Source: Cafeteria roenbergensis
Taxonomy: Eukaryota; Sar; Bigyra; Bicosoecida; Cafeteriaceae
NCBI GenBank assembly: GCA_008330645.1
Contig: VLTN01000034.1
Location: 62,001 to 126,000 of the forward strand
Reading direction: 5' to 3'
Length of the DNA: 64,000 nt
Part shown: in pieces, positions 1 to 64,000 of the stretch
How the letters are laid out: each line of letters begins with the position of its first letter
Numbering within the stretch: position 1 is the stretch's first letter
Position numbers and translations under genes: made by a program
Notes under the pieces: generated by a model
What the model was told of the DNA's origin: nothing
Seen by the model: only the letters and a program-made list of their open reading frames with translations
The model's database searches: none

Positions 1-1413
1 CTGCAGCACCGCCTTGCGCTCGGCCTTGTTCGCCGCCTTCTCGCGCTCGTCGTCCCACCAGCCCTTGCTCTCCATGAAGCGGCGAAGCCTCCCGATAGGG
101 TTGGATGTCTCGCGCCAGTGCGCGATCTCGTCGCCCGAGCGGTAGCGGGTGCTGTCATCGCTGGTGGAGTGGTGGCCCTCGCGGTAGGCCATGGCCTCCA
201 CGAACACGGGGCGGGACTCAGCCACGGCCATGTCTCGGGCAGCGCGGGTGGCCTCGCGCACGGCGAAGACGTCTGCCCCGTCCACGCGAATGGAGGGCAT
301 GCCGTACCCCGCCGCCCTGGAGGCGATGCCGTCGCCGCGGTACTGGTCCTTGACCGGCGTGGAGATGGCGTACCCGTTGTTGCGGCAGAAGAAGACGACG
401 GGTGCCTCAAGAGTGGACGCAAAGTTCATCCCGGCGTGGAAGTCGCCCTCCGAGGCGGCGCCCTCGCCGAAGAAGACCGCGCAGCAGCGACCCTTGCCCT
501 CCATCTTCATCGCGTAGCCGGTGCCCGCGGCCTGGGGCAGCTGCGTGGTGAGCGGCGAGCTGATGGTGTAGAAGTGGTGCTCCGGGCTGCCGTAGTGCAC
601 GGGCATCTGGCGGCCCTTGCCCCCGTCGTCCTCGTTGGAGCAGCACTGGTCCGCGAACTGCTGGAGCGTGAAGCCGCGCATGAGCAGGAGGCCGGCCTCG
701 CGGTACTGCGCGTACACGGGGTCGTCGTTGTTGAAGCCCAGGGCTGCGCCCACGTGGATGCTCTCCTCGCCGTTGGCAGTCATGTAGAAGGAGATGCGAC
801 CCTGGCGCTGCGCCTCGTAGAAGATCGTGTCGAGCTGGTGGATGCGCAGCATCGTGGTGTACATGTTCGTCACGTCCTCACGGTCCTCGCCGAACCCCTC
901 CACACCCTCGCGGAGCATGCCGGACTCGTCCATCACCCGGAACACGGGAATCCGGTCGTCGTCGGCGGGGTCGTGAAAGGCCATGTCGGTCGTGAAAGGC
1001 AGCGTCACGCCACCGGGGTACTCGCCCGCCTCCGGCGACGTGCTCATGGCGCGCGCAGTCACGCCCCAAGAGCGGGCGGCCTGCGGCAGGGGGGAGGGTG
1101 GGTGGCCAGCGCGCGCGGACGGCGTCGGGGCGGCGCGCGGGGCGACGAGAGCGTCAGTCACGAGTTGCGTTGGCGACGGGAGAGGGCCACGCGGCGCCAT
1201 GCGCCGTGCAAGACGGCCCGGCCCGCGGGGCAGCACGGCGAGCGGCAGGGCAGGCCCGAGGCGCGCGGCCAGCCCGCCGGCCTGGCGCCGCCGCAGCGGA
1301 GCGCCGGCAAGGAACCTTGGCCGCGCGGAGGCGGCGTGGCGCGCGTCCTCCCTCACCATGGAGCGCACGGAGCGCGCCGCGGCCCTTGCTGCTGCAGCTG
1401 CTACGATCGCCAT
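1..1413 (-). CDS. BCKDHA: Branched-chain 2-oxoacid dehydrogenase E1 alpha subunit, mitochondrial (partial at left edge)
   Basis: Thiamine-diphosphate-dependent E1-alpha subunit of the mitochondrial complex that decarboxylates the Leu/Ile/Val keto acids. Exons read complement(1..1080) and complement(1357..1413), with a GTGAGG donor and CTGCCGCAG acceptor; the codons join in phase 0. Exon 1 gives 19 residues (MAIVAAAAARAAARSVRSM) and exon 2 begins AARSWGVTARAMS. Together they form an Arg/Ala-rich, acid-free mitochondrial presequence, which is why I start at 1413. The mature part shows the E1-alpha core: the ThDP/Mg motif FFGEGAASEGDFHAG followed by CRNNGYAIST, and the phosphorylation-loop motif GHHSTSDDSTRYRSGDE typical of BCKDHA rather than pyruvate dehydrogenase. 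379 residues are present. The C-terminal part lies beyond position 1, where the reading frame ends on a codon boundary and stays open. Confidence 0.93.
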   Translation of the reverse strand, partial: MAIVAAAAARAAARSVRSMVREDARHAASARPRFLAGAPLRRRQAGGLAARLGPALPLAVLPRGPGRLARRMAPRGPLPSPTQLVTDALVAPRAAPTPSARAGHPPSPLPQAARSWGVTARAMSTSPEAGEYPGGVTLPFTTDMAFHDPADDDRIPVFRVMDESGMLREGVEGFGEDREDVTNMYTTMLRIHQLDTIFYEAQRQGRISFYMTANGEESIHVGAALGFNNDDPVYAQYREAGLLLMRGFTLQQFADQCCSNEDDGGKGRQMPVHYGSPEHHFYTISSPLTTQLPQAAGTGYAMKMEGKGRCCAVFFGEGAASEGDFHAGMNFASTLEAPVVFFCRNNGYAISTPVKDQYRGDGIASRAAGYGMPSIRVDGADVFAVREATRAARDMAVAESRPVFVEAMAYREGHHSTSDDSTRYRSGDEIAHWRETSNPIGRLRRFMESKGWWDDEREKAANKAERKAVLQ

Positions 1414-2061
1414 GCTCGGTCGTGCGAGCGGGCAGGAGCCAGAGTGCGTCGGCGTGCCGACTGGCTCCGAGGCCGCAGCCGCCAGCGCAGCGCGCAGAGG
1501 TCGCCAGCCTCAACCTTCGGCGGCCGGCGGGGCAGAGCCGCGCGAAAACGGCAGAAACAGATGATGCAGGCCGCAGCGCCGCGCGCTCCCTCGACGCGCA
1601 CGCGGCCCAGGGCGCGCCAGAACGCCACGCAGGTCGGGCCCGGGGCGCGCACAGGAACGAACGGGCAGCTGTTCGGCGTTCAGCCGTCGGGCGCCGCCCC
1701 AAAGCAGTCGGGTGAGGCATTTTGGCCAGGCTGATCCGGCCAAAGCCGGGCACGTGTTCGCAAGCAAGCACAGGTCAGGCTGCCGAGGTGGCCACCCGCT
1801 GGGTCGGGTGCGGAGCGCGGTCGCGCCAAGGCTCCGCGGGGGGTCCCGAGGCAAGGGTCCTCCGCGGGGCCGAGGCTCGGCGCTTCCCCGGCGGAGGAAT
1901 CGCAACACGTTCCAGGGCTGCCCCCGCCGCGCTCGCGCGCTCGAGCGCGTGCTGGCTGGCCGCCACCCCCCGGCCTCATTGTGCCCTCGCGCCCCGCCTG
2001 CACCCCCCCGCGACCCTTGCCCCTCCCTCTTGCCCCCTGGGCGCCCGCTTCCGCCGCAGCA
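1414..2061. other. Divergent intergenic region BCKDHA / WD40-like gene
   Basis: About 650 bp between two start codons pointing away from each other. It must hold both promoters and 5' UTRs. I see no TATA-like sequence and no convincing exon; several open frames here are GC-rich chance frames. A pyrimidine-rich stretch ending in CCGCCGCAG lies just before the ATG at 2062, so a 5'-UTR intron of the WD40-like gene is possible. Confidence 0.5.
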
Positions 2062-5000
2062 ATGGCCCTGGACGGCCCCACTGCCGAGTCGGTGCGGCAG
2101 CTGCTGCATGCCGCGCGATTTGCGTCGGCAGTGCTCGTAACCCACGCCGAGCAGACGACTGCGTCGGGAAGGACGGCTGGAGCTGCCGCAAGCGGACTGG
2201 CGCGTGCTGTGCGTGCGGTGGAGGCTTCGCTGGGCAAGTCTCACGCCCGCACGAGCGGAAGCGAAGCCAGTGCGCCCGCCGGCCGGCAGCACCTCGCGCC
2301 AGCCGCCGTTGCAGGTGGCGGTGCGGCACCCGACCACCACCAGCACCACCCACGGGGAGCAGACCGCGCCCCCGCAGGGCCGGCACCGCCTTCGACTCGC
2401 GGCCTTGCCCCAGTGCGGTCAGGGCGCTCGGACGCCTCAGGGCACCGTCGCCACCCAGCGGGGGGCACGGCCGGGTCACCAGCGGTGTCCGTGGCCTCGA
2501 CCGGATCCTCCCCGGCCCCCGTCTCCTCGGCCTCCCGTCCCGGGGGATCGCCCGCGAGGCGGTCCGGTCCGTTCCCGCGCTCGAGCCGGCCCTCCCGCAG
2601 AGCGTCTCTTGATGCGTCCTCGTCGTACACGGACGGGCCCGGGACCCCCCCGCCCCACCACGGCCAGCCGGCAGGCACGGCAGCCCCTCGGTCGGGGCGC
2701 AATTGGCCCGCTCGTCGCGGCTCGGCTTCTGAGGCCGAGGGCGCGTCGGCCACCCCGCCCCGCTCGTTGCTTCAGCGGCAAAGGCCGCTGCCCCGCGGCT
2801 CCCCGGCCGCATCCAGCGCCGGCCAGACCCCGACATCAGCCGGACAGCGCCGCTCGCCGGCGCTGCACGGGGTAAGCGTCTCGCGCTCTGCCGGGACGGG
2901 CGCGGCCACAACCACGGTCACGACCGCCACGTCGCCCGCCCTCGCCCCAACCGCTGCGGCACCACCCCCGGCGACGTCCTCGCCTGCAGCCGCAGCCCAG
3001 CCGCGGTCGGAGCACCCGTCAACCGCACCGTCAGCGGCTCCTGCAGCCGCCGCTGAGGTCGCGACTCCCAGCGCTGAAGCCGCGACGGCCCACCGCACCG
3101 CCGCCTCCAACCCCCCCCGCCCCCCCGGCGCCGTGATGTCGCCGCTGCGGGGCCTCCTCATAGCAGGAACACCGCCCAACCGTCGGCGGAGAGTCCCGTC
3201 AGTGACGGACACCGCGGCCCCGAGCGCTGCCTCGGGCGCGCCCGCAACGGCGGTCCCAGCCTCAGCGCCTGGGCACGGCCAAGCGCTGGCCCAGGCCCTG
3301 GCCCGCCCCCCCTCCCTCGACCCCGAGTCCTCCCCCGGTGCCACCGCGTCAGCCCCCGAATCCCGGCCCAGCGTGTCCCCCGACGGCACCGCTGACGGCG
3401 CAGACACGCTCGCCGGCACCCCCCCGCACGCCTCCCGTCGCCCCGCCCCCTCCTTGCCCCCTCGGCAGCCTAGGGCGGTGGGAGCGCCCTCCCACCGCCC
3501 GCGCAGTGCCGCAGAGGCCGCTTCCACAGCGGGCTTCAAGGCCGGCCGCCCGGGAACCGCCTCTGCGCGGGAAGCGCCCGCCACGGCCGCGGGCAGCGGC
3601 GCAGGCGCCCGAGCCACCATCGGCAGGGCACGCCTCCCAGGCGGCGGCGGTCGCGGCGGCAAGCTGACGGCACGCCGCGCCGGGCCCTCCAGCGGTTTCG
3701 GGGGGCGCAGGGGCAGCCTCGCCAGAGGCAGCCTCCCCCCCGCTGCCGCCGCGCCGCCGCAGTACGCGGCGCTCGGCTTTGTGGAGAGCCTGTCAGGGCC
3801 GTCCGTGGGCGGTGTCGAGGTGTTTCGCCGCTCAGGCCCGGCCGCAGCCCCAGCCGGGGATGAGGGTGCCGGCCCGTCAGGCAGCGGGGGCGCCGGCGGG
3901 GGCGCCGGCGGCGCGCTCGGTCTCAGGGCGTCCCTGTGTGTGCCGGGCGCCTCCCCAAGCCGCGCGCGCACCGAGGCGGCCTCGGGGCTGGGCTGTCTCG
4001 CCTGGCACACCGCTGGCCGGCTGCTGGCCGGGGGCATGCGGGATGGAAGGATCTTCGTGTGGAGGCTGCCGCACCAGGCTGTGTCCGCGGCAGCGTCTGC
4101 ACCGGCGGCGGCGGCGGCGGCGGCGGCGGCGACCGGTGCGGCACCGCCCGCGGGTGCCACGGGCTCCGCCACCGCGGCCGCTGGCGGACATGGGAGCGCA
4201 GAGGAGGCCGCCCAGGCGTCGCGGCCAGCCGGCAGGGGCAGCCTCCCGGGCCGCGGCACCGCCGGCCGGCGAGGAGGGCGCGGCGGGGGAGGCGGGGCGT
4301 CGCCCTCCGCCTGGTGGGACCGGCAGGCCCACATGCCGGTGGCCCAGCTCCTCTGGGCGCCGAGCAAGCAGCCTGCCGCGGCGGCGGTGCCCGACCGCAG
4401 CGGGGCGGCGTCGGGGTCATCCCTGCCGGCCGATGCGACGTCGGGGTCACACCGTGTCGTCTTTGCAGACTCCGCTCCGGCCTGTGCTGCCGCTGCCACG
4501 CTGCTCAAGGCCCCGCCCGCCGACGGCTCCGGCCGTCCCACCCCCAGCCGCCCTGCGTCCGGCGGAGCGAGGCACCGTCCCCAAGCAGACGGAAGCGGCG
4601 GCGCCGCCGGCCCCGGCCGCGCTGGCCACGGCGCCTCCACCGCTTCCGGTTCGCGAGTGCGGGCCGACGCGGCGGCCGCTGACGCCACCACCACCACCAC
4701 CACCACCGCCACCACCACCACCACAGCAAGGGGTTTCACCCTTGCGGTGCGGCTGACCCCCACCGGCCAGCTGGAGCTTGCCGGGTGGGCGGTGCCAGCC
4801 GACCTTGGCGACGCCCCCTCAGCCGCCTCGTCGTCCTCCTCCACCGCCTCTGCTCCTGACGGCAGGGCGCAGCGAGCGCCCGAGATGAGGCAGCTCGTCC
4901 CCTCCATTGTCTCCGCCGCCCCTACGCTCCCTGCGCAGGCCTCGCCTCAAGCGCAGCCCGAGTCCTCCTCCTCCTCGTCCTCCTCCTCGTCCTCCTCCTC

Positions 5001-6888
5001 GTCCTCCTCCTCGTCCTCCTCGTCACGGCCCGCCGTCGATGCAGCGAGCGGCGTCGTGGGTCTCATGTCCTGCGGCACCAACAACGACGAGTCGGAGGAG
5101 CACTGGACTGGCGCGGGGGCGCCCGCCCCCGTAGGGTCCAGCACAGCCGCTTCCCAAGCAGACAGGCCCGCCACTAGGTACGGCGAGCTCATCGTCGCCG
5201 CAGCCGCCTCCGGCCAGCTGGCGGCCTGGCGCGTGGAGCGGGCGGGGACGCTTCCTTGCGTGGCCTGCTGCGACGCCGCGGCCGCTATCGCGGCGGCCGT
5301 CCAAGGGGCCTGGAGTCCGGCGCTGCCGGCCGGGATGGCATCCTCTCCGGTGAGCGTTCGCCTGCACGCCTGCTGCGAAGGCATATTCCTAAACACCACC
5401 ACCGACGTGGTTGTGTCCGCCGAGGTGCAGGTGGCAGCGGCGGCAGGGGTGGCGGCGCCCGCCGCAGGCTCTGCCAAGGGCCACCCAGCCTCCAGCACGT
5501 TCCTGCTGGCGCGAATGTCCCTGGAGACAGGCCAAGTCGTCGGCCACCCCATCGTGCTGGGATCGGGCGCAGAGGCCCTCTCCCTCGCCAAGCTCCCGAA
5601 CCGCAACTATCTCTTCGTCGGGCTCGGCAGAGCAGCGAAGCAGCACGACGCTGGTGAGGCCGCAGGCTCCGCCCCGCAGCTCGGCGTCGTCTCCGAGGCG
5701 TGGGCGCTCCAGCCTGCCCGCACCAGTGCGAGCGCGTCCGCGCCTCCGGCCTCGCTCTGCGGACCCAATCTCACCGCAGCCTCGGCCGTGGCCTGCGACA
5801 AGGGCGGAAACATGATCGTCCACGCTGCCTCCTGCAGGGGCGACGACCCGACACACCCCTCCTGCGAGCTGCTGCAGGTGTGGCACCGCTCCGCCAGGCC
5901 CAACGACAACCCCGGCGCGGAGGCCATTGTGACGGCGGAAATCGACCCCGACGAGGCGGAGCTCGCAGCGGCCAGCCCACCGGCCCAGCAGCTCCCGCCC
6001 TCGCTGCCGGCCGCTGCCCCTGCCCTCCGCGGAGCGCCCGCCTTGGACGTGTGCGCCACCACTGGCGCCATCGCGCTCGGCCTGCCCGCCGCCATCGTGG
6101 CTGCCGACTCCCTGGACGGGCTGAACTCCACAGCTTCCGTGGGACTCGTCATCGTTCCGCCGCCGTCCATGCTGCCCCCTGCAAGCTCTGCTGCAGGCAG
6201 GGCCGACGGGCTCCCTAGCGCGGTGTGGGCGCTGTCGCTGACTGCTATCAGGGACCAGCTCCAGCGCGAGCACAAGGCCGAGCGGGCCAGGCGCCAGCGC
6301 GAGGCGGGAAGCGCCCGCAGGGTTGGACAAGGGAGGGGAGGCGCCACGCCACCAGCAGCACCAGGCGCTGGGGCAGGCGGAGGCCGAGGCGCAGGCGCAG
6401 GCGCAGGCGGAGGCGGGGGGGCTGAGGAAGGCACTTCGGCGGCGACCGAGGCAGGGGCGGCGGCCGGCGGCTCGTGGACCGTCGGCGGAAGCAGCAGCTC
6501 AGAGTCGGCGGCCACGAGCGGATGCCACGCGGCTGGCTCGAGTCGGCTGCTGGCCCGTCCCGGCCCAACGACTGAAGGCGCCACCGCGCTGGACAGCGCT
6601 ACTGGAGTCATTCCCGAGGCGGAAGAGGGGAAAGCCAAGTCGCCGGTTCCTGGGCGCATCGGCGGATCCTCGACGCTGCCACGAACTGGCAGCGGGAGCT
6701 CAATGGCACCGACAGGCGGTGCAAAGGCACTTGCTCATGGCTCCGTTGGGCGCCGCGTGGGGCGCGCAGGCCGACCCCGCACCGCCATCCAGCTCATGCG
6801 AGGAGCGTCTTCGGCTGAGATGCAGCGCGCGCGCGAGCTTCAGAAGCGCGAGCACAGCGGAGTCGCAGTCGCCTCTGCCAAGCCGTGA
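2062..6888 (+). CDS. Large low-complexity protein with a degenerate WD40-like repeat region
   Basis: A single uninterrupted frame of 1608 codons. I start at the ATG at 2062 (context CAGCAATGG), because the frame upstream is only Pro-rich sequence with no better Met. I do not recognise an orthologue. Residues 1-50 may form a short helical segment. About 60-640 is Ala/Pro/Ser/Arg-rich and probably disordered. Near residues 644-671 there is a recognisable WD40 blade (LGCLAWHTAGRLLAGGMRDG then RIFVWRL). Less clear beta-strand-rich blades follow at about 1030-1400, including GELIVAAAASGQLAAWRVER, so a degenerate beta-propeller is plausible. The two blade blocks are separated by Thr, Ser and Ala runs coded by triplet repeats. 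The C-terminus (about 1395-1608) is charged and disordered. A scaffold role would be typical of such proteins, but nothing in the sequence gives a function. Confidence 0.72.
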   Translation: MALDGPTAESVRQLLHAARFASAVLVTHAEQTTASGRTAGAAASGLARAVRAVEASLGKSHARTSGSEASAPAGRQHLAPAAVAGGGAAPDHHQHHPRGADRAPAGPAPPSTRGLAPVRSGRSDASGHRRHPAGGTAGSPAVSVASTGSSPAPVSSASRPGGSPARRSGPFPRSSRPSRRASLDASSSYTDGPGTPPPHHGQPAGTAAPRSGRNWPARRGSASEAEGASATPPRSLLQRQRPLPRGSPAASSAGQTPTSAGQRRSPALHGVSVSRSAGTGAATTTVTTATSPALAPTAAAPPPATSSPAAAAQPRSEHPSTAPSAAPAAAAEVATPSAEAATAHRTAASNPPRPPGAVMSPLRGLLIAGTPPNRRRRVPSVTDTAAPSAASGAPATAVPASAPGHGQALAQALARPPSLDPESSPGATASAPESRPSVSPDGTADGADTLAGTPPHASRRPAPSLPPRQPRAVGAPSHRPRSAAEAASTAGFKAGRPGTASAREAPATAAGSGAGARATIGRARLPGGGGRGGKLTARRAGPSSGFGGRRGSLARGSLPPAAAAPPQYAALGFVESLSGPSVGGVEVFRRSGPAAAPAGDEGAGPSGSGGAGGGAGGALGLRASLCVPGASPSRARTEAASGLGCLAWHTAGRLLAGGMRDGRIFVWRLPHQAVSAAASAPAAAAAAAAATGAAPPAGATGSATAAAGGHGSAEEAAQASRPAGRGSLPGRGTAGRRGGRGGGGGASPSAWWDRQAHMPVAQLLWAPSKQPAAAAVPDRSGAASGSSLPADATSGSHRVVFADSAPACAAAATLLKAPPADGSGRPTPSRPASGGARHRPQADGSGGAAGPGRAGHGASTASGSRVRADAAAADATTTTTTTATTTTTARGFTLAVRLTPTGQLELAGWAVPADLGDAPSAASSSSSTASAPDGRAQRAPEMRQLVPSIVSAAPTLPAQASPQAQPESSSSSSSSSSSSSSSSSSSSSRPAVDAASGVVGLMSCGTNNDESEEHWTGAGAPAPVGSSTAASQADRPATRYGELIVAAAASGQLAAWRVERAGTLPCVACCDAAAAIAAAVQGAWSPALPAGMASSPVSVRLHACCEGIFLNTTTDVVVSAEVQVAAAAGVAAPAAGSAKGHPASSTFLLARMSLETGQVVGHPIVLGSGAEALSLAKLPNRNYLFVGLGRAAKQHDAGEAAGSAPQLGVVSEAWALQPARTSASASAPPASLCGPNLTAASAVACDKGGNMIVHAASCRGDDPTHPSCELLQVWHRSARPNDNPGAEAIVTAEIDPDEAELAAASPPAQQLPPSLPAAAPALRGAPALDVCATTGAIALGLPAAIVAADSLDGLNSTASVGLVIVPPPSMLPPASSAAGRADGLPSAVWALSLTAIRDQLQREHKAERARRQREAGSARRVGQGRGGATPPAAPGAGAGGGRGAGAGAGGGGGAEEGTSAATEAGAAAGGSWTVGGSSSSESAATSGCHAAGSSRLLARPGPTTEGATALDSATGVIPEAEEGKAKSPVPGRIGGSSTLPRTGSGSSMAPTGGAKALAHGSVGRRVGRAGRPRTAIQLMRGASSAEMQRARELQKREHSGVAVASAKP
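4103..4130 (+). repeat. (GCG)n triplet repeat coding poly-Ala
   Basis: Nearly perfect GCG/CGG triplet run inside the WD40-like gene, giving an Ala tract just after the first WD-like blade. Confidence 0.85.
4685..4727 (+). repeat. (ACC)n triplet repeat coding poly-Thr
   Basis: A run of ACC triplets broken once by GCC. It codes a Thr tract at about residue 876 of the WD40-like protein. Confidence 0.85.
4963..5026 (+). repeat. (TCC/TCG)n repeat coding poly-Ser
   Basis: About 21 consecutive Ser codons alternating TCC and TCG in a short higher-order pattern (residues about 968-989 of the WD40-like protein). The synonymous mixture suggests that the Ser tract is conserved as protein sequence or has diverged since expansion. 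Confidence 0.85.
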
Positions 6889-7068
6889 CCGACCGGCAGA
6901 CAATGCGGTGGATGCTTGGAATTGTTGAGAGCGTTGGCTGCGCGGTGTGTGTGCTGCTTCTTGCAAGAGGCTGCCTCGGTGCTGCAACACGAATTTTTGA
7001 GCCGCTCGCCGCTCAGACAAGGGTCACGCAGAAACCAACCAGTCTCCACGTCATGGCCAATTCTCGAG

Positions 7069-10000
7069 TCAGTGCGAAGCCCTGGGCGTCGCGGACTCGA
7101 TGAGCGCGGCGAGAGTCCCAGCCGTCACGCTCACCGCTGCGTCGGCATCTCCAGCACCGGCGACCAGGGCATGAAGCGTGGCGAGATCGAGCTTGTCTGC
7201 CGCTGGCAGCCTCGATGGCATCGATGCTCGCTTGGCATTGCCGATTGAAGTCGAAGTGTCGGCCCGTTGCGCAGGCAACAAGCTCGGAGACAGCAGCGTC
7301 GCAGCCGACTGGGACCCGGCGAAGGCGTTGGCGCCGCCTGAGGACGCACGGCGGACCTGCGGCCGAGCGTACCGGGGCCGCTCCGCTCGGAATGAAGCCG
7401 CTGAAGTGATTGGCGAACGCGATGCGGAGCTCATCGTGCGCTCTGCGACCCCGGTCTGAGACCCAGCGTCGGCTCCGTCGCCAAACGAGTGCCCTCCCGA
7501 GTCTCCGAGCGCGTCGCCCTCCGGAACGCGTGGAAGCGGAAAATGCCTTGCAGCGTCACGCCCGCCATATCCAGCAGGTGGGCGTGACTCGCGCTTGGGT
7601 GGCGTGGCTTTGGACTCCGTTGCTGACAGCGGCTCGACAGGTCGACCCAGCCCCCGCACGCTCTCCGGGCGCAGGTCAGGCGACAGGGACACGGCGCTTT
7701 CTGCGAATCCCACATCGCGGCCGAACCCTTGACTGGTCAACGAGCGGTGGCTCAGGGCGCCGAAGCCCAGTCGCCGGCTTCCAGCGCCACGCCGTGCCTC
7801 GTCCACTGACTGGGCCTCTGACACAACAGACTGTCCACCTCGCTCCGCCAAGTACTCTTGAATGTCAGCTCGCCACTCCTCGCCAGCAATCCCAGACTCA
7901 ACGGTGCCCCGCTCGCCGGTGAGCTCTGCCATGTCCACCTTTGAGCTCGGGAACCTCCGTTTACTTGCGGAGAGCTCTGCAGCAGCTGCATCAATATCCG
8001 ACCGCACACTCCCAGACTGCCGCGCGCCTCGGCCAGCAAGGGATCCGGCCCGGCCGCTGGAGTTGGCGGGGCGGGGAGGCATGCTCTGCTCTCGGGAGGA
8101 GCTCAGCGCCCTGGGGCTGCCCGAAGCATGAGCTGCCGATGACTCGCCGGGCTGGTCCGTGGCCGAGCTCTCCGCACGCAAGGTGTGCGACGCAAGCGCC
8201 GACATTTCTTTGGTCTGCACATCTCTCATGAGCGTGGAGACGAAGTTTGCCGCGATGCCCTTGGCACGCTTCTTCTCCTCCGAGTGCTTGGCGGCTGCGG
8301 AGCCCTTGGTCAGCTTGTCCAGCGTGACCCGCAGGCTCTCCTCCATTTTCTCCGCAAGCTGGGGGTAGTACGCCACGGTCGACCTCAAGTCGTCCTTGGT
8401 CAGGACGAACAAGTTCGAGTGCGTTACCGCGCGAGCCGACGACGACCGACGGATTCCCATCAGCAGTGCCAGCTCTCCGAAGTACGATCCCGGCTCGAGA
8501 AGAGCGTAGCGGTGCTCTTCCGCAGCGTCTGCGCCACTCAAGATCTCGATTTGTCCCTTGATCAAGAAGAACATCTCCGTGGCCATCTCGCCTTCGCGAT
8601 ACAGAAAGGCGCCCGGGTACACGAACTGAGGCCGCAGCAGGGAGACGAGAAGGGTCACAAACTCCCGATCCTTGTGGAAAAAGTACGGAACTCGCCGGAT
8701 GATGTCCATGTTGATAAACAGCACGACCTCCCGCCGAAGAGTGTCCGACAGCTCCTCCAAAATGACGTCTTCATCGAATGCCGACTTGCGACTGAGGTAG
8801 TAGTCGTAGTACTTGATAACCCGCCGAGCGAGGTTCTTAGGCGCCCCTTTGTCGTTCAAGTACTCCAACACTTCCGACATCTTCGCCTGATAGCGCATGC
8901 CGGACGCATCCAGCCGCGCGACCAGATGAGCCACGCTGCCGACGATGTATCCGAAGACCGTCGCGCCGATGAGCATCGCAAAGATGGTCACAACTATCTC
9001 TGGCTCGGTTCGGGGAACTATGTCGCCATATCCAACTGCAAGGGCAAGCAGCGAGCGCGGCGTGCGAGTCAATTGCGAGTGAGAGGGGGTGCCAGCGGCG
9101 CAGGCGAAGCTCGTCGAGATACAGCACCGAAGGGTTCCCGGGCGCTTTTGGCAATCAAAACTCACCAGTTGTCATCGTCGTAAAGGCCAAGTACAAAGCA
9201 GCCAAGTACTGCGACCCAAGCTCGTTCGGCGTGTTCACCGTCCACCAGTGGTCTTCCAGCGCGGCCTCGGCGCGATCGTTGCTGCCCATGATGCTGACGA
9301 AGAACAGCATGCAAGCCAGCACGTGCGCCCCCAGAGTGACCTGAAGCGCCACCTTGGCGAGTTGGATAATAGCCGGGGGCACGGTGATTCGGAGGCTCAG
9401 CCGCTGCATCAAGCGCCGGAGGCGGAAGAACCGGAATAGCTTCAACAACCGAACCAGTCGCACAGTACGCAGCAGCTTGAGAGACCGCAGCTCCGCGCCG
9501 GCCCCTCCCAGAGCGGCGCTGATCACGGTGTCGAACGGCACGCTGGACAAAAAATCCACGGCAAAGTTTCCGCGGACGTAGTGCACTGTCATGTCCCAAG
9601 CGACTGTGTTCAAGGCGTCCTCCTGCTCGTCGGAATACGCGGTGCGAAAGGCGCTGATCAGGTCGATCAGAAACACGGCATCAATCAGCGCGTCGAAGAT
9701 TGTCAGGCCGGTGGACTCCTCCACCGCGAAGCCGATGACCAGCGGCACTTCGATGAGGGTGACGAGAATCAGCATCGCCATAAGCATGTCGTACCGCACG
9801 CGATAGGGATCTCCAGGATGGAGCACGAGCCGCTTTCTCAAGGACGACTCAGACTCGATCGCCTCCTCCGGCCCGTCGGGCCCGCTACGGATAACTCGGA
9901 GCATCGTCACCTCAACCGCCTCTCCGGAAGAGCCGATTCCCTGGGGGAGATCCTCTTCAGGCACCATCTCGTCGTTGAGCAGCAGCATGTATCGGGCAGA

Positions 10001-13000
10001 GTCTGCGGGGCCTTTTCCAGCCGCCTCCTGCGCGGCAGCTGTGTCAAGCGGCGGGATGGCGGGGCTCTGGACGGCAGCACCACCTCCCTGGGTGCTGGGG
10101 GTGCCTTGGCTCCGCTCGTGCTCGCTCCCTGGCTTTGACCCCGAGGGCATTGGCACGGGGGGCACAGAGCTGGAGGCGCTGGATGGACGGTGCCGCGAGA
10201 CAGGCATCATGACCATCTTGGCCTGGGACAGCACGTGCAGCAGCCCCTTGGCAGCCGCGGCGCTCTCCGCCACGTCAATGCTTTGGAACTTGCGTGCGTC
10301 AGCGATGTTCATTGCCAGTTCTTCGGCGTTTTCTGAAGCAACGCCGCCAGCGGCAGCGGCTGGCACTGGCGGATTGGGAGCCGCCACGGCTGGGAAGGCC
10401 TCGGCAAACTCGGCCGTGGACTCCTCTTTGTGGTGAATTTGCTTCTCGTCCATGTCCGCGCTTCCACCGGCTGCAGGGCCGGGCACCACCTCCTTGGACG
10501 AGGTGCTGGCGCTGTGAGCCGGCTTGGACAGAGCAGGCGTCGTTGCCGGAGTCGAGGCTGCCGACCCCGGAGCCACGCTCCTTGAGCCCGTTGAAAGCGT
10601 TGCAACGATGGGGGGGCCTGTCGGCCGCAGGGCCGGTGGCAGCGGCCTGCGAAACCCCGGACTGCTGACCGTGCTCTGGATGCTCATCGCAGGCGTGACC
10701 CGAGCCGCCTTCCCGAAGAAGGTCTGGCTTGCGGCAGGTGACTGGCTGGGGCGCAGGTGTCGCGTGCTGGCGCGGATGGCATTGTCGACCGCTTTGGCCC
10801 GCCGAGCGGCTGCCTTCTCCGCCTCTTCCCGCTCCCGGTCGGCTTCCTCCTTCCGCTTCATGTACAGCTTCCGAGCTCGGTCGTTGGAGGCCTGGATGTG
10901 CGGCATGCTGCTCGACACTTCGCGAAGGCCCAATTGGCGTGCGCGCTCCACTTGCAGGGCTTTGGACTCGGCCCACAGCTTCGCTCGGTTCTGGGCAATG
11001 GCGCGGAGCCGGCGGTAGGTGTCGGGGTAGTCGTAGAGGATGAGCTCGAGATCCTGCTTGGAGAGCGCCTGGAGATTGCAAACCACGCTTGCCCGATACC
11101 CGACAGGGCGCCTCACTTCGAGCACCACGGAGATGTCTCCGAAGTGGCGTCCGTCGGTGTACATTCCTAGCAGCAGGCACGGCTGGGGAAACGGCACAGC
11201 CTCGGAGATGTTGGCGTACGAGCCAATGGTGCGCACAGAGCTTTTGACGGCTGTGTCCGCGTTGGAGTTGAGGCCGCGGAACGATTGGCTTCGCCGGGTT
11301 GGGGACTTTGCCTGCGCCCCCCCCGGCCCCGAGTTGAGGAGCTCTGGAGGCGGGTTGTACCACGTGGAGACGGGCCCGCCCTCTGCTTGCAGCCTCCGCG
11401 TGGCAGCGGCGTCGGCCTTTTGGCCCGGCAGCTGAAGCAGAGCCTCCCGCACGTCGGAAACAGCGAGCCTCTCCATAGGCTGGACGGTGAAGTTGGGAAG
11501 GACGATAAAGTCTTCGGGTAGCTCCGCAATGACGTCCACGGAGCCCTTGGTGAGGAAGAATATTTCCCTCCCAATATCCCCTTCCTCTGCGATCATGTCT
11601 CCGGGCATGTGCAGCGCTGGCTTTAGCTTCGTCACGAGCTTGGACATGAGCGAGGGGTCTTCGCCATCAAAGGCCGAAAGCGAGACCAGAGTCTGGCCCA
11701 TCCCGTGTGCCACGACTTCGCTTCGCAGTGATTTGGAGAGGCCGGCAAGAATTTCAGCCTCGTTGAAGAGCGACTTTTGCGATAAGAAGTGGGTAAAGTA
11801 GTCCAGAATCCGCCGTTGCATTGCCTGAGGAAGGCGTCTGTCCAGCATGTACTCACGCACCTCGTCCACTCTCCGAGAAAAGGCGTTGTTCCGCGCGTTG
11901 AGCGTCTCCAGCAGCTGCGCGACATGCGCGACGATGATGCCGAAGAAGATGGCCCCTACAATCTGTGTGAAGATGGAGTAGGCTCGCTCCACTGTTGTGA
12001 TTGCGTGAATATCGCCGAAGCCTACGGCCATCAGGGTGGCAACAACCCAGTACAAGCTCAGGAGGTAGCGCGCTCCAAGCAGCCTTTGGTCCACCGATGG
12101 CTTGTCGATGCTGTCGAACCAAGTTGGCACTTCGAGTTGGCCGCCATCGGTCTGAAGCAGGCTAAGGTAGTGGAATACACACGAGAGGATGTGTGCGGTG
12201 AGGAAGATGAACGCAATGATGCGGCCGAGCCTCACCATCGCCGTTGCGACCACGTTCGTCGATGACCCGGTGATGGACGCCATCACGCGCCGAAGCTTGA
12301 TGACGCGTGCGAGCTTGAGCAGCCTGGCGAGGCGCAGCGTCCGGACGAGTTTCAAGCTGCGGAGGCCTGCGGCTGTTCCGAGGGCCTCGAGCAGGATGAT
12401 GTCAAAAGGCACTGTTGAGAAAAAGTCGATGAAGAACCACGTCTTCAGGTACACGGCCGCGTCTCGAAGGCCGGTCTCGCGGAGCACGCATGGCCGCCAT
12501 GGCATGTCTGTAGCAGGCTCGTCGTCGTCGCCAGCGTCGTCGCGGCCGGAACCTTGGGCCCCAGATCGCATGGACGCCGACTCGCTGAATGGCTTGGTTG
12601 GGTTGTGGCCAAGCGCCTTGTCGTCCTTCGTCTGCACTCGCCGGTGCGTGCAAAAGTTGATGACCATGTCAATGAAGAACAAGGAGTCCATGATAACGAC
12701 CTCGGCGACGAAGAGCGCGTCGGTGGCGGACTGCTCGAAGCCAAGCCGGAAGGGAATGATGACGACGCTGTACATAATCAGCAGCGTCATGAGAAAGTTC
12801 CACCATCGCCTGGGAGTGGAGTTCTCTCGGTTGATCCTCTCCAGCCTGAACAGCGCGTGGTGCCACCAGGGCGCCCCTGGGTACGGCCCTCGCGGGCGCT
12901 CCTGCGGCTCCACAGGAAGACTCGACTGGGACGGAATCCCCGAACCATCCTGGTGGCCGATGGCTCCGATGGCGCGGCCCTGCTCCTCGAGCTGGTGCAT

Positions 13001-13336
13001 TCGCTGCTTGGCGCCTTCTAGGTCTCGCAGTCGAGCCTTGGCAGCGAGAGTGCGCTTATTCATCAGATGGCGAAGCGTGTTCCAGTGTCGGTCCGTCTGT
13101 GCACCGCTTCGGGGGGCCGGATCGGCGGTCGCGAACCCTTGACGCCCGGGGCTGGTCGATTCGCGGACGTGTTCCGCGGTCACCGTCGGTGGGGTGATCC
13201 CCATGCCGCCATTGCCCATCTGGGAGCGCTTGATTCTCTCGTACATCGTCCGACGACGGGCCTCGTCAGCTTTGCGCGCAAGTCGCTGCTGCTCCTGCCC
13301 AGCAGCCCCAGCGCGCAGCTGAGTTGCCCGGAACAT
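7069..13336 (-). CDS. Two-unit voltage-gated K+ channel of the EAG/HCN/CNG superfamily (two 6TM-pore-CNBD units in one chain)
   Basis: Exons complement(9166..13336) and complement(7069..9035). The 130-bp intron (GTGAGT donor, TTGCAG acceptor) falls inside the second pore and joins FTTMTT to VGYGDI, giving 2045 residues. Unit 1: S1 from about residue 178, an S4 with Lys/Arg every third position at about 326-351 (RSLKLVRTLRLARLLKLARV), selectivity filter VGFGD at about 438-442, then a C-linker and cyclic-nucleotide-binding-like domain (545 to about 780) carrying an insert of roughly 100 residues. Unit 2: S1 near 1185, S4 RSLKLLRTVRLVRLLKLFRF, filter VGYGD at 1391-1395, and an intact CNBD with FGELALL followed by RSSSARA. 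Linker and tail are Ser/Ala/Pro-rich. Two such chains would make a four-unit pore at a cell membrane. K+ selectivity follows from GFG/GYG; cyclic-nucleotide gating is not shown. I take the first in-frame ATG, since no upstream exon is evident. Confidence 0.88.
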
Positions 13337-14294
13337 CGCGTGACCCCAGCGAAGCGCCTTGGACCTCCTTGCGCAACTCCGAGCCCCTCCAGGTCCCTGG
13401 CAAACGAAGCGGGCGTTCTGAAATCAAGCAGCAGGGCGACAGGAGCACGGACGGGGCCTGGGTGGGAAGGGCATGCAGCTGCCGGGGCAGAGGGTTGCAC
13501 GACGCCTGCTTGAGGGCGTCGAAGGCGACGAAACGGTCGAACGTGCGCAGCGGCGGCAAGGCGCAAGCTTGGCCGGCCAGCTCGGCCTCCACCCCAGCTG
13601 CCACCCCCGTGAAGTTGGTTGGCCTCAAGCCAACAGCTTGACACCACCGCCGTGCCTGATTCGGTCGAGCGGCGCGTCGCAAACGCAGCCACAACCAACA
13701 AGACGGCGCGGGCAAATTGCGGCAGCTTGGGTGGCAGCAGCTTTTGCTCGCCGTCACCGCCCCAGCGCTCGCCATGGAGGCGGACTGTTGCGAACGCTAG
13801 TGCCGGTCGCTGCAGCTGGATGCGGGGGGTCGCAGCCTGGCACGCTGGCCAGACCGCAACCTCGTGGCGCAGGACCGTGAACGTTGCGACTGCGTGCCGG
13901 GGTCGCAGAGACTCGCCAACAGGCAAGCCCGCTGCATGCATGCTTGGGTAGGGCACCAGCGGCCGTGTCTGCCTCACAACTGGTTGCAGGGGCGCTTGCG
14001 CGGCCTGGCTGGGAGAGTCCGAAGCTCGGACGCGCGCGCAACCGTCCGCGGTGTCGGCCGCGAGTCTGCCAGTGCCCGCCGGCGTCTGCGGCTCGTCAGG
14101 GCCAGGGGTTGGTCCAGCACTGGCCCTTGGCGCGAATGTTCGCGGAGGCGCCGGGGCGGGCCCTTGTGGCTCGGAACGCCGGGGCGGCCAGCAAGCAACG
14201 CGCCGGACAGTCAGCAGCAGCAGCCGACCGCTTTGTCGATCGCCGGCCCTGCGCCTTCGGCCTCGTTGCAGCCGCCACCTCGCGGATACCAGCC
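13337..14294. other. Divergent intergenic region K+ channel / DLST
   Basis: About 960 bp between opposing start codons. Open frames cross it on both strands but show no family motif and no composition distinct from GC-rich background. It probably holds both promoters and leaders. I see no TATA-like element. Confidence 0.5.
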
Positions 14295-16044
14295 ATGCTC
14301 TCCCGGTCCGCTCGCATCGCCTCTCGCGCGGTTGCGGTGAGTCTCCGCATCGGCTCGCTGAGCGGCCAGCAGTTGGGGTCCGGCTTGTTGAGGCTGGCGG
14401 CGGGGACGCGGCGGCGTGGGCCAAGCCAAAGCACCGCCCCGTTGTTCGGCGCTGGGCCGCTCGCAACGCCCTTTCCTCGCGCGACACGCGGCGCCCGGCA
14501 AAAGCACGGAACCGAAACGTCGGCCGGGGCCGCGCGCGGCGCCGGTTGCCGGGCTTCAAGCGCACGCTGACGCTTGCTGCATTTCTGCTGTTCCTCGCGT
14601 GTGACCCTCGCCCTGGTCCTGGCGCCCCGCACCCAGGCACGGCGAGCCCGCCATCGGCTCGGGCACCAAGCGCGACGCGCTCTTGCCCCGTGTTTGCTTG
14701 CTCCCTGCGTGCCTGGTCCCTGCAGGCGCTCCCCGCGCGCGTGGCGGCCGCAGGTGCGCGCGCGCAGCCTGCAAAGGTTGCCGCCTTCTCAGCAATGCGC
14801 GGCAGCGTGGCCTTCCAGGGTGCTCGCCGGTGGCTTTCCGCCGCCAGCGGCAACGTGACCATGGACGTGCCTTCCATGGGCGACTCCATCTCGGAGGGCA
14901 CGCTCGTCGAGTGGATGAAGGGTGAGTGCAGTCCTGTGCAAGCTGGCGTAGTGCCGAACAGGCGCGCTCTCCAAGCGCCCGCGTCTGGCGAGCCGGGCCA
15001 CCTGAGGCATGCCACTGCCAGCACCTGTTTGTGCCCCGATGTTTGCGAGCCTGCTGCTGTGCTCGCGCATGCAATCCTCACGCTCCGCAGCCCCCGGAGA
15101 CTGGGTCGACGAGGACGAGGTGATCGCCATGATCGAGACCGACAAGGTGACCATCGACGTTCACGCGTCTTGCTCCGGCGTCGTCGTGGAGCACAAGGCG
15201 GAGGAGCAGGACAACGTCGAAGTCGGCGCCGCCCTCGTCGTGATCGACACCTCGGCCGAGAAGCCGGCTGGTGGGGAGCCCGCCAAGAAGGAGGAGGCCG
15301 CCGCCCCCAAGAAGGAGGAGGCCGCCGCCCCCAAGAAGGAGGAGGCCGCCGCCCCCAAGAAGGAGGCCGCTGCCCCTGCCGCCGCCCCCAAGAAGGAGGC
15401 CGCTGCCCCGGCCGCCGCCCCCAAGAAGGAGGCCTCTGGCGAGCGCTCGGAGCGCCGGGTGAAGATGAACCGCATGCGCTCTCGCATCGCCCAGCGCCTC
15501 AAGGACGCCCAGAACGAGACCGCCATGCTCACCACCTTCCAGGAGGTGGACATGTCCGCCCTGATGGCCCTGCGCAAGACCCACAAGGACGCCTTCGAGG
15601 CCAAGTACGGCTCCCGCATGGGCTTCATGGGCGCCTTCATCAAGGCCTCCGCGCAGATGCTTGTTGACATCCCTGCCGTCAACGCCGTCATCGAGGGCGG
15701 CGACGTTATCTATCGGTAAGCGCCGCACCCCCCTTTCTCCCCTCCCCTGGCGTCTCGCAGCTCGGCTGTGCAATGCGCTCCCAGCCCCCGAAGGAGTTGA
15801 GTTGCTCACTCTGCGTTCCAGCTCAGACCGCCCCTGCTGCCCCCCCCCCCCCCCCGCGCCTACTTGCGCTCCACGCAGTGACTACGTCGACGTCTCCGTT
15901 GCGGTGGCCTCGCCCCGCGGCCTCGTCGTGCCCGTGCTTCGCAACGTGGAGTCCAAGAACATCGCAGAGATCGAGCTCGAGCTCGCCGACCTTGCCAACC
16001 GCGCCCGCTCTGACCAGATCGCGCTCGAGGACATGGCCGGTGGA

Positions 16045-16077
<33 letters not shown>

Positions 16078-16305
16078 TCCCTGATGGGCACCCCCATCAT
16101 CAACATGCCCCAATCGGCTGTCCTCGGCATGCACGCCACCAAGCCCCGCGCGGTCGTCGTCGACGGACAGGTTGTGGCCCGCCCCATGATGTACCTCGCT
16201 CTCACGTACGACCACCGCCTCATCGACGGCCGTGAGGCCGCGACCTTCCTCGTCGGCCTTCGCGAGCGCATCCAGGATCCGGCCCGCATGCTCCTCGACC
16301 TCTGA
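14295..16305 (+). CDS. DLST: Dihydrolipoyllysine-residue succinyltransferase, E2 of 2-oxoglutarate dehydrogenase, mitochondrial
   Basis: Core enzyme of the TCA-cycle 2-oxoglutarate dehydrogenase complex; it transfers succinyl from lipoate to CoA. Exons 14295..14336, 14726..14921, 15091..15715 and 15879..16305 (donors GTGAGT, GTGAGT, GTAAGC; acceptors ending CTGCAG, CCGCAG, CGCAG) give 429 aa. Exon 1 ([14 protein letters not shown]) and the start of exon 2 form an Arg/Ala-rich mitochondrial presequence; the mature chain probably begins near the [17 protein letters not shown] segment. Lipoyl domain follows, with lipoylated Lys98 in [11 protein letters not shown]. An Ala/Pro/Lys/Glu linker of repeated KKEEAAAP leads to the acyltransferase domain, with catalytic motif [11 protein letters not shown] (His400, Asp404). 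No peripheral-subunit-binding domain is seen between linker and catalytic domain, as in animal DLST, which favours DLST over the pyruvate or branched-chain E2. Confidence 0.95.
15291..15440 (+). repeat. 24-bp coding tandem repeat in the DLST linker
   Basis: Repeat of a 24-bp unit coding EAAAPKKE, three near-identical copies followed by longer variants with AAAPAA inserts. It forms the flexible Ala/Pro-rich arm that lets the lipoyl domain swing. Confidence 0.85.
15840..15855 (+). repeat. Poly-C tract in DLST intron 3
   Basis: An almost pure run of about 15 C within the pyrimidine tract upstream of the acceptor at 15878. Its length could be unreliable in an assembly. Confidence 0.8.
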
Positions 16306-16702
16306 GCGCCAGCAGCGCCTGCCGCTGCCCCCCTCTCCCTCCCCGCGGATGCACGGAGTGTGTGGCCCCTCTGCTGCAAGCATGGCTGCGCCGCCTCTGC
16401 GCATCGAGGGCAGCGCGCGGCCCGGTGCGCCTCCCCATTAGGCCGCAAACGCAGTCACTCGGTCGTCCCACTCGCCCAGGCAAACACGCTGCGCTGGCGA
16501 GCCGGGCGGCCCTCGCGGAAGCGCGAGCGTCGCAGGGCGCAGGCGATGCCGACGCAACTGGCGCCGGCGGCTGATCGCACGGGCAAAGCGCCGATGCACG
16601 AAGCCAACCACACGCACACACGCCGAAGGGTTGCTGCGTGCGCGGGTGCACTCGCACACGCACACGCACTCGCGCACTGGCAGCTGCGCCCCGCCAGGCG
16701 CC
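16306..16702. other. Convergent 3' region DLST / small ankyrin gene
   Basis: About 400 bp between two stop codons facing each other. Contains short CA/CG dinucleotide-rich stretches (around 16610-16670) and no coding sequence that I can support. Confidence 0.5.
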
Positions 16703-17728
16703 CTACGCCTCAGCGGGCTTGAGCGTCACCTGCACACCGCTCGCCCCGGTAGCTCGCCTCCCAATGCCACCCAGCCTGCCACGCTTTGGACGCGAACTCG
16801 CCTGCCTTCGCCCGCCCACCGCAGCCGCGGGCGCCGGGCATACCTTCACAGGCGCGGCCGCTGCCGCAGCGCTCGCTCCTCCGCTGGGGGCAGGCAGACC
16901 CGAACGTGGCGCACGGCCAGCCTGCGACTCCTCGAGGACTTGCAGGGCGTCGTAGCCTGCTTCCAGGGCGGCAATGCGCTCTTCACTGGAGCTGGACGCG
17001 GGTGGAGCAGCCGCTGCGCCGCCGGCCAGCGATGCCTTGGCGTCTCGGAGAGCAGCGGCAACGATGCCCGACGCGGACGCCCCGTCTCGCGTGCGCAGTC
17101 CGGCGGCCACGCCCAGATTGCCGAGCTCTCGGACCACGCTTGCAAAGTCGTGCGCTGCAGTGCCCGAGGCACAGGCAGCACGGGCCGACCAATGCAACGG
17201 CGATTCGCCCCCTGCTGTGCAGGCGCTGGCGCCCAACACAGCTGCTGACAAGTCGGCTGGGGCCATGCTCACCCAGCGCGATGCGAGCGAGTCGCGAGTC
17301 GAGGCAGGGGAGGCCGAGAAAGCCGCGGCCACTGCGCTGGAGGCTTCGCGAATGGCCCCGGCGAGCAGCCTCTGTCCAAGCCAGTGCGCAGGGCCACGGC
17401 CAAGCCGGTCCGCAGCAACGTGCGCGGCTTGTCCCTCGGCCATCGCTTTCGCGACGCTTGAGCCTGTCACGCCGGCAAGCTCGGCGATGCATTCCGCGGA
17501 TTGACTCTCGGCAGCAACCAGGAGCGGCGTGCGGCCGTGCGCGTCCACGACAAGGGGGTCAGCGCCTGAGGCAACCAACAAACGCACGATTGCAGCAGAC
17601 GAGGTAACATGGAGCGGGGACTTTCCGTCGGCGGCGGCCGTGGCGAGGGCGGGGTTCACATCGAGCGCGGCTTGCACGCCAGCCAAGTCCCCAGCTGCGC
17701 ATGCGCGATGCATCGCCGTCACACTCAT
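16703..17728 (-). CDS. Ankyrin-repeat protein, about 341 aa
   Basis: Single-frame gene starting at the ATG at 17728 (MSVTAMHRACAAGDLAGVQA), which opens directly into an ankyrin helix. The frame continues upstream but without ankyrin content, so I treat that as leader. Ankyrin repeats are visible at about residues 1-32, 33-61 (GKSPLHV), 62-95 (GRTPLLVAAESQS) and more weakly near 108 (GRGPAHWLGQRL) and 171 (GESPLHWSARAA). The C-terminal 110 residues are Ala/Ser-rich with a short predicted helix around EERIAALEAGYDALQVLEES and a basic end. A GTATGC near residue 286 could be a donor of a small terminal intron, so the last 50 residues are less certain. Probably a protein-interaction module; the partner is unknown. 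Confidence 0.7.
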   Translation of the reverse strand: MSVTAMHRACAAGDLAGVQAALDVNPALATAAADGKSPLHVTSSAAIVRLLVASGADPLVVDAHGRTPLLVAAESQSAECIAELAGVTGSSVAKAMAEGQAAHVAADRLGRGPAHWLGQRLLAGAIREASSAVAAAFSASPASTRDSLASRWVSMAPADLSAAVLGASACTAGGESPLHWSARAACASGTAAHDFASVVRELGNLGVAAGLRTRDGASASGIVAAALRDAKASLAGGAAAAPPASSSSEERIAALEAGYDALQVLEESQAGRAPRSGLPAPSGGASAAAAAAPVKVCPAPAAAVGGRRQASSRPKRGRLGGIGRRATGASGVQVTLKPAEA

Positions 17729-18200
17729 GGCTGAGCGTCCCACGCGGGGCGTTTGCACGTGTTTTTGTGTGTGGGGGGGGAATGGGGGTGGGGAAGGGGG
17801 CAAGCTGGCAACGCCGGGACGGAACCTGGCCGCGCCGCTGAAGCTCTGGTTTCCGAGCGATCGACGATCGGTCGCCTCGGCAGGTTTTCCCGCCGTCCAG
17901 AGCGCACTCCTCCCCAGGAACTCAGAAGCGTCCAAACCGATACAATGCCTCGGTGAGCATCCGTGCCTCCGCCCTCCGCCCTCCGCCCCCTGCGCTTGCG
18001 CAGCTGAGCCCGAGACAGTGGCGGCCATGGTGCGCCTCGGCTGTTCGGGCAGCTGCGACGTGGCAGAAGCCATTCCGAAGGAAGGCGGCCTTCCGGGCTA
18101 GCGAGACTCCAGCGCCGCCCGCGATCCACGGTCGCCGCCCCTCGTCCCTCCCTCCGTGCTCCGACGTGTGCCTGGACGCAGTCGTGGCGGCGGAAGCAGC
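17729..18200. other. Divergent intergenic region, small ankyrin gene / CHCHD2-like gene
   Basis: About 470 bp between opposed start codons. A G-rich stretch (17768-17805) lies within 80 bp of the ankyrin ATG. No TATA-like element is seen. Confidence 0.5.
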
Positions 18201-18825
18201 ATGCGAACCTCGAGCTCCAGCTCTCGTGGCGGCGGCTTCGGCGGCCTGTTCGGAAAGCGGTCCACCACCCCCACAGCCACGCGCCGTCCCGCGGCGCCTC
18301 CCTCGCGCCCTGCTGCGGCGGCACCTCCTGCCACAACCGGCGGTGGCGGCATGCTGAGCGGCATCGGCGGCGCAATCGCCCAGGGCATGGCGTTTGGTGG
18401 CGGCTCCGCCATCGCGCACCGGTGAGCCTTGCCCCGCACCCGACGCGGGCCCGACGCGCCCTGGCAGGGTGGCGTTTGTCGTGCGCATGGCGAGTGGGGA
18501 AGCGCGGGGCGCCCTCGCCTCGCCCTCCAAAGGGCCACGATGTGCTCGTCGCCTCTTCCGCTCCCTTCCTCGCAGCGCGGTTGACGCAATCGCCGGCCCT
18601 CGCGAGACCCGCGTTGTTCACGACCATGGCGACGGTGCCGCCGCGCCCGCGGCCGGTGCAGCCGGCGCGGCTGCCGCTGCAGCCCCCGCCGCGGCTGCGC
18701 CCGACTGCTCGTCGTACATGTCCAACATGAACAAGTGCTTCAGCGAGAACTCGTCCGACATCTCCTTCTGCCAGCCCCAGGTGGACATGTTCAAGTCCTG
18801 CACCAGCGGGGAGCTCCTCCAGTGA
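18201..18825 (+). CDS. CHCHD2/CHCHD10/MIX17-like twin CX9C protein
   Basis: Small protein of the mitochondrial intermembrane space. Exons 18201..18421 and 18576..18825 (GTGAGC donor, CGCAG acceptor, phase 2 join giving AHR-AVDAIAG) yield 156 aa. Three features match CHCHD2/10 and yeast Mix17. The N-terminus is basic and Ser/Gly/Pro-rich. A central hydrophobic Gly/Ala segment reads IGGAIAQGMAFGGGSAIAHR. The C-terminal CHCH domain has two CX9C motifs (Cys-SSYMSNMNK-Cys and Cys-QPQVDMFKS-Cys) that would be oxidised by the Mia40 relay. I start at ATG 18201. An in-frame GTG 45 bp upstream is not a credible eukaryotic start. The family is linked to respiratory-chain maintenance and MICOS; the exact role here is inferred. 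Confidence 0.9.
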
Positions 18826-19111
18826 AGCGCTTCGCAAAGTGGCACGGCCTTCCAGGTGCCTGTTAAGGCGTGCCTTGCTGCCGTGCAAGCCGTCTGGGCT
18901 TGCGTGTCGAGTGTCGCGTCGTCGTTGCGAGACTGCTGATTCAGTGTGGCCGTCTCGCCGACGAATGTTGCGCTCAAGTTTCGGCTCAGTGTTCGGCCCG
19001 GCCTCTCAGCACAAGGATGCCACACATTGTCCGTGCGTGCAATGAAACCGAAGCAGACTCAGCATGCGCCGCGGACGTGCTCCGCCCCGACCAGCCGAGC
19101 CAGCAGTATGC

Positions 19112-21904
19112 TCAACAGCCTCCGCGCGCCGACGGGCAAGGCCGACGCGGATGACGCCGCGCGCGCGTTCGGACAATGCGAAGTGCGTCTTGCGCCACCG
19201 CAGCCGTGACGCTGCCGCGAGTCCCAGTTGGCAGCTCCAAGTGCCGGAGCAGGCGATCCGGGTTGCGAACGGTGGCTTGGTGCGCCGCGGCACGCATTGC
19301 CAGGACGAGTAAAAAGGAAAGGCTCAGCACTAGAACATGGCAGATGCGCAGAAACATCCCCATGCTTCGGGCTCCAATTGGATAAAACCACGTGAAGGCA
19401 AGCAAAGCGACAAAAACGCCCAGGATCCCCGTGGCTTGCCACAAAACCGGGTTGTGTCCTCCCCCGGGTTCTTCCCCCTCCAGGCATAACCTGAGGAATT
19501 GCCCCGCACCCCAGATGACGATAGCCACAATCATCATAGGCTGCCAGACCGAGCCGCACGCCATCTCGAATACAAGAGTCGCATCGCGTGGACTCCGCCC
19601 CACGCCCAGCCACGTCGATCCCCAGCACTCAAGCAGATAGCCTGACCAGCAGGCGAACACCACCGCATGCAATGCAAGCCCCAGCGATTGGATCGCCGCC
19701 AAGCAGTCTGCGACAGTGAGTGGCAGGCGTTCAGCGTCTAGAAACCTGCGTTGCACTGCCCTGCGTGGCAGCACCACAAGAGCCAGAACCATGCTGACCA
19801 CAGCAACTGCGAAAGCCAACGCGGCACAAACACCCCTGTCGTCGTAGTACTGCCCCTGGGCCATGGCCGCCGCGATGGCAAGCGACGCGGCTTCCCACTG
19901 TAGTGCCAGCGGCTGCGGCTTGGGAGGGCCTGCTGCAATCCGCACATTTATGGGCAACGAGCTCAAGGGTCGGACTGTCATCTCCAGGAGTAGCAGCAGG
20001 AACACCGGGAGGCGACTCGGCTGGCCTTGCGCCCATGCCGACGCTGCGGCCCACGCGCGGGCAACGATGGCCACCACAAGCAGTGCTGCCAAGACGAACG
20101 CTAGCATCGGGATCCATCGGAGATCGCTCTCGAACGCAAGCCTGGCAGCTGCACGTGACTGGAAGCCAGTGTTGTTGCCACACAGGGGAAGCGACAGCAC
20201 CCGGGGGTCGAGCGTGAGGTTTGGCACATTGCCCGCCAGCGTCGGTGGCGAGGTGGGCTGCAGGAGATCGCAGGTGAAGCCAAGTGCCAGCTTCCACCGA
20301 TCAACGGCAGCGCCCAGAGGACAGAGCCATGCGGCGGCTGCAGCAGGAGTCAGCCCTTCAGGAAACGCTTCGAGGACTCGCAGGGTGCAGAGGTCTGCCC
20401 ATTTCTGCCAAGCCACATATGGAGCAGCGATCAAGCAGAGCACCGCGGCGGCAACGACCATCCAGGTCATGCGTATCATGTCCCTGGCCTCATCGCCCAT
20501 AGCCCAGTCGCTGAGCTCTATAGTGAGCCCCAGGGTCGACCGATGCGCGCGAACACTAGCCATCACCGCAGCGCCCAGCGCTCGAAATGGCAAAGGCGGC
20601 TCGCGAGGCTTGGCCGCGGCTGCCCAGTGCGGATTCAGAGTCATGTGCACACCCTGACGGCTTACTGGGCGCTCGTGCAGGTGGTGACGCCCGCCCGGAG
20701 CCGCACGGAACACCTCAATGCAGGCCTGTAGGGCGGAGTCTCGCTCTCTCGCCGGTCCTGGGACCAGGCTGGCATCAGCCCAGTCTAATCTCAGGGGAGT
20801 CGGGTTTTGGCCCTTCCAACTGGCAAGCGCCTTCTGCACGGCCCAGTGATCGCCGCAGCTGGCCTCTGCGCGAGTCCAACACGGCGCGGTTTCAAGCCAT
20901 TTCTCCACCTGCACCAGCACGTCATCGCGGCCAGCAACCATTGTGGCCATGGCGGCCTCGAGAAGCTCAGGGTCCGGCAGACCCGAGAGCTCATGCCCGC
21001 AATGCTCCATGTGTATCGCCTGGAGTGCTGGCCAGACAGGCGCCAGCACACGGCTCCAGGCAGCGCGAATACCAAGTTCGCCAGGACCTACAGCGTTCCT
21101 TGCAGCTGCTGATCGTACCGCTTGAGTTGCCATGAAGTCCAGCCGTGCGACAAACTCCTCCCGCAGTTCCAGCAGGAAACGAGCGTTGATCCGGTTCGAG
21201 CAGGCCGCAAGCGCCCGCACCAAGTTGACAGTCGGGACGATTTCGTCGTCCCACATGCCGAGCCGCCAGGCTGGCTGCTCAAGGATTGCCGGGAGGACCG
21301 GGGATAGTGCTCGGGCGGTCTCCACCAGGTGGTCCAAGTCGGGGGGCGATCCGCGAGCTGCTGCTGAACGCATGCGCAACATCATCTTCGCAATCTGCGC
21401 TTGATGTCTCGCAAAACGCGCCACGGGCGGTACCATCCCACCGTGCGGCGGCGGGTGATCACTGCCAGCCTCCCACGCCTGCAGTGCCACGCGCAGATGC
21501 GGTGGCATCGCTCCGCCTGGGGCAGTCGCCGCACGGACGCAGGGTCTCGACCGCAATGCCTCGGCGAGCACGCGGCGTCTGCTTCTCGGAGCCAACGCTG
21601 CGCCGGCCGCCCCCGCGGCTGACGCGGGTCCAGTCGGAGCAGCGCTTGTACCGCTGGAACTACCCTTGAGCGCAGCAATCATCACGGCCGCCTCGGAAGG
21701 GGCGAAAAATGTGCTGAAAAAGCAACGTTGCCATATCGCGCTCGCGTTGAGGTCGTCGCGAAGCCGCCGGTTGACGCGCGCCATGGAAGCGGCGCTCCTG
21801 CCGAGAAATGCGAGGATCAGCCTCCGGTTGGTGCTGGACCTCCATACGTCAAGGAAGCAAACGCTCGATGCTGAGGACAATTGAGCCGCGCCGCGTCGCG
21901 GCAT
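19112..21904 (-). CDS. F-box-like protein with C-terminal multi-pass membrane region
   Basis: 930 codons in one frame from ATG 21904. Residues about 26-66 (NRRLILAFLGRS then VNRRLRDD and IWQRCFFSTFF) have the hydrophobic spacing of an F-box, which would bind SKP1 of an SCF ubiquitin ligase. Residues 70-460 are mixed helical and Ala-rich without a motif I know. From about 475 to 870 there are seven or eight hydrophobic segments, for example MVVAAAVLCLIAAPYVAW, MLAFVLAALLVVAIVA, AFAVAVVSMVLALVVL, LALHAVVFACWSGYLL, MMIVAIVIWGAG, ILGVFVALLAFTWF and CHVLVLSLSFLLVLAM. Between the first two lies a Cys-containing loop with Asn-glycosylation sites. The C-terminal 60 residues are basic. I know no family combining these parts, so an F-box-directed membrane protein is an inference from composition. 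The gene is less GC-rich at third codon positions than its neighbours. Confidence 0.65.
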   Translation of the reverse strand: MPRRGAAQLSSASSVCFLDVWRSSTNRRLILAFLGRSAASMARVNRRLRDDLNASAIWQRCFFSTFFAPSEAAVMIAALKGSSSGTSAAPTGPASAAGAAGAALAPRSRRRVLAEALRSRPCVRAATAPGGAMPPHLRVALQAWEAGSDHPPPHGGMVPPVARFARHQAQIAKMMLRMRSAAARGSPPDLDHLVETARALSPVLPAILEQPAWRLGMWDDEIVPTVNLVRALAACSNRINARFLLELREEFVARLDFMATQAVRSAAARNAVGPGELGIRAAWSRVLAPVWPALQAIHMEHCGHELSGLPDPELLEAAMATMVAGRDDVLVQVEKWLETAPCWTRAEASCGDHWAVQKALASWKGQNPTPLRLDWADASLVPGPARERDSALQACIEVFRAAPGGRHHLHERPVSRQGVHMTLNPHWAAAAKPREPPLPFRALGAAVMASVRAHRSTLGLTIELSDWAMGDEARDMIRMTWMVVAAAVLCLIAAPYVAWQKWADLCTLRVLEAFPEGLTPAAAAAWLCPLGAAVDRWKLALGFTCDLLQPTSPPTLAGNVPNLTLDPRVLSLPLCGNNTGFQSRAAARLAFESDLRWIPMLAFVLAALLVVAIVARAWAAASAWAQGQPSRLPVFLLLLLEMTVRPLSSLPINVRIAAGPPKPQPLALQWEAASLAIAAAMAQGQYYDDRGVCAALAFAVAVVSMVLALVVLPRRAVQRRFLDAERLPLTVADCLAAIQSLGLALHAVVFACWSGYLLECWGSTWLGVGRSPRDATLVFEMACGSVWQPMMIVAIVIWGAGQFLRLCLEGEEPGGGHNPVLWQATGILGVFVALLAFTWFYPIGARSMGMFLRICHVLVLSLSFLLVLAMRAAAHQATVRNPDRLLRHLELPTGTRGSVTAAVAQDALRIVRTRARRHPRRPCPSARGGC

Positions 21905-22285
21905 TGCCCGCTCCTGACTGGACTCGCCGCTGGGCCTGGCCGTCGCCCACGGGAGCGGAACCCAGCGCGTGGACGAAGAGGGGTTGTGTGTTGCGCGGTT
22001 TGAGCTCGCCTGTGACTCTCTGCGCGGGGAGTGTGCAACCCGCGGGCGTTGCTGTCGCGCGACTTTCTCGGAACCGCGCCAAGAATGCCTTGGAGCCCTG
22101 TTCACTGCGGCTTGACCCGCAAGGAAGGCACCCCATCCCGGCCTATTCTTAACGCAAGCACCCGCACAGCGGCCAGGGGACCCTTCTATCGCCAAGAAAC
22201 GGCGCGCTTTTGCATTCCAACTCTCACTGCGAGGCGGCGACCAAGCTCCCCTCCCGCCACTCCTCTTCACCTCTTCATCACGCCG
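21905..22285. other. Intergenic region between two minus-strand genes
   Basis: About 380 bp upstream of the F-box-like gene and downstream of the large ankyrin gene. It is noticeably less GC-rich than most of the window. No coding or RNA feature recognised. Confidence 0.5.
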
Positions 22286-22433
22286 TCAGTCTCCCCTCAC
22301 GCGCTTGGGCGCCGGCCCCGGGTCTGCGGACGAGCTCGGCTGCGCGGCCGCTGTGCCCGGCAGTGCAACGCTGCCAGGCGGCCCACACTCTCCTGCGCTG
22401 GAACGCGGCGCTGCCGCTGCAGCCGCTGCTGTG

Positions 22434-22476
<43 letters not shown>

Positions 22477-25404
22477 CGATTCTCTGTGCGGCTTGCGGTT
22501 TGCACCTCGCCACGACGGTGCCCATCGGCGGTTGCAGAAGCGCCAACGCAGCGGACATGCTGCTGCTCCACGGCCGCTGCCCCACGAGCGGAAGCACCAT
22601 CGACGCACTCCGGCGTCGAGTGCGCGCGCGCTCGGACTTGTGCCGGCGCAGGGCAGAGTGCCACTGCGCAAGGGCCTCCCGCCGTCTCCACCGCAGGGCG
22701 ACGTGCACCTCGTCGAGGCGGATGCCCATGCGCCCAGCCTCGGCAAGCACAGCAGCCGCTGAGACGGGGTCGGGCACAGGCAGGTCTGCTGCATGGGCCT
22801 CGAAGCCACGGGGAAACGGCAACACGCCATCCGGCAGCACCGGTCGGCCGGCGCGGGCACCGGAGCGCGAGCGCAGCGACGGAGGCGGCATGGGGCCCGA
22901 CACGATGCCTGTGGCCTGCTCGGCGGCAGCGGCCGCAGCCAGGGTGGCTGCCTTGCTTGCCGTCACCAGTCTGACCAGTCGCCGCATGCAGCGGCCGCCG
23001 CACTGCTCTGCGGAGCGTGCCACAGACGAGTCGTCCAGCGCGGAGCCGAAGAGCACATGGCAGGCAACAAGCACACCGACCGCATCACCGAGGCACGCCT
23101 CGTTGATGGGGGTGTTCCCGCTGGTGTCGGGCCGCGCGAGACTGCACCCCAGCCGTTCCACAAGCGCGATGACTGTGCCCGTGTGGCCGTGAATGGCCGC
23201 CCGGTGCACCGCCGTGTTGCCAAAGTTGTCCACAGCGTCCAGCGCAGATCCTCGGCCGGCCAGCTCCAGTACAGTGGCCGTGTGCCCTGCAGCTGCGGCA
23301 AGGTGGAGGGGGAGTCGGCCCCAAACGTCCCGAAGCGTCACGGTATCCGGCGCTGCGGCGGCGATGGTGGAAACAACCTTTGTGTGCCCAAGAATGGCCG
23401 CTGCATGGATCGGCGCCAAGAACAAGTGGTCCCTGGCAAGCGCGCAAGTGTCGTAGGCCGAGCTTGCGCAGCCAATGCCCACAGTGCTTGCCCCGCATCG
23501 GGAGGCCCGTAGCCGCACAGGCCGAGCGGTATCGGCTCCATCGGCGGGCGCGGGAGCAGCGGCTGCGGCTGCCCGCGCTTGGCTACGCCTGATGGACGGG
23601 GAAACCATGTCCCGACAGCCGCTGTTCGCGGTGAGGGGGGTCGATAACGAAGGCGAGGTCGATGGAGCTGCCCCGTTGACTCTCCGGCTACCCCGCCTGG
23701 CGAGCCATGGCTGGGCCAAGATCGCGGCCACAGCTTCGTGACCCGATGCAGCAGCAACATGCAGCGGGGTGCGGCCGAGCTGGTCGCGGTCCAGCGTGCC
23801 GCAGATGCCCCACTCAAGCAGTGCCAGGGCGGATTGGGCGCTGCCGATGGCAGCGGCAATGTGCAGCGCCGTCATGCCCGACGCCACATGCGTTGTCAGC
23901 ACGCCGCGGTCCGCAAGGGCTCGCGGCCCGGCTGACACAATGTCGGACACGGTTTCGTCGTTCGCCCCCGCCACTGCCACCAACAGGCGCGTAGCTGGCG
24001 ACAGAGCAAGCGCAGCAGCGTCGCCAACGGCCAGCTTCGTGAGCTGCTCCGCGTCGCTCAGTGCGCGCGGGGCTGTCTTGGCTGCCTCCTCATCCATACC
24101 GTGGCCGCGCCCACGCTCGTCGTCGCCCTCCTCTTCGCCCTCTCCAGCTGCCCTGGCCGCTGCCGCCGCGGCCCTCGCTGCCGCAGCCTGGGCAGCATCA
24201 CGCCGGGCAGCCGTGTCAGAGGCAGCAGCGGCCGAGACTGCTGCTGCGCCTGCGCTCGAACCCTCCTGCTCGCAGGCAGCAACGACGGCTGCAGCACCGC
24301 CTTGCCCGACACCCCTGCCGGTGCCCGCACTCGTGTCCCAGGCAGCAGCATGGGCACCATCGCCGCCTGCCCCTGCTGCTTCTGCCTCTGTGCCTCCACC
24401 GCCATCTCTGCGATGCCCACACATCGAAGCCGACTGGCCATCGCCACCGCCAGCGCCGCGGTCGCCAGAGCAGTCGCGAGCACAAATTCGCAAGGCGCTG
24501 CTGCTGCTGCTGCTGCTGGCTGGCAGGCTTTGAAAGCCGCTAGCCAGTCCCGCACGCTCCAGCCCGGAGGAGGAGCCAGCGTCTCCAGGCCGCGCAAGTC
24601 TCGCCCCCGACAGCGACATGCCCCCCTCGGCCGCGTCGGATCCCGCGCGCCCTCCCACCCAACTCGAGCCCGTGGAGTCCCCTGCCCGCCCCGCGCCGGC
24701 CGCGGCACTGGCCAGGCCGCTGCCATCGCCAATCCCCGTGCTGCCGCCGCCACCGCCACCACCGGCATACGCTGCCGATTGCAGCCCCGTGCCCAAGCCC
24801 GTTGAAGACCCAACGGCCTCTGCACCCGACGGCGCCACCCCCCCCGGCGCAGCGTCGACTGCCCTCCCTCGCTTCGTTGCACGCTCGCGCGGTCTGGGTG
24901 CTGGTGGCGCCCAGTCGCACGCCCCGCCATCACTGGCCCCGCCAAAGTCGCCAAACGCCCCGTACCCGCCTCCCACCCCTGCAAAGGAGCTGTGGGCGCT
25001 GGGGGGTTGACGTTCACCCGGCGTGCCGGGGGCGTTGTTGCCACCGCCCGCGGGCCACGCGGGCAGCGCCAAGGTAGCGGGTGTGATCTTGCTTCCTGGA
25101 ACGGCTCTGCCGACGTCTTGGAAGGGTACGTAGCAGGTGACTTCGCCCGCGACCTCCAGGCCAGTGACGTCATCGTCCTCGGCCGCGGCGGCGCCCGCGG
25201 CGTCGTCGGGAACGGCTGCGCTCACACCGTTGCCAGGGGCGGCGCGGCCGGCAAGCTCATGCTCCGCAGGCGGCGGCGGCGGCGGCGGCGGCGCGGCCTC
25301 CGCTGCGGCAGTGAGCACCCTCAGCGCCGCCGGCCGCCAGGCGATGCCTCGCTGGGACTCGGGGGGGTCGGCACCGTAGCCGGCCGCCCGGGAGGCGCCC
25401 TGCC

Positions 25405-25450
<46 letters not shown>

Positions 25451-26626
25451 TTGGCGGTGACTGCTGTGCCGGTCGTCGTCGTCGTCGTCGTCGTCGTCCT
25501 CGGCAACATCAATGTCCTCGTCATCATTGTCGTCGTCGTCGTCTGTGGCAGATGCCAAACCGGCCAGCGAGTCGCTGTGGCTGTGGGCGTGAGCGGCAGC
25601 CGATCGCTGTGGTTGAGCGAGGAGTTGTGCCGCAGCGACCGTGGCTCCGGGGCACGCCACCGGCTGGCGCGCATGCAGGCGCGGCGGGCGCGAGGGAGAA
25701 GGCGGCGCGGGCGCGGAGGGGTTGCCCTCCCGCAGCTGCCGGCGTGCGGAGCGGCGGCCTAGCGAGCGGGCCGATGCGGGGCTGTTGGCCGCAGACGCGC
25801 CGGCGCCGCCGCCAGCGCCCCAACCGGCGGTCGGGGTGCTGCTGCTACTAGCCCCCCCCGGGCAAGCGGCGGGCAGCCCCGTCGTGCTGGGCAGCGGCTT
25901 GTGCCCTGCCCAAATGTGGGCGGGTCCGGGGCGGGCAGCGGCGGCCGAGGATGCCGCGCCCGGGCGCGGCGCGCACGTCGGCGAATGGGCGCCCTCTCCG
26001 TCGTGGGGCGCCGAGTGCACGAACCAGTCACTGCTGCGGCAGCGTGCGTCGGCCGAGGCCTCGGCCGCCGAGGCGCAGTCGTGAGTCCAGCGAGCGGGGG
26101 AGTGAGTCACAGAGCGGCCAGTGCGGGACGTTGGGGTGTGCACCCCAGCCGCACCGCTCCCGGGCGAGTGGGCGGACATGCGAGCGCCGCCGTGTGCGAG
26201 GGCGAACGCCTGCTGAGCGTCGTCCTCGCTCTCGGACCGTGCAGCAGACACAGTCCTGGCTTCGTCCAAGTTCGGCGAGAGGCCCGCGCTGTGGCGCGAA
26301 GGGGTGCACCTGCACGAGTCGGTGCGGCGCCCAGGTCCACCGCTGCCTGGGCAGCCACCCGTGTCGCGAGCGCAGCAAGTGCATTGCGCACCCTTGCACG
26401 CTGAGTGCTGCCGCTGCCGGAGCAGGAGCTGCAGCGGCCCCCAGCACCCGCCGGCATCCCCCTCAGGCTCGGATGCCGCGGGGTCGTCGAGCGAGAAGCC
26501 TGCCGCGTTCATCCAAACGAAGCGGGAGGTCCTGAATGCGGCTTCTGCCGACTCGGCACGTGTTCTTGCAGTTGGGCCGCCTGGGTCTTGCGCAGCTCCC
26601 GCCCTGCCGCCCGCGGACGCGCGCAT
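22286..26626 (-). CDS. Large ankyrin-repeat protein, 1446 aa, rich in homopolymeric tracts
   Basis: One frame from ATG 26626 to the stop at 22286. Residues 1-860 are low-complexity (Ala, Gly, Ser, Pro, Asp), with a Gln tract and Asp tracts coded by triplet repeats, and no domain I recognise. Ankyrin repeats start near residue 870: MTALHIAAAIGSAQSALALL (about 918), TPLHVAAASGHEAVAAIL (about 950), then, after a Ser/Ala-rich gap, APIHAAAILGHTKVVSTI (about 1071), LPLHLAAAAGHTATVLEL (about 1105), TAVHRAAIHGHTGTVIAL (about 1136) and TPINEACLGDAVGVLVA (about 1170). The C-terminal part has a basic helix (HSALRRHKSERARTRRR) that may be a nuclear signal, a poly-Ser run and a basic end. It is probably an interaction scaffold. 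No catalytic domain is seen. Confidence 0.75.
22434..22473 (+). repeat. (GAC)n / (GTC)n microsatellite, 13 units
   Basis: Perfect triplet run; on the minus (coding) strand it is TCG repeated and codes the C-terminal poly-Ser of the large ankyrin protein. Confidence 0.9.
24497..24518 (+). repeat. (CTG)n run within the large ankyrin gene
   Basis: About seven CTG triplets. On the coding strand they read AGC and code a Ser run in this frame. Confidence 0.7.
25406..25447 (+). repeat. (CTG)n / (CAG)n microsatellite, about 14 units
   Basis: Perfect CTG run; the minus strand reads CAG and codes the poly-Gln tract of the large ankyrin protein. It sits beside (GTC)n runs at about 25468-25500 and 25527-25546 that code poly-Asp, so three triplet expansions lie within 140 bp. 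Confidence 0.9.
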
Positions 26627-27026
26627 GGCAGGCAGCGCGCTAGCGGCTCAGCCGTCTCGCACGGGGGCAAGGCGCGGGGTGCGCGACGCGGAGCGGGTGT
26701 TGTTGTCCGGCCACTGCAACTCGCCAATGGGCAGAGCGGAGGTTGAGGTCCCAGGAATCGCCGGCCCGGAGCCGCCAGTTTTTTGGCGTGTGGTCGAGTG
26801 AGTGGCTTGGAGCGGGCAGGCGGAGCGCAACGAGGCCGAAACAAACAGATGAGCACTGGTGCCCGGGCCACACAAATCGCAAGCAGTGAATCGGAATGCG
26901 TCGAAAGCGGGAGGGGGGGCGCTCTGCGCCCTTGCCCTTGGGGCAGGCTAGGCCGCACCTGGTGGGCCTTCCCGTGTCCGCAGTTGCGCGCCGCGTCATT
27001 CCGCGAGCGCGGGCGTGTGCCGTTGC
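26627..27026. other. Intergenic region between large ankyrin gene and AttH-isoprenyl synthase gene
   Basis: About 400 bp on the upstream side of the ankyrin gene and the 3' side of the next minus-strand gene. Less GC-rich in places, no feature recognised. Confidence 0.5.
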
Positions 27027-30000
27027 TCACCGGGAGCGCTCGATCACGAACCAGCCGAAGGACCGCAGCATGATCTTGGAGAAGGAGTCGGGAATGACGC
27101 GGTCGAGCTCAAGCCAGGCCTCCTCGACCATGTCGCGGGCCTGCTCGACGCAGGCGGTGATGGCGCCGCACTTCTCCATGGTGGCGATGCAGCTGTCGAT
27201 GGTGGCGCGGTCCTCGGGGCGGGAGCGGATCTTCTCCCACAGCTCGGCCAGCTCCTCCACGGGCAGCGCGCCCGCGGCCTTGACCACGCAGATGGTGGCC
27301 TTGCCGGAGGTGATGTCCTCGCCGAGGGTCTTGAGCTGCTGCCCGGCCTTCTTGTCGGCGTCGGTGGTCATGAGGCCGCGCAGGTTGAGGACGTCGTCCA
27401 TGATCTGGAACGCCACGCCCACGTTCTCAAAGTAGGTGCCCATGGCCTCCACCTGGTCGGGCCTGCCCCCGCCGACGATGGCGCCCATGCGGGCAAGGGA
27501 CCCGGCCGGCACGGCGGTCTTGAGCATGTGGATGGCCAGCACCTTCTCCTCGAGCATGGCCGCGGCGGTGGCGGTCACCTCCTCGTCGTGCGGGGCGGCG
27601 CGGCGGGCGGCAATGCACTCGTCCATCACGTCCTCGAGGCCGGCGAGGTCCAGGGCCTGGCCGGCGTGCCCGCCGCGGAGCGCAGCGAAGTAGAGGTCGT
27701 AGACGCGGTTCAGCACCTGCGGGGTGAGGTAGGGGAGGGTGATCATCTTCTGGCCCTGGAAGTAGGCGGCAGTGCCGGCGTTGATGGCGATGGCGTCGCC
27801 GAACTTGAGGTGGGCGCACTCGCGCCCGCGGCGGACGAGGGACTTGTCCTGGAAGTCGTCAACGATGAGGGAGCCCACGTGCATGAACTCGGGCATGGCG
27901 AGCCAGTCGACGAACTTGCGGGAGTCGCCGCCCACCACGTCCATGCAGGCCAGGGCGCCGTAGGAGCGCCACGACTTGCCACCCGCGTCGGAGATGTGGC
28001 GCACCGGCTGGAGGAGGTAGCGGTCGATCTTGGTCATGTCCACGCCCTTCATGAAGTGGCGGGTCTCCTCATCGGCCACGAGGTGGACGCCGGCCTCCAC
28101 GTCGGGCTTGTCGGGGTACACCTTGCGCACGCGGTTGCGCACCTCCTTGCCGACGGCCTTGAAGAAGTCGTTGAGCTTGGAGATGCCGCCGAAGCCGTTG
28201 CGCTCGACGTAGCCGAGGCCGGTGACGGGCTTGCCGCGGAAGGTCCCGGTGGCGCGCACGCGGCCCTCCCAGAAGGCGGGCTTGGCGATGATGGTCATGA
28301 GCTCCTGGTCGGCCACCTCCGCCTCGAGGGTGAGCTCCAGGCGCTCCGAGGGGAGCTTCACGTGCCAGGTGAGGGGGTAGCGCATGAACGTGCGGCAGGA
28401 GCTCCACTCGTTGGAGCCCGTGAAGGTGAGGTCCGTGGGCTGGGTGCGGCTGCCGTCGGTGTCCACGACGATGCAGACGTTCTCGATGGAGCCCGCCACG
28501 CCCTCGAGGCTGGACACGCCGTCGGTGGCGCGGGGGTTGAGGACCTGGGACACGCTGACGTCGACGCCGTTGTCGAGCTGGATGGCGGACCAGTTCCATG
28601 CGTACTGCTGGGGGGACTCGCCCTCGGGGCGCTCGGCGCCTCCGAACTCGTGGTCGTACCAGCCCTGGCCCTTGGTCACCTTGCGGGTGACGCCGTCCGC
28701 GAGGGTCACGGAGCCGGTGACGTCGTTGCGCGTGCAGAGGTAGTAGAACATGTCGTCGCCGTTGTGGCCCACCACCACGCCGTCGTTGCCGTGGCGCACG
28801 GCGGGCTTCTTGGGCTCGAGCTTGAGGTCGATGGCGGCCTTACCGTCCTCGGTGTGGGCGGTCACGTGGTAGCGGCCGTCCTCCGTCTTCTTGAGCTGGG
28901 CGAACTTGAAGTCGAGGTCGAGGCGGTCCATGGGGTAGGTGACGTCGTCCTCGAACTTCTTGTCCGGGAGGGGCACGTTGCCGCGCTGCAGCACCTCGCG
29001 GTACGCGCGGAGCAGGAGCGGGTCGCGGATGATCTCGCGGCGCTCCATGAGGCGGAGGATGATGCCCGGGGCGTCCTTGTCCACGATGGTCTCGAAGTGG
29101 TACGACGGCTCGTCGAGGATGGCCTTCTCGGCCTCGGCCTTGTTGGCAGAGGGGCGGCGCGGGTCGTACTTGGCGGCCTCGCGGCCGGCGGCGGTGGAGG
29201 AGGCGGCGGAGCCCTCGGAGCCGGGGGCGCCGCAGTCCGTGAGGGCCCAGTTGAGGGCGTGGCCGAAGGTCTTCTCGCCGGTGAGCTGGTCGGTGCTCTT
29301 GACGGTGCGGAAGAAGGCGAGGTAGCAGGACACCTTGCGGCCGTCCTCGAGCTCCAGGTGGGTGTTCACGTACCACCACTCGGTGGTGGAGGACGCGTGG
29401 GGGAGGTCGTGCACGGCGAGGTCGATGGGGCCGAAGTAGCTGGGCCAGTCGGGGCGCAGCGGCTGGCGGAGCAGCGACTTGGTGGCGTCGGCGTCGCGGG
29501 CGGCAGGGGTCATGACGACGGCCTTGAGGAAGGCGTCGATGTGGCCGGACTGGATGGCGAGGTAGTCGGAGTGCACGGAGGAGGAGGTGGCGGACAGAGC
29601 CTTCACCCACGCGGAGGGGGAGGAGGCGGAGCCGGAGGAGGTCTTGTTGGCCTCCAGGGCGCGAGCGACCTCGGCAAAGTCCTCGGGGAAGCGCCAGACG
29701 CTCTGCTCGGAGCCGTCCGACCACCGGGACACCACGCGGAACTGGGGCCGGCCGGCGTTGGGGTTGGCGATGCGGGCACGGCGCTCGAGGGGCTGGTTGG
29801 GCCCGCGGGCGAGCTTGCGCGAGGCCGAGGCCACGACGGCGGCGTGGGTCTCGTCGTACTTGGGCGCAGTGCGGAACTCGACGACGGCCACGGACACCAC
29901 GTGGGCGAGGCGGCGCGCGGGCTCCACGGCGGGCGGCTCCTCCTCCGCGCCAGCCGCGCTGGCAGCCTTTGCGGCGCCTGCAGCGGCCGACGACGCGGCG

Positions 30001-30906
30001 GCGGCGGCGGCGGGCATGGGAGTCACGGACTTCTCGTCGGCCTTGGACTCGAGGGCGTCACTGCGGAGCGCGGAGAGCGTCGGGGCGAATCGGGCGCATC
30101 AACCGAGTCGAAGCAATCGCGGAGGCTGCCGAGGCCGTGGCCAGGCCCCACCAGGGCCGGCACACGGGACAACACCCAGTTGGCCGATGGGAGGCTTCCA
30201 GCGTGCGGCAGGCTGGGGCGGGGCGACGGGAGATTCTGCGAGACAGCCTCGCGCGACTGCAGTCGCCACAGAGCTGCGCTCGGCCTGGCCCCGAGGTTTG
30301 CCCCGGGCTTCAATCCCGGGGGCAACCGGCGAACCAAGGGCCCGCCCGCGGGCCACGAGCACCAGGGCCCGGCCCGGCGCAAGGGTGAGGCTGTGGCAAC
30401 GAGGTTGCTGGGCGGCAACGCCAGCGCGCGCCCTGAGGTCGCGAAGTGGCGGGCGCCCTCAGCACGACGACGACCGGCCACCCCCTGGGGCAGTCTGGCC
30501 GTGCTGGTGCCCCTCTCGCTCCGTGTGCGCCACACACCCGCCCCTGGGGAGGGCGCACGCCCGCGGGCCGGTCCCGACCCTTCACGCGGGAAGCCCGGCC
30601 AAGTTGAGGAAGGCCCAACCACGTGAAGGCACTCGCATCATTGCAATCGCTCGCAGCGCAGCGCCATCCGCCCCTCTCCCGTCGGCGGCCGGGCCCGCAA
30701 GGGCGCCCCCCCCTCACAAGCGTCCAGGCGCGCACCGCGGGCACACGGCGCTGGCGGCCGCAAGCGGGGCGCCCCGCGCCGCGCGAGCTGAGGGAGGCCG
30801 AAAAAGGTTCAACTTGACGTTTTGGCCGCAGGCCGGGTCGCGAGGGCGCGGCGCTGGTGTGTGCCGGGGCTCACCTCGACGTGACCGGCTTGGCAGCGGC
30901 GGCCAT
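27027..30906 (-). CDS. Fusion protein: CrtC/AttH lipocalin-like module joined to an isoprenyl diphosphate synthase
   Basis: Exons complement(30875..30906) and complement(27027..30060). A GTGAGC donor and CTCCGCAG acceptor (814-bp intron, phase 2) give 1021 aa beginning MAAAAKPVTSSDALESKADE. Residues about 55-190 hold a region vaguely like a PX fold (VWRFPEDFAEVARAL), uncertain. About 205-640 match the CrtC/AttH (carotenoid hydratase/lipocalin-like) family: EWWYVNTHLELEDG near 238, then GQGWYDHEFGG and YAWNWSAIQLDNG. Residues about 680-1000 are an all-helical trans-isoprenyl synthase with first Asp-rich motif DDFQD (745-749) and second motif DDVLN (about 899-903, in FQIMDDVLNLRG), the pattern of FPP/GGPP synthases. 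Both Mg-binding motifs are intact, so the synthase should be active. The AttH module may act on or bind the isoprenoid product; that is inference. If the first exon is wrong, the next ATG is at 30017. Confidence 0.88.
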
Positions 30907-31502
30907 GGTGCAATCCCCGCGGCGGTGAAAGTGTCGCGGCTCGTCCGCGCGAGTGTCCTGAGTTGCCGAGTCTCGAGCGCGGGATTCGAGATGAGGCGCA
31001 GAGAACGAACACCTGCAGAGCCTCCCCGCTGGCCAGGCTCTGCTCCTGTGCCGTGTGGCGCAGCCCCGACGCTTGCAGTCCGCGCGATATCTGGCCAGCG
31101 CCCGGCGGGCGCGGTCGCGCTGCTGGCTGCCCCAGGCGTGCGGTCTCGTCGTTGCCAGGCTGCGGGCAAGGGGCCAGTGCGGCGGTCAATTGCGGCGGCT
31201 GGCGCGCATGGCCGATCCTGGTGCGCGGCCAGAGGCTGCTGCACAGCGGAAGGGCGGTGTCACGGAGCGGAGGGGGCGCCTCCGCACAGTTGTGAGCAGG
31301 CTGTGTGCAGGTCCGCGGCCCGAGGCCGCGGTCGAATCAATTCACTCGAGTTCGCGGCGAATGTTGGCGCACGGCAAATATCCCGGCAGAGTTGCTCCGA
31401 TCCGAGGCGAAGCGCAGCCTTCGGCGATCGGACTGAAGTCGGGCGCCGGCAGTCCGGGCGCCAGGCACTCAGGGGGAAGCGCACCGGGCCGGCAGGGGCA
31501 CG
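30907..31502. other. Divergent intergenic region, AttH-isoprenyl synthase / bL25m
   Basis: About 600 bp between opposed ATGs; must contain both promoters. No TATA-like element and no coding sequence that I can support. Confidence 0.5.
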
Positions 31503-32741
31503 ATGGCAGCTTCAGCAATGTCTCGCGGGGCGAGCGGGCCGGCAACGGTCGCGCTCCGGGCGGCTGCGGTGGGCCACGCCGGAGTCACGGCCTCCCTCCG
31601 CGCCGTGGCGGGCGCGCCGCCCTCGCTCGGCTGCGTGATGCCAGTCCTGGCCCGCAGCATGCACATCGCCGCAGTGCAGGCCCCCCGCTGGCGCGGGGCG
31701 GTCCTGTCGCGGGCCGGAGGCGCGCTGCGCGCCGAGACGGCAGCTGCTTCGGTGACCGAGCGCGCTTGCGCCGCCGCCGAGGGCCGCAGGACGCTGTTCG
31801 GCCAGAAGTTCAACGTCCGTGAGTCTCCACAGCGACTGCACCCGTCCCGCCCGCGGGGCGGTGGGCGCGCGCGCACCGGCTGCTGGCGCAGGAGGGCGGG
31901 GGAGGGCGGGCAGGCAGCCGACGTGCTTCGCAGCGGCTGTGTCTGGCGCCAGCAGCCCGGTGCAAGCGCTCGCCCGCGGCCAAGGGCGCCCCTCCCCCGA
32001 CCCCCACTGGCCCTGGCCACGTGCGCCTCCAGTCAATGGAAGCCCTGCCGTGATGCTGCGAGCCACGCTGGTGCTCCCCCTTTCTGCCCTGGTTCGTCCC
32101 TGGCGTCCGCAGTCCAGCTTCCCGCAATCCGCCGCTCCAGCTTTGACATCGGCTCCACCGCGGCCCGGCGCGCCCGCGCCGCGGGCCTGACCCCAGGAAC
32201 CATCTACGGCGTGGCCGCGGACGGCACGGCGGAGCCCATCGCGGTGTGGGTCCGCACGGTGGACCTCGTGCGGGAGCACAACCGCTCGCCCATGTCCTTT
32301 GCCAACACGCTCGTGGACATGCCTCTGAACGACACCGCGTCGGAGCTTGTGGTGCCCCGTTCGCTCGACGTGGACCCCGTGACGCGCCAGATCCGCAACG
32401 TGACCTTCCTGCGCCACGTGCCGGGCCGCCGCCCTGGCACCAAGATGTCCATCCCCTTCCGCACCATCAACGACGAGCGTTGCATGGCGTACCGCGCCGG
32501 CGGCTGGATGCTGGAGCTCGTCCACCGCCTGCCCGTGTACTGCGTCGGCGACAAGGTCCCGGACGCCCTCGTGCTTGACCTCCGCGGCAAGAACATCGGC
32601 GACAAGATCATGGCCTCGGAGGTGCACCTCCCGGACGGCGTGCGCATCAGGTCCAACCAGGGCGACTTCGCGGTGGCCCGCTTCGCCGGATCCAAGCGTC
32701 TGATGATGCAGCGCGAGGCCCAGATCGCATCGGCCAGCTGA
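31503..32741 (+). CDS. Mitochondrial large-subunit ribosomal protein bL25-like
   Basis: Exons 31503..31818 and 32113..32741 (GTGAGT donor, CCGCAG acceptor, phase 1 join) give 314 aa. Exon 1 is an Arg/Ala/Ser-rich acid-poor leader of about 95 residues, typical of a mitochondrial presequence. From about residue 106 the protein follows the bL25/TL5 pattern. An N-terminal beta-barrel carries ARAAGLTPGTIYGV, equivalent to the VPGVIYG strand that contacts 5S rRNA in bacteria. A C-terminal beta domain follows with GGWMLELVHRLPVYC, VPDALVLDLRGKNIGDKI and EVHLPDGVRI. The call rests on this pattern rather than a catalytic residue. I chose the first ATG of the frame; internal Mets would shorten the leader. 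Confidence 0.8.
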   Translation: MAASAMSRGASGPATVALRAAAVGHAGVTASLRAVAGAPPSLGCVMPVLARSMHIAAVQAPRWRGAVLSRAGGALRAETAAASVTERACAAAEGRRTLFGQKFNVRESPQRLHPSRPRGGGRARTGCWRRRAGEGGQAADVLRSGCVWRQQPGASARPRPRAPLPRPPLALATCASSQWKPCRDAASHAGAPPFCPGSSLASAVQLPAIRRSSFDIGSTAARRARAAGLTPGTIYGVAADGTAEPIAVWVRTVDLVREHNRSPMSFANTLVDMPLNDTASELVVPRSLDVDPVTRQIRNVTFLRHVPGRRPGTKMSIPFRTINDERCMAYRAGGWMLELVHRLPVYCVGDKVPDALVLDLRGKNIGDKIMASEVHLPDGVRIRSNQGDFAVARFAGSKRLMMQREAQIASAS

Positions 32742-33131
32742 GGTCGCTCAGACGCCCTCGCCTGAGGGCGTTCCCGCCCGCAAGGCACCACCGCATCTCC
32801 CGCCTCAGCCCCCACCCCCCGTCTCCCCCGTTATCCTGTCGCATTCCCCTGTCCTGTGTGTGTTCGGCTGCAGCCGGCCTGTGCCACCGGCGACCGGTTG
32901 CCCCACCGCAGCAATCAAGCCAGAGCTCACTGCCCAGCGCCGAATCCGCACGCGAGGCCTCGCGCCACGCGTGGGCCACTCTGGGCTCTGGGCACCGGGC
33001 GCACCCCACGTCAGCAGGTTGGCCGCTCCACGCAAGGATGGTTGTCCGGGTGCGATGATTTGCTGCGTGCGTCGGCAGAGCCAGGGGCAGCGCCAATTCC
33101 AACTCGAGACCTGTCGCGGGCACTCGACACG
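32742..33131. other. Intergenic region upstream of secreted hydrolase-like gene
   Basis: About 390 bp between two plus-strand genes. The first 110 bases are pyrimidine-rich, probably the bL25m 3' UTR. No feature recognised beyond that. Confidence 0.5.
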
Positions 33132-35135
33132 ATGCCGCCGCGCAGCGGACTCTCAGCCGCCACGGCGGCCGTCCTCGCAGCCGCGGCGCTGCAACTGGCC
33201 GCGTGTGCTGCTGCACTGGAATCCGTGACTCTCGACTCGGAGTACCGGCCGGATGTGTACCTGCCATTCGACGAGTACGCGGAGCCGGCGCCCATCCCAA
33301 ACGGCACGCGGATGTTCGTGATCGGGGCCGCCACGGGGTCGGGCCTGTCGCAAAACTTCTTTTTCAACGGCGCGCAGGCGAACATGAGCCTGGGGCAGAA
33401 TGAGTCGACCTGGCCGATTGATTTCGTGCACGTCTATCCCACGACGCTCACGCAAGGGGAGCCCTTCTTCATGGTGTTCCACTCCCGCATGCCCGAATGG
33501 CACAGCATCCCAACCGCGTCTGTGCGCGTGACGGACGCTGCGGGGCAGAACCTCGTCAACGGCTCGTTCCAGATCAACAGGAAGCCCAGCGCCCGCATCA
33601 CGTCTGTGACCACGGACGGCGGCGGCGCCCGCGTCATCGTGCACCTGCGCTCCTACAGCCCGGCCGCGGTGACTCTGACCAAGGTTTACGTGAATGGCGT
33701 GGCTGTCGTCCCCATCCAGCCGGCTTCGCTGCCGCAGCTGCCCAGCGGCGAATCGGTGCTCCTCGTCCTCCCAGCGCCGGGCACGGGCGGCCCGCTGCCC
33801 CCCGGCGCCGTCGTGACGGTCAAGGTGGCGTTCGCCGACGGCACGGCCGCCATCGCGGGGGCCCGGCGGCTGGTTGAGTTCTTCCCCGTGGAGACGTGGC
33901 CCAAGTCCAGCGAGTGCCCCTACCCCACGGTGAACGACACCAACTACGCCATCCACCGGTCCCACGGGGTGGACACCTTCTTCACCACTGACGGGAGCAC
34001 CAGCAAGTGCAAGAACTCCCTCCTCGAGGTGGACATCATCAACAAGCTGGCCCCCCAGTACGACTTCTGGGTGCTGGCCGGCAAGAGCACTGACACCTCC
34101 AAGGTCGTCAACACCTCGCGGCTCGCTGGCTGGTTCCTCGGCGACGAGGACGACAACCACGCCACGCTCACGGACAACCTTCGGCGCAACGCGGACGACA
34201 CGCGCACGCTCTGGGAGCAATTTGCCGGTATCCCGACCTACGTTGGGGGCAGCCGCAACCGCTTCCGCGGCGCGTGGAGCAACTCCGTGGACGCCCTCGG
34301 CATGGACGCGTACATCGCCGCCTGCGCCCCGCACGTCACCAACTGGGGCCTGCCTCAGAACCCCTTGTTCAGCTACGACTACCTCCGCATCACCCGCGAC
34401 AACCACATGCCCTGGCCCACGTGGCTCTACTCACAGGCGTTCGACAGCTTCTGGAACGCCGACATCCTCGGCACCGTGGTCGTGCGCCAGCCCGACCCGG
34501 CAGAGCTTGCGGTGTCGCTCCAGTCGGTGCTCGCGGCGGGCGGCAAGGGCCTGATGCTGTTCCAGACCCAGATCTCGCTCATGCCCGACACGCCGGCGTC
34601 GTGGCAGCTGCTCGGCACCAAGGTGCGCGAGATTGGGGCGGCGCGGGAGCTCTACCGGCTGGGTGACCTGGCCGGCCCCGTGGACACCGGAGGCAGCAAG
34701 GACACGGTTGCAGAGCTGGTCGCGTCCCCGCGCGCCCTGGTGCTGCTGACGATGAACGTGCGCAACGACGGCGGGTACGCGGACATCACCTGCGCCATCG
34801 GGGGCAACGACCACTGGAAGTTCCTCAACAACTCCATCCCGGTCACGTTCGCCACGCCGCAGGGCTGGCCCACATCGTCCAGCGGCGGTGCAGCGTCGAG
34901 CGCCGCCTCGGCCTCCCCCTTTGCAGACGCGTTCGAGTTGCGAGGCGGCGCCGTGATCGAGGTGGACGGCGCCTGGTCGGCCTCCCCGGGCCCCGGCGGC
35001 AGCAGTGTCGTGTCCTTCGCCTCCCTGGCCATGGGGAGCGACGGCGAAACGATCACCCGGACAATTGTGTTTGCCAACGACAAGGCGCTCCGCGGCGAAA
35101 TTGCCGCAGCGCTCAAGCCCTGGGGCAGTGCGTGA
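33132..35135 (+). CDS. Secreted hydrolase-like protein with possible TIM-barrel fold, 667 aa
   Basis: Single exon from ATG 33132. The first 28 residues (MPPRSGLSAATAAVLAAAAL to ACAAA) form a signal peptide with an Ala-rich hydrophobic core and a small-residue cleavage site. The mature chain starts with beta-sandwich-like repeats (about 30-260) and many Asn-X-Ser/Thr sites. Residues about 265-510 look like an alpha/beta barrel: AGWFLGDEDDNHATLTDNLR, ALGMDAYIAACAPHVTNWG, MPWPTWLYSQAFDSFW and ALAAGGKGLMLFQTQIS-like strands, with acidic clusters (DEDD) where glycosidases keep catalytic residues. The C-terminal part is another beta domain. I cannot assign a glycoside hydrolase family, and enzymatic activity is an inference. 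It does not share obvious motifs with the other secreted barrel protein at 55-57 kb. Confidence 0.7.
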   Translation: MPPRSGLSAATAAVLAAAALQLAACAAALESVTLDSEYRPDVYLPFDEYAEPAPIPNGTRMFVIGAATGSGLSQNFFFNGAQANMSLGQNESTWPIDFVHVYPTTLTQGEPFFMVFHSRMPEWHSIPTASVRVTDAAGQNLVNGSFQINRKPSARITSVTTDGGGARVIVHLRSYSPAAVTLTKVYVNGVAVVPIQPASLPQLPSGESVLLVLPAPGTGGPLPPGAVVTVKVAFADGTAAIAGARRLVEFFPVETWPKSSECPYPTVNDTNYAIHRSHGVDTFFTTDGSTSKCKNSLLEVDIINKLAPQYDFWVLAGKSTDTSKVVNTSRLAGWFLGDEDDNHATLTDNLRRNADDTRTLWEQFAGIPTYVGGSRNRFRGAWSNSVDALGMDAYIAACAPHVTNWGLPQNPLFSYDYLRITRDNHMPWPTWLYSQAFDSFWNADILGTVVVRQPDPAELAVSLQSVLAAGGKGLMLFQTQISLMPDTPASWQLLGTKVREIGAARELYRLGDLAGPVDTGGSKDTVAELVASPRALVLLTMNVRNDGGYADITCAIGGNDHWKFLNNSIPVTFATPQGWPTSSSGGAASSAASASPFADAFELRGGAVIEVDGAWSASPGPGGSSVVSFASLAMGSDGETITRTIVFANDKALRGEIAAALKPWGSA

Positions 35136-35145
35136 ATGCGAGTTG

Positions 35146-35182
35146 CGCGCGCGACCAAGTGCGCGCGCGACCAAGTGCGCGG
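35146..35182 (+). repeat. Short direct repeat after the secreted hydrolase-like gene
   Basis: Two adjacent copies of a unit close to GCGCGCGCGACCAAGT lie 10 bp after the stop codon, followed by a partial third. Probably slippage in 3' UTR sequence. Confidence 0.7.
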
Positions 35183-35349
35183 GCCGGGCAAGCGTGCCGC
35201 TGGAGCCTGCGCGATCGCGCAAGCGCAGCGGAGCCAGCAGTCGGCACACACGCTTATTTCGCAGGGGGCCGGGCGCAGAGCACACGCACGCAAGCCATAT
35301 GCAGACGGGAACAACCGTTGGAGGCCGCGCCAGCGGAGAGCTGAAGGCG

Positions 35350-36557
35350 TCACTTGCTGCCGCTGGAGTGCTTCAGCACGTGGCCGTAGAGGAGGACAGC
35401 GATGTTCGCGCCCAGCAGCAGCAGCATCGCGAAGCCGAGGATGCACTTGTTGGTCCACGCGCGCGCCCGCAGGTCCATGACGTGGCTTGCTGCAATGTCC
35501 GCTTGCGCCTGCGTGCCCTCCACGTGCTCGCGCGTGCGGATGAGGCTCTCTGTCTGCCCGCCAAGCGTCTCCGCCACGGCGGAGCTCTTGGCAATGGTGT
35601 CGGCAAGCGAGCGCTGAGCGTCGGACAAGTGCCCGCTGGTGCCGTCGAGGTGCGACTGCGTGCCGCGGAGGCGCTCGCGCCGAGCCCGCTCCTCCTCGGC
35701 GGCCGTGCCCCCCAGCAGGCTCTCGCGAGTGCCAGCTGCGGGCGATGGAGTGCGGGGCAGGCGGGGACCGCACTGGGGCAAGCTGGCCTCGAGCCCGCCG
35801 GCGAGAGAAGCTCGACGGCGCGCGCGGACGCCCCGCAACAGAGCGCTCCATGCAGCCCAAGCGGCGACCCTGCCGAACCAGGAACATCCGTTCGTGCAAA
35901 CGCGCACACCCGCAAACTGCAACGCTCACCTTCCTTGGCAATCACAAGCCGGCCGCGCTGCCGCTCAAAGTCGTTCTTGCACTGCTCTGGCCTGGTGCCC
36001 ACTGAGCGCCGCTCCGACTTCTTCAGCGATTTCATGGCCAGCTTGAGCTCATCTAGCTGCACGAGGCAGCCGGGAGGGCACGCGGCGGGGCGGGGGGGGT
36101 CAGGGCACGACGACAAAGCACCGCGGCGCGAGCTGGTTGCTACAGCGATCGGTCGGGCCGCGCTGCAGGGCGCACTCCCTCCATCCCTGGAGCCCCAGCA
36201 CTGCACACACGCCAGACGCCCTAACTAGCACGTTCACTGCAGCCAGGCCTCACGGAGCGCCGGGTGGTGGTCTGCTCCTCGTCCGCCTCCGCCTCCAGAG
36301 TCTTGCGCTCCGAGGACGACACCCCGCCCTCGATCTGGCCGACGAGCCTGGCCACCGTTGTGTTCGACTGCGGGGGACAGACCGGTGCACATGGTGCGCA
36401 CAGCTAGACATGGCTGAGTGCCCTGGCTCCGTGCCTTGCATCCGAGCGCATGGCGGACAGTTCCCAGGCGCAGCCGCGCCTTCAAGTTGACCAGGCTCAC
36501 GCGTTCGATCTGGTCCAGCAGGCGCTCAACGCGCCCAAGGCTAGAGCTCGCCGCCAT
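35350..36557 (-). CDS. VTI1: Qb-SNARE VTI1
   Basis: Tail-anchored SNARE acting in Golgi-endosome-vacuole fusion. Four exons, complement(36501..36557), complement(36254..36367), complement(35930..36056) and complement(35350..35735), close in frame (donors GTGAGC, GTGAGG, GTGAGC) to 227 aa, the usual Vti1 length. Exons 1-2 (MAASSSLGRVERLLDQIER then SNTTVARLVGQIEGG) and exon 3 (LDELKLAMKSLKK, CKNDFERQRGRL) give the N-terminal three-helix Habc-type domain. Exon 4 carries the SNARE helix (about 130-195), with zero-layer Gln in ETLGGQTESLIRTREHVEGT, then ARAWTNKCI and a single membrane anchor LGFAMLLLLGANIAVLLYGH before a short lumenal tail. Two neighbouring trafficking genes lie in the window (RAB1 here and the transporter) but are not co-transcribed. 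Confidence 0.92.
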
Positions 36558-36858
36558 CGCACCGCAAGCCGCGAGCAAGCTCGCTCTCGTGGCCCGAGTG
36601 GGGGGCAAGCGCGCCGCTCGGAGGGCGGGCAGCGAATCTGGAGTCGGCAGAGCCGCCGCACGGCCAGCGCGCGGGCCCGACGGCTTGGGCCAGCCGGCGA
36701 CCGAGAAGGTGGGCGGGCCACTCCTGCTGGAGTGTGTGCGTGTTGGTGCATGTGTTTACGTGCTGCTTCCCGAATCGCGCGACGTTCGCCGGCGCATTGC
36801 AACGCAGGAACTGGACACGCACACAAGCAACAGCCGTGTGAATTTAGCGGCCCTCGCT
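36558..36858. other. Intergenic region between VTI1 and PP4R3
   Basis: About 300 bp downstream of PP4R3 and upstream of VTI1, both minus strand. Contains AT-richer patches (36720-36800) but no recognisable element. Confidence 0.5.
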
Positions 36859-38609
36859 TCAGGCCTTGTCGCTGCCGCCAATACGGACGTTCATCGTAGA
36901 CCGCCGCTTTCCCACGCGCGCCTTGCCAAACGCGGGCGCGCTGGAGCTGCTGGACACGGGAGCCTCCCCGTTGGCCCTCGCAAACTCCTGGCGATCCATC
37001 AACCCGCCGGCCCGGCCGCCGGCGTCAGCAGGCGACGGCGCCGTCTCGCCGGCGACTTCCTTCCTGGCCTCGCTGCGCGGCCTGGGAAGGCTCTGCGACA
37101 AGCTGGTCCCCGCTGACGGGGTGGCTTGCGAAGCAGCCGCAGTGCCATCAGCCGCTGCGCTTGCGTCGCTGCCGTCTGCGGCAACCTGCCCCCGCTCAGC
37201 CGGCTGGTTCGGGCGCCAGCAGCTCGCCGCGGCTGCCGCGGCAATTTGCTCGGCCTCGTCCAGGGCATCCGCCGCCGCCTCCTTCATTGCCATCCGCAGC
37301 CGCACCGGCGTTTCAGGGGGGGACGACGGTCCGAGCACCGAAACGAGGCCAGCGCCGGACTGGCGAGCGAGGGGGCCTTGCCCCATTTGGGAGATCCCCT
37401 TGAGGGGGGGCGGGCGCCTGCCCTCGTCGGAGCCGGCCGAGCCGGCCGAGCCGGCCGAGCCGGCCGAGTCACTGCGCTGGACAGCTGAGGGCGGCCCCGT
37501 GTCGTCCAGGTCAGCCGGTGCCGCGGAGGGCCCAGCCGTCATTCCGGCGGCGCCGGCGGCTGCTGAGGCGTCCCCGCTGTCGTCGTCGTCGTCGTCGTCA
37601 CTGTCGTCGTCGCGGTACTGGAGCAGGTCGGCGATGGAGGGGGGGCGGCGGGCAGCGGGCGAGGGCGGTTCAGTGCTCTGGCCGGCACGCTGCCCGGGAG
37701 GGCTGGCGGCCGAGGGGGAGAGCTCGTCTTCGTCATCGTCGTCGTCCATGCCGTCGTTGAATAGCTCGTCGTCATCGGACCCCTCACCGTCCAGGCCGCG
37801 CGTGGTGCCGGCCAGGCCGGAGCGGTAGGAGAGGGAGGAGCGCATGCGAGTGCCGAGGACGCCGAGACGACGGCCGCGCCGCTTTGATGAGCGGTCGGCC
37901 TGCGATGCATCAAGGTCCTTGTATGCGCTGAGGAGCCGGGAGACGGCGTGCGTGTCTGCAAAGGCCTGCAGCGTGGCCTTGTACTGAGGCACGATATTGA
38001 GGATGAAGGCTGCGAAGTCGGTGCGGTCTGTGAAGGCAAGCAGGAGGTCCGCGATGGCGTTGAACACGAGGTTCGGCCGGAAGGGGCGGTCGATGGAGGG
38101 TCGCATCGCGGCCAGGGCGTCCGCAGCAGGCGCAAAGAGGTCCATGTTCGCCAAGTGGTCGGCCACGGAGCTGTGGCAAACGTCGAGGTAGGCTCTGAAG
38201 ATCCGCACGGCGGCCAGCTGGCAGTGGCTCTCGCGGTAGCGCAGCAGCTGCACCGCGCGCAGGATGAGGCGGTACCGGATGGTGAAGTAGTGGGACTCCT
38301 CCCTGCTGAGGCGGAAGTGAGCCACGATGACATCGACCACGCGGCACTTCGAGTCCTTGGAGGCGGCCGACTCGCGGCCGGGCAGCACCCCGTTGCTCGA
38401 AAGGGCCTTCTGCACGCGCAGAGCGGCTTGCTTGGTCTCCTTGGCAGACATGAGGGACGCGGCGGCGGAAGAAGACGATGACACGGAAGAGAGGGTGGCG
38501 GCCAGCGGCTTCGTGCCACGCGCGGTGACGCCGGCCGTCGACGAGGACGAGGACGAGGACGAGGATGTGGGGTGGGCGCCTGTGGCCGTTGCCGCAGGAG
38601 CGTCCGCGT

Positions 38610-38651
<42 letters not shown>

Positions 38652-41600
38652 TTGTGTCTGCGTCTGCGTCCGCGTCTGCGTCCGCGTCGCCGCCGGTGCT
38701 TGGGCGAGGCGCGCCTGCGACGCGCAGCACCGCCTTGGCAAGGGAGAGGGACTGCGCGATGCCGACCTCGGGGTGGGTGAACGGCTGGCAGAGCCAAGGG
38801 AGGTGGTGCCTGAAGAGGACGTCGACGAAGGCGTTGCCGTCCACGCCCCGCGCGGGCTCAGTTCCGATGATTCGGAGCAGGGTGATGCAGGCGCCCTCCT
38901 GGACTGCAGAGTCAGGGTCATCGACCAGGCGCCAGACGATGGCCTGCAGTAGCGACGAGCCCTTGGGGCAGGCGACTAGCGTGCCGTGCTCGCCCCAGCG
39001 CACGCGCCGGATGCGCTCTGCCCCAGTGCTCTGCATCCGCACGCGCTGCTGGGGCTGCTGCCAGTCTGCGGCACCAACAGCAGCCGGGTTGAGAGGGGCA
39101 GGCTCCGCAGCGGCAGCAGAGGAGGAAGAGGACGACGAAGAGGATGAGGAGGATGACGACGACGACGGGCCGTCGGCACCAGCAGCGGGCGCCGCCGAAG
39201 GAGCTGAAGCGCGGCGAGTTGAGGCGGCTGTCGCGGCCGCCGCGGCTGCGCTCAGGGTGGCGCGGAGGGCTGCCGAGCGGGGGGGCAGCCCCAGGCCGAA
39301 CGGGGGCGGCTTGGGCATGGCCGCTTGTGGGGCAAGGTCCGGCTCCTTGGCGGCGGCGGGTGCATCGTGCGCCTCCGCGAGCGTGATGGGCGTATCGGCG
39401 CTCGGCGAGCCTGGGAGGGCGGGCAGCGCCGCGTCTCCTGCCTCCTCTCTGAGGGTGCTGTGCCACGCCTCAGGGGAGCTGGGCGGGTTCGCCGTCGTGT
39501 CCTGCACGCAGAAGGAGCGCACACCGCTGAGGTCCGCGTCCGCGAGGTTCTCAAGCACCTGGAGGGCAACGACGACGTCGAGCGGAGCCGCCTGAGGGTC
39601 AGAGAGCACTGCTGCGAGCGCGCGCAGGAGCGACTTGCCGTCGGTGGGTGGGAGCATCAAGGCGTGGGCGATGGGGCCCCTGTGTGCGCAGGCCAGCGTC
39701 TTGCTCGCCGCCATCACCTCCGCAACAAGCCGCAGGCCAGTGGAGGGGGTGGGGCGGCACTCCTCCCGGGGCCACTGGACCGTGGCCAGGCCGGAGGCGG
39801 GACGCTGATTCGCAGCAGAGGCGCTCCCCGCGGAGCAATCGCCCTCGGCGCGCAGGCGCTTGGCCACTCTGCCTTGGTCCGCGCAGGCGCCCTTGCCCGC
39901 TGAGGCCGGCTCGTCGGCTGGGCGGGGCCGCTTGGCAGCAGAGGACGGCGCCGACGAGGCGGCCCCTTTGCTAGCGCTTCCGCCGCGCGCGAAAGAGGCG
40001 GAGTCCGCAGCAGCTGCGGCGAGGGCGCGGTCCGCCGCCACGGAGGCCGCATCGCGCGACAGCCCTGCCCCAACGGTGTCCGCTACCTCTGTCCACCACC
40101 ACCGGGGCTCGCCGTCACCGCCGCCAGGCACGGACCAGCCGACCTCGGCCGACTGGCCGTCTGCCGCCTTGGGCTTGGAGTCAGCTGCCGCGTCCATGGC
40201 CCGCCCCGCCAAGCTGCTCGCCTGCCTCCACCGGCGCTGGCGGGCGGACTCCGACTCTGGGCGGGGCCCCAGCCCCGGGCCGATCGTGCCGAGGCCGCTG
40301 CCAAAGCCAGCCCCGAACCCGTCGAGGCTTGCGTCGTCGTCATCTTCGTCCTCGTCACCGGGCATTGGCCCCGCGCGAAGGATAGCGATGGCTGCCCGGT
40401 TGGCCACTCCCGTCTCGACAGTGTTGGCGGGGGCCACAAGGTCCGTGACCGCCGAGGAAGGGCGGGCGCGCAGCGCGGGCCGGCTTGGCCTGCCGTGGAG
40501 GCCATCGGGCCCAGACATAAAGTCCGCGAAGGACGGCTCGCGCCGCATGGGAGGGGGCGAGCGCGAGGGCAGCTGGTCGTCCGAGTTGGCGGCTGAGTCA
40601 GCCGTTGCGCCAGACGCGCCCGCAACGACCGCCTCCCCACTTTCCTCCCTGCCGCCGCTCTTGCTGTGGCCGGCGCTGCTGCTCCCGCTGCTGCTGGCAT
40701 CGTGGGCTGCGCCCGCCTGCTTGGCACTGGCACCGGGGCCAGCAGGGGCGCTTGCACTGGAGCCGGCTGGGGCCGCAGCTGCTGCTGCTGCTGCAACGCC
40801 AGCTGCGTCCGCCGGCGCCGGCGACGAGGAATTGCGAAAGTCGCCGCGGGATCGGCCGCATTGGTCAGAGTCCGAAACGAAGGTGGCGGGGGTGTTGACG
40901 TCCCCCCTGCACTCGGCGGAGGGCGAGCCCCCCTGCAGGCGGTTGTGTGGGGTGGTCGGGCGGTCTGTGCCGGGCATGGCATCGTCCTCTTCCCCCCAGC
41001 GGCCGACGAGGGAGATCCTGAGGAGAAGGCGGGGACAGGGCGGGGAGCGGGCATTATAGGGCAGACACACATGGAGGGAGGGAGGGCGACGGTGGAGACG
41101 ACGAGGGGTTGGGGGCAGGGACGTCGCGGGGATCGAGCAACGGACAAGCAAGCAGAGAGGCACAAGCTCACATGGCGGAGGTGAGGTGCGGCATGTCAGT
41201 GACGGCAGACACGATCTCGGCCCGGCACGCGTCAGCAAGCTGGTTGAGGGTGGCGGGCAAAGTGTCCTCGGCCATATGGGGGGCGAGCACGTTCTGGAAG
41301 AAGCTGATTCGGAAGAGGAGGTGGGCGCGGCGGCTGAGCTCGGGCACGTCCGGGCTCATAGCTTGCACCAATGTGGCCCTGGTGAGGAGGTGCAGGCGGT
41401 GGCGCGGTCTGACAGGCAGGGCGGGGTCGTACTCGCACACGGCCGCCAGGGCGAGGAAGCGGTGTGGGGCGCAGCATCGCTCCACAATGTCTCTGTCGGC
41501 GACGCTCATGATCTGGCTGAGGGCGCTGTGGGCGGAGTGCAGGGCCTCGAGGTTGCCCTCCTCCTCGGCGCCCAGCACGGCGGCCAAGAACGCGTCGAGG

Positions 41601-43212
41601 GCGCCGAAGCCCTTGCGAGCGAGAGCTGTGCAGACGGGGTCGTGGCTCAAGCCGGCCTCAGAGATGATGCGATTGCAGACGCTGGTCAGCGTGGCGGGCG
41701 TCACAGCCATCACCGCGCGCCGCAAGCGCTCAATGTCGGGCTCGCCTGCGCCACAGAGTCACGGGTGGAGGGAAGTAGGCAGAGGGGCGGGGCGGGGCGG
41801 GGCGGGGCGGGGTGGAAGGCAGGCGGGCGGGCAGGCGGTCAAGCAGGCAGGCAGGTCGCACAGCGCCGCAAGCATGCCCAGCAGGACCGAACGCCCAACA
41901 GGGTCCAGTGTGCGCCCGACGTTCGAGGCGCGTGCCTGCCTGGCAAAGGGCTCGCGCGCCGGACGCGGACTGGCTGCGCGGGAACGCGGCGAGCGGGCAT
42001 GGGCGTCTCTCACAGTCGTCGTCCGACTCGCTGCCTAGGTGGCGGCTCGCTCCCAGCATGCCCACCCCGCGGCGGCGAAAGGCTTGGTTGGGGTAGAGCG
42101 ACTCTGCAGTGTCGCTCAGGAGGTCCATGGCGCTGTCGCTGGAGCCGTCCAGGGCGCGCTGCACGGAGCCGAACATGCCCGACCCGTCAGAGTGAACGAA
42201 CCCCATCTGCAGGCGGCCGTCAGCGCGCGCGGCCCTGCCGACGTCCTGGATGTCCTGCCAAACCCTGCCGCATCCCACATCCTCCTGGAACGACAGCGCG
42301 AGGTCAACGTTGGTTGGCTGCTCGTTCCAGGTGATGATGGTGCCGTCCTGGCGCTTGTAGTCCTCCGGCGCCTGGACGGGGCAGTGGAGGAGCCACCGCT
42401 CGCCCGAGGGCGCCCCAGTGCTGTCCTCCTCCTCCACGTCGATGGCCCACTCCTCGCCTGGAGCGAGGGTGGAGTGCGCCTTGTCCCGGATGCGGCCAAT
42501 ACCCAGGCTCTCCCACGTGCCGTCCTGGTCGTGGAGCCGGTACACCTTAACCCGCCATCCGTTTTCCGCGTTGCTCGCCGGTACTGCACTCACCACTGCG
42601 GCAGCGGCCGAGTCCCCGCCACCAGGCGCGTCTTGGTCGGTGTCCGGACTGGGATCTGCCGGGCCTGCGTCCCCGCCCGCGGCCTGCGGCGCGGAGGCGC
42701 CTTCGGCTGCAGCCGGCTGCTGCTCGGCCCCCTCCTGGCAGGACTCCGAGGCCGGGCCAGCCCCGGGCGAGGCCGGGTCGCTCTCGCCGTCGTTGCCGCT
42801 TGTCGCGTTGCTGTCAGTGTTCGGTTCTGCGGTGCCGGGTGGGCGGGTGGCGGAGCGCGAGTGGCTTGCCAGTGCGGCAAGAGCAAGCGCGCGTGCAACT
42901 GCCTCGCAGGGCCGCCAGCGTAGCCAGGCGCGATGAGCCGATTGAGTGGCAGACTTGCGCGCAACCGGGGCAGGCCTCTGCGCTTCCCGGGAAGGGGGGC
43001 TCACGGGCGCTGGTGTTCGCCCCGAGTGTGTCCGAAGCTGCTGCCCGCTCGCTCCCGCCCGCTTGCGCTGGGGGCTCGCCGCCCGCGACCGGCTCCGCCC
43101 CAGAGCTTGCTCCAGAGGGGGCTACTGGCGCCGTGGGGCCGGGGGGCGCAGCGGGCGCCCCTCCTGCTTCGGGGGCGCCCGCTGCAATTGAGACCTGTTC
43201 CAAAGAGGCCAT
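36859..43212 (-). CDS. PPP4R3: Serine/threonine protein phosphatase 4 regulatory subunit 3 (SMEK/Psy2), greatly expanded
   Basis: Four exons, complement(43005..43212), complement(42014..42826), complement(41172..41745) and complement(36859..41017), join in frame (donors GTGAGC, GTGAGA, GTGAGC; acceptors ending CCGCAG, GCGCAG, CCTCAG) to 1917 aa; the family is usually 800-1000. Residues about 150-260 form the EVH1/RanBD-like domain (NGWRVKVYRLHDQDGTWESL, ITWNEQPTNVDLALSFQED). Exon 3 (341-531) starts the SMK-1 helical repeats (DPALPVRPRHRLHLL, RAHLLFRISFFQNVLAP). They resume after low-complexity blocks near 990-1030, 1195-1330 and 1430-1560 (ESHYFTIRYRLILRAVQLLR, VADHLANMDLFAPAADALAA). The tail is acidic and Ser/Pro-rich. 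The subunit targets PP4 in DNA repair and metabolism. The unusual size comes from inserted Ala/Ser/Asp-rich segments; there is no second catalytic domain. Confidence 0.9.
37430..37471 (+). repeat. 9-bp coding tandem repeat (GAGCCGGCC)n in PP4R3
   Basis: Four and a half copies of a 9-bp unit, coding a Gly-Ser-Ala repeat near the C-terminus of PP4R3 on the minus strand. Confidence 0.85.
38600..38693 (+). repeat. 6-bp coding tandem repeat (GCGTCT)n in PP4R3
   Basis: About 15 units of GCGTCT/GCGTCC with one GTTTGT variant. The minus strand codes an alternating Asp-Ala repeat, beside a (GAC)n run coding Ser, all inside the interrupted SMK-1 region. Confidence 0.9.
39116..39165 (+). repeat. (GAG/GAC)n triplet repeat coding poly-Ser in PP4R3
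   Basis: Mixed GAG, GAA and GAC triplets on the plus strand; the coding strand gives about 14 consecutive Ser residues with different Ser codons. Confidence 0.8.
41784..41814 (+). repeat. (GGGGC)n tract in PP4R3 intron 2
   Basis: Six runs of four G separated by single C. It lies 40-70 bp upstream of the exon 3 acceptor (41746) on the minus strand, so the pre-mRNA carries CCCCG repeats as its pyrimidine tract, while the DNA plus strand could form a G-quadruplex. Confidence 0.85.
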
Positions 43213-43840
43213 GCGGGGCCGGCTCCAGGCGGCCTGCGAGGGCGGCAGAGGGCGACGGCACGGGGCAGAGGGATGCCGCAGCTGCCTGGCTCGCGGTGCA
43301 GCGCAGCGCAGCGGGTGGCGCGCGGCCAGAGTCCAGCGAGGGCCCCAGGGGGCGCTGGCCGCGGGAGAACGCCGCGACCGACTGACGACGAGAGCACTCG
43401 ACGCCAGAATTGCCCCGAGCGACCCGGCGCACGCGCGGGTCCCGGCCAGGCCACACTTCCGGAGGTGGGAGGCAGCAGTGCCCCAGGCGGGCGCGGCTGG
43501 CGGGCCCGACCGGCCGCAGGGCACGGGCAGGCAGGTGCTCAGTCAGCGCGAGCGGTGGTCAAATGCTCACGCAGCGCAACAGGCGCGCCTCGGCCCGGAG
43601 TGCCCGGCAACGGCGCGAGCTTCGCGGGCCGCTGGCGCCACACCTGCGAGCCGGTCCTGGGGCTGGGACGACCTGAGCGGGGCCTTGCCTCGCGCACCGG
43701 GCCGGTGCGGTTCGATGTGGGGCAGCCGGTCGTCGCAGCTTTCTGCGGGGCGGGCGGCTCTGCCGCCGCGGCCGCTGGGGCGTGGAAAACGGCGCCGGCC
43801 TCGCCACTCGTCGTTGTTCCGGCGGTCCGAGGGGTTCGGC
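43213..43840. other. Divergent intergenic region PP4R3 / RAB1
   Basis: About 630 bp between opposed start codons; holds both promoters. GC-rich throughout; no TATA-like element or exon recognised. Confidence 0.5.
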
Positions 43841-45566
43841 ATGGCCGCCACTGAGTAGTGAGTTCCCCGCGCGCGCGACGCATCCAGTCCTGGGCACGCC
43901 CGGGGCGCCTGGGCGGCGGCGGGAGGGCGCGGGCGCGCCCGAGGCGTGCCCCGAGGGGCTTGCACAGGCGCAGGCTCGGCCTGCTTGGCGCGCCTCGCCG
44001 CCCGCCCCGGCCGCGGGGAGCTGGCCCCTGCGCGGCCCCAGGGGGGTGGCGCGAGGGCTCCCAGCGCCGGCCGCGCGAAGCGGGCGAGGCCTCTGCTCAG
44101 GGCGCCTGGGGTGGCGCCTGCGCCCGGGGGTGTGGCTTGTTGCGACGGCTCGCAACCGGTGCGCCCAGCAAGGACTTTGCGGGCGTCCACGGCGCGCTGC
44201 GCGCCGCCTGTTGGCTGGCAAGGCCGGCTGTCGCCGGAAGCAGCGGGGCCGGGCGCCGTGACCCTGGGTGCCCGTCGCGGCGCGGGCGATTCCGCGCATT
44301 CGTCGGGGAGAGCGAGCGCGATTGACGGACACGTCAAGTTGTGCGGGCGACGCTCGGCCAGCGAGCCGCGGGCGCTCCTGGCCCAGCCCGCGGCCGCCCG
44401 GTCCCCGCCCCGTCCCCCGGCGGCGGCAGGGTGCGGGTTGGCTGGCCCGCGCGGGGAACCAGCCAGGGAGGAGCCGCGGCGCGCGCGCGCGCGAGGCGCC
44501 GCAGGGTTCGGCTTGCCTGCGCTGGTTCCCGCGTGCCTCGCGCGAGGCACGGGGGCCTGCTCGCTCGCCCCCGCCCGCGTTCCCCCGCCCCCAGCCGTCC
44601 AGGCCGTGCCAACACCGCCGGCGCGGTGGCCGCCCCGCAGCCCGCGGCGTTGGCGCGGCGCGCGCCCCCAGTCGGCCCCGCGCGGCGCGGCAGGCGGCAC
44701 TCGCTGCTCCAACCCGACGTGCCCCTTCGCTCGTCCTTGCCGCCTCGCCTCCGCAGCGATGCCCTCTTCAAGCTCCTGCTCATCGGTGACTCCGGGGTTG
44801 GTAAGTCGAGCCTGCTGATGCGGTTCGCGGAGAACAGCTTCACGGGCCAGTACCTCTCCACCATTGGCGTGGACTTCAAGATCAAGACGATTGACCTCGA
44901 CGGCAAGCGCGTCAAGCTCCAGATCGTGAGAGCCCCCGCCCGCCCGCCCGCCCGCCTCGGCCACGCGCCCCAGTCGCCGCAGGCTGCTTGCCGCATCGCC
45001 TCTCACAGCCCCGCGGCGTGGCCGTGGCGCTGGGGCGCTGCGCCGCGCCGCGGCTGGCAACGTGGCCGAACATGGCTCGGTTCACTCTGCGCTCCCCCCG
45101 CCCTGCCCCCGCCTCCCTGCGCACCCCGTGGCCGCCGCAGTGGGATACCGCGGGCCAGGAGCGCTTCCGCGTCATTGCGTCGTCGTACTACCGCGGCGCG
45201 CACGGCATCATCGTCGTGTACGACATCACGGACGCTGAGACCTTTGCCAACGTGAAGACGTGGCTCGGCGAGATCGAGAAGCACGGCACCGAGGGCGTCA
45301 AGACTCTGCTTGTGGGCAACAAGAGCGATCTTGAGGACAAGCGCGCTGTGCCGTACGACGAGGCCAAGGCCTTCGCGGACGAGCACGGCATGCCCTTCCT
45401 CGAGACCAGCGCCAAGGACGACGAGGGCGTCGAGGAGGCCTTCATGGAGATGGCCCGGCAGATCAAGGAGAAGCTTGCGGATGCCGGCGGGGACGGCGAT
45501 GCTGGCGAGGGCGTTGTCATCGACGGCAAGCGCGGCACGTCCTCCGGCGGCGGCGGCTGCTGCTGA
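43841..45566 (+). CDS. RAB1: Rab1-type small GTPase (Ypt1)
   Basis: GTPase controlling ER-to-Golgi vesicle traffic. Exons 43841..43857, 44757..44925 and 45141..45566 (donors GTGAGT, GTGAGA; acceptors CCGCAG) give 203 aa, the usual Rab1 length. Exon 1 is only 17 bp (MAATE plus two bases) and joins to [17 protein letters not shown] through an 899-bp intron. All GTPase motifs are present: P-loop GDSGVGKS, switch I with [25 protein letters not shown] and ETSAKD. The C-terminus GGGGCC is a double-geranylgeranylation site. The switch and interswitch ([27 protein letters not shown]) fit Rab1 best; Rab8/10 are the close alternatives. The tiny first exon has a good start context and a perfect GTGAGT donor, and no other upstream exon gives the right phase. 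Confidence 0.93.
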
Positions 45567-46116
45567 GCGGGCGCCTCCCGAGAGGGCCACCTTGCTGCCT
45601 GCTGCTTCCGCTGGAGTTCCTCCGCCGCCTTGGCGCAGCGACTCATGGCACGGCCCCGGGCCAGCCCCGCGAGGCTCCTATCGCGGGTGCGTGTTTGTAT
45701 TGCGCACGCAACGTCAGCTACCAGTCACCACGACTCAGGCCGCCCCTGGCTCGTCACTCGCGCACCCGTTCCCCGTGCCCCGCATCCTGATACTTTCCCT
45801 GGCCTCGTGGTGCCAGTGCAAACCGCTTTGTGCAGCGCGCTGCGAGTGAGGCGCCCCCTCTGCTGCTGGCCGGGCTCGAACCCAAACTGCTTGCTCTCAC
45901 GCGCGCACGGCTCGCCGCTCTCGGGCATCCAAGGCACGCTACAACTCAAACGCACGCACGCAGCCCCCCTCCCGCGAACAGGCCGCTGGGGGGAGCCCAT
46001 TGAAGCAAACGCAATCAGCTGACGAGCACAGCATGCAGGCGCACGGCGGGCGGGGAGCACGGCGAGGCCAGCGCCCTGCCATTCAGGGCCCCCCTCGCCC
46101 GACACGGCAGCACCCC
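45567..46116. other. Convergent 3' region RAB1 / GPH transporter
   Basis: 550 bp between two stop codons facing each other. It includes a GGTTCGAGCCC sequence (minus strand, near 45884) resembling a tRNA B-box, but no tRNA folds around it. Otherwise featureless. Confidence 0.5.
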
Positions 46117-49100
46117 TCACCGCTTGCGCCTGGAGCCACGGGACGTGGTCCGGCGGGCCCCGCCAGCTGCTCTGTGTGCCGCCGCGGCCTGGCCCCGAGG
46201 CGACGTGTCCCGGCCGCGCCCATCCGAGGACTGTGACGGCTCCTCCACACTGTCTAGCATGCCTTGCAAGGCGGGGGTGCTCCGCGACTTGGAATCGCGC
46301 TCCGAGGACCGCTCGGTGCGGTCGGGGCGCTCGTGGTGCCAGCTGCCGCTCGCCACGGGCCGCTTCGACCCGCGGCCCGCTTCAGCCGACCCTGCCGGCG
46401 CGGGTCCAGCGTCGGGCATCTCAAAGGCAGACCCCATGTGCGGAGGCGCAACGAGCATCTCGCTCGCGGCGCTCTGCTCGGCGAGGGCTGCGCCTGGCGA
46501 CGACGGTCCATCGGACGGCCTCTGCACGTGCTTGGCCTTCTCGTCGTCCTCTTGGTGCTGCCGCACTGCATCCGCATGGCTCGTGTCGACCAGCTCGAGC
46601 TCCATGGCGTTGAGGCGCAGCGCCATCGCGTTGGCACGCAGCCACTTCGTGAAGCGGTGTCCGGACGGCCCGCCGCACACGTCCGAGTTGAGCTTCGGCA
46701 CGGCATGCAGCTTGAGCGAGGACATGACCGCGAGCAGCAGCATCAGCCCGAATGCAAGCATGGTGACGGTCGGGAGCCACGACATGGCCGACTGCTCGAG
46801 CATGCCGAGCGCGACCTGCGCCGCCGCCGCCAGCCCAAAGGCGATGGTCGAAGCCACCCGGCAGCAGCGCGCCCTGTTCGTGCGCTCGCGCAGGAACCGC
46901 AGGCCGAACACGCGCCACGCGCCCAGCTCCTGCACGTTGAACTGGTCAAACACGGCAAAGGCCTCGTGGTCGCGCTCCGTCAGAGTCACCCGCGGGTAGA
47001 GCCGGATCGTGTGCTTGGCCACGACCGCCTCAGGGCTCGAGTCGGCGGCCGGGGCCGGCGCTACGGACCCGCCAGCCCGTCGCCGCACACCTTCGCCCCC
47101 ATTCGCCGAGGCCCTCCCATCAGCGCTCGGCTGCTGGCGGCGGGCAAGCGCGCGGCCTGCCTTGCTTCGCTTGGCAGGGTCCTGGGGCTTGGCCGTCTGC
47201 CGGCAGCAGCAGCACCAGGGCCGCTCCCGGGACGCGCCCCCGGCGAGGGAGGGGTCGAGCGGGTCGCGCAGCAGAATCTTCTCGTGCCAGGCGGCCTGCA
47301 CCTTGCCGGTGAGGAGGCGGTAGTTGTGGGAGATCTGCGGCACGCGAAACAGCGAAGGGGAGGGGGGAGGGGGCGGGAGCGCTGAGCAGGGGCGCCCAAG
47401 GCGCAACGCTTTGACAGCGAACGGCGGCACGCGGCGCAGGGTGGCGGCTGGGTGCTGAAGGGCTCACCCTGTCGAGCTGCTCTTGGTGCCTGATGGGGAA
47501 CCGAAGCTTCACAAGCCACGAGATGAGCGCGATGATCGTCGGGAAGATGAAAAACATGGCGCTGATGTAGAACCGCACGTGGCCCGGCTGGGGCTGCAGC
47601 ACGCCCCTCACGGGCTCAACAAAGCCGATGGCCGCGAGGATGGAGAGCGGGAGGGCCTGGGCAGGGACGGAGGCCAGCTTTGGCGTGAGGGACGAGAACA
47701 TGGAGAAGCGCGCCTCTGCCCGCTCGCCCTGGTTCAGCACCGCGTCGTAGTCGATGGTGGTGGACAGGATGGCGTCGTTGAGGAACATTGCCGCCTGCGG
47801 GATGCCGTTGACGAAGCTCAGGAGGACGCTCGGGATGGGGGCGCCTTCCCCTCCGAAGACGAAGAGCGCGGTCGTGACCGCGCCCACCAGGTTGAAGAGC
47901 AGCCACGTCTGGCGCGTGCCGAAGAGCGCGGAGAGGAGGCGCCACACCGGGATGAACAGGATCATGGACAGCATGAGCGCAAACAGGGCCATGCCGAGCC
48001 AGACGTCGTTGCTGGTGCAGAAGAAGGTGGACGTGAACCCGAGGATGGTGCGGCTGCCCCCGGCGCAGGCGGGCACCGCCGTGGGCTGCACCACGTAGTC
48101 GACGTAGAGCTTCATCGCCGTTCCCACGAGCGTGAAGGCCACCATGTCGAGCACGGTGGTGGGGACGAGGGCGACGAAGGCGGAGTTGCGGAGCGTCTTT
48201 TGGAAGGCGGCCACAATGGGCTCGTTGCGGATGGCCAGGTCGGACAGGTCCGGGTCAGAGGGGCGGGCGGCGCAGGTGAAGGCGCAGCGGTCGGAGAGGC
48301 GCTCGCAGCAGCCTGCCGGCCGCGCCTGTGGGCGGGCAGGCGCGGAGCTTGTGGTCTCGGCGGCAGCGGCCGTGGCGCCCTGTGCCGTCGGCACGGGGCC
48401 CGGCTTCGAGAGGCCTTCGCCGTCCGAGGCGCCGTCCCCCTCTGGCGCAGGGGGCTCGTCGGCCCGCCGCGAGTCGAAAATGCGGCGCTCCACTCCCGGC
48501 TCCGGCACAAGGAACACGACCAGCCACATCGTGACCAGGTGCCAGGCGGCGAAGGCCCAGCCGAGGTAGCGGAAGGCCTTGCGGGAGCCCTCGACGTCGC
48601 AGATGCTCTCGCAGCTGGAGCGGCAGTCGTAGTACTCGCTGCCGGTCATGCCAAAGATGGTGGCGTTTGCGCCTGGCAGCTTGTCGGGGCACTGCGCGCA
48701 GTTGGCGGCGTAGCAGGAGTCCTCCCTGAGCATCCAGCCCAGGGGCACGGGGGCCAGCGCCGCGATGAGGATGCCGAGGCTGTTGACGCCGCGCGCGGAC
48801 ATGAAGATGCTCTCCCTCGTGCCGGTGTTGGTCGACATGGCTGGCATCATGGCCGATAGCGGGATGGAGCACAGCGTGTCGCCGAAGTAGAAGAGGGTCT
48901 GCATGCCGCCGAACCAGGCGGCCCAGGCGATGCCGTTGTCCGCGAACTCGATGGGGGTCCCGAGGAGCATCACCATGGCGGCGTTGTACAAGAGCGGGCC
49001 GACCAGCATAATGGGCTTGCGCCGCACGCCTGGGCGCCAGCACAGACGCAGGAGCCCGCTGTCCGTGAGCCAGGACACGCCCGGGTCGGTGATGGCGTCC

Positions 49101-49630
49101 GTGGACCGCGCGATGGTGATGAACAGGGTCATGAGGGCGATGGGCGCGCCCAGGCGGGAGTAGAAGGACAGCAGGTGGACGTTCAGCAGCATGGTCAGCG
49201 AGGTCATGCTCAGCTGCGGGAGCGCGAGGAGCAAGATCCAGCAGCCCGGAACGTCGTCTCGCTCCTGCGGCGGGGCCTCGGGGACGGTGAAGGCGCCGCT
49301 CTTGGCCGCCGACGTGATTGCTGCGAAGCGACGGTGTGCCGTCGACAACTCCTGGTGCGTGCCCACCCCGTCGAGCGACGCCCCGCTCGTCTTGCGAGGT
49401 CGGCCCTTGGCCGTCGGCGACGGGGTGGCGGGCAGTCCTGCCGCCCCCCCGCCCCTGGCGCCTTCCCAGGCGTACGGCACAGCGATCACGTCGTCAAACC
49501 CCGAGTCTAGCTCGCTCGAAGTCGCGGGCGTGCTGGGGCTCCGTTCCGGGCTCAGAGGCATGGCCTCCACATCTGTTCTGATCCCCGCAACGCCAGGGCG
49601 CGGCCCTGAGCCGCGGCGCGCCGAAGACAT
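46117..49630 (-). CDS. MFS_2 (GPH-type) membrane transporter with long C-terminal extension
   Basis: Exons complement(47468..49630) and complement(46117..47334). GTGAGC donor and CCGCAG acceptor, phase 0, give 1126 aa. I start at ATG 49630 because the frame further upstream has only a GTG. The N-terminal 120 residues are Ser/Pro-rich and cytosolic-like. Membrane helices follow, with the GPH/MFS_2 signature ARSTDAITDPGVSWLTD and the basic VRRKPIM loop. A Cys-rich loop (CYAANCAQC to SCESIC) probably faces the outside or lumen. After a variable central loop, helices 7-12 end in FYISAMFFIFPTIIALISW. The second exon adds about 400 residues. These include HNYRLLTGKVQAAWHEKI, a Cys cluster (CCCCCR), two more hydrophobic segments (AFGLAAAAQVALGML, VTMLAFGLMLLLAVM) and a disordered tail. 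Related proteins carry sugars or lysophospholipids with cations; substrate here is unknown. Confidence 0.82.
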
Positions 49631-50569
49631 GCTCGAGGCTGAGTCAAAATCAGGAGCAATGCGTCCGGACAACGGGGTCGTTCCCGCTGCCAAGCGCGGC
49701 TCGCCTCGCACCCTCGGGCTTGCGCTCAGGGGCGTAGCGGAGAGCACGGCCAACACCTGGAGTCAGCGGTGCGGTCGCGCGCCGGGCTGCAGGAGCAGCG
49801 GGCGGCGCAGTTGCTCGGCGGCCGAACGGCGTCGGCTGCAGGTGTTGCTGCTTCGCGCGACGAGCGCAACGGCGGGCGGCCTTTGTTCCCGCGGCAGCGA
49901 CGCAGCCGGGCGTCCGCAGCGGGCACGCGCAGCGCTCCTGCTCGGAGGACGGTCCCAGGGCCCGCGCGAGCGCCGCCGTCGAGTGTGTGTGGCCAGGCGA
50001 GCCGGCGTCGGCCGGCACGAGCCGCCAGTCGTTGCCGCAGAGCAGGCGCCGGTTGATTCTGCCCGCCCAGGTCGCGCAGCAGGGAGGGGCAGGCCGCCCT
50101 CGCCAGCCGCGCCCAGCGAGTGGGAGCTGGTCCTCAGCGCAGCCGCAGCGGCTCGCCGCGCTGGCTTTCGCGGCCGGCCGGGCGACGCAGGGACGTTGGC
50201 GACACGGATTCCGTTTCCCCGAGGCGGCGCTCGGTCGATTCGGGACCGCACATCCCCACACAACGCGGACTTCGCTTCTCGCCAGCCGGCAAAGCCACGG
50301 GCCCTCCCTTGCGCCCATTCCCCAACGTGCTCCGCGCGCACGCTCCTGTCCCCTTGGAGAGCGCTCCGTGACGCCCGGGAGGGGGGCAGGGACGTTGGGA
50401 GTTCGCTCCGCGGGAGTCGCGCACGCGGAAACCACATATAGCTGCAAGTCTGCGATTGCAGTCCTGTCCGGACGATTGCTGGGCTCGAGGCTCTGCCAGC
50501 CGCAGCCCGCGCTCAGGACCGCGGGGCGTGCAGCGGCGCACGCAGCGGGCGGAACCCCGGAAGCGAAGC
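49631..50569. other. Divergent intergenic region, GPH transporter / secreted Cys-containing protein
   Basis: About 940 bp, the longest divergent gap near here. Open frames cross it but none has start context, splice signals or family motifs. An upstream exon of the transporter is possible but I cannot place one. A TATA-like element is listed separately. Confidence 0.45.
50432..50441 (+). promoter_or_regulatory. TATA-like element CCACATATAG, 138 bp before the ATG at 50570
   Basis: An AT-rich core in very GC-rich surroundings. The same 10 bases occur at 51849-51858, upstream of the next plus-strand gene. The position suits a core promoter with a leader of about 100 bases. Only the shared sequence is observed. 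Confidence 0.35.
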
Positions 50570-51664
50570 ATGCGCGGCCTTCTCGTCGTGCTTGCCGGGG
50601 CGGCGGCCGCGTGCCTGTGGGCCCCGGCCGCGGCAGAGACGCCCTCGCCGTACGCTGCCCCCTTGGGACCGGACCTTCCCGGACTGGGCACCCTCTGCGA
50701 GGCGAACATGCGCCCGCTGGGCGCGGCGGGCGCGAGTAACGCGCTCGTTTCGCTATCGTCGTGGCTGGCGGACCTGCAGATGGCGGTGGAGTCGCAGAAC
50801 CCGGCCTCGTACGAGGAGGGCATCCAGCGCCTGTGCGGCGGCTTCTTGCGCCCGGACTCCGTCGCTCACCACGCGGCCATGCCCGCCGCCGGATCCGACG
50901 CTGCCAAGTCCGTGGGCGCAAGCCTCAGCACGCTGCAAGACGCCTGCAGCAAGGGCGACGGGCTCCACTACGGGGCAGCGTTCCGCATGCTGTGCCCCCG
51001 ACCTGCGCCGCTGGGTCCGGTCATGCCCGAAGGCTGCAACGCGCTCGTGGCCGACCCGCGCCAGGCGCCCCCCTCCTCCAAGACCCTGCGCCTCCACTTC
51101 TTCCTCTCGGTCCTCAGCGAGCTGCTGGACGCCCAGGCCGGGCCCGACGACGACGCCTGGCGCCGCGCCATGGAGGCGCTGTGCGCCGAGGACGTGGGCG
51201 TGAGCGGCACCGGGTTCCACTCCCACGCGCCCCGCAAGGACACGCCCCTGTTCCGCGAGGTGTCGTCGCGAGTGGACGCCATGGAGGCCGCCTGCAGCGA
51301 GCCCGGCTCCGCGGCCGCCAGCGGGTACGCCGCGGCCTTCTCGTTCATGTGCCCGGCCGCGCCCAGCGCCAACGTGGTGGCCTCGGGCCAGCAGGAGGCG
51401 GAGGCCGCGAGAAACGAGTTCGAGGCTGCCTTGCGCGCGTTCAAGGCCGCGGCAGAGGCGGCTGTGCGGCTCAACCACCTGGCCGGCGCCGCGGTGTCGT
51501 CCGCGCAGGCCGCAGCGGCGCCCGGGGCGGCGGCGCCGGCCAGCGTTGCGGCCCTCGACGAGGAGGCCCGCAAGCTCGCGTCCGCGCTCGCGTCGTGGGA
51601 CGAGGAGGACAAGGGCCGCGCGGTGCCTGTGAGCGAGGCGTGCGGCCACGCCGCGCAGCTGTGA
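50570..51664 (+). CDS. Secreted protein of unknown function, 364 aa
   Basis: Single exon from ATG 50570 (context AAGCATGCG). Residues 1-23 (MRGLLVVLAGAAAACLWAPAAA) form a clear signal peptide. The mature part has three similar helical stretches, each holding an [AL]-Cys pair: LGTLCEANMRPLG, EGIQRLCGGFLRPD, LQDACSKGDGLHYGAAFRMLCPRP, AMEALCAEDVG, AMEAACSEPG and GYAAAFSFMCP. This suggests an internally repeated, disulfide-bonded helical fold, with the second and third segments sharing the pattern DACS/AACS followed by YGAAFRMLC/YAAAFSFMC. The C-terminal 90 residues are an Ala/Glu-rich predicted helix. No family is recognised and no enzymatic motif is seen. Confidence 0.7.
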   Translation: MRGLLVVLAGAAAACLWAPAAAETPSPYAAPLGPDLPGLGTLCEANMRPLGAAGASNALVSLSSWLADLQMAVESQNPASYEEGIQRLCGGFLRPDSVAHHAAMPAAGSDAAKSVGASLSTLQDACSKGDGLHYGAAFRMLCPRPAPLGPVMPEGCNALVADPRQAPPSSKTLRLHFFLSVLSELLDAQAGPDDDAWRRAMEALCAEDVGVSGTGFHSHAPRKDTPLFREVSSRVDAMEAACSEPGSAAASGYAAAFSFMCPAAPSANVVASGQQEAEAARNEFEAALRAFKAAAEAAVRLNHLAGAAVSSAQAAAAPGAAAPASVAALDEEARKLASALASWDEEDKGRAVPVSEACGHAAQL

Positions 51665-52089
51665 GGAGGAAGCGGCAGGTTGTGCGTGCCGTCCCTGTGC
51701 AAGCCCCAGCCCAGCGGCAGGGGCTCCTGTCCTGCCGCGCAGGCGAGCGCCTGGGCTTGCCTGTTTCGTGTGCGGTGTAGCATTCGTTGTGTTTTCCTTT
51801 GCCTGTGCGCCGCAGCGCTTCGCGAGCAGCGCGCGGCACGCCCCCACTCCACATATAGCCGTCTGGCCCCGCACGTTGCAACGGCCCTGGAGTCGGTCGC
51901 AGCGCTGCCCCGCTCCGCCTGCCGGGTTCACCCGCATGGTGCGTCGCCCTCAAACACCACCGCCAGCCCAGACCGGCGCAGCGGCGCTTGCCCGGCGCGC
52001 AGCGTGGCTGAACTGGGCCGCCGGCTTGCAATCCGAGGCCGGCTCTGCCACCGGTTTGTGTCCGCGGTTGGACGCACCCTTTCGGAGCC
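51665..52089. other. Intergenic region upstream of CCT4
   Basis: About 425 bp between tandem plus-strand genes. Contains the second CCACATATAG element and a T-rich patch (51781-51805). No coding sequence supported. Confidence 0.5.
51849..51858 (+). promoter_or_regulatory. TATA-like element CCACATATAG, 241 bp before the CCT4 ATG
   Basis: Identical decamer to the one at 50432. The 241-bp distance to the ATG is longer than typical for a compact leader, so it may serve a 5'-UTR-containing transcript or be chance. Confidence 0.3.
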
Positions 52090-54562
52090 ATGGCAGCAGC
52101 AGCGGCATCTTCCGCCGCAGTGCCGGCCGCAGCGCGCGCGGCCGCGCCCGTGCCCCGCCCCGTCGCCCGCACCATGCGTGCCGAGGCCGCCTCGAACGAG
52201 CGCTTCGCCGACAAGCAGAAGGAGGGAGACGTTCGCTCAAAGAACATCGTTGCCGCCAAGGGTGAGCCCGGAACGGCAGCGCGCCATCCCCAACACGCCG
52301 GGTCACGCGGGAGCTTGCCGCACGCGGACGGCGCGCGGGCGCGAGCGCTGCCTGCGGGACCGCGCGGCCACGAAGGGCCGGATGACGCTTTTCAAGGGGC
52401 TGCAAGGTAACCGCCTCAACGGGCGCGCTGCAGGGCGCGGCAAGCGCCAGCCCCCCGCGGCGCAAGGCGAGGAGGTCCCGTTGCGAGGCAAACCGCGCTG
52501 GCGCGGAGAGGCGGGGGCCGCGCGGAGGCGCGGCAAGCGCGATTGTAGTTGGCAGCCGATTCAGACCAAAGCGCTCCTCTGCGCCGCCCGATTCGAAATT
52601 CCCGCAGCTGTTGCGGACGCCATTCGCACGAGCCTGGGCCCCAAGGGCATGGACAAGATGATCGAGACCAAGGACGGCGAGGTTCTCATCACCAACGATG
52701 GCGCCACCATCATGTCCCACATGCAGGTGAGCTTCGGGGGCGGCCGCGAGGGCGGGCGGCAGCTCCCAACGCTCGTTCAGCCCGGCCACCACCGACCCCG
52801 TCCCCCGCGTGCCCCTTTCCGCCCCGCGCCTTCCGCTCGCAGGTGTTCCACCCCACCGCGCGCATGCTGGTGGAGCTCTCCAAGGCCCAGGACATCGAGG
52901 CAGGCGACGGCACCACCTCTGTTGTCGTGCTCTGCGGCAGCATGCTCAACCAGTGCCAGAAGCTCCTCTCCAAGGGCATCCACCCGACCCACATCACCGA
53001 GGCGTTCCAGAGCGCCGCCGCCAAGGCCGAGGAGGTGAGCACGCGAGGCGCGGGCCGGCGCGCGCGGTCTCGCAGCGCAGCGGCGCCGCGTTTCCCACTG
53101 TTGCCTGCTTTGCAACGCCTGCTCGCGCGACCCCGCGGACCGTGTTCGTCGATCCGCCCGTTCCTCCCGCGCCGCAGGTTCTCGACTCCGTGGCCATCCC
53201 CGTCGACCTGGAGGACCGCCCCTCGCTTGTGCAGGCGGCCACCACTTCCCTGGCCTCCAAGGTTATCTCGGCGCACTCGGATGTCCTCGCCCCGCTCGCC
53301 GTGGACGCGGTCCTCCGCGTCCTTGACCCCGCCATGCCCGACAACGTCGACCTCGACAACATCAAGGTCGTCAAGGCGCTCGGCGGCACCGTGGAGGAGG
53401 CCGAGCTCATTGAGGGCCTCGTCTTCCCCAAGCGCGCCTCTCACGTGGCCTCTGGCCCGACCCGCATCGCCGGCGCCAAGATCGGCCTCATCCAGTTCTG
53501 CCTCTCCGCCCCCAAGACGGACATGGAGAACACCGTGGTCGTGTCCGAGTACAGCGCCATGGACCGCGTGCTCGACTCCGAGCGCAAGCACATCCTCAAG
53601 CTGTGCAAGGCCATCAAGGCCTCCGGCTGCAACGTCCTGCTCGTGCAGAAGTCCATCCTCCGCGACGCCGTCACCGACCTCTCCCTCCACTACCTCGTGA
53701 GACACCCATCTCCGGCCGCGCCCCTCTCTTGCGCGCCCCGCTCTTGCGCGCCCCCCTCTTGCGCGCCCCTCTCTTGCGCGCCCCTCTCTTGCGCGCCCCT
53801 CTCTTGCGCGCCCCCCTCTTGCGCGCCCCGTCCCTCGCCGCCACCGCCGCTCTCGCCCCCGCCCCCTCCCCCCCTCTCGTCCCGTTCGCGCAGGCCAAGA
53901 TGAAGATCATGGTGGTGACCAACGTGGAGCGCGACGACATCGAGTTCGTCTCCAAGACCGTCGGCGCGCGGCCCGTCGCCCACATCGATCACCTCACCCC
54001 CGAGAAGCTTGGCTCCGCCGACCTCGCCGAGGAGGTCTCCACCGACGGCGGCAAGCGCATCGTCAAGATCACCGGCGTGCCCAAGCCCTGCCCCACGGTG
54101 TGCCTGCTGGTGCGCGGCTCCAACAAGCTCGTGCTGGACGAGGCTGAGCGCTCCATGCACGACGCCCTCTGCGTGGTGCGCGCCATCGTCAAGAAGCGGG
54201 CCCTCATCGTGGGAGGCGGCGCGCCCGAGACGGAGGTTGCTCTCAAGCTCACCGAGTGGGCCAACACGCTCACCGGCATGAGCTCCGTCTGCACCAGGGC
54301 CTTCGCCGAGGCCCTCGAGGTCATCCCCTACACCCTGGCCGAGAACGCCGGCCTCTACCCCATCCACATCGTCACGGAGCTGCGCAAGCGCCACGCCGAG
54401 GGCTGCTCCACCGCTGGAATCAACGTGCGCTCCGGCTGCATCTCCGACCTGCTCAAGGAGGACGTCCGCCAGCCGCTGCTCGTGTCCACCAGCGCCATCG
54501 CGCTCGCCACGGAGACCGTCCGCATGATCCTCAAGGTGGACGACATCGTGCCCGTGCGCTGA
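52090..54562 (+). CDS. CCT4: T-complex protein 1 subunit delta (CCT4 chaperonin)
   Basis: Subunit of the cytosolic TRiC/CCT ring that folds actin, tubulin and WD40 proteins with ATP. Exons 52090..52261, 52608..52726, 52843..53034, 53178..53696 and 53894..54562 (donors GTGAGC three times and GTGAGA; acceptors CCGCAG, TCGCAG, CCGCAG, GCGCAG) give 556 aa. Nucleotide-binding motifs are intact: [30 protein letters not shown], and late [11 protein letters not shown]. The delta assignment rests on [39 protein letters not shown] and the ending KVDDIV, all CCT4-like. The N-terminal 40 residues are an Ala-rich extension longer than usual. Start at 52090 is the first ATG (context GCCATGGC). Confidence 0.96.
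53721..53825 (+). repeat. 15-bp tandem repeat, 7 copies, in CCT4 intron 4
   Basis: Seven contiguous units close to CCCCTCTCTTGCGCG (variants with CCCCG or CCCCC in the first bases). They lie within the pyrimidine-rich 3' half of the 197-bp intron, ahead of the acceptor at 53893. The period is a multiple of three, so all sense frames stay open through it, which explains misleading open frames here. Confidence 0.95.
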
Positions 54563-55084
54563 GCCACCAGCCGGACTGCGACGGGCCGCGGCCTGCGCCG
54601 CCAGCGACGGAGGGTGCATCCTGTCGCCCAGCCCCCTCCCGCTTCGCTTTCCTCGCTGCGCGTTGTGCAGCACTCGCCACGCCTCTCCACTCCCGGTTCT
54701 CGAGTCATCCTCTGTGTAGGGCGCACGGTGTTGCGCTCGCGGGGGCGGGGTGGCTGCGTGTGCGTCGCCTGGGCGCGGCGGTCGCCTTCTCGCAGTGAGT
54801 GCGTTTGTTTGCGTGGCCCTGCCCAGCCAGCCGCCGCGAATCCGATACCCAACCCACACCCCGCTTCCTCCCTGCCACGCGCACACACTGCAGCATGCGG
54901 GGCGGCGCCAACCAGCGAGGTGTGGAGAGGCGGCGCTCCTGTGCTTCGAGGCGCGGCCCGCCATTGCGCGTTGCGGGCCACCCGCGGCCGGGCTGCACGG
55001 CGACACCACCCGCAAGCACACGCGGTGTCGGGGCTACGCGCGACTGCCCGCGCCGTCACGCAGCCGAACAAGGCCCACCGCAGC
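54563..55084. other. Convergent 3' region CCT4 / secreted hydrolase-like gene
   Basis: About 520 bp between two stop codons facing each other. No feature recognised. Confidence 0.5.
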
Positions 55085-57466
55085 TCAGTGCACGAACCCA
55101 AGCACGGCAGTGCTGACATCGCCTTCCCGGCACCCGGCGTCGAGCGAGTGGTAGTAGCCCTTGCCACCGGCGGCAGCACAGCGCACAAGCTGCCTGGGCG
55201 TGGCCGAGGAACGAGTGGGCGAGATACCGCCGAGCATGCTCTCGGCGCGCCCGATGCCCTCGCAGTCGGAGTGCGTGCTGAACAGGTGCTGCTGCCTGGG
55301 CGTGAGGCACCGGTACAGCGGCACCGAGCCAGCACCCAAACCTTGCGCCGGAGCCCCGCCGTCCAGGTTTGGGGGCCCTCCGACAACAAAGGGGCCCTCC
55401 ACAGCGGCGTGCGACGCAAGAACGCCTTGGTCCACGCACCAGTCCGTCGGCCCCGAGTACGCGGAGCACACTTGCTCGTACGGCCCGCCCGGCGCAGTCA
55501 GAATGGCCAGCTCGTTCGGGTCCACGGTGAGCAGCGAGTCGTCTCCGGTCTTTGCCCGAAGCGACCACACGGGGCGCCACAGCTCCGCGTCTGTGGCCTG
55601 GCAGCACACCTCGCCGGCCACACTGCACGGAGCGGATGCACCCGCGACGGGGACGAAGCTGCGTGCACCCGGCTCGGAGCCAGTGGGCGCCAGGAGCCGC
55701 TGCAGCCGCATCACTCGCAAGCAGGAAGCCACAAGGTCGTACATTCGCGTGCCGTTCCGGTCGGCGCCGCCCTGCACGCTGGGCTCGATGTCGCGGTCGA
55801 GAGAGGACCCGTACGAGTCCACCCACAGGCTGAAGCGCATCGAGTCACCGGGCAGGCCCACCGAAAAGGCGTACGGCGACGCGGCGCCGGCAGCTGTGGT
55901 CTCGGGCGATGCGCCCAAGGCAGCCCTGGCCGCGGGCGACATGACACGCTCCCAGCCCGAGGGCTTGCCGTCGGCGGCGGCGGGGCCGTAGGGGTTGGCC
56001 TGTGGCTGCGCGATCCACTCGTTCCACGAGGACAGGAAGAGGAACTCGGGCCGGTCCCGCAGCGCCGTTGCCACCTGCCTCCGCAGCGTGAGACCGCCCA
56101 GCTTGCCAGGGCTCTGCTCCAGGCTCGAGTAGGCGAGCTGGTACGAGGGGCCGACTGCCATGGCCGTGCGCGCGGTGCCGATGGGGGCGTTGGTCGTCAG
56201 CGCCTGGCCGCACGGGGTGCCTGCCCCGCGCCCCGCCACGCTGGTTGTGAAGTCGCCGGAGCGAGAGTCAGTGCACGGCGACATGAAGGCCCAGCGTCCC
56301 TGTGCGGCCGTGCTGGCGCTGAACAGCGCCCACATGTCCACCACCGTCGCGTTGGCCTGCCGCTCGATTTCAGCGACGATGCCTGCGTCGGGCCCGTGCC
56401 CGGGCGGCGATGGCACGAAGAACACCTTGCGCTCCTGCCCCCCGTGGCCCGCGGACGGCGCGCGGTACACGAGGGCCTCGCTCCCAGGCGCAGTGTAAAG
56501 CGCGACCGCGTCCTTCCAAAGCGTTCCGCCCGCGGGAACGGTTTGGAACGCGGTGATGGCCGGGGTGGCGCCCCCGCGGCCTCGCAGTGCGGCCCACTCC
56601 TCGAAAATGACCGCCTGCGGCCTGACCTGGATGCCCTCCGCCTGGGGGCTCCACGTGGGAAGGTTGCTCGCGTCGATGGAGACAAAGTCCACGCCCGCGC
56701 GCGTTAGCCACTGCGCCTCTTGCGTGAGCGTCGCTGTGATGTTCTCGCAGTCAGCAGCGACCCTCGGCCCCCCCGGAGGTGCTCGATACCAGCAGTAGTA
56801 CCCCATCGACGGCGTGGCCTGGTAGTAGAAGTGCATCGCGTCGCTCTCCTCGCCCCACTTGCTCAAGATATCGCTGAGCTGCAGCTGCCCGTTGGACCGG
56901 ATCACGTCCTCCACGGCCAGCTTCGCGCCGCCGCGCCGCGAAATGTTCGCAAGGGCCTGCGCCCCGAACGTGTGCCATCCCTCGAACAGCGTCCCGACCT
57001 GAGGCGACGAGGCTGACTCCGCGGCGTGGGGCGCGAGCCGCGGTCCGGTTGCGCATCCCGCAACCACTAGCCGAGGGGCGGATGGGACTGTCGCACCGTT
57101 CGCGCCAACCGGCCGACTGGCATTGGCTGCCACGCCACCTGCGCGCGGGGCCTCCACCACGGAGTCCCCGGCGTCGAGGCGCTCCCAGCCCTGGCCCGTC
57201 TGCCCGTACACTGCCCATTCCTGGGCGTGTGTGCCGGCCTCCGGGCGGGGCACGAGGAGGGCAACGGGGGCTCCGTCCTCGCACGCCTCGTGCGCATCGT
57301 CGCCAGTCCACTCGAAGGCCCGCCTGGACACCAGCTCCATCGCCAGGCCGCGGTTGACCCTGCCGCTCGGCGCTCGAAGCGCAACTGGCAGCTGCTCCGC
57401 GACAGCGCGGCCGGCCAGCGCAGCGCAAAGGGCCAAGACAGCGGCCGCGCTCCGGGGAAGACGCAT
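55085..57466 (-). CDS. Secreted TIM-barrel hydrolase-like protein with DUF5648-like C-terminal domain, 793 aa
   Basis: Single exon from ATG 57466. Residues 1-23 (MRLPRSAAAVLALCAALAGR then AVA) form a signal peptide, and this fixes the start. The central part (about 165-560) has barrel-like motifs: FYYQATPSMGYYCWYR near 213, LTRAGVDFVSIDASNLPTWS near 255, and FLFLSSWNEWIAQPQANPYG near 480. The last resembles the SWNEW strand of GH99/GH71/WbsX-type glycosidase barrels. The C-terminal 80 residues (LYRCLTPRQQHLFSTHSDCE, QLVRCAAAGGKGYYHS, CREGDVSTAVLGFVH) match the DUF5648 pattern often found at the ends of secreted hydrolases. Asn-X-Ser/Thr sites and paired Cys agree with secretion. The family call is by motif resemblance; the substrate is unknown. 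Confidence 0.75.
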   Translation of the reverse strand: MRLPRSAAAVLALCAALAGRAVAEQLPVALRAPSGRVNRGLAMELVSRRAFEWTGDDAHEACEDGAPVALLVPRPEAGTHAQEWAVYGQTGQGWERLDAGDSVVEAPRAGGVAANASRPVGANGATVPSAPRLVVAGCATGPRLAPHAAESASSPQVGTLFEGWHTFGAQALANISRRGGAKLAVEDVIRSNGQLQLSDILSKWGEESDAMHFYYQATPSMGYYCWYRAPPGGPRVAADCENITATLTQEAQWLTRAGVDFVSIDASNLPTWSPQAEGIQVRPQAVIFEEWAALRGRGGATPAITAFQTVPAGGTLWKDAVALYTAPGSEALVYRAPSAGHGGQERKVFFVPSPPGHGPDAGIVAEIERQANATVVDMWALFSASTAAQGRWAFMSPCTDSRSGDFTTSVAGRGAGTPCGQALTTNAPIGTARTAMAVGPSYQLAYSSLEQSPGKLGGLTLRRQVATALRDRPEFLFLSSWNEWIAQPQANPYGPAAADGKPSGWERVMSPAARAALGASPETTAAGAASPYAFSVGLPGDSMRFSLWVDSYGSSLDRDIEPSVQGGADRNGTRMYDLVASCLRVMRLQRLLAPTGSEPGARSFVPVAGASAPCSVAGEVCCQATDAELWRPVWSLRAKTGDDSLLTVDPNELAILTAPGGPYEQVCSAYSGPTDWCVDQGVLASHAAVEGPFVVGGPPNLDGGAPAQGLGAGSVPLYRCLTPRQQHLFSTHSDCEGIGRAESMLGGISPTRSSATPRQLVRCAAAGGKGYYHSLDAGCREGDVSTAVLGFVH

Positions 57467-57614
57467 GGCCGCCCCACCCGGGCAGCGAAGCGGCGCGCGC
57501 GCGAGCGGCGTGCGCGACAGGTCTGCAGGTTGCAGCATTGCAGTTCGGCGCGCGCTCTGCCGACGTTCCACGGGGTCGGCGACAGGTGCGTCCCACTTGC
57601 CCCGTGAGGACAGC
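57467..57614. promoter_or_regulatory. 148-bp bidirectional promoter between two secreted-protein genes
   Basis: The start codons of the minus-strand hydrolase-like gene and the plus-strand S28 peptidase are only 148 bp apart, so both promoters and leaders must fit in this stretch. No TATA-like sequence is visible. Confidence 0.55.
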
Positions 57615-59386
57615 ATGGGACGCACGACCGTGCTCGGCTGTCTGGCCTTTGCTGCCGGCGCAGCGCTTGCCTCTGGCGCGTCGCTCCGCCCCTTTGGCGG
57701 CGCAGTGCCCGCCGGCGCCGGGCTGCCCGGAGCAGTCGGCGCCGCTCCGCGCCCCTCGTCTGCAAACTGCACGTTGTACTGGCACAACCAGACGCTCGAC
57801 CACTTCAGTTGGGTCCCGGGGCCGGGCAACCAGACCTCCTTCAACCAGCGCGTGTTCGTGTGCGGCCAGGACAACTGGAAGCCGCCCTCGGAGGCCTTCG
57901 CCAAGGCCTACCCCGACGCCGTGCGCGAGGCCGGCGCGAGCCGAGGCGCGCAAAAGGCCACGTGCGGGCCTGTCTTCTTCTACACGGGGAACGAGGCCGA
58001 CGTGACGCTGTGAGGGCTGTGCTCAGGCGCGTGTCGCCGCCTGCTTGAACCGCGGCGTTTTCGCGCGCAGCCGCCTCGCCCGGCCCTCGCGCCCCGCGCC
58101 CATCACACCGAGCCCCCTCACCCTACCTAGCCCCGTCTCGCGCCACGCCCCGCAGGTACGTGAACGAGACCGGGTTGATGTGGGAGCACGCGCAGGAGTT
58201 CGGCGCGCTCATGGTCTTCGCGGAACACCGCTACTTCGGCGAGACGCTCCCCTTCGGCTTCGACTTCAAGATGGACCCCGAGCACATGCGCTACCTGTCC
58301 GTGGAGCAGGCGCTCGCCGACTACGCTGCCCTCATCCTCCACCTGCGGCGTGAGGTGTGGCACTGCGACCCTCCCATCGTGGCCTTCGGCGGCAGCTACG
58401 GCGGCATGCTCGCATCTTGGCTGCGGATCAAGTATTCCTCCGCTGTGGACGGCTCTGTGGCCGGCTCCGCCCCCATCCTGGCCTTTGACGGAGAGGAGCC
58501 TGCGGTGAAGACGGATTACTTCGCCAGCATCGAGACATACGACGCGTCCGCCGACGGGCTCGGCTCTGCCGAGTGCGTGACGCAGGTGCGCGACGGTTTC
58601 GCGGCCCTGTTCCGCCTCGGTAACTCTGCGTCCGGGCGGTCGACCGTGACGTCGTCGATGCGGCTATGCACCCCGCTGAAGAGCGCCGATGACGCCGCGG
58701 CCGTGGCCGGCTGGGCGGCCAACGGGTTCTCCTTCCTGACGATGGGGTCGTACCCGTACGCCTCCTCGTACATGCTCAACGGCGGGGGCACGCTGCCGCC
58801 CTACCCGATGAAGGACGTGTGCGCGCGCGCAACTGCCAACACTGGGAGCGGTGACGCCGCTCTGATGGAGCGCTTCGGCTCGGCCATCGGCGTGTGGTTC
58901 AACTTCAGCGGGTCGGCGACGTGCCTGGACTGGGCCGCCGGCGCCCCGAACAAGCAGACCGAGATCGACGGCGAGCTCTGGGACTACCTCGCCTGCACGG
59001 AGATGGTGATGCCCATGAGCCAGACGGGCACAACGGACATGTTCTGGCCGCAGCCCTGGGACGAGGCCGCCTACAGCGACGGCTGCTTCCAGCGCTGGGG
59101 TATCCGCCCGCGGCCGCTCTGGGCCCAGGCGAGCTTCGGTGGCCGGCGCCTCGCCGGCGCCTCCAACATCGTCTTCTCGTCCGGCGAGTTCGACCCGTGG
59201 CGCGGCGCCGACGTGGTTGACGACGTGTCTACGTCCCTTCGCGCCGTGCTTGTTGAGAAGGCGGGCCACCACATGGACCTTATGTTCTCAAACCCGCTCG
59301 ACAACAAGACGAACGTGGTCGCGGTGCGCAAGCAGGAGCTCGACCTCGTGGCCTCGTGGATCGCACAGGCGTACGCGCGCGAGTGA
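57615..59386 (+). CDS. Secreted serine carboxypeptidase of family S28 (prolyl carboxypeptidase-like)
   Basis: Exons 57615..58009 and 58156..59386 (GTGAGG donor, CCGCAG acceptor, phase 2 join ADVTL-YVNETG) give 541 aa. Residues 1-22 (MGRTTVLGCLAFAAGAALAS) form a signal peptide. The S28 fold is clear: WHNQTLDHFSW and FNQRVFVC near the N-terminus, CGPVFFYTGNEADVTLYVNE, EHRYFGETLPFG, then nucleophile Ser212 in FGGSYGGML. Asp478 in SGEFDPWRG and His503/His504 in AGHHMDLM complete the triad. PRCP and DPP7 share these motifs. PRCP cleaves a C-terminal residue after Pro; DPP7 an N-terminal dipeptide. Which specificity applies cannot be told here. It would act in lysosome-like vacuoles or outside the cell. 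Confidence 0.93.
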
Positions 59387-59856
59387 AGCGTGCCACGTGG
59401 CACTCGCATCCCGCCCGGCGGCCCCGCGCATCCCGCTCGCCCCCCCCCCCCCCCGCTCCGCTGCGTCGCTGCGTCGTTGCGTCGCTGATGCGCTGATTCG
59501 CCAATGCGTCGATTGCAACTTCTGCCCGAGTTGGGGCAGTTCACATCGTCGCGGCCAGCCGCAGCGGCATGGTCGCTCTTCGTCGCGGATGGCAGCTCAC
59601 TGGGCTTGCCAGTTAGGCCGTGTGCGTGGCGCGAGGCAGTGGTCGCGCGGGTCACCAACAAATACAGTCTGGACGCGAAACAAGCTAGCAACACATCGCA
59701 ATCGGGGACACAGGCGCCGACGCGCAGCCACGCGCGACGAGGCCGGGCCAGGCACCGCCCCCCACCGCCCCGCACGCACACCAAAACGCGTGTGGCGGTG
59801 CGCACGCAGGACTTTTTTGGGGGGGAGTGCGAGGTCCGGCTAGCCCGAGCCGTCGT
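59387..59856. other. Convergent 3' region S28 peptidase / GTP cyclohydrolase II
   Basis: 470 bp between facing stop codons. It holds a C run of about 16 at 59439-59455, followed by degenerate TGCGTCGC repeats to about 59510. No RNA gene is recognised. Confidence 0.55.
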
Positions 59857-61593
59857 TCAAGGCATGCGAGCAGAAGCGGCCGCATCCCGCAGCCAGCCCT
59901 GCGGAATGGCGTGGCCCATGCGGTCGGCTTTCGCTTGCATGTACCCCGCCGCCAAGGCCGAAGGTGGCGCCACCAGGTGCGGTTCCGCTGCGTCGACCGC
60001 CACCCCGAGCGCGGTCAGCTGCTCGGCCTTGCGCGGGTTGTTCGAGAGAAGCCGGATCCCCGACCCCGGAAGGCCGCCCAGGGGGCCCTGAATGGCGAGC
60101 CCCGCGTCGAATAGGGCGTCCCTGGCAGCGTCATACCGCCTGGTGTCGTCGGCAAGCCCAAGCATGCGATTGGCGTCCACGGTATCGGCGCCGCCTCGCT
60201 GAAGCGAGTAGGCTGCCGCCTTGGCAGCCAGCCCGATGCCGCGCCCCTCCTGGGGCAGGTACACCACGGCCCCAGGCGCCGCGGCGCTGGGGTGGTCCGC
60301 CCTGGCCCGCGCGCGACGGAGCGCCTGCGCAAGCTGCTGGGCGCAGTCGCACTTGACTGAGCCGAAGAGCTCAGATGTCGCGCAGGCGTCGTGCACGCGA
60401 ACGAGAGGCAGGGACAGGGGGGCGCCCGTGGCCGGCGGGACGCTGGCAGCCGACTGCGGTGCTGGCAATGTTGCCCCAGCGGCGACCCCGGCCGATGGAG
60501 GGGCGGCGCCTTGTTCAGACGACGCAACCGGGCTGGCAGCAGTCACTGTCCCCTCGCGCGCCACTGCTGCCGCTGCTGCTGCCGCCGCTGCCCGCCCCGT
60601 TCCTGCCAGCTGCTGCTTCTGCTTCTGCTGCTGCTGCTGCTGCTGCTGCAGCGCGTTCAGCCGCCAGAGCAAGTACGGCCGCGCTGGGTCACCAGGCTCC
60701 TTGGCCGCCAGCGACTCGCACGCCAGACACTCCTCAGGCGCGGCGCGGCCGCTGGCGTCAGAGGCTGCGCAGCCGGGGCAAAGGTCGACGCTGTGCGCGG
60801 GCAGTTGCAGGCCGACGGCATCCTCGGCCTTGGCTTCGTTTGCGACCGCCGCGGCGACGACCCACGCGGGCCACGCCACGAGAGCAGACGCCTCAACGCC
60901 CGCCTCGTTCACGTACACGCGAAGGTCCATTTCGCCGTCCTCGGTCGGCAGCCAGCAGCGCGAAGCGAGCCAGAACGGACCTCGCATTGCGGCCGCGCGG
61001 CCGGCTGCCAGTCGACGCAGGTCAGTGGCACGCCGACGGCGCGCCGCGCGCGCCTGCCGCAATCCCAAAGAAGTCACATCACCACTGGAGCCGCCGATCG
61101 CGTCATGCGGTCTCGGGTGGCCGGACTGGAGCGCTGGCGAGCCAAGCGGCATGAGCGCCGCAACCGAGCTGGCAGGTTCCACGCGCCCTTGGCGAGCAAG
61201 GCCTGGCGAGGAGGCTGGACGGACGATCGTTCCTGCCGTCGGAGGCACACTGGGGCCGCGGCCGTCGCCGGTTGGCGCGTGGAGAAGCTCGTCCCTCAGC
61301 GCACGAGTTCCAGACGCGTGACCCGTCGCCAACCCGCGACGGCCTGCTGGCGACCCAACGCTGGCTACCGACGGCCCAAGACAGCTTGACGCTCCGCCCT
61401 GGCTGCCGGAGGGGGGCGAGGTTTGGGCCCCGGCCGCCGCGCCGGCAGAAGCCGTGGAACTTGCAGTCGAGGGCGGGGACGGCGTGCGGGCAAACTGGGC
61501 GTCTCGCGCCATGGCTTGCGAGAAGCCGAACATGAACGGGCTTGGCCCAAGCAAACGCGAGACGACATCGTCCCGCGGGGGGAGAGCTGCCAT
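59857..61593 (-). CDS. GTP cyclohydrolase II domain protein with large internal insertion
   Basis: 578 aa from ATG 61593 (MAALPPRDDVVSRLLGPSPF). GTP cyclohydrolase II opens the GTP ring in the first step of riboflavin synthesis. Residues 1-205 are disordered Ser/Ala/Pro-rich. The catalytic domain begins near 212 (WLPTEDGEMDLRVYV) but is interrupted. About 270-395 contain CPGC...CLAC, which looks like a two-CxxC zinc site, then a poly-Gln tract and an Ala run. The domain resumes at RVHDACATSELFGSVKCDCA, keeping the three zinc Cys, then YLPQEGRGIGL and ANRMLGLADD, and LSNNPRKAEQL. No dihydroxybutanone-phosphate synthase domain is attached, unlike plant/bacterial RibBA. The fungal uracil-catabolism homologue URC1 shares this fold and is a real alternative. 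Confidence 0.85.
   Translation of the reverse strand: MAALPPRDDVVSRLLGPSPFMFGFSQAMARDAQFARTPSPPSTASSTASAGAAAGAQTSPPSGSQGGASSCLGPSVASVGSPAGRRGLATGHASGTRALRDELLHAPTGDGRGPSVPPTAGTIVRPASSPGLARQGRVEPASSVAALMPLGSPALQSGHPRPHDAIGGSSGDVTSLGLRQARAARRRRATDLRRLAAGRAAAMRGPFWLASRCWLPTEDGEMDLRVYVNEAGVEASALVAWPAWVVAAAVANEAKAEDAVGLQLPAHSVDLCPGCAASDASGRAAPEECLACESLAAKEPGDPARPYLLWRLNALQQQQQQQQKQKQQLAGTGRAAAAAAAAAVAREGTVTAASPVASSEQGAAPPSAGVAAGATLPAPQSAASVPPATGAPLSLPLVRVHDACATSELFGSVKCDCAQQLAQALRRARARADHPSAAAPGAVVYLPQEGRGIGLAAKAAAYSLQRGGADTVDANRMLGLADDTRRYDAARDALFDAGLAIQGPLGGLPGSGIRLLSNNPRKAEQLTALGVAVDAAEPHLVAPPSALAAGYMQAKADRMGHAIPQGWLRDAAASARMP
60613..60660 (+). repeat. (CTG)n / (CAG)n run coding poly-Gln inside the GTP cyclohydrolase II gene
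   Basis: CTG/CTT triplets on the plus strand; the coding strand gives nine Gln, then a Lys/Gln mix and Leu, within the insertion of the catalytic domain. Confidence 0.85.
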
Positions 61594-61858
61594 TTCTGCC
61601 CCACGGCCGCCTTGCGAGTGTCCCGGCGACCGTCGGAGCATTCGCAGCGACACGTCACCAGCAGGGCGACCGGATGGCAGAGCCGCAACCAATTCGAGGC
61701 GTGTTCCCGCCGCGTTCTGCGCCCACCAGCGGCGCGAGCGAGGGTGAATGTCGCCCCCCTTGCGATCGTGCGCGCGTGTCGCAGGAGCGAGCGCTTGTGT
61801 GCCTTGTGCGAGCCGCTGCGCCGCTGCGAGCCAACTGCCTTGCGCGGAGTTTCCAAGT

Positions 61859-64000
61859 TCACATCCACGCTTGCCAGCCCCTGTACAGAACGGCCAGGTG
61901 CCGCATGTCAGTGGCTTGCTCAATGAGGAAGCGGCACTGCGCGGCTGGGTCAAGGTCTCGCTGCAACAGGCTCTCGTGGCCCTGGAGCTTCTCTTGGCAC
62001 CTGGAGAGGGCCTTTCGCGCACGGGCCTCAGCCTCCCCCCCCGCGAACGCGCCAGCGTTGGCCACAGCCGCGGCCGCAAGCCGAGCAGCAGTCGCGGCGC
62101 CTCGCCTGGCAGCGAGTGCCTCTGGAGCCAGCGTGTCCCGCTCAGCAGGCGGCGAGCCGCCGTCTTCCTCGGCCTCGTAGCGCGGCCCGGCAGCCTCGTC
62201 TGCCTCGCTGCTGCCGGCCGATTCGGCACCCGCTTCGGCATCCTCGTCCGCCTCGGCACCCCGAGCAGCCCGCAGAACGGAGCCTGCCACTGACATCGAC
62301 CGCCCTGCAACGGACCTGCCCCGCTCCCGCTCAAGCTGCCGGATCCGCTCCTCCTCCTCCATGCGCGCTTGCCACAGCATACGCTGCCGTCCGTCCGCCA
62401 GCCACTTGCACAGCGGGTCGTCGAGCACCACCCCAATCACGGCGCCGAGGGCCGAAGGCGCCGCCCTCATGCTGGCAAGCGACGCCTCGAGGCCCTGCCG
62501 GAACCCGGCCTCAACACCCCCAGCGCCCATCGCCGCAGTCAGGTCCCGCGTCAGCCGGAACGGCACAAGCTCCGGCGTGTGCAGCAGAGCCGCCTGCTCG
62601 AAGCTCACCCCGAAATCGATGTGCACCACCTCGCCCATTGAAGGCACCATCATCACGTTGCTCAAGTGGCGGTCACCAAGCCCGACGACGTGTCCCGCGG
62701 CACTAGCAGCCGCCAGGCTCGCAGAAAACGCCCTGCGCCGCTGCAGCGCCGCCTCCGGGTGCGGGAAGCGCTCCAGGAAGAGCCAGTGCAGAGCCGGCCT
62801 GACCATTGCCGAAAAGATATGCTTCATGACTGCGACGCGCCCCTCGACCGGCTCAGATTCCGCGTCCCGGACCCGCCTCACAACTTCTTGCTGCGGTGCG
62901 TCGTGCGGCCGGTATCGCTCGTGCATGGAGGTGATGGGCTGCTGCAGGGGTACGGCACCCTCGACGAACTCCAGCACGCCAGCGGCGCGCGTGACTGGGA
63001 CCACGCGGTAGGTGCGGAGCGACAGCCCCCTCGCCCGAGCCGGGGCATCGCCCGCCCACAGCCCGTTGCACGCCTGGAAGTACCTTTGGACCAGCATGTC
63101 TTGCCGCAAGTCCGGGTCCCTCTTGGCCACCTGCCTGTGTCGCCGGCCGTCTGACCCGTGCAGAGCCCAAATCTTGGGCAACGACAGCCCTGACGTGGAG
63201 ACGACTGCCTTGGAGTCTGCCGCAAGCAGGCGCACAGCCGGGGCCAGCAGCGCGCCGCCGGCAAGGCTGCCCGCTGCCGCTGCCCTGAGCGACTCCACGC
63301 GGGCCCTGCCAACGCCAAGGCCGCCAGCGCCCGCCACGCCAAGCGCCCAGCTACCCTCTGCCACGCCGCCTCCGGCTTCCTGCGGCAGCGGCGACCACGA
63401 CGGCACGGCGCCCGTCACGGCCCGAGCAAGCGAGACAAGAGGCGTTGAGCGAGGAAACGCGGCACCAGGACCGAGGCTCGCTCCAGCACTGCTGCTGCTG
63501 CTGCCCCGCACCGCAGACCCGCCCACACCCTGCACCGAGCCGTCCCACCACCGGGACGGCAACGTCCGCGAAACCGCAGCGAACGCCTCGTCGCACTCCG
63601 CCTCCGCCGCTTCCACCACTTCCCGCGATAAGCCCCCCAGCACTCGCTCCCCACGCTCCCGCCGGCACTCCACAACGGCCAAACAAGCTGCCGCAACAGC
63701 CTCCGCGACGGCACCAGCAGCGCCGTCGCCATCGAGGTCTGCTGTCAGCACAGGGAGCGCCGGCAGGGCCACGAGCGGGACCCCGCCGCGCGTAGGCAGG
63801 ATCGAAGTGAGCGCCGGGCCGATCCCCCCGGCCGCTCGATGACGCCGCTCCCGCTGCTTGACCAGCTCCTCCGGGTCACCCCCGGCAGCCGCAATCGCGG
63901 CTTCAACGACCGCTGCAGCGCCTCCGCCGCCCCCACCCCCGCCGCCACCGTCCGTGCCATCGCCTGCAAGGCAAATGGCCGACAAGTCGACGTCCTTGCC
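61859..64000 (-). CDS. ATM: ATM-type PI3-kinase-related protein kinase, C-terminal part (partial at right edge)
   Basis: DNA-damage Ser/Thr kinase. 713 residues are present, in frame to the window edge, so the start, HEAT-repeat body and most of the FAT region lie beyond 64000. The kinase domain holds the ATM pattern: ALHGSDGRRHRQVAKRDPDLRQDMLVQ, LSLRTYRVVPVTRAAGVLEF, catalytic loop LGDRHLSNVM (ATM has LGDRHVQNI), HIDFGVSFEQ and PFRLTRDLTAAMG. The FATC end reads LIEQATDMRHLAVLYRGWQAW plus Met, close to animal ATM. ATR and TOR differ in their FATC and loops. A 130-residue Ala/Glu/Arg-rich insert separates the kinase from FATC. The nearest upstream minus-strand stop region to the cyclohydrolase gene leaves 265 bp of spacer. 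Confidence 0.92.
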   Translation of the reverse strand, partial: GKDVDLSAICLAGDGTDGGGGGGGGGGAAAVVEAAIAAAGGDPEELVKQRERRHRAAGGIGPALTSILPTRGGVPLVALPALPVLTADLDGDGAAGAVAEAVAAACLAVVECRRERGERVLGGLSREVVEAAEAECDEAFAAVSRTLPSRWWDGSVQGVGGSAVRGSSSSSAGASLGPGAAFPRSTPLVSLARAVTGAVPSWSPLPQEAGGGVAEGSWALGVAGAGGLGVGRARVESLRAAAAGSLAGGALLAPAVRLLAADSKAVVSTSGLSLPKIWALHGSDGRRHRQVAKRDPDLRQDMLVQRYFQACNGLWAGDAPARARGLSLRTYRVVPVTRAAGVLEFVEGAVPLQQPITSMHERYRPHDAPQQEVVRRVRDAESEPVEGRVAVMKHIFSAMVRPALHWLFLERFPHPEAALQRRRAFSASLAAASAAGHVVGLGDRHLSNVMMVPSMGEVVHIDFGVSFEQAALLHTPELVPFRLTRDLTAAMGAGGVEAGFRQGLEASLASMRAAPSALGAVIGVVLDDPLCKWLADGRQRMLWQARMEEEERIRQLERERGRSVAGRSMSVAGSVLRAARGAEADEDAEAGAESAGSSEADEAAGPRYEAEEDGGSPPAERDTLAPEALAARRGAATAARLAAAAVANAGAFAGGEAEARARKALSRCQEKLQGHESLLQRDLDPAAQCRFLIEQATDMRHLAVLYRGWQAWM

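Follow-up and report, generated by a model that had tools for sequence, protein, structure and literature searches.

The 64,000-nucleotide stretch of Cafeteria roenbergensis DNA analysed here (the window) carries on its minus strand a frame of 1011 amino acids that is open without internal stop (27027-30062). In order, this frame matches the Pfam families CrtC (PF07143; 72.5 bits against a cut-off of 22.5), Lipocalin_9 (PF17186; 69.2 bits against 26.2) and polyprenyl_synt (PF00348; 142.3 bits against 27), all above their cut-offs. The profile search agrees with the domain order read from the letters in an earlier note, a CrtC/AttH-like domain followed by a trans-isoprenyl diphosphate synthase (IPPS), and the two lipocalin-side motifs that the note named, EWWYVN and GQGWYDHEFGG, are both present. 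The CrtC/AttH–IPPS fusion in one frame is real. It is not a chance joining, because bacterial homologues (the first set, from the GTDB scan described below) are 46-52% identical to it along their whole length, both halves and the junction included.

As read from the sequence alone, a putative first exon joins the main exon in frame to give a protein of 1021 amino acids; an ATG within exon 2, at about 30017, is an alternative candidate start (Table 1).

Table 1. Features of the fusion gene, in positions of the window; residue numbers refer to the 1011-aa frame.
Feature	Position	Strand	Remarks
Putative exon 1	30875..30906	-	Encodes MAAAAKPVTS plus 2 bases; in-frame GT..AG join to exon 2
Putative intron	30061..30874	-	GTGAGC...CGCAG; consensus borders only
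Main exon including stop codon	27027..30060	-	N-terminal extension, CrtC/AttH and IPPS; open frame
N-terminal extension, ~200 aa	29451..30060	-	No homologous counterpart in the aligned bacterial fusions
CrtC/AttH double-lipocalin domain, residues 205-626	28185..29450	-	
EWWY motif	29370..29381	-	Present in 43/44 fusions
Asp470 in WYDHEFG	28653..28655	-	Counterpart of RgCrtC catalytic Asp268; Asp in 44/44 fusions
WNW	28590..28598	-	Counterpart of RgCrtC Trp283/Trp285; WxW in 43/44 fusions
IPPS domain, residues 627-1011	27030..28184	-	Abuts the lipocalin domain directly
First Asp-rich motif, DDFQD	27846..27860	-	Gly-Ser at -5/-4; DDxxD and GS in 44/44
Second Asp-rich motif, DDVLN	27384..27398	-	DDxxN in 42/43 rows reaching the motif

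The N-terminus had been thought PX-like, and this was not confirmed. PX (PF00787) gave no Pfam match in the window protein at E<=10, none of the 21 places brought up by genome-wide PX scoring lies at the fusion gene, and the AlphaFold pLDDT of the N-terminal ~200 residues is mostly below 50. In hhalign comparisons of single sequences, this region aligned with one host PX frame at E 0.065 over 29 residues and with the other at E 0.32 over 4 residues, the latter being no improvement on three wrong frames (0.39-0.87). Bacterial matches start at residues 186-205 of the window protein, and in 6 of 14 bacterial frames the match is preceded by a stop no more than 10 codons away, the start being unsure in the remaining 8. 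The first ~200 residues therefore look like an addition gained in the protist copy.

A bacterial family and its relation to the protist copy

A GTDB-wide scan with the window protein as query, covering one genome per species, returned 42 relatives, 14 matching both halves and 28 the IPPS half only; because the scan picked up only sequences that contain one of six short peptides exactly, many relatives were missed. All but one of the two-half matches (13 of 14) span about residues 201-1009, and the exception (L019) ends at its contig end. Myxococcales, Nannocystaceae, Deltaproteobacteria and Schekmanbacteria are among the sources of these 14 loci. A profile search of 377 genomes, an even sample of the phylum to which the Nannocystaceae bin G001 belongs (Myxococcota), finds the fusion in 44, three of them holding it in two contig pieces and one genome holding two full copies. 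Among eight genomes from the phylum of the Schekmanbacteria bin, one has it too. The fusion defines a bacterial family and is no peculiarity of the protist. Its domains are known ones; the combination, for which we found no description in the literature searched (most subscription papers lay outside its scope), is conserved over this family, in keeping with the earlier note's remark that an enzyme with this domain order is not known to have been described. Among stand-alone IPPSs, L060 gets the highest score from the fusion profile, and the stretch of its locus covered here contains no AttH-like frame. A source within the viral collection scanned was rejected, since one scan gave a single stretch that matched a pattern and no relative, and PHROGs gave a match of only E 0.07.

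A quick tree of IPPS domains, rooted with 45 stand-alone IPPSs as outgroup and leaving out the incomplete L019, which is cut by its contig end, sets the fusions apart: all 43 fall on one side (100*). Outermost among them are L122, L123, L120 and L124, and the window copy is nested, adjoining the Nannocystaceae-type copies L008, L009 and L018 (SH-aLRT 89). The full-length tree agrees weakly, with the window on a long branch (support 86/18), and here the AU test does not reject a topology with the window outside the 39 main bacterial rows (p-AU 0.22). No branch of the AttH-domain tree has all fusions on the same side, since L122, L123 and L124 fall apart from the rest, so that this tree does not show a single origin for the AttH half.

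Because the protist copy sits within the bacterial fusions on the IPPS tree, transfer of the fusion from bacteria to the protist is likely and the simplest reading, within a comparison set that is bacterial. The flagellate probably took the gene from a myxobacterium and would have gained the new N-terminus. The GC3 of the fusion gene (0.98) is close to that of host genes (0.96 for the FPPS type and 0.95 for squalene synthase), and therefore the transfer does not look recent. Although the relatives found are bacterial, it is scarcely credible that the fusion is bacterial contamination or an artefact of assembly or annotation, and we rejected this explanation. The gene lies in one frame on a contig of 400 kb in a genome of 36.3 Mb, with a frame of ankyrin repeats and a gene for a ribosomal L25-like protein nearby; the protist copy has an extra N-terminus and a GC3 resembling that of the host FPPS type; and the same fusion appears in independent bacterial assemblies.

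Folds and conserved residues of the two halves

AlphaFold predicts both halves confidently. The second half, which passes the curated PF00348 cut-off, takes an IPPS fold, and its first Asp-rich motif and the preceding Gly-Ser are invariant in the family (each in 44 of 44 fusions). The earlier note had both Asp-rich motifs intact; this holds for the first (DDFQD) and fails for the second, which is DDVLN and not DDxxD; of 43 rows that extend this far, 42 have DDxxN, which is thus the rule in this family. A DDxxN second motif also occurs in eukaryotic GGPP synthases. As judged from the motifs, the Gly-Ser at -5/-4 speaks against an FPP-type stop, and we infer that the product would be an all-trans prenyl diphosphate of C20 or longer. 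Known short-chain or GGPP-type trans-isoprenyl diphosphate synthases (1wy0; IdsA-like models) are without the N-terminal CrtC/AttH domain of the fusion.

The first half has a double-lipocalin fold that resembles AttH and kievitone hydratase. AttH (Nitrosomonas 2ich; Agrobacterium) has no attached IPPS, and the kievitone hydratase of Nectria haematococca (PDB 7a0q/7a0t), 17% identical over the structural alignment, likewise stands alone; the latter hydrates a prenylated isoflavanone (PMC6013536). The CrtC proteins of Rubrivivax and Roseobacter share with the fusion PF07143, the catalytic Asp and the Trp-x-Trp, but they have no IPPS in the same chain, and their essential His, Trp and Tyr are not kept in the fusion.

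In our alignment the position of RgCrtC Asp268 holds Asp in 44/44 fusions, 4/4 CrtC and 2/2 AttH, the positions of Trp283 and Trp285 each hold Trp in 43/44 fusions, and WYDHEFG is identical in 43/44. Asp268 and the WxW are both found also in 2/2 AttH, and stand-alone Myxococcota relatives have the Asp in 23/23 and each Trp in 22/23. Thus, these residues are markers of the superfamily, not of hydratase activity. His239, Trp241 and Tyr266 are three of the four RgCrtC residues reported to give dead Ala mutants (PMC4717167). All three are kept in 4/4 true CrtCs, references taken from purple-bacteria plasmids. Among the 44 fusions, His occurs at the first position in two and Trp at the second in none, both columns depending on local gap placement, and the third holds Trp in 43 and Tyr in none. 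NF045922, the NCBIfam equivalog model for CrtC, scores the Roseobacter CrtC at 521 bits and gives no match to the window domain at E<=0.01, the model being named for the Rhodobacter type so that other CrtC types may miss it too. One AttH-like sequence, L125, was considered as a possible CrtC and rejected; its SWLDREWSS and its grouping with AttH mark it as AttH.

Gene neighbourhoods and a candidate joint reaction

Neighbourhoods were viewed at 34 bacterial loci in 33 genomes (L033 and L109 both lie in G014), with part of the genes scanned and no random-locus control. The neighbour list, which omits the near-copies L117 and L033, has 161 ORFs; the 78 from L105-L124 entered a family tally, and other loci were scanned gene by gene in part. 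The contexts of the fusion in bacteria are varied, and of the 61 Pfam families matched across the 78 neighbours (25 of them listed) none matches more than three members. One locus, L123, joins a sulfotransferase, a glycosyltransferase, CrtC/Lipocalin_9 and polyprenyl_synt in a single frame of 1509 amino acids. At L017 the fusion ends at 7256 and an EryCIII/UDPGT-like glycosyltransferase frame opens at 7263, while L120 is surrounded by a P450, a GDP-mannose dehydratase, an epimerase and a weak GT28/MGDG-synthase-like gene. GT4 genes lie at L118 and L122, and an HMG-CoA reductase lies upstream of the fusion at L012. A glycosyltransferase-like gene is in view at 12 of the 34 loci (L008, L009, L010, L011, L013, L016, L017, L024, L118, L120, L122 and L123) and was not found at 22 among the genes scanned.

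A recurrent neighbour family without a Pfam match in the members scanned is present at 10 of 34 loci and adjoins the fusion in 8. The best 21 PDB matches of its predicted model (pLDDT 88.9; TM-scores low, 0.30-0.39) are all of one glycosyltransferase kind, which we take to be GT-C. The GT-C fold generally uses polyprenyl-phosphate sugars. At L109, genes for isochorismate synthase and for MenH-, MenA-, MenC- and MenE-like proteins lie upstream of the fusion on the same strand, the MenA-, MenC- and MenE-like genes nearest and the other two farther up, and the last of them ends about 125 bp before the fusion. Isochorismate synthase and MenA score above their NCBIfam cut-offs, the MenH-, MenC- and MenE-like genes below theirs; this locus points to menaquinone.

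The analysis supports the earlier suggestion of a single protein that makes a prenyl diphosphate and perhaps modifies it. From analogy with characterised relatives, we infer a reaction in which the IPPS half would condense IPP units into an all-trans prenyl diphosphate of C20 or longer and the CrtC/AttH half would take the far (omega) end of this chain. Asp470, lined by Trp residues, would protonate the terminal isopropylidene double bond, and water would quench the resulting cation to leave a tertiary hydroxyl; in bacteria, neighbouring enzymes could then glycosylate, sulfate or oxidise this group. RgCrtC is reported to hydrate many C12-C20 terpenes at their terminal prenyl unit, a reaction that needs Asp268 and Trp110/283/285 (PMC12402844). 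Since GGPP ends in the same isopropylidene group, chain building followed by end hydration is the simplest joint reaction. Several points count against hydration, however. RgCrtC converts only 4% of geranylgeraniol, and a prenyl diphosphate is not among the substrates named in the accessible part of that report (PMC12402844). In addition, three of the four essential RgCrtC residues are lost, the Asp and WxW are superfamily-wide, the neighbourhoods are diverse and the L109 locus points to menaquinone instead. We therefore put forward hydration of a C20-or-longer chain as a tentative reading that is quite possibly correct.

The lipocalin domain could instead be a non-catalytic holder that binds the chain made by the IPPS half and fixes its length or passes it to membrane enzymes such as MenA, further members of the UbiA type or GT-C proteins. 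Binding is often all that a lipocalin fold does, and both the recurrent GT-C-like neighbour and the position of the L109 fusion just downstream of MenA-, MenC- and MenE-like genes would suit such a role. Conservation of the acid Asp in every fusion, and of the Trp pair and the whole WYDHEFG in 43 of 44, nonetheless seems to go beyond what binding needs, and we regard a holder as unlikely, if deserving of attention. Fungal bifunctional terpene synthases, in which a prenyltransferase is fused to a cyclase, offer a further comparison, in that they too place in one chain a maker of prenyl diphosphates and a second catalytic-looking domain, with a similar division of labour; in the fusion, however, the second domain is N-terminal and of the lipocalin-type CrtC/AttH kind, not a terpene cyclase. 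The CrtC/AttH domain might act on the prenyl chain as a cyclase or isomerase started by a proton, which would make the fusion a new kind of two-domain terpene synthase. CrtC has been likened to squalene-hopene cyclase for its acid Asp and aromatic lining (PMC4717167), the fold matches include 6v0k, the prenyltransferase domain of a fungal copalyl diphosphate synthase, and a P450 lies near the fusion in L120. Such activity is nevertheless improbable, given that the characterised fold relative, kievitone hydratase, adds water, and that a lipocalin-fold cyclase of prenyl diphosphates was not met in a limited literature search, none of it aimed at cyclases alone.

Hydration of carotenoids, to which the earlier note had also linked the CrtC/AttH domain, fares worse. 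The window protein does match PF07143, crtC, crtD and a polyprenyl synthetase gene adjoin in the Roseobacter photosynthesis cluster, and Amino_oxidase, a broad family that takes in phytoene desaturases as well, has 7 matches in the host; carotenes might also come from the diet. However, a six-frame search, in which an intron-split gene could be missed, recognised no host gene for a phytoene synthase. SQS_PSY matches fall in two host genes: a squalene synthase that also carries an IPP-isomerase-like domain (380.6 bits, above cut-off) and L051, which reaches 54.8 of the 278.6 bits needed for HpnD, has phytoene synthase as its best PDB match at E 0.1 and matches none of the phytoene-synthase models at E<=0.01. 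With the missing NF045922 match, the loss of His239, Trp241 and Tyr266, and no crt gene in the 25 of 61 matched families listed for the 78 neighbours, a carotenoid hydratase role is unlikely, and we rejected as very improbable the specific proposal of a carotenoid 1,2-hydratase joined to its own GGPP supplier.

Cafeteria strain BVI is described as a marine bacterivore without plastid, with a genome BUSCO score of 83.2% (PMC6972860). We searched the host in six frames, exon by exon (36,303,456 bases in 167 contigs), so that counts are lower bounds. At least three IPPS genes were found, the fusion and genes on C75 and C3, which by their motifs we take to be of FPPS and COQ1 type, respectively. 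Protein-prenyltransferase beta-like matches, their kinds not told apart, occur at three host loci and therefore suggest a need for GGPP. By elimination, the fusion may also supply GGPP and be the host's source of it, unless the FPPS- or COQ1-type enzyme makes GGPP or a gene is missing from the set. Taken as a whole, it is rather doubtful that the fusions are undescribed bifunctional prenyl diphosphate synthase-hydratases that, in many Myxococcota, make omega-hydroxylated GGPP or longer chains for glycosylated or sulfated terpenoids, and that a heterotrophic stramenopile acquired one of them laterally and has no other GGPP synthase. If true, they would form a second class of two-domain terpene enzyme, pairing chain building with end-hydration instead of cyclisation and leaving a hydroxyl ready for sugars or sulfate. 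They would also supply unknown lipids or terpenoids of myxobacteria with a precursor that can be tested, and serve as a natural template for producing tertiary terpene alcohols from simple starting compounds; a core isoprenoid enzyme of the protist may be of bacterial origin. Elsewhere in the host genome, at a place on C4 (L002) free of IPPS matches, lies a second CrtC-like gene, which is very divergent.

Bacterial fusion variants and their context

At the bacterial locus L124, alignment places HYDRLIG where WYDHEFG is usual, with the Asp still present. Because this CrtC/AttH half lacks the usual motifs while keeping the Asp, the CrtC/AttH and isoprenyl diphosphate synthase (IPPS) halves may be separable. 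A larger protein at L123 contains sulfotransferase, glycosyltransferase, CrtC/Lipocalin_9 and polyprenyl synthetase domains, and this four-part architecture is a natural protein. Menaquinone-pathway genes lie directly upstream of the fusion on the same strand at L109:3-10087.

Two full-length fusions (G264:C602 and G264:C566) occur in one genome of the Myxococcota sample. The stand-alone IPPS scoring highest against the fusion IPPS profile (L060, frame from 1269; 210.7 bits) belongs to genome G005, which also carries a fusion, L012.

Related genes and neighbours in the flagellate

The CrtC-like sequence at host locus L002 is very divergent, with GWLDHQWG replacing GWYDHEFG in the alignment. 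At host locus L050, profile matches identify squalene synthase (TIGR01559, 380.6 bits) and an IPP-isomerase-like domain (TIGR02150, 94 bits, below the model cut-off), and the frame is, as judged from sequence, an IDI-SQS fusion. Such fusions occur in diatoms. The ankyrin-repeat frame in the window contains low-complexity stretches.

Coordinates of fusion variants, related host genes and a neighbouring frame
Feature	Position	Strand	Description
L123	5575-10101	+	four-part protein, 1509 aa
L124	7844-10057		fusion; CrtC/AttH half without usual motifs
L002	G000:C4:363521-363775		second CrtC-like host gene, without IPPS
L050	G000:C18:148443-149267 region		IPP-isomerase-like domain and squalene synthase; single open frame, at least 988 aa
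Ankyrin-repeat frame	window 22289-26626	-	large; near fusion gene
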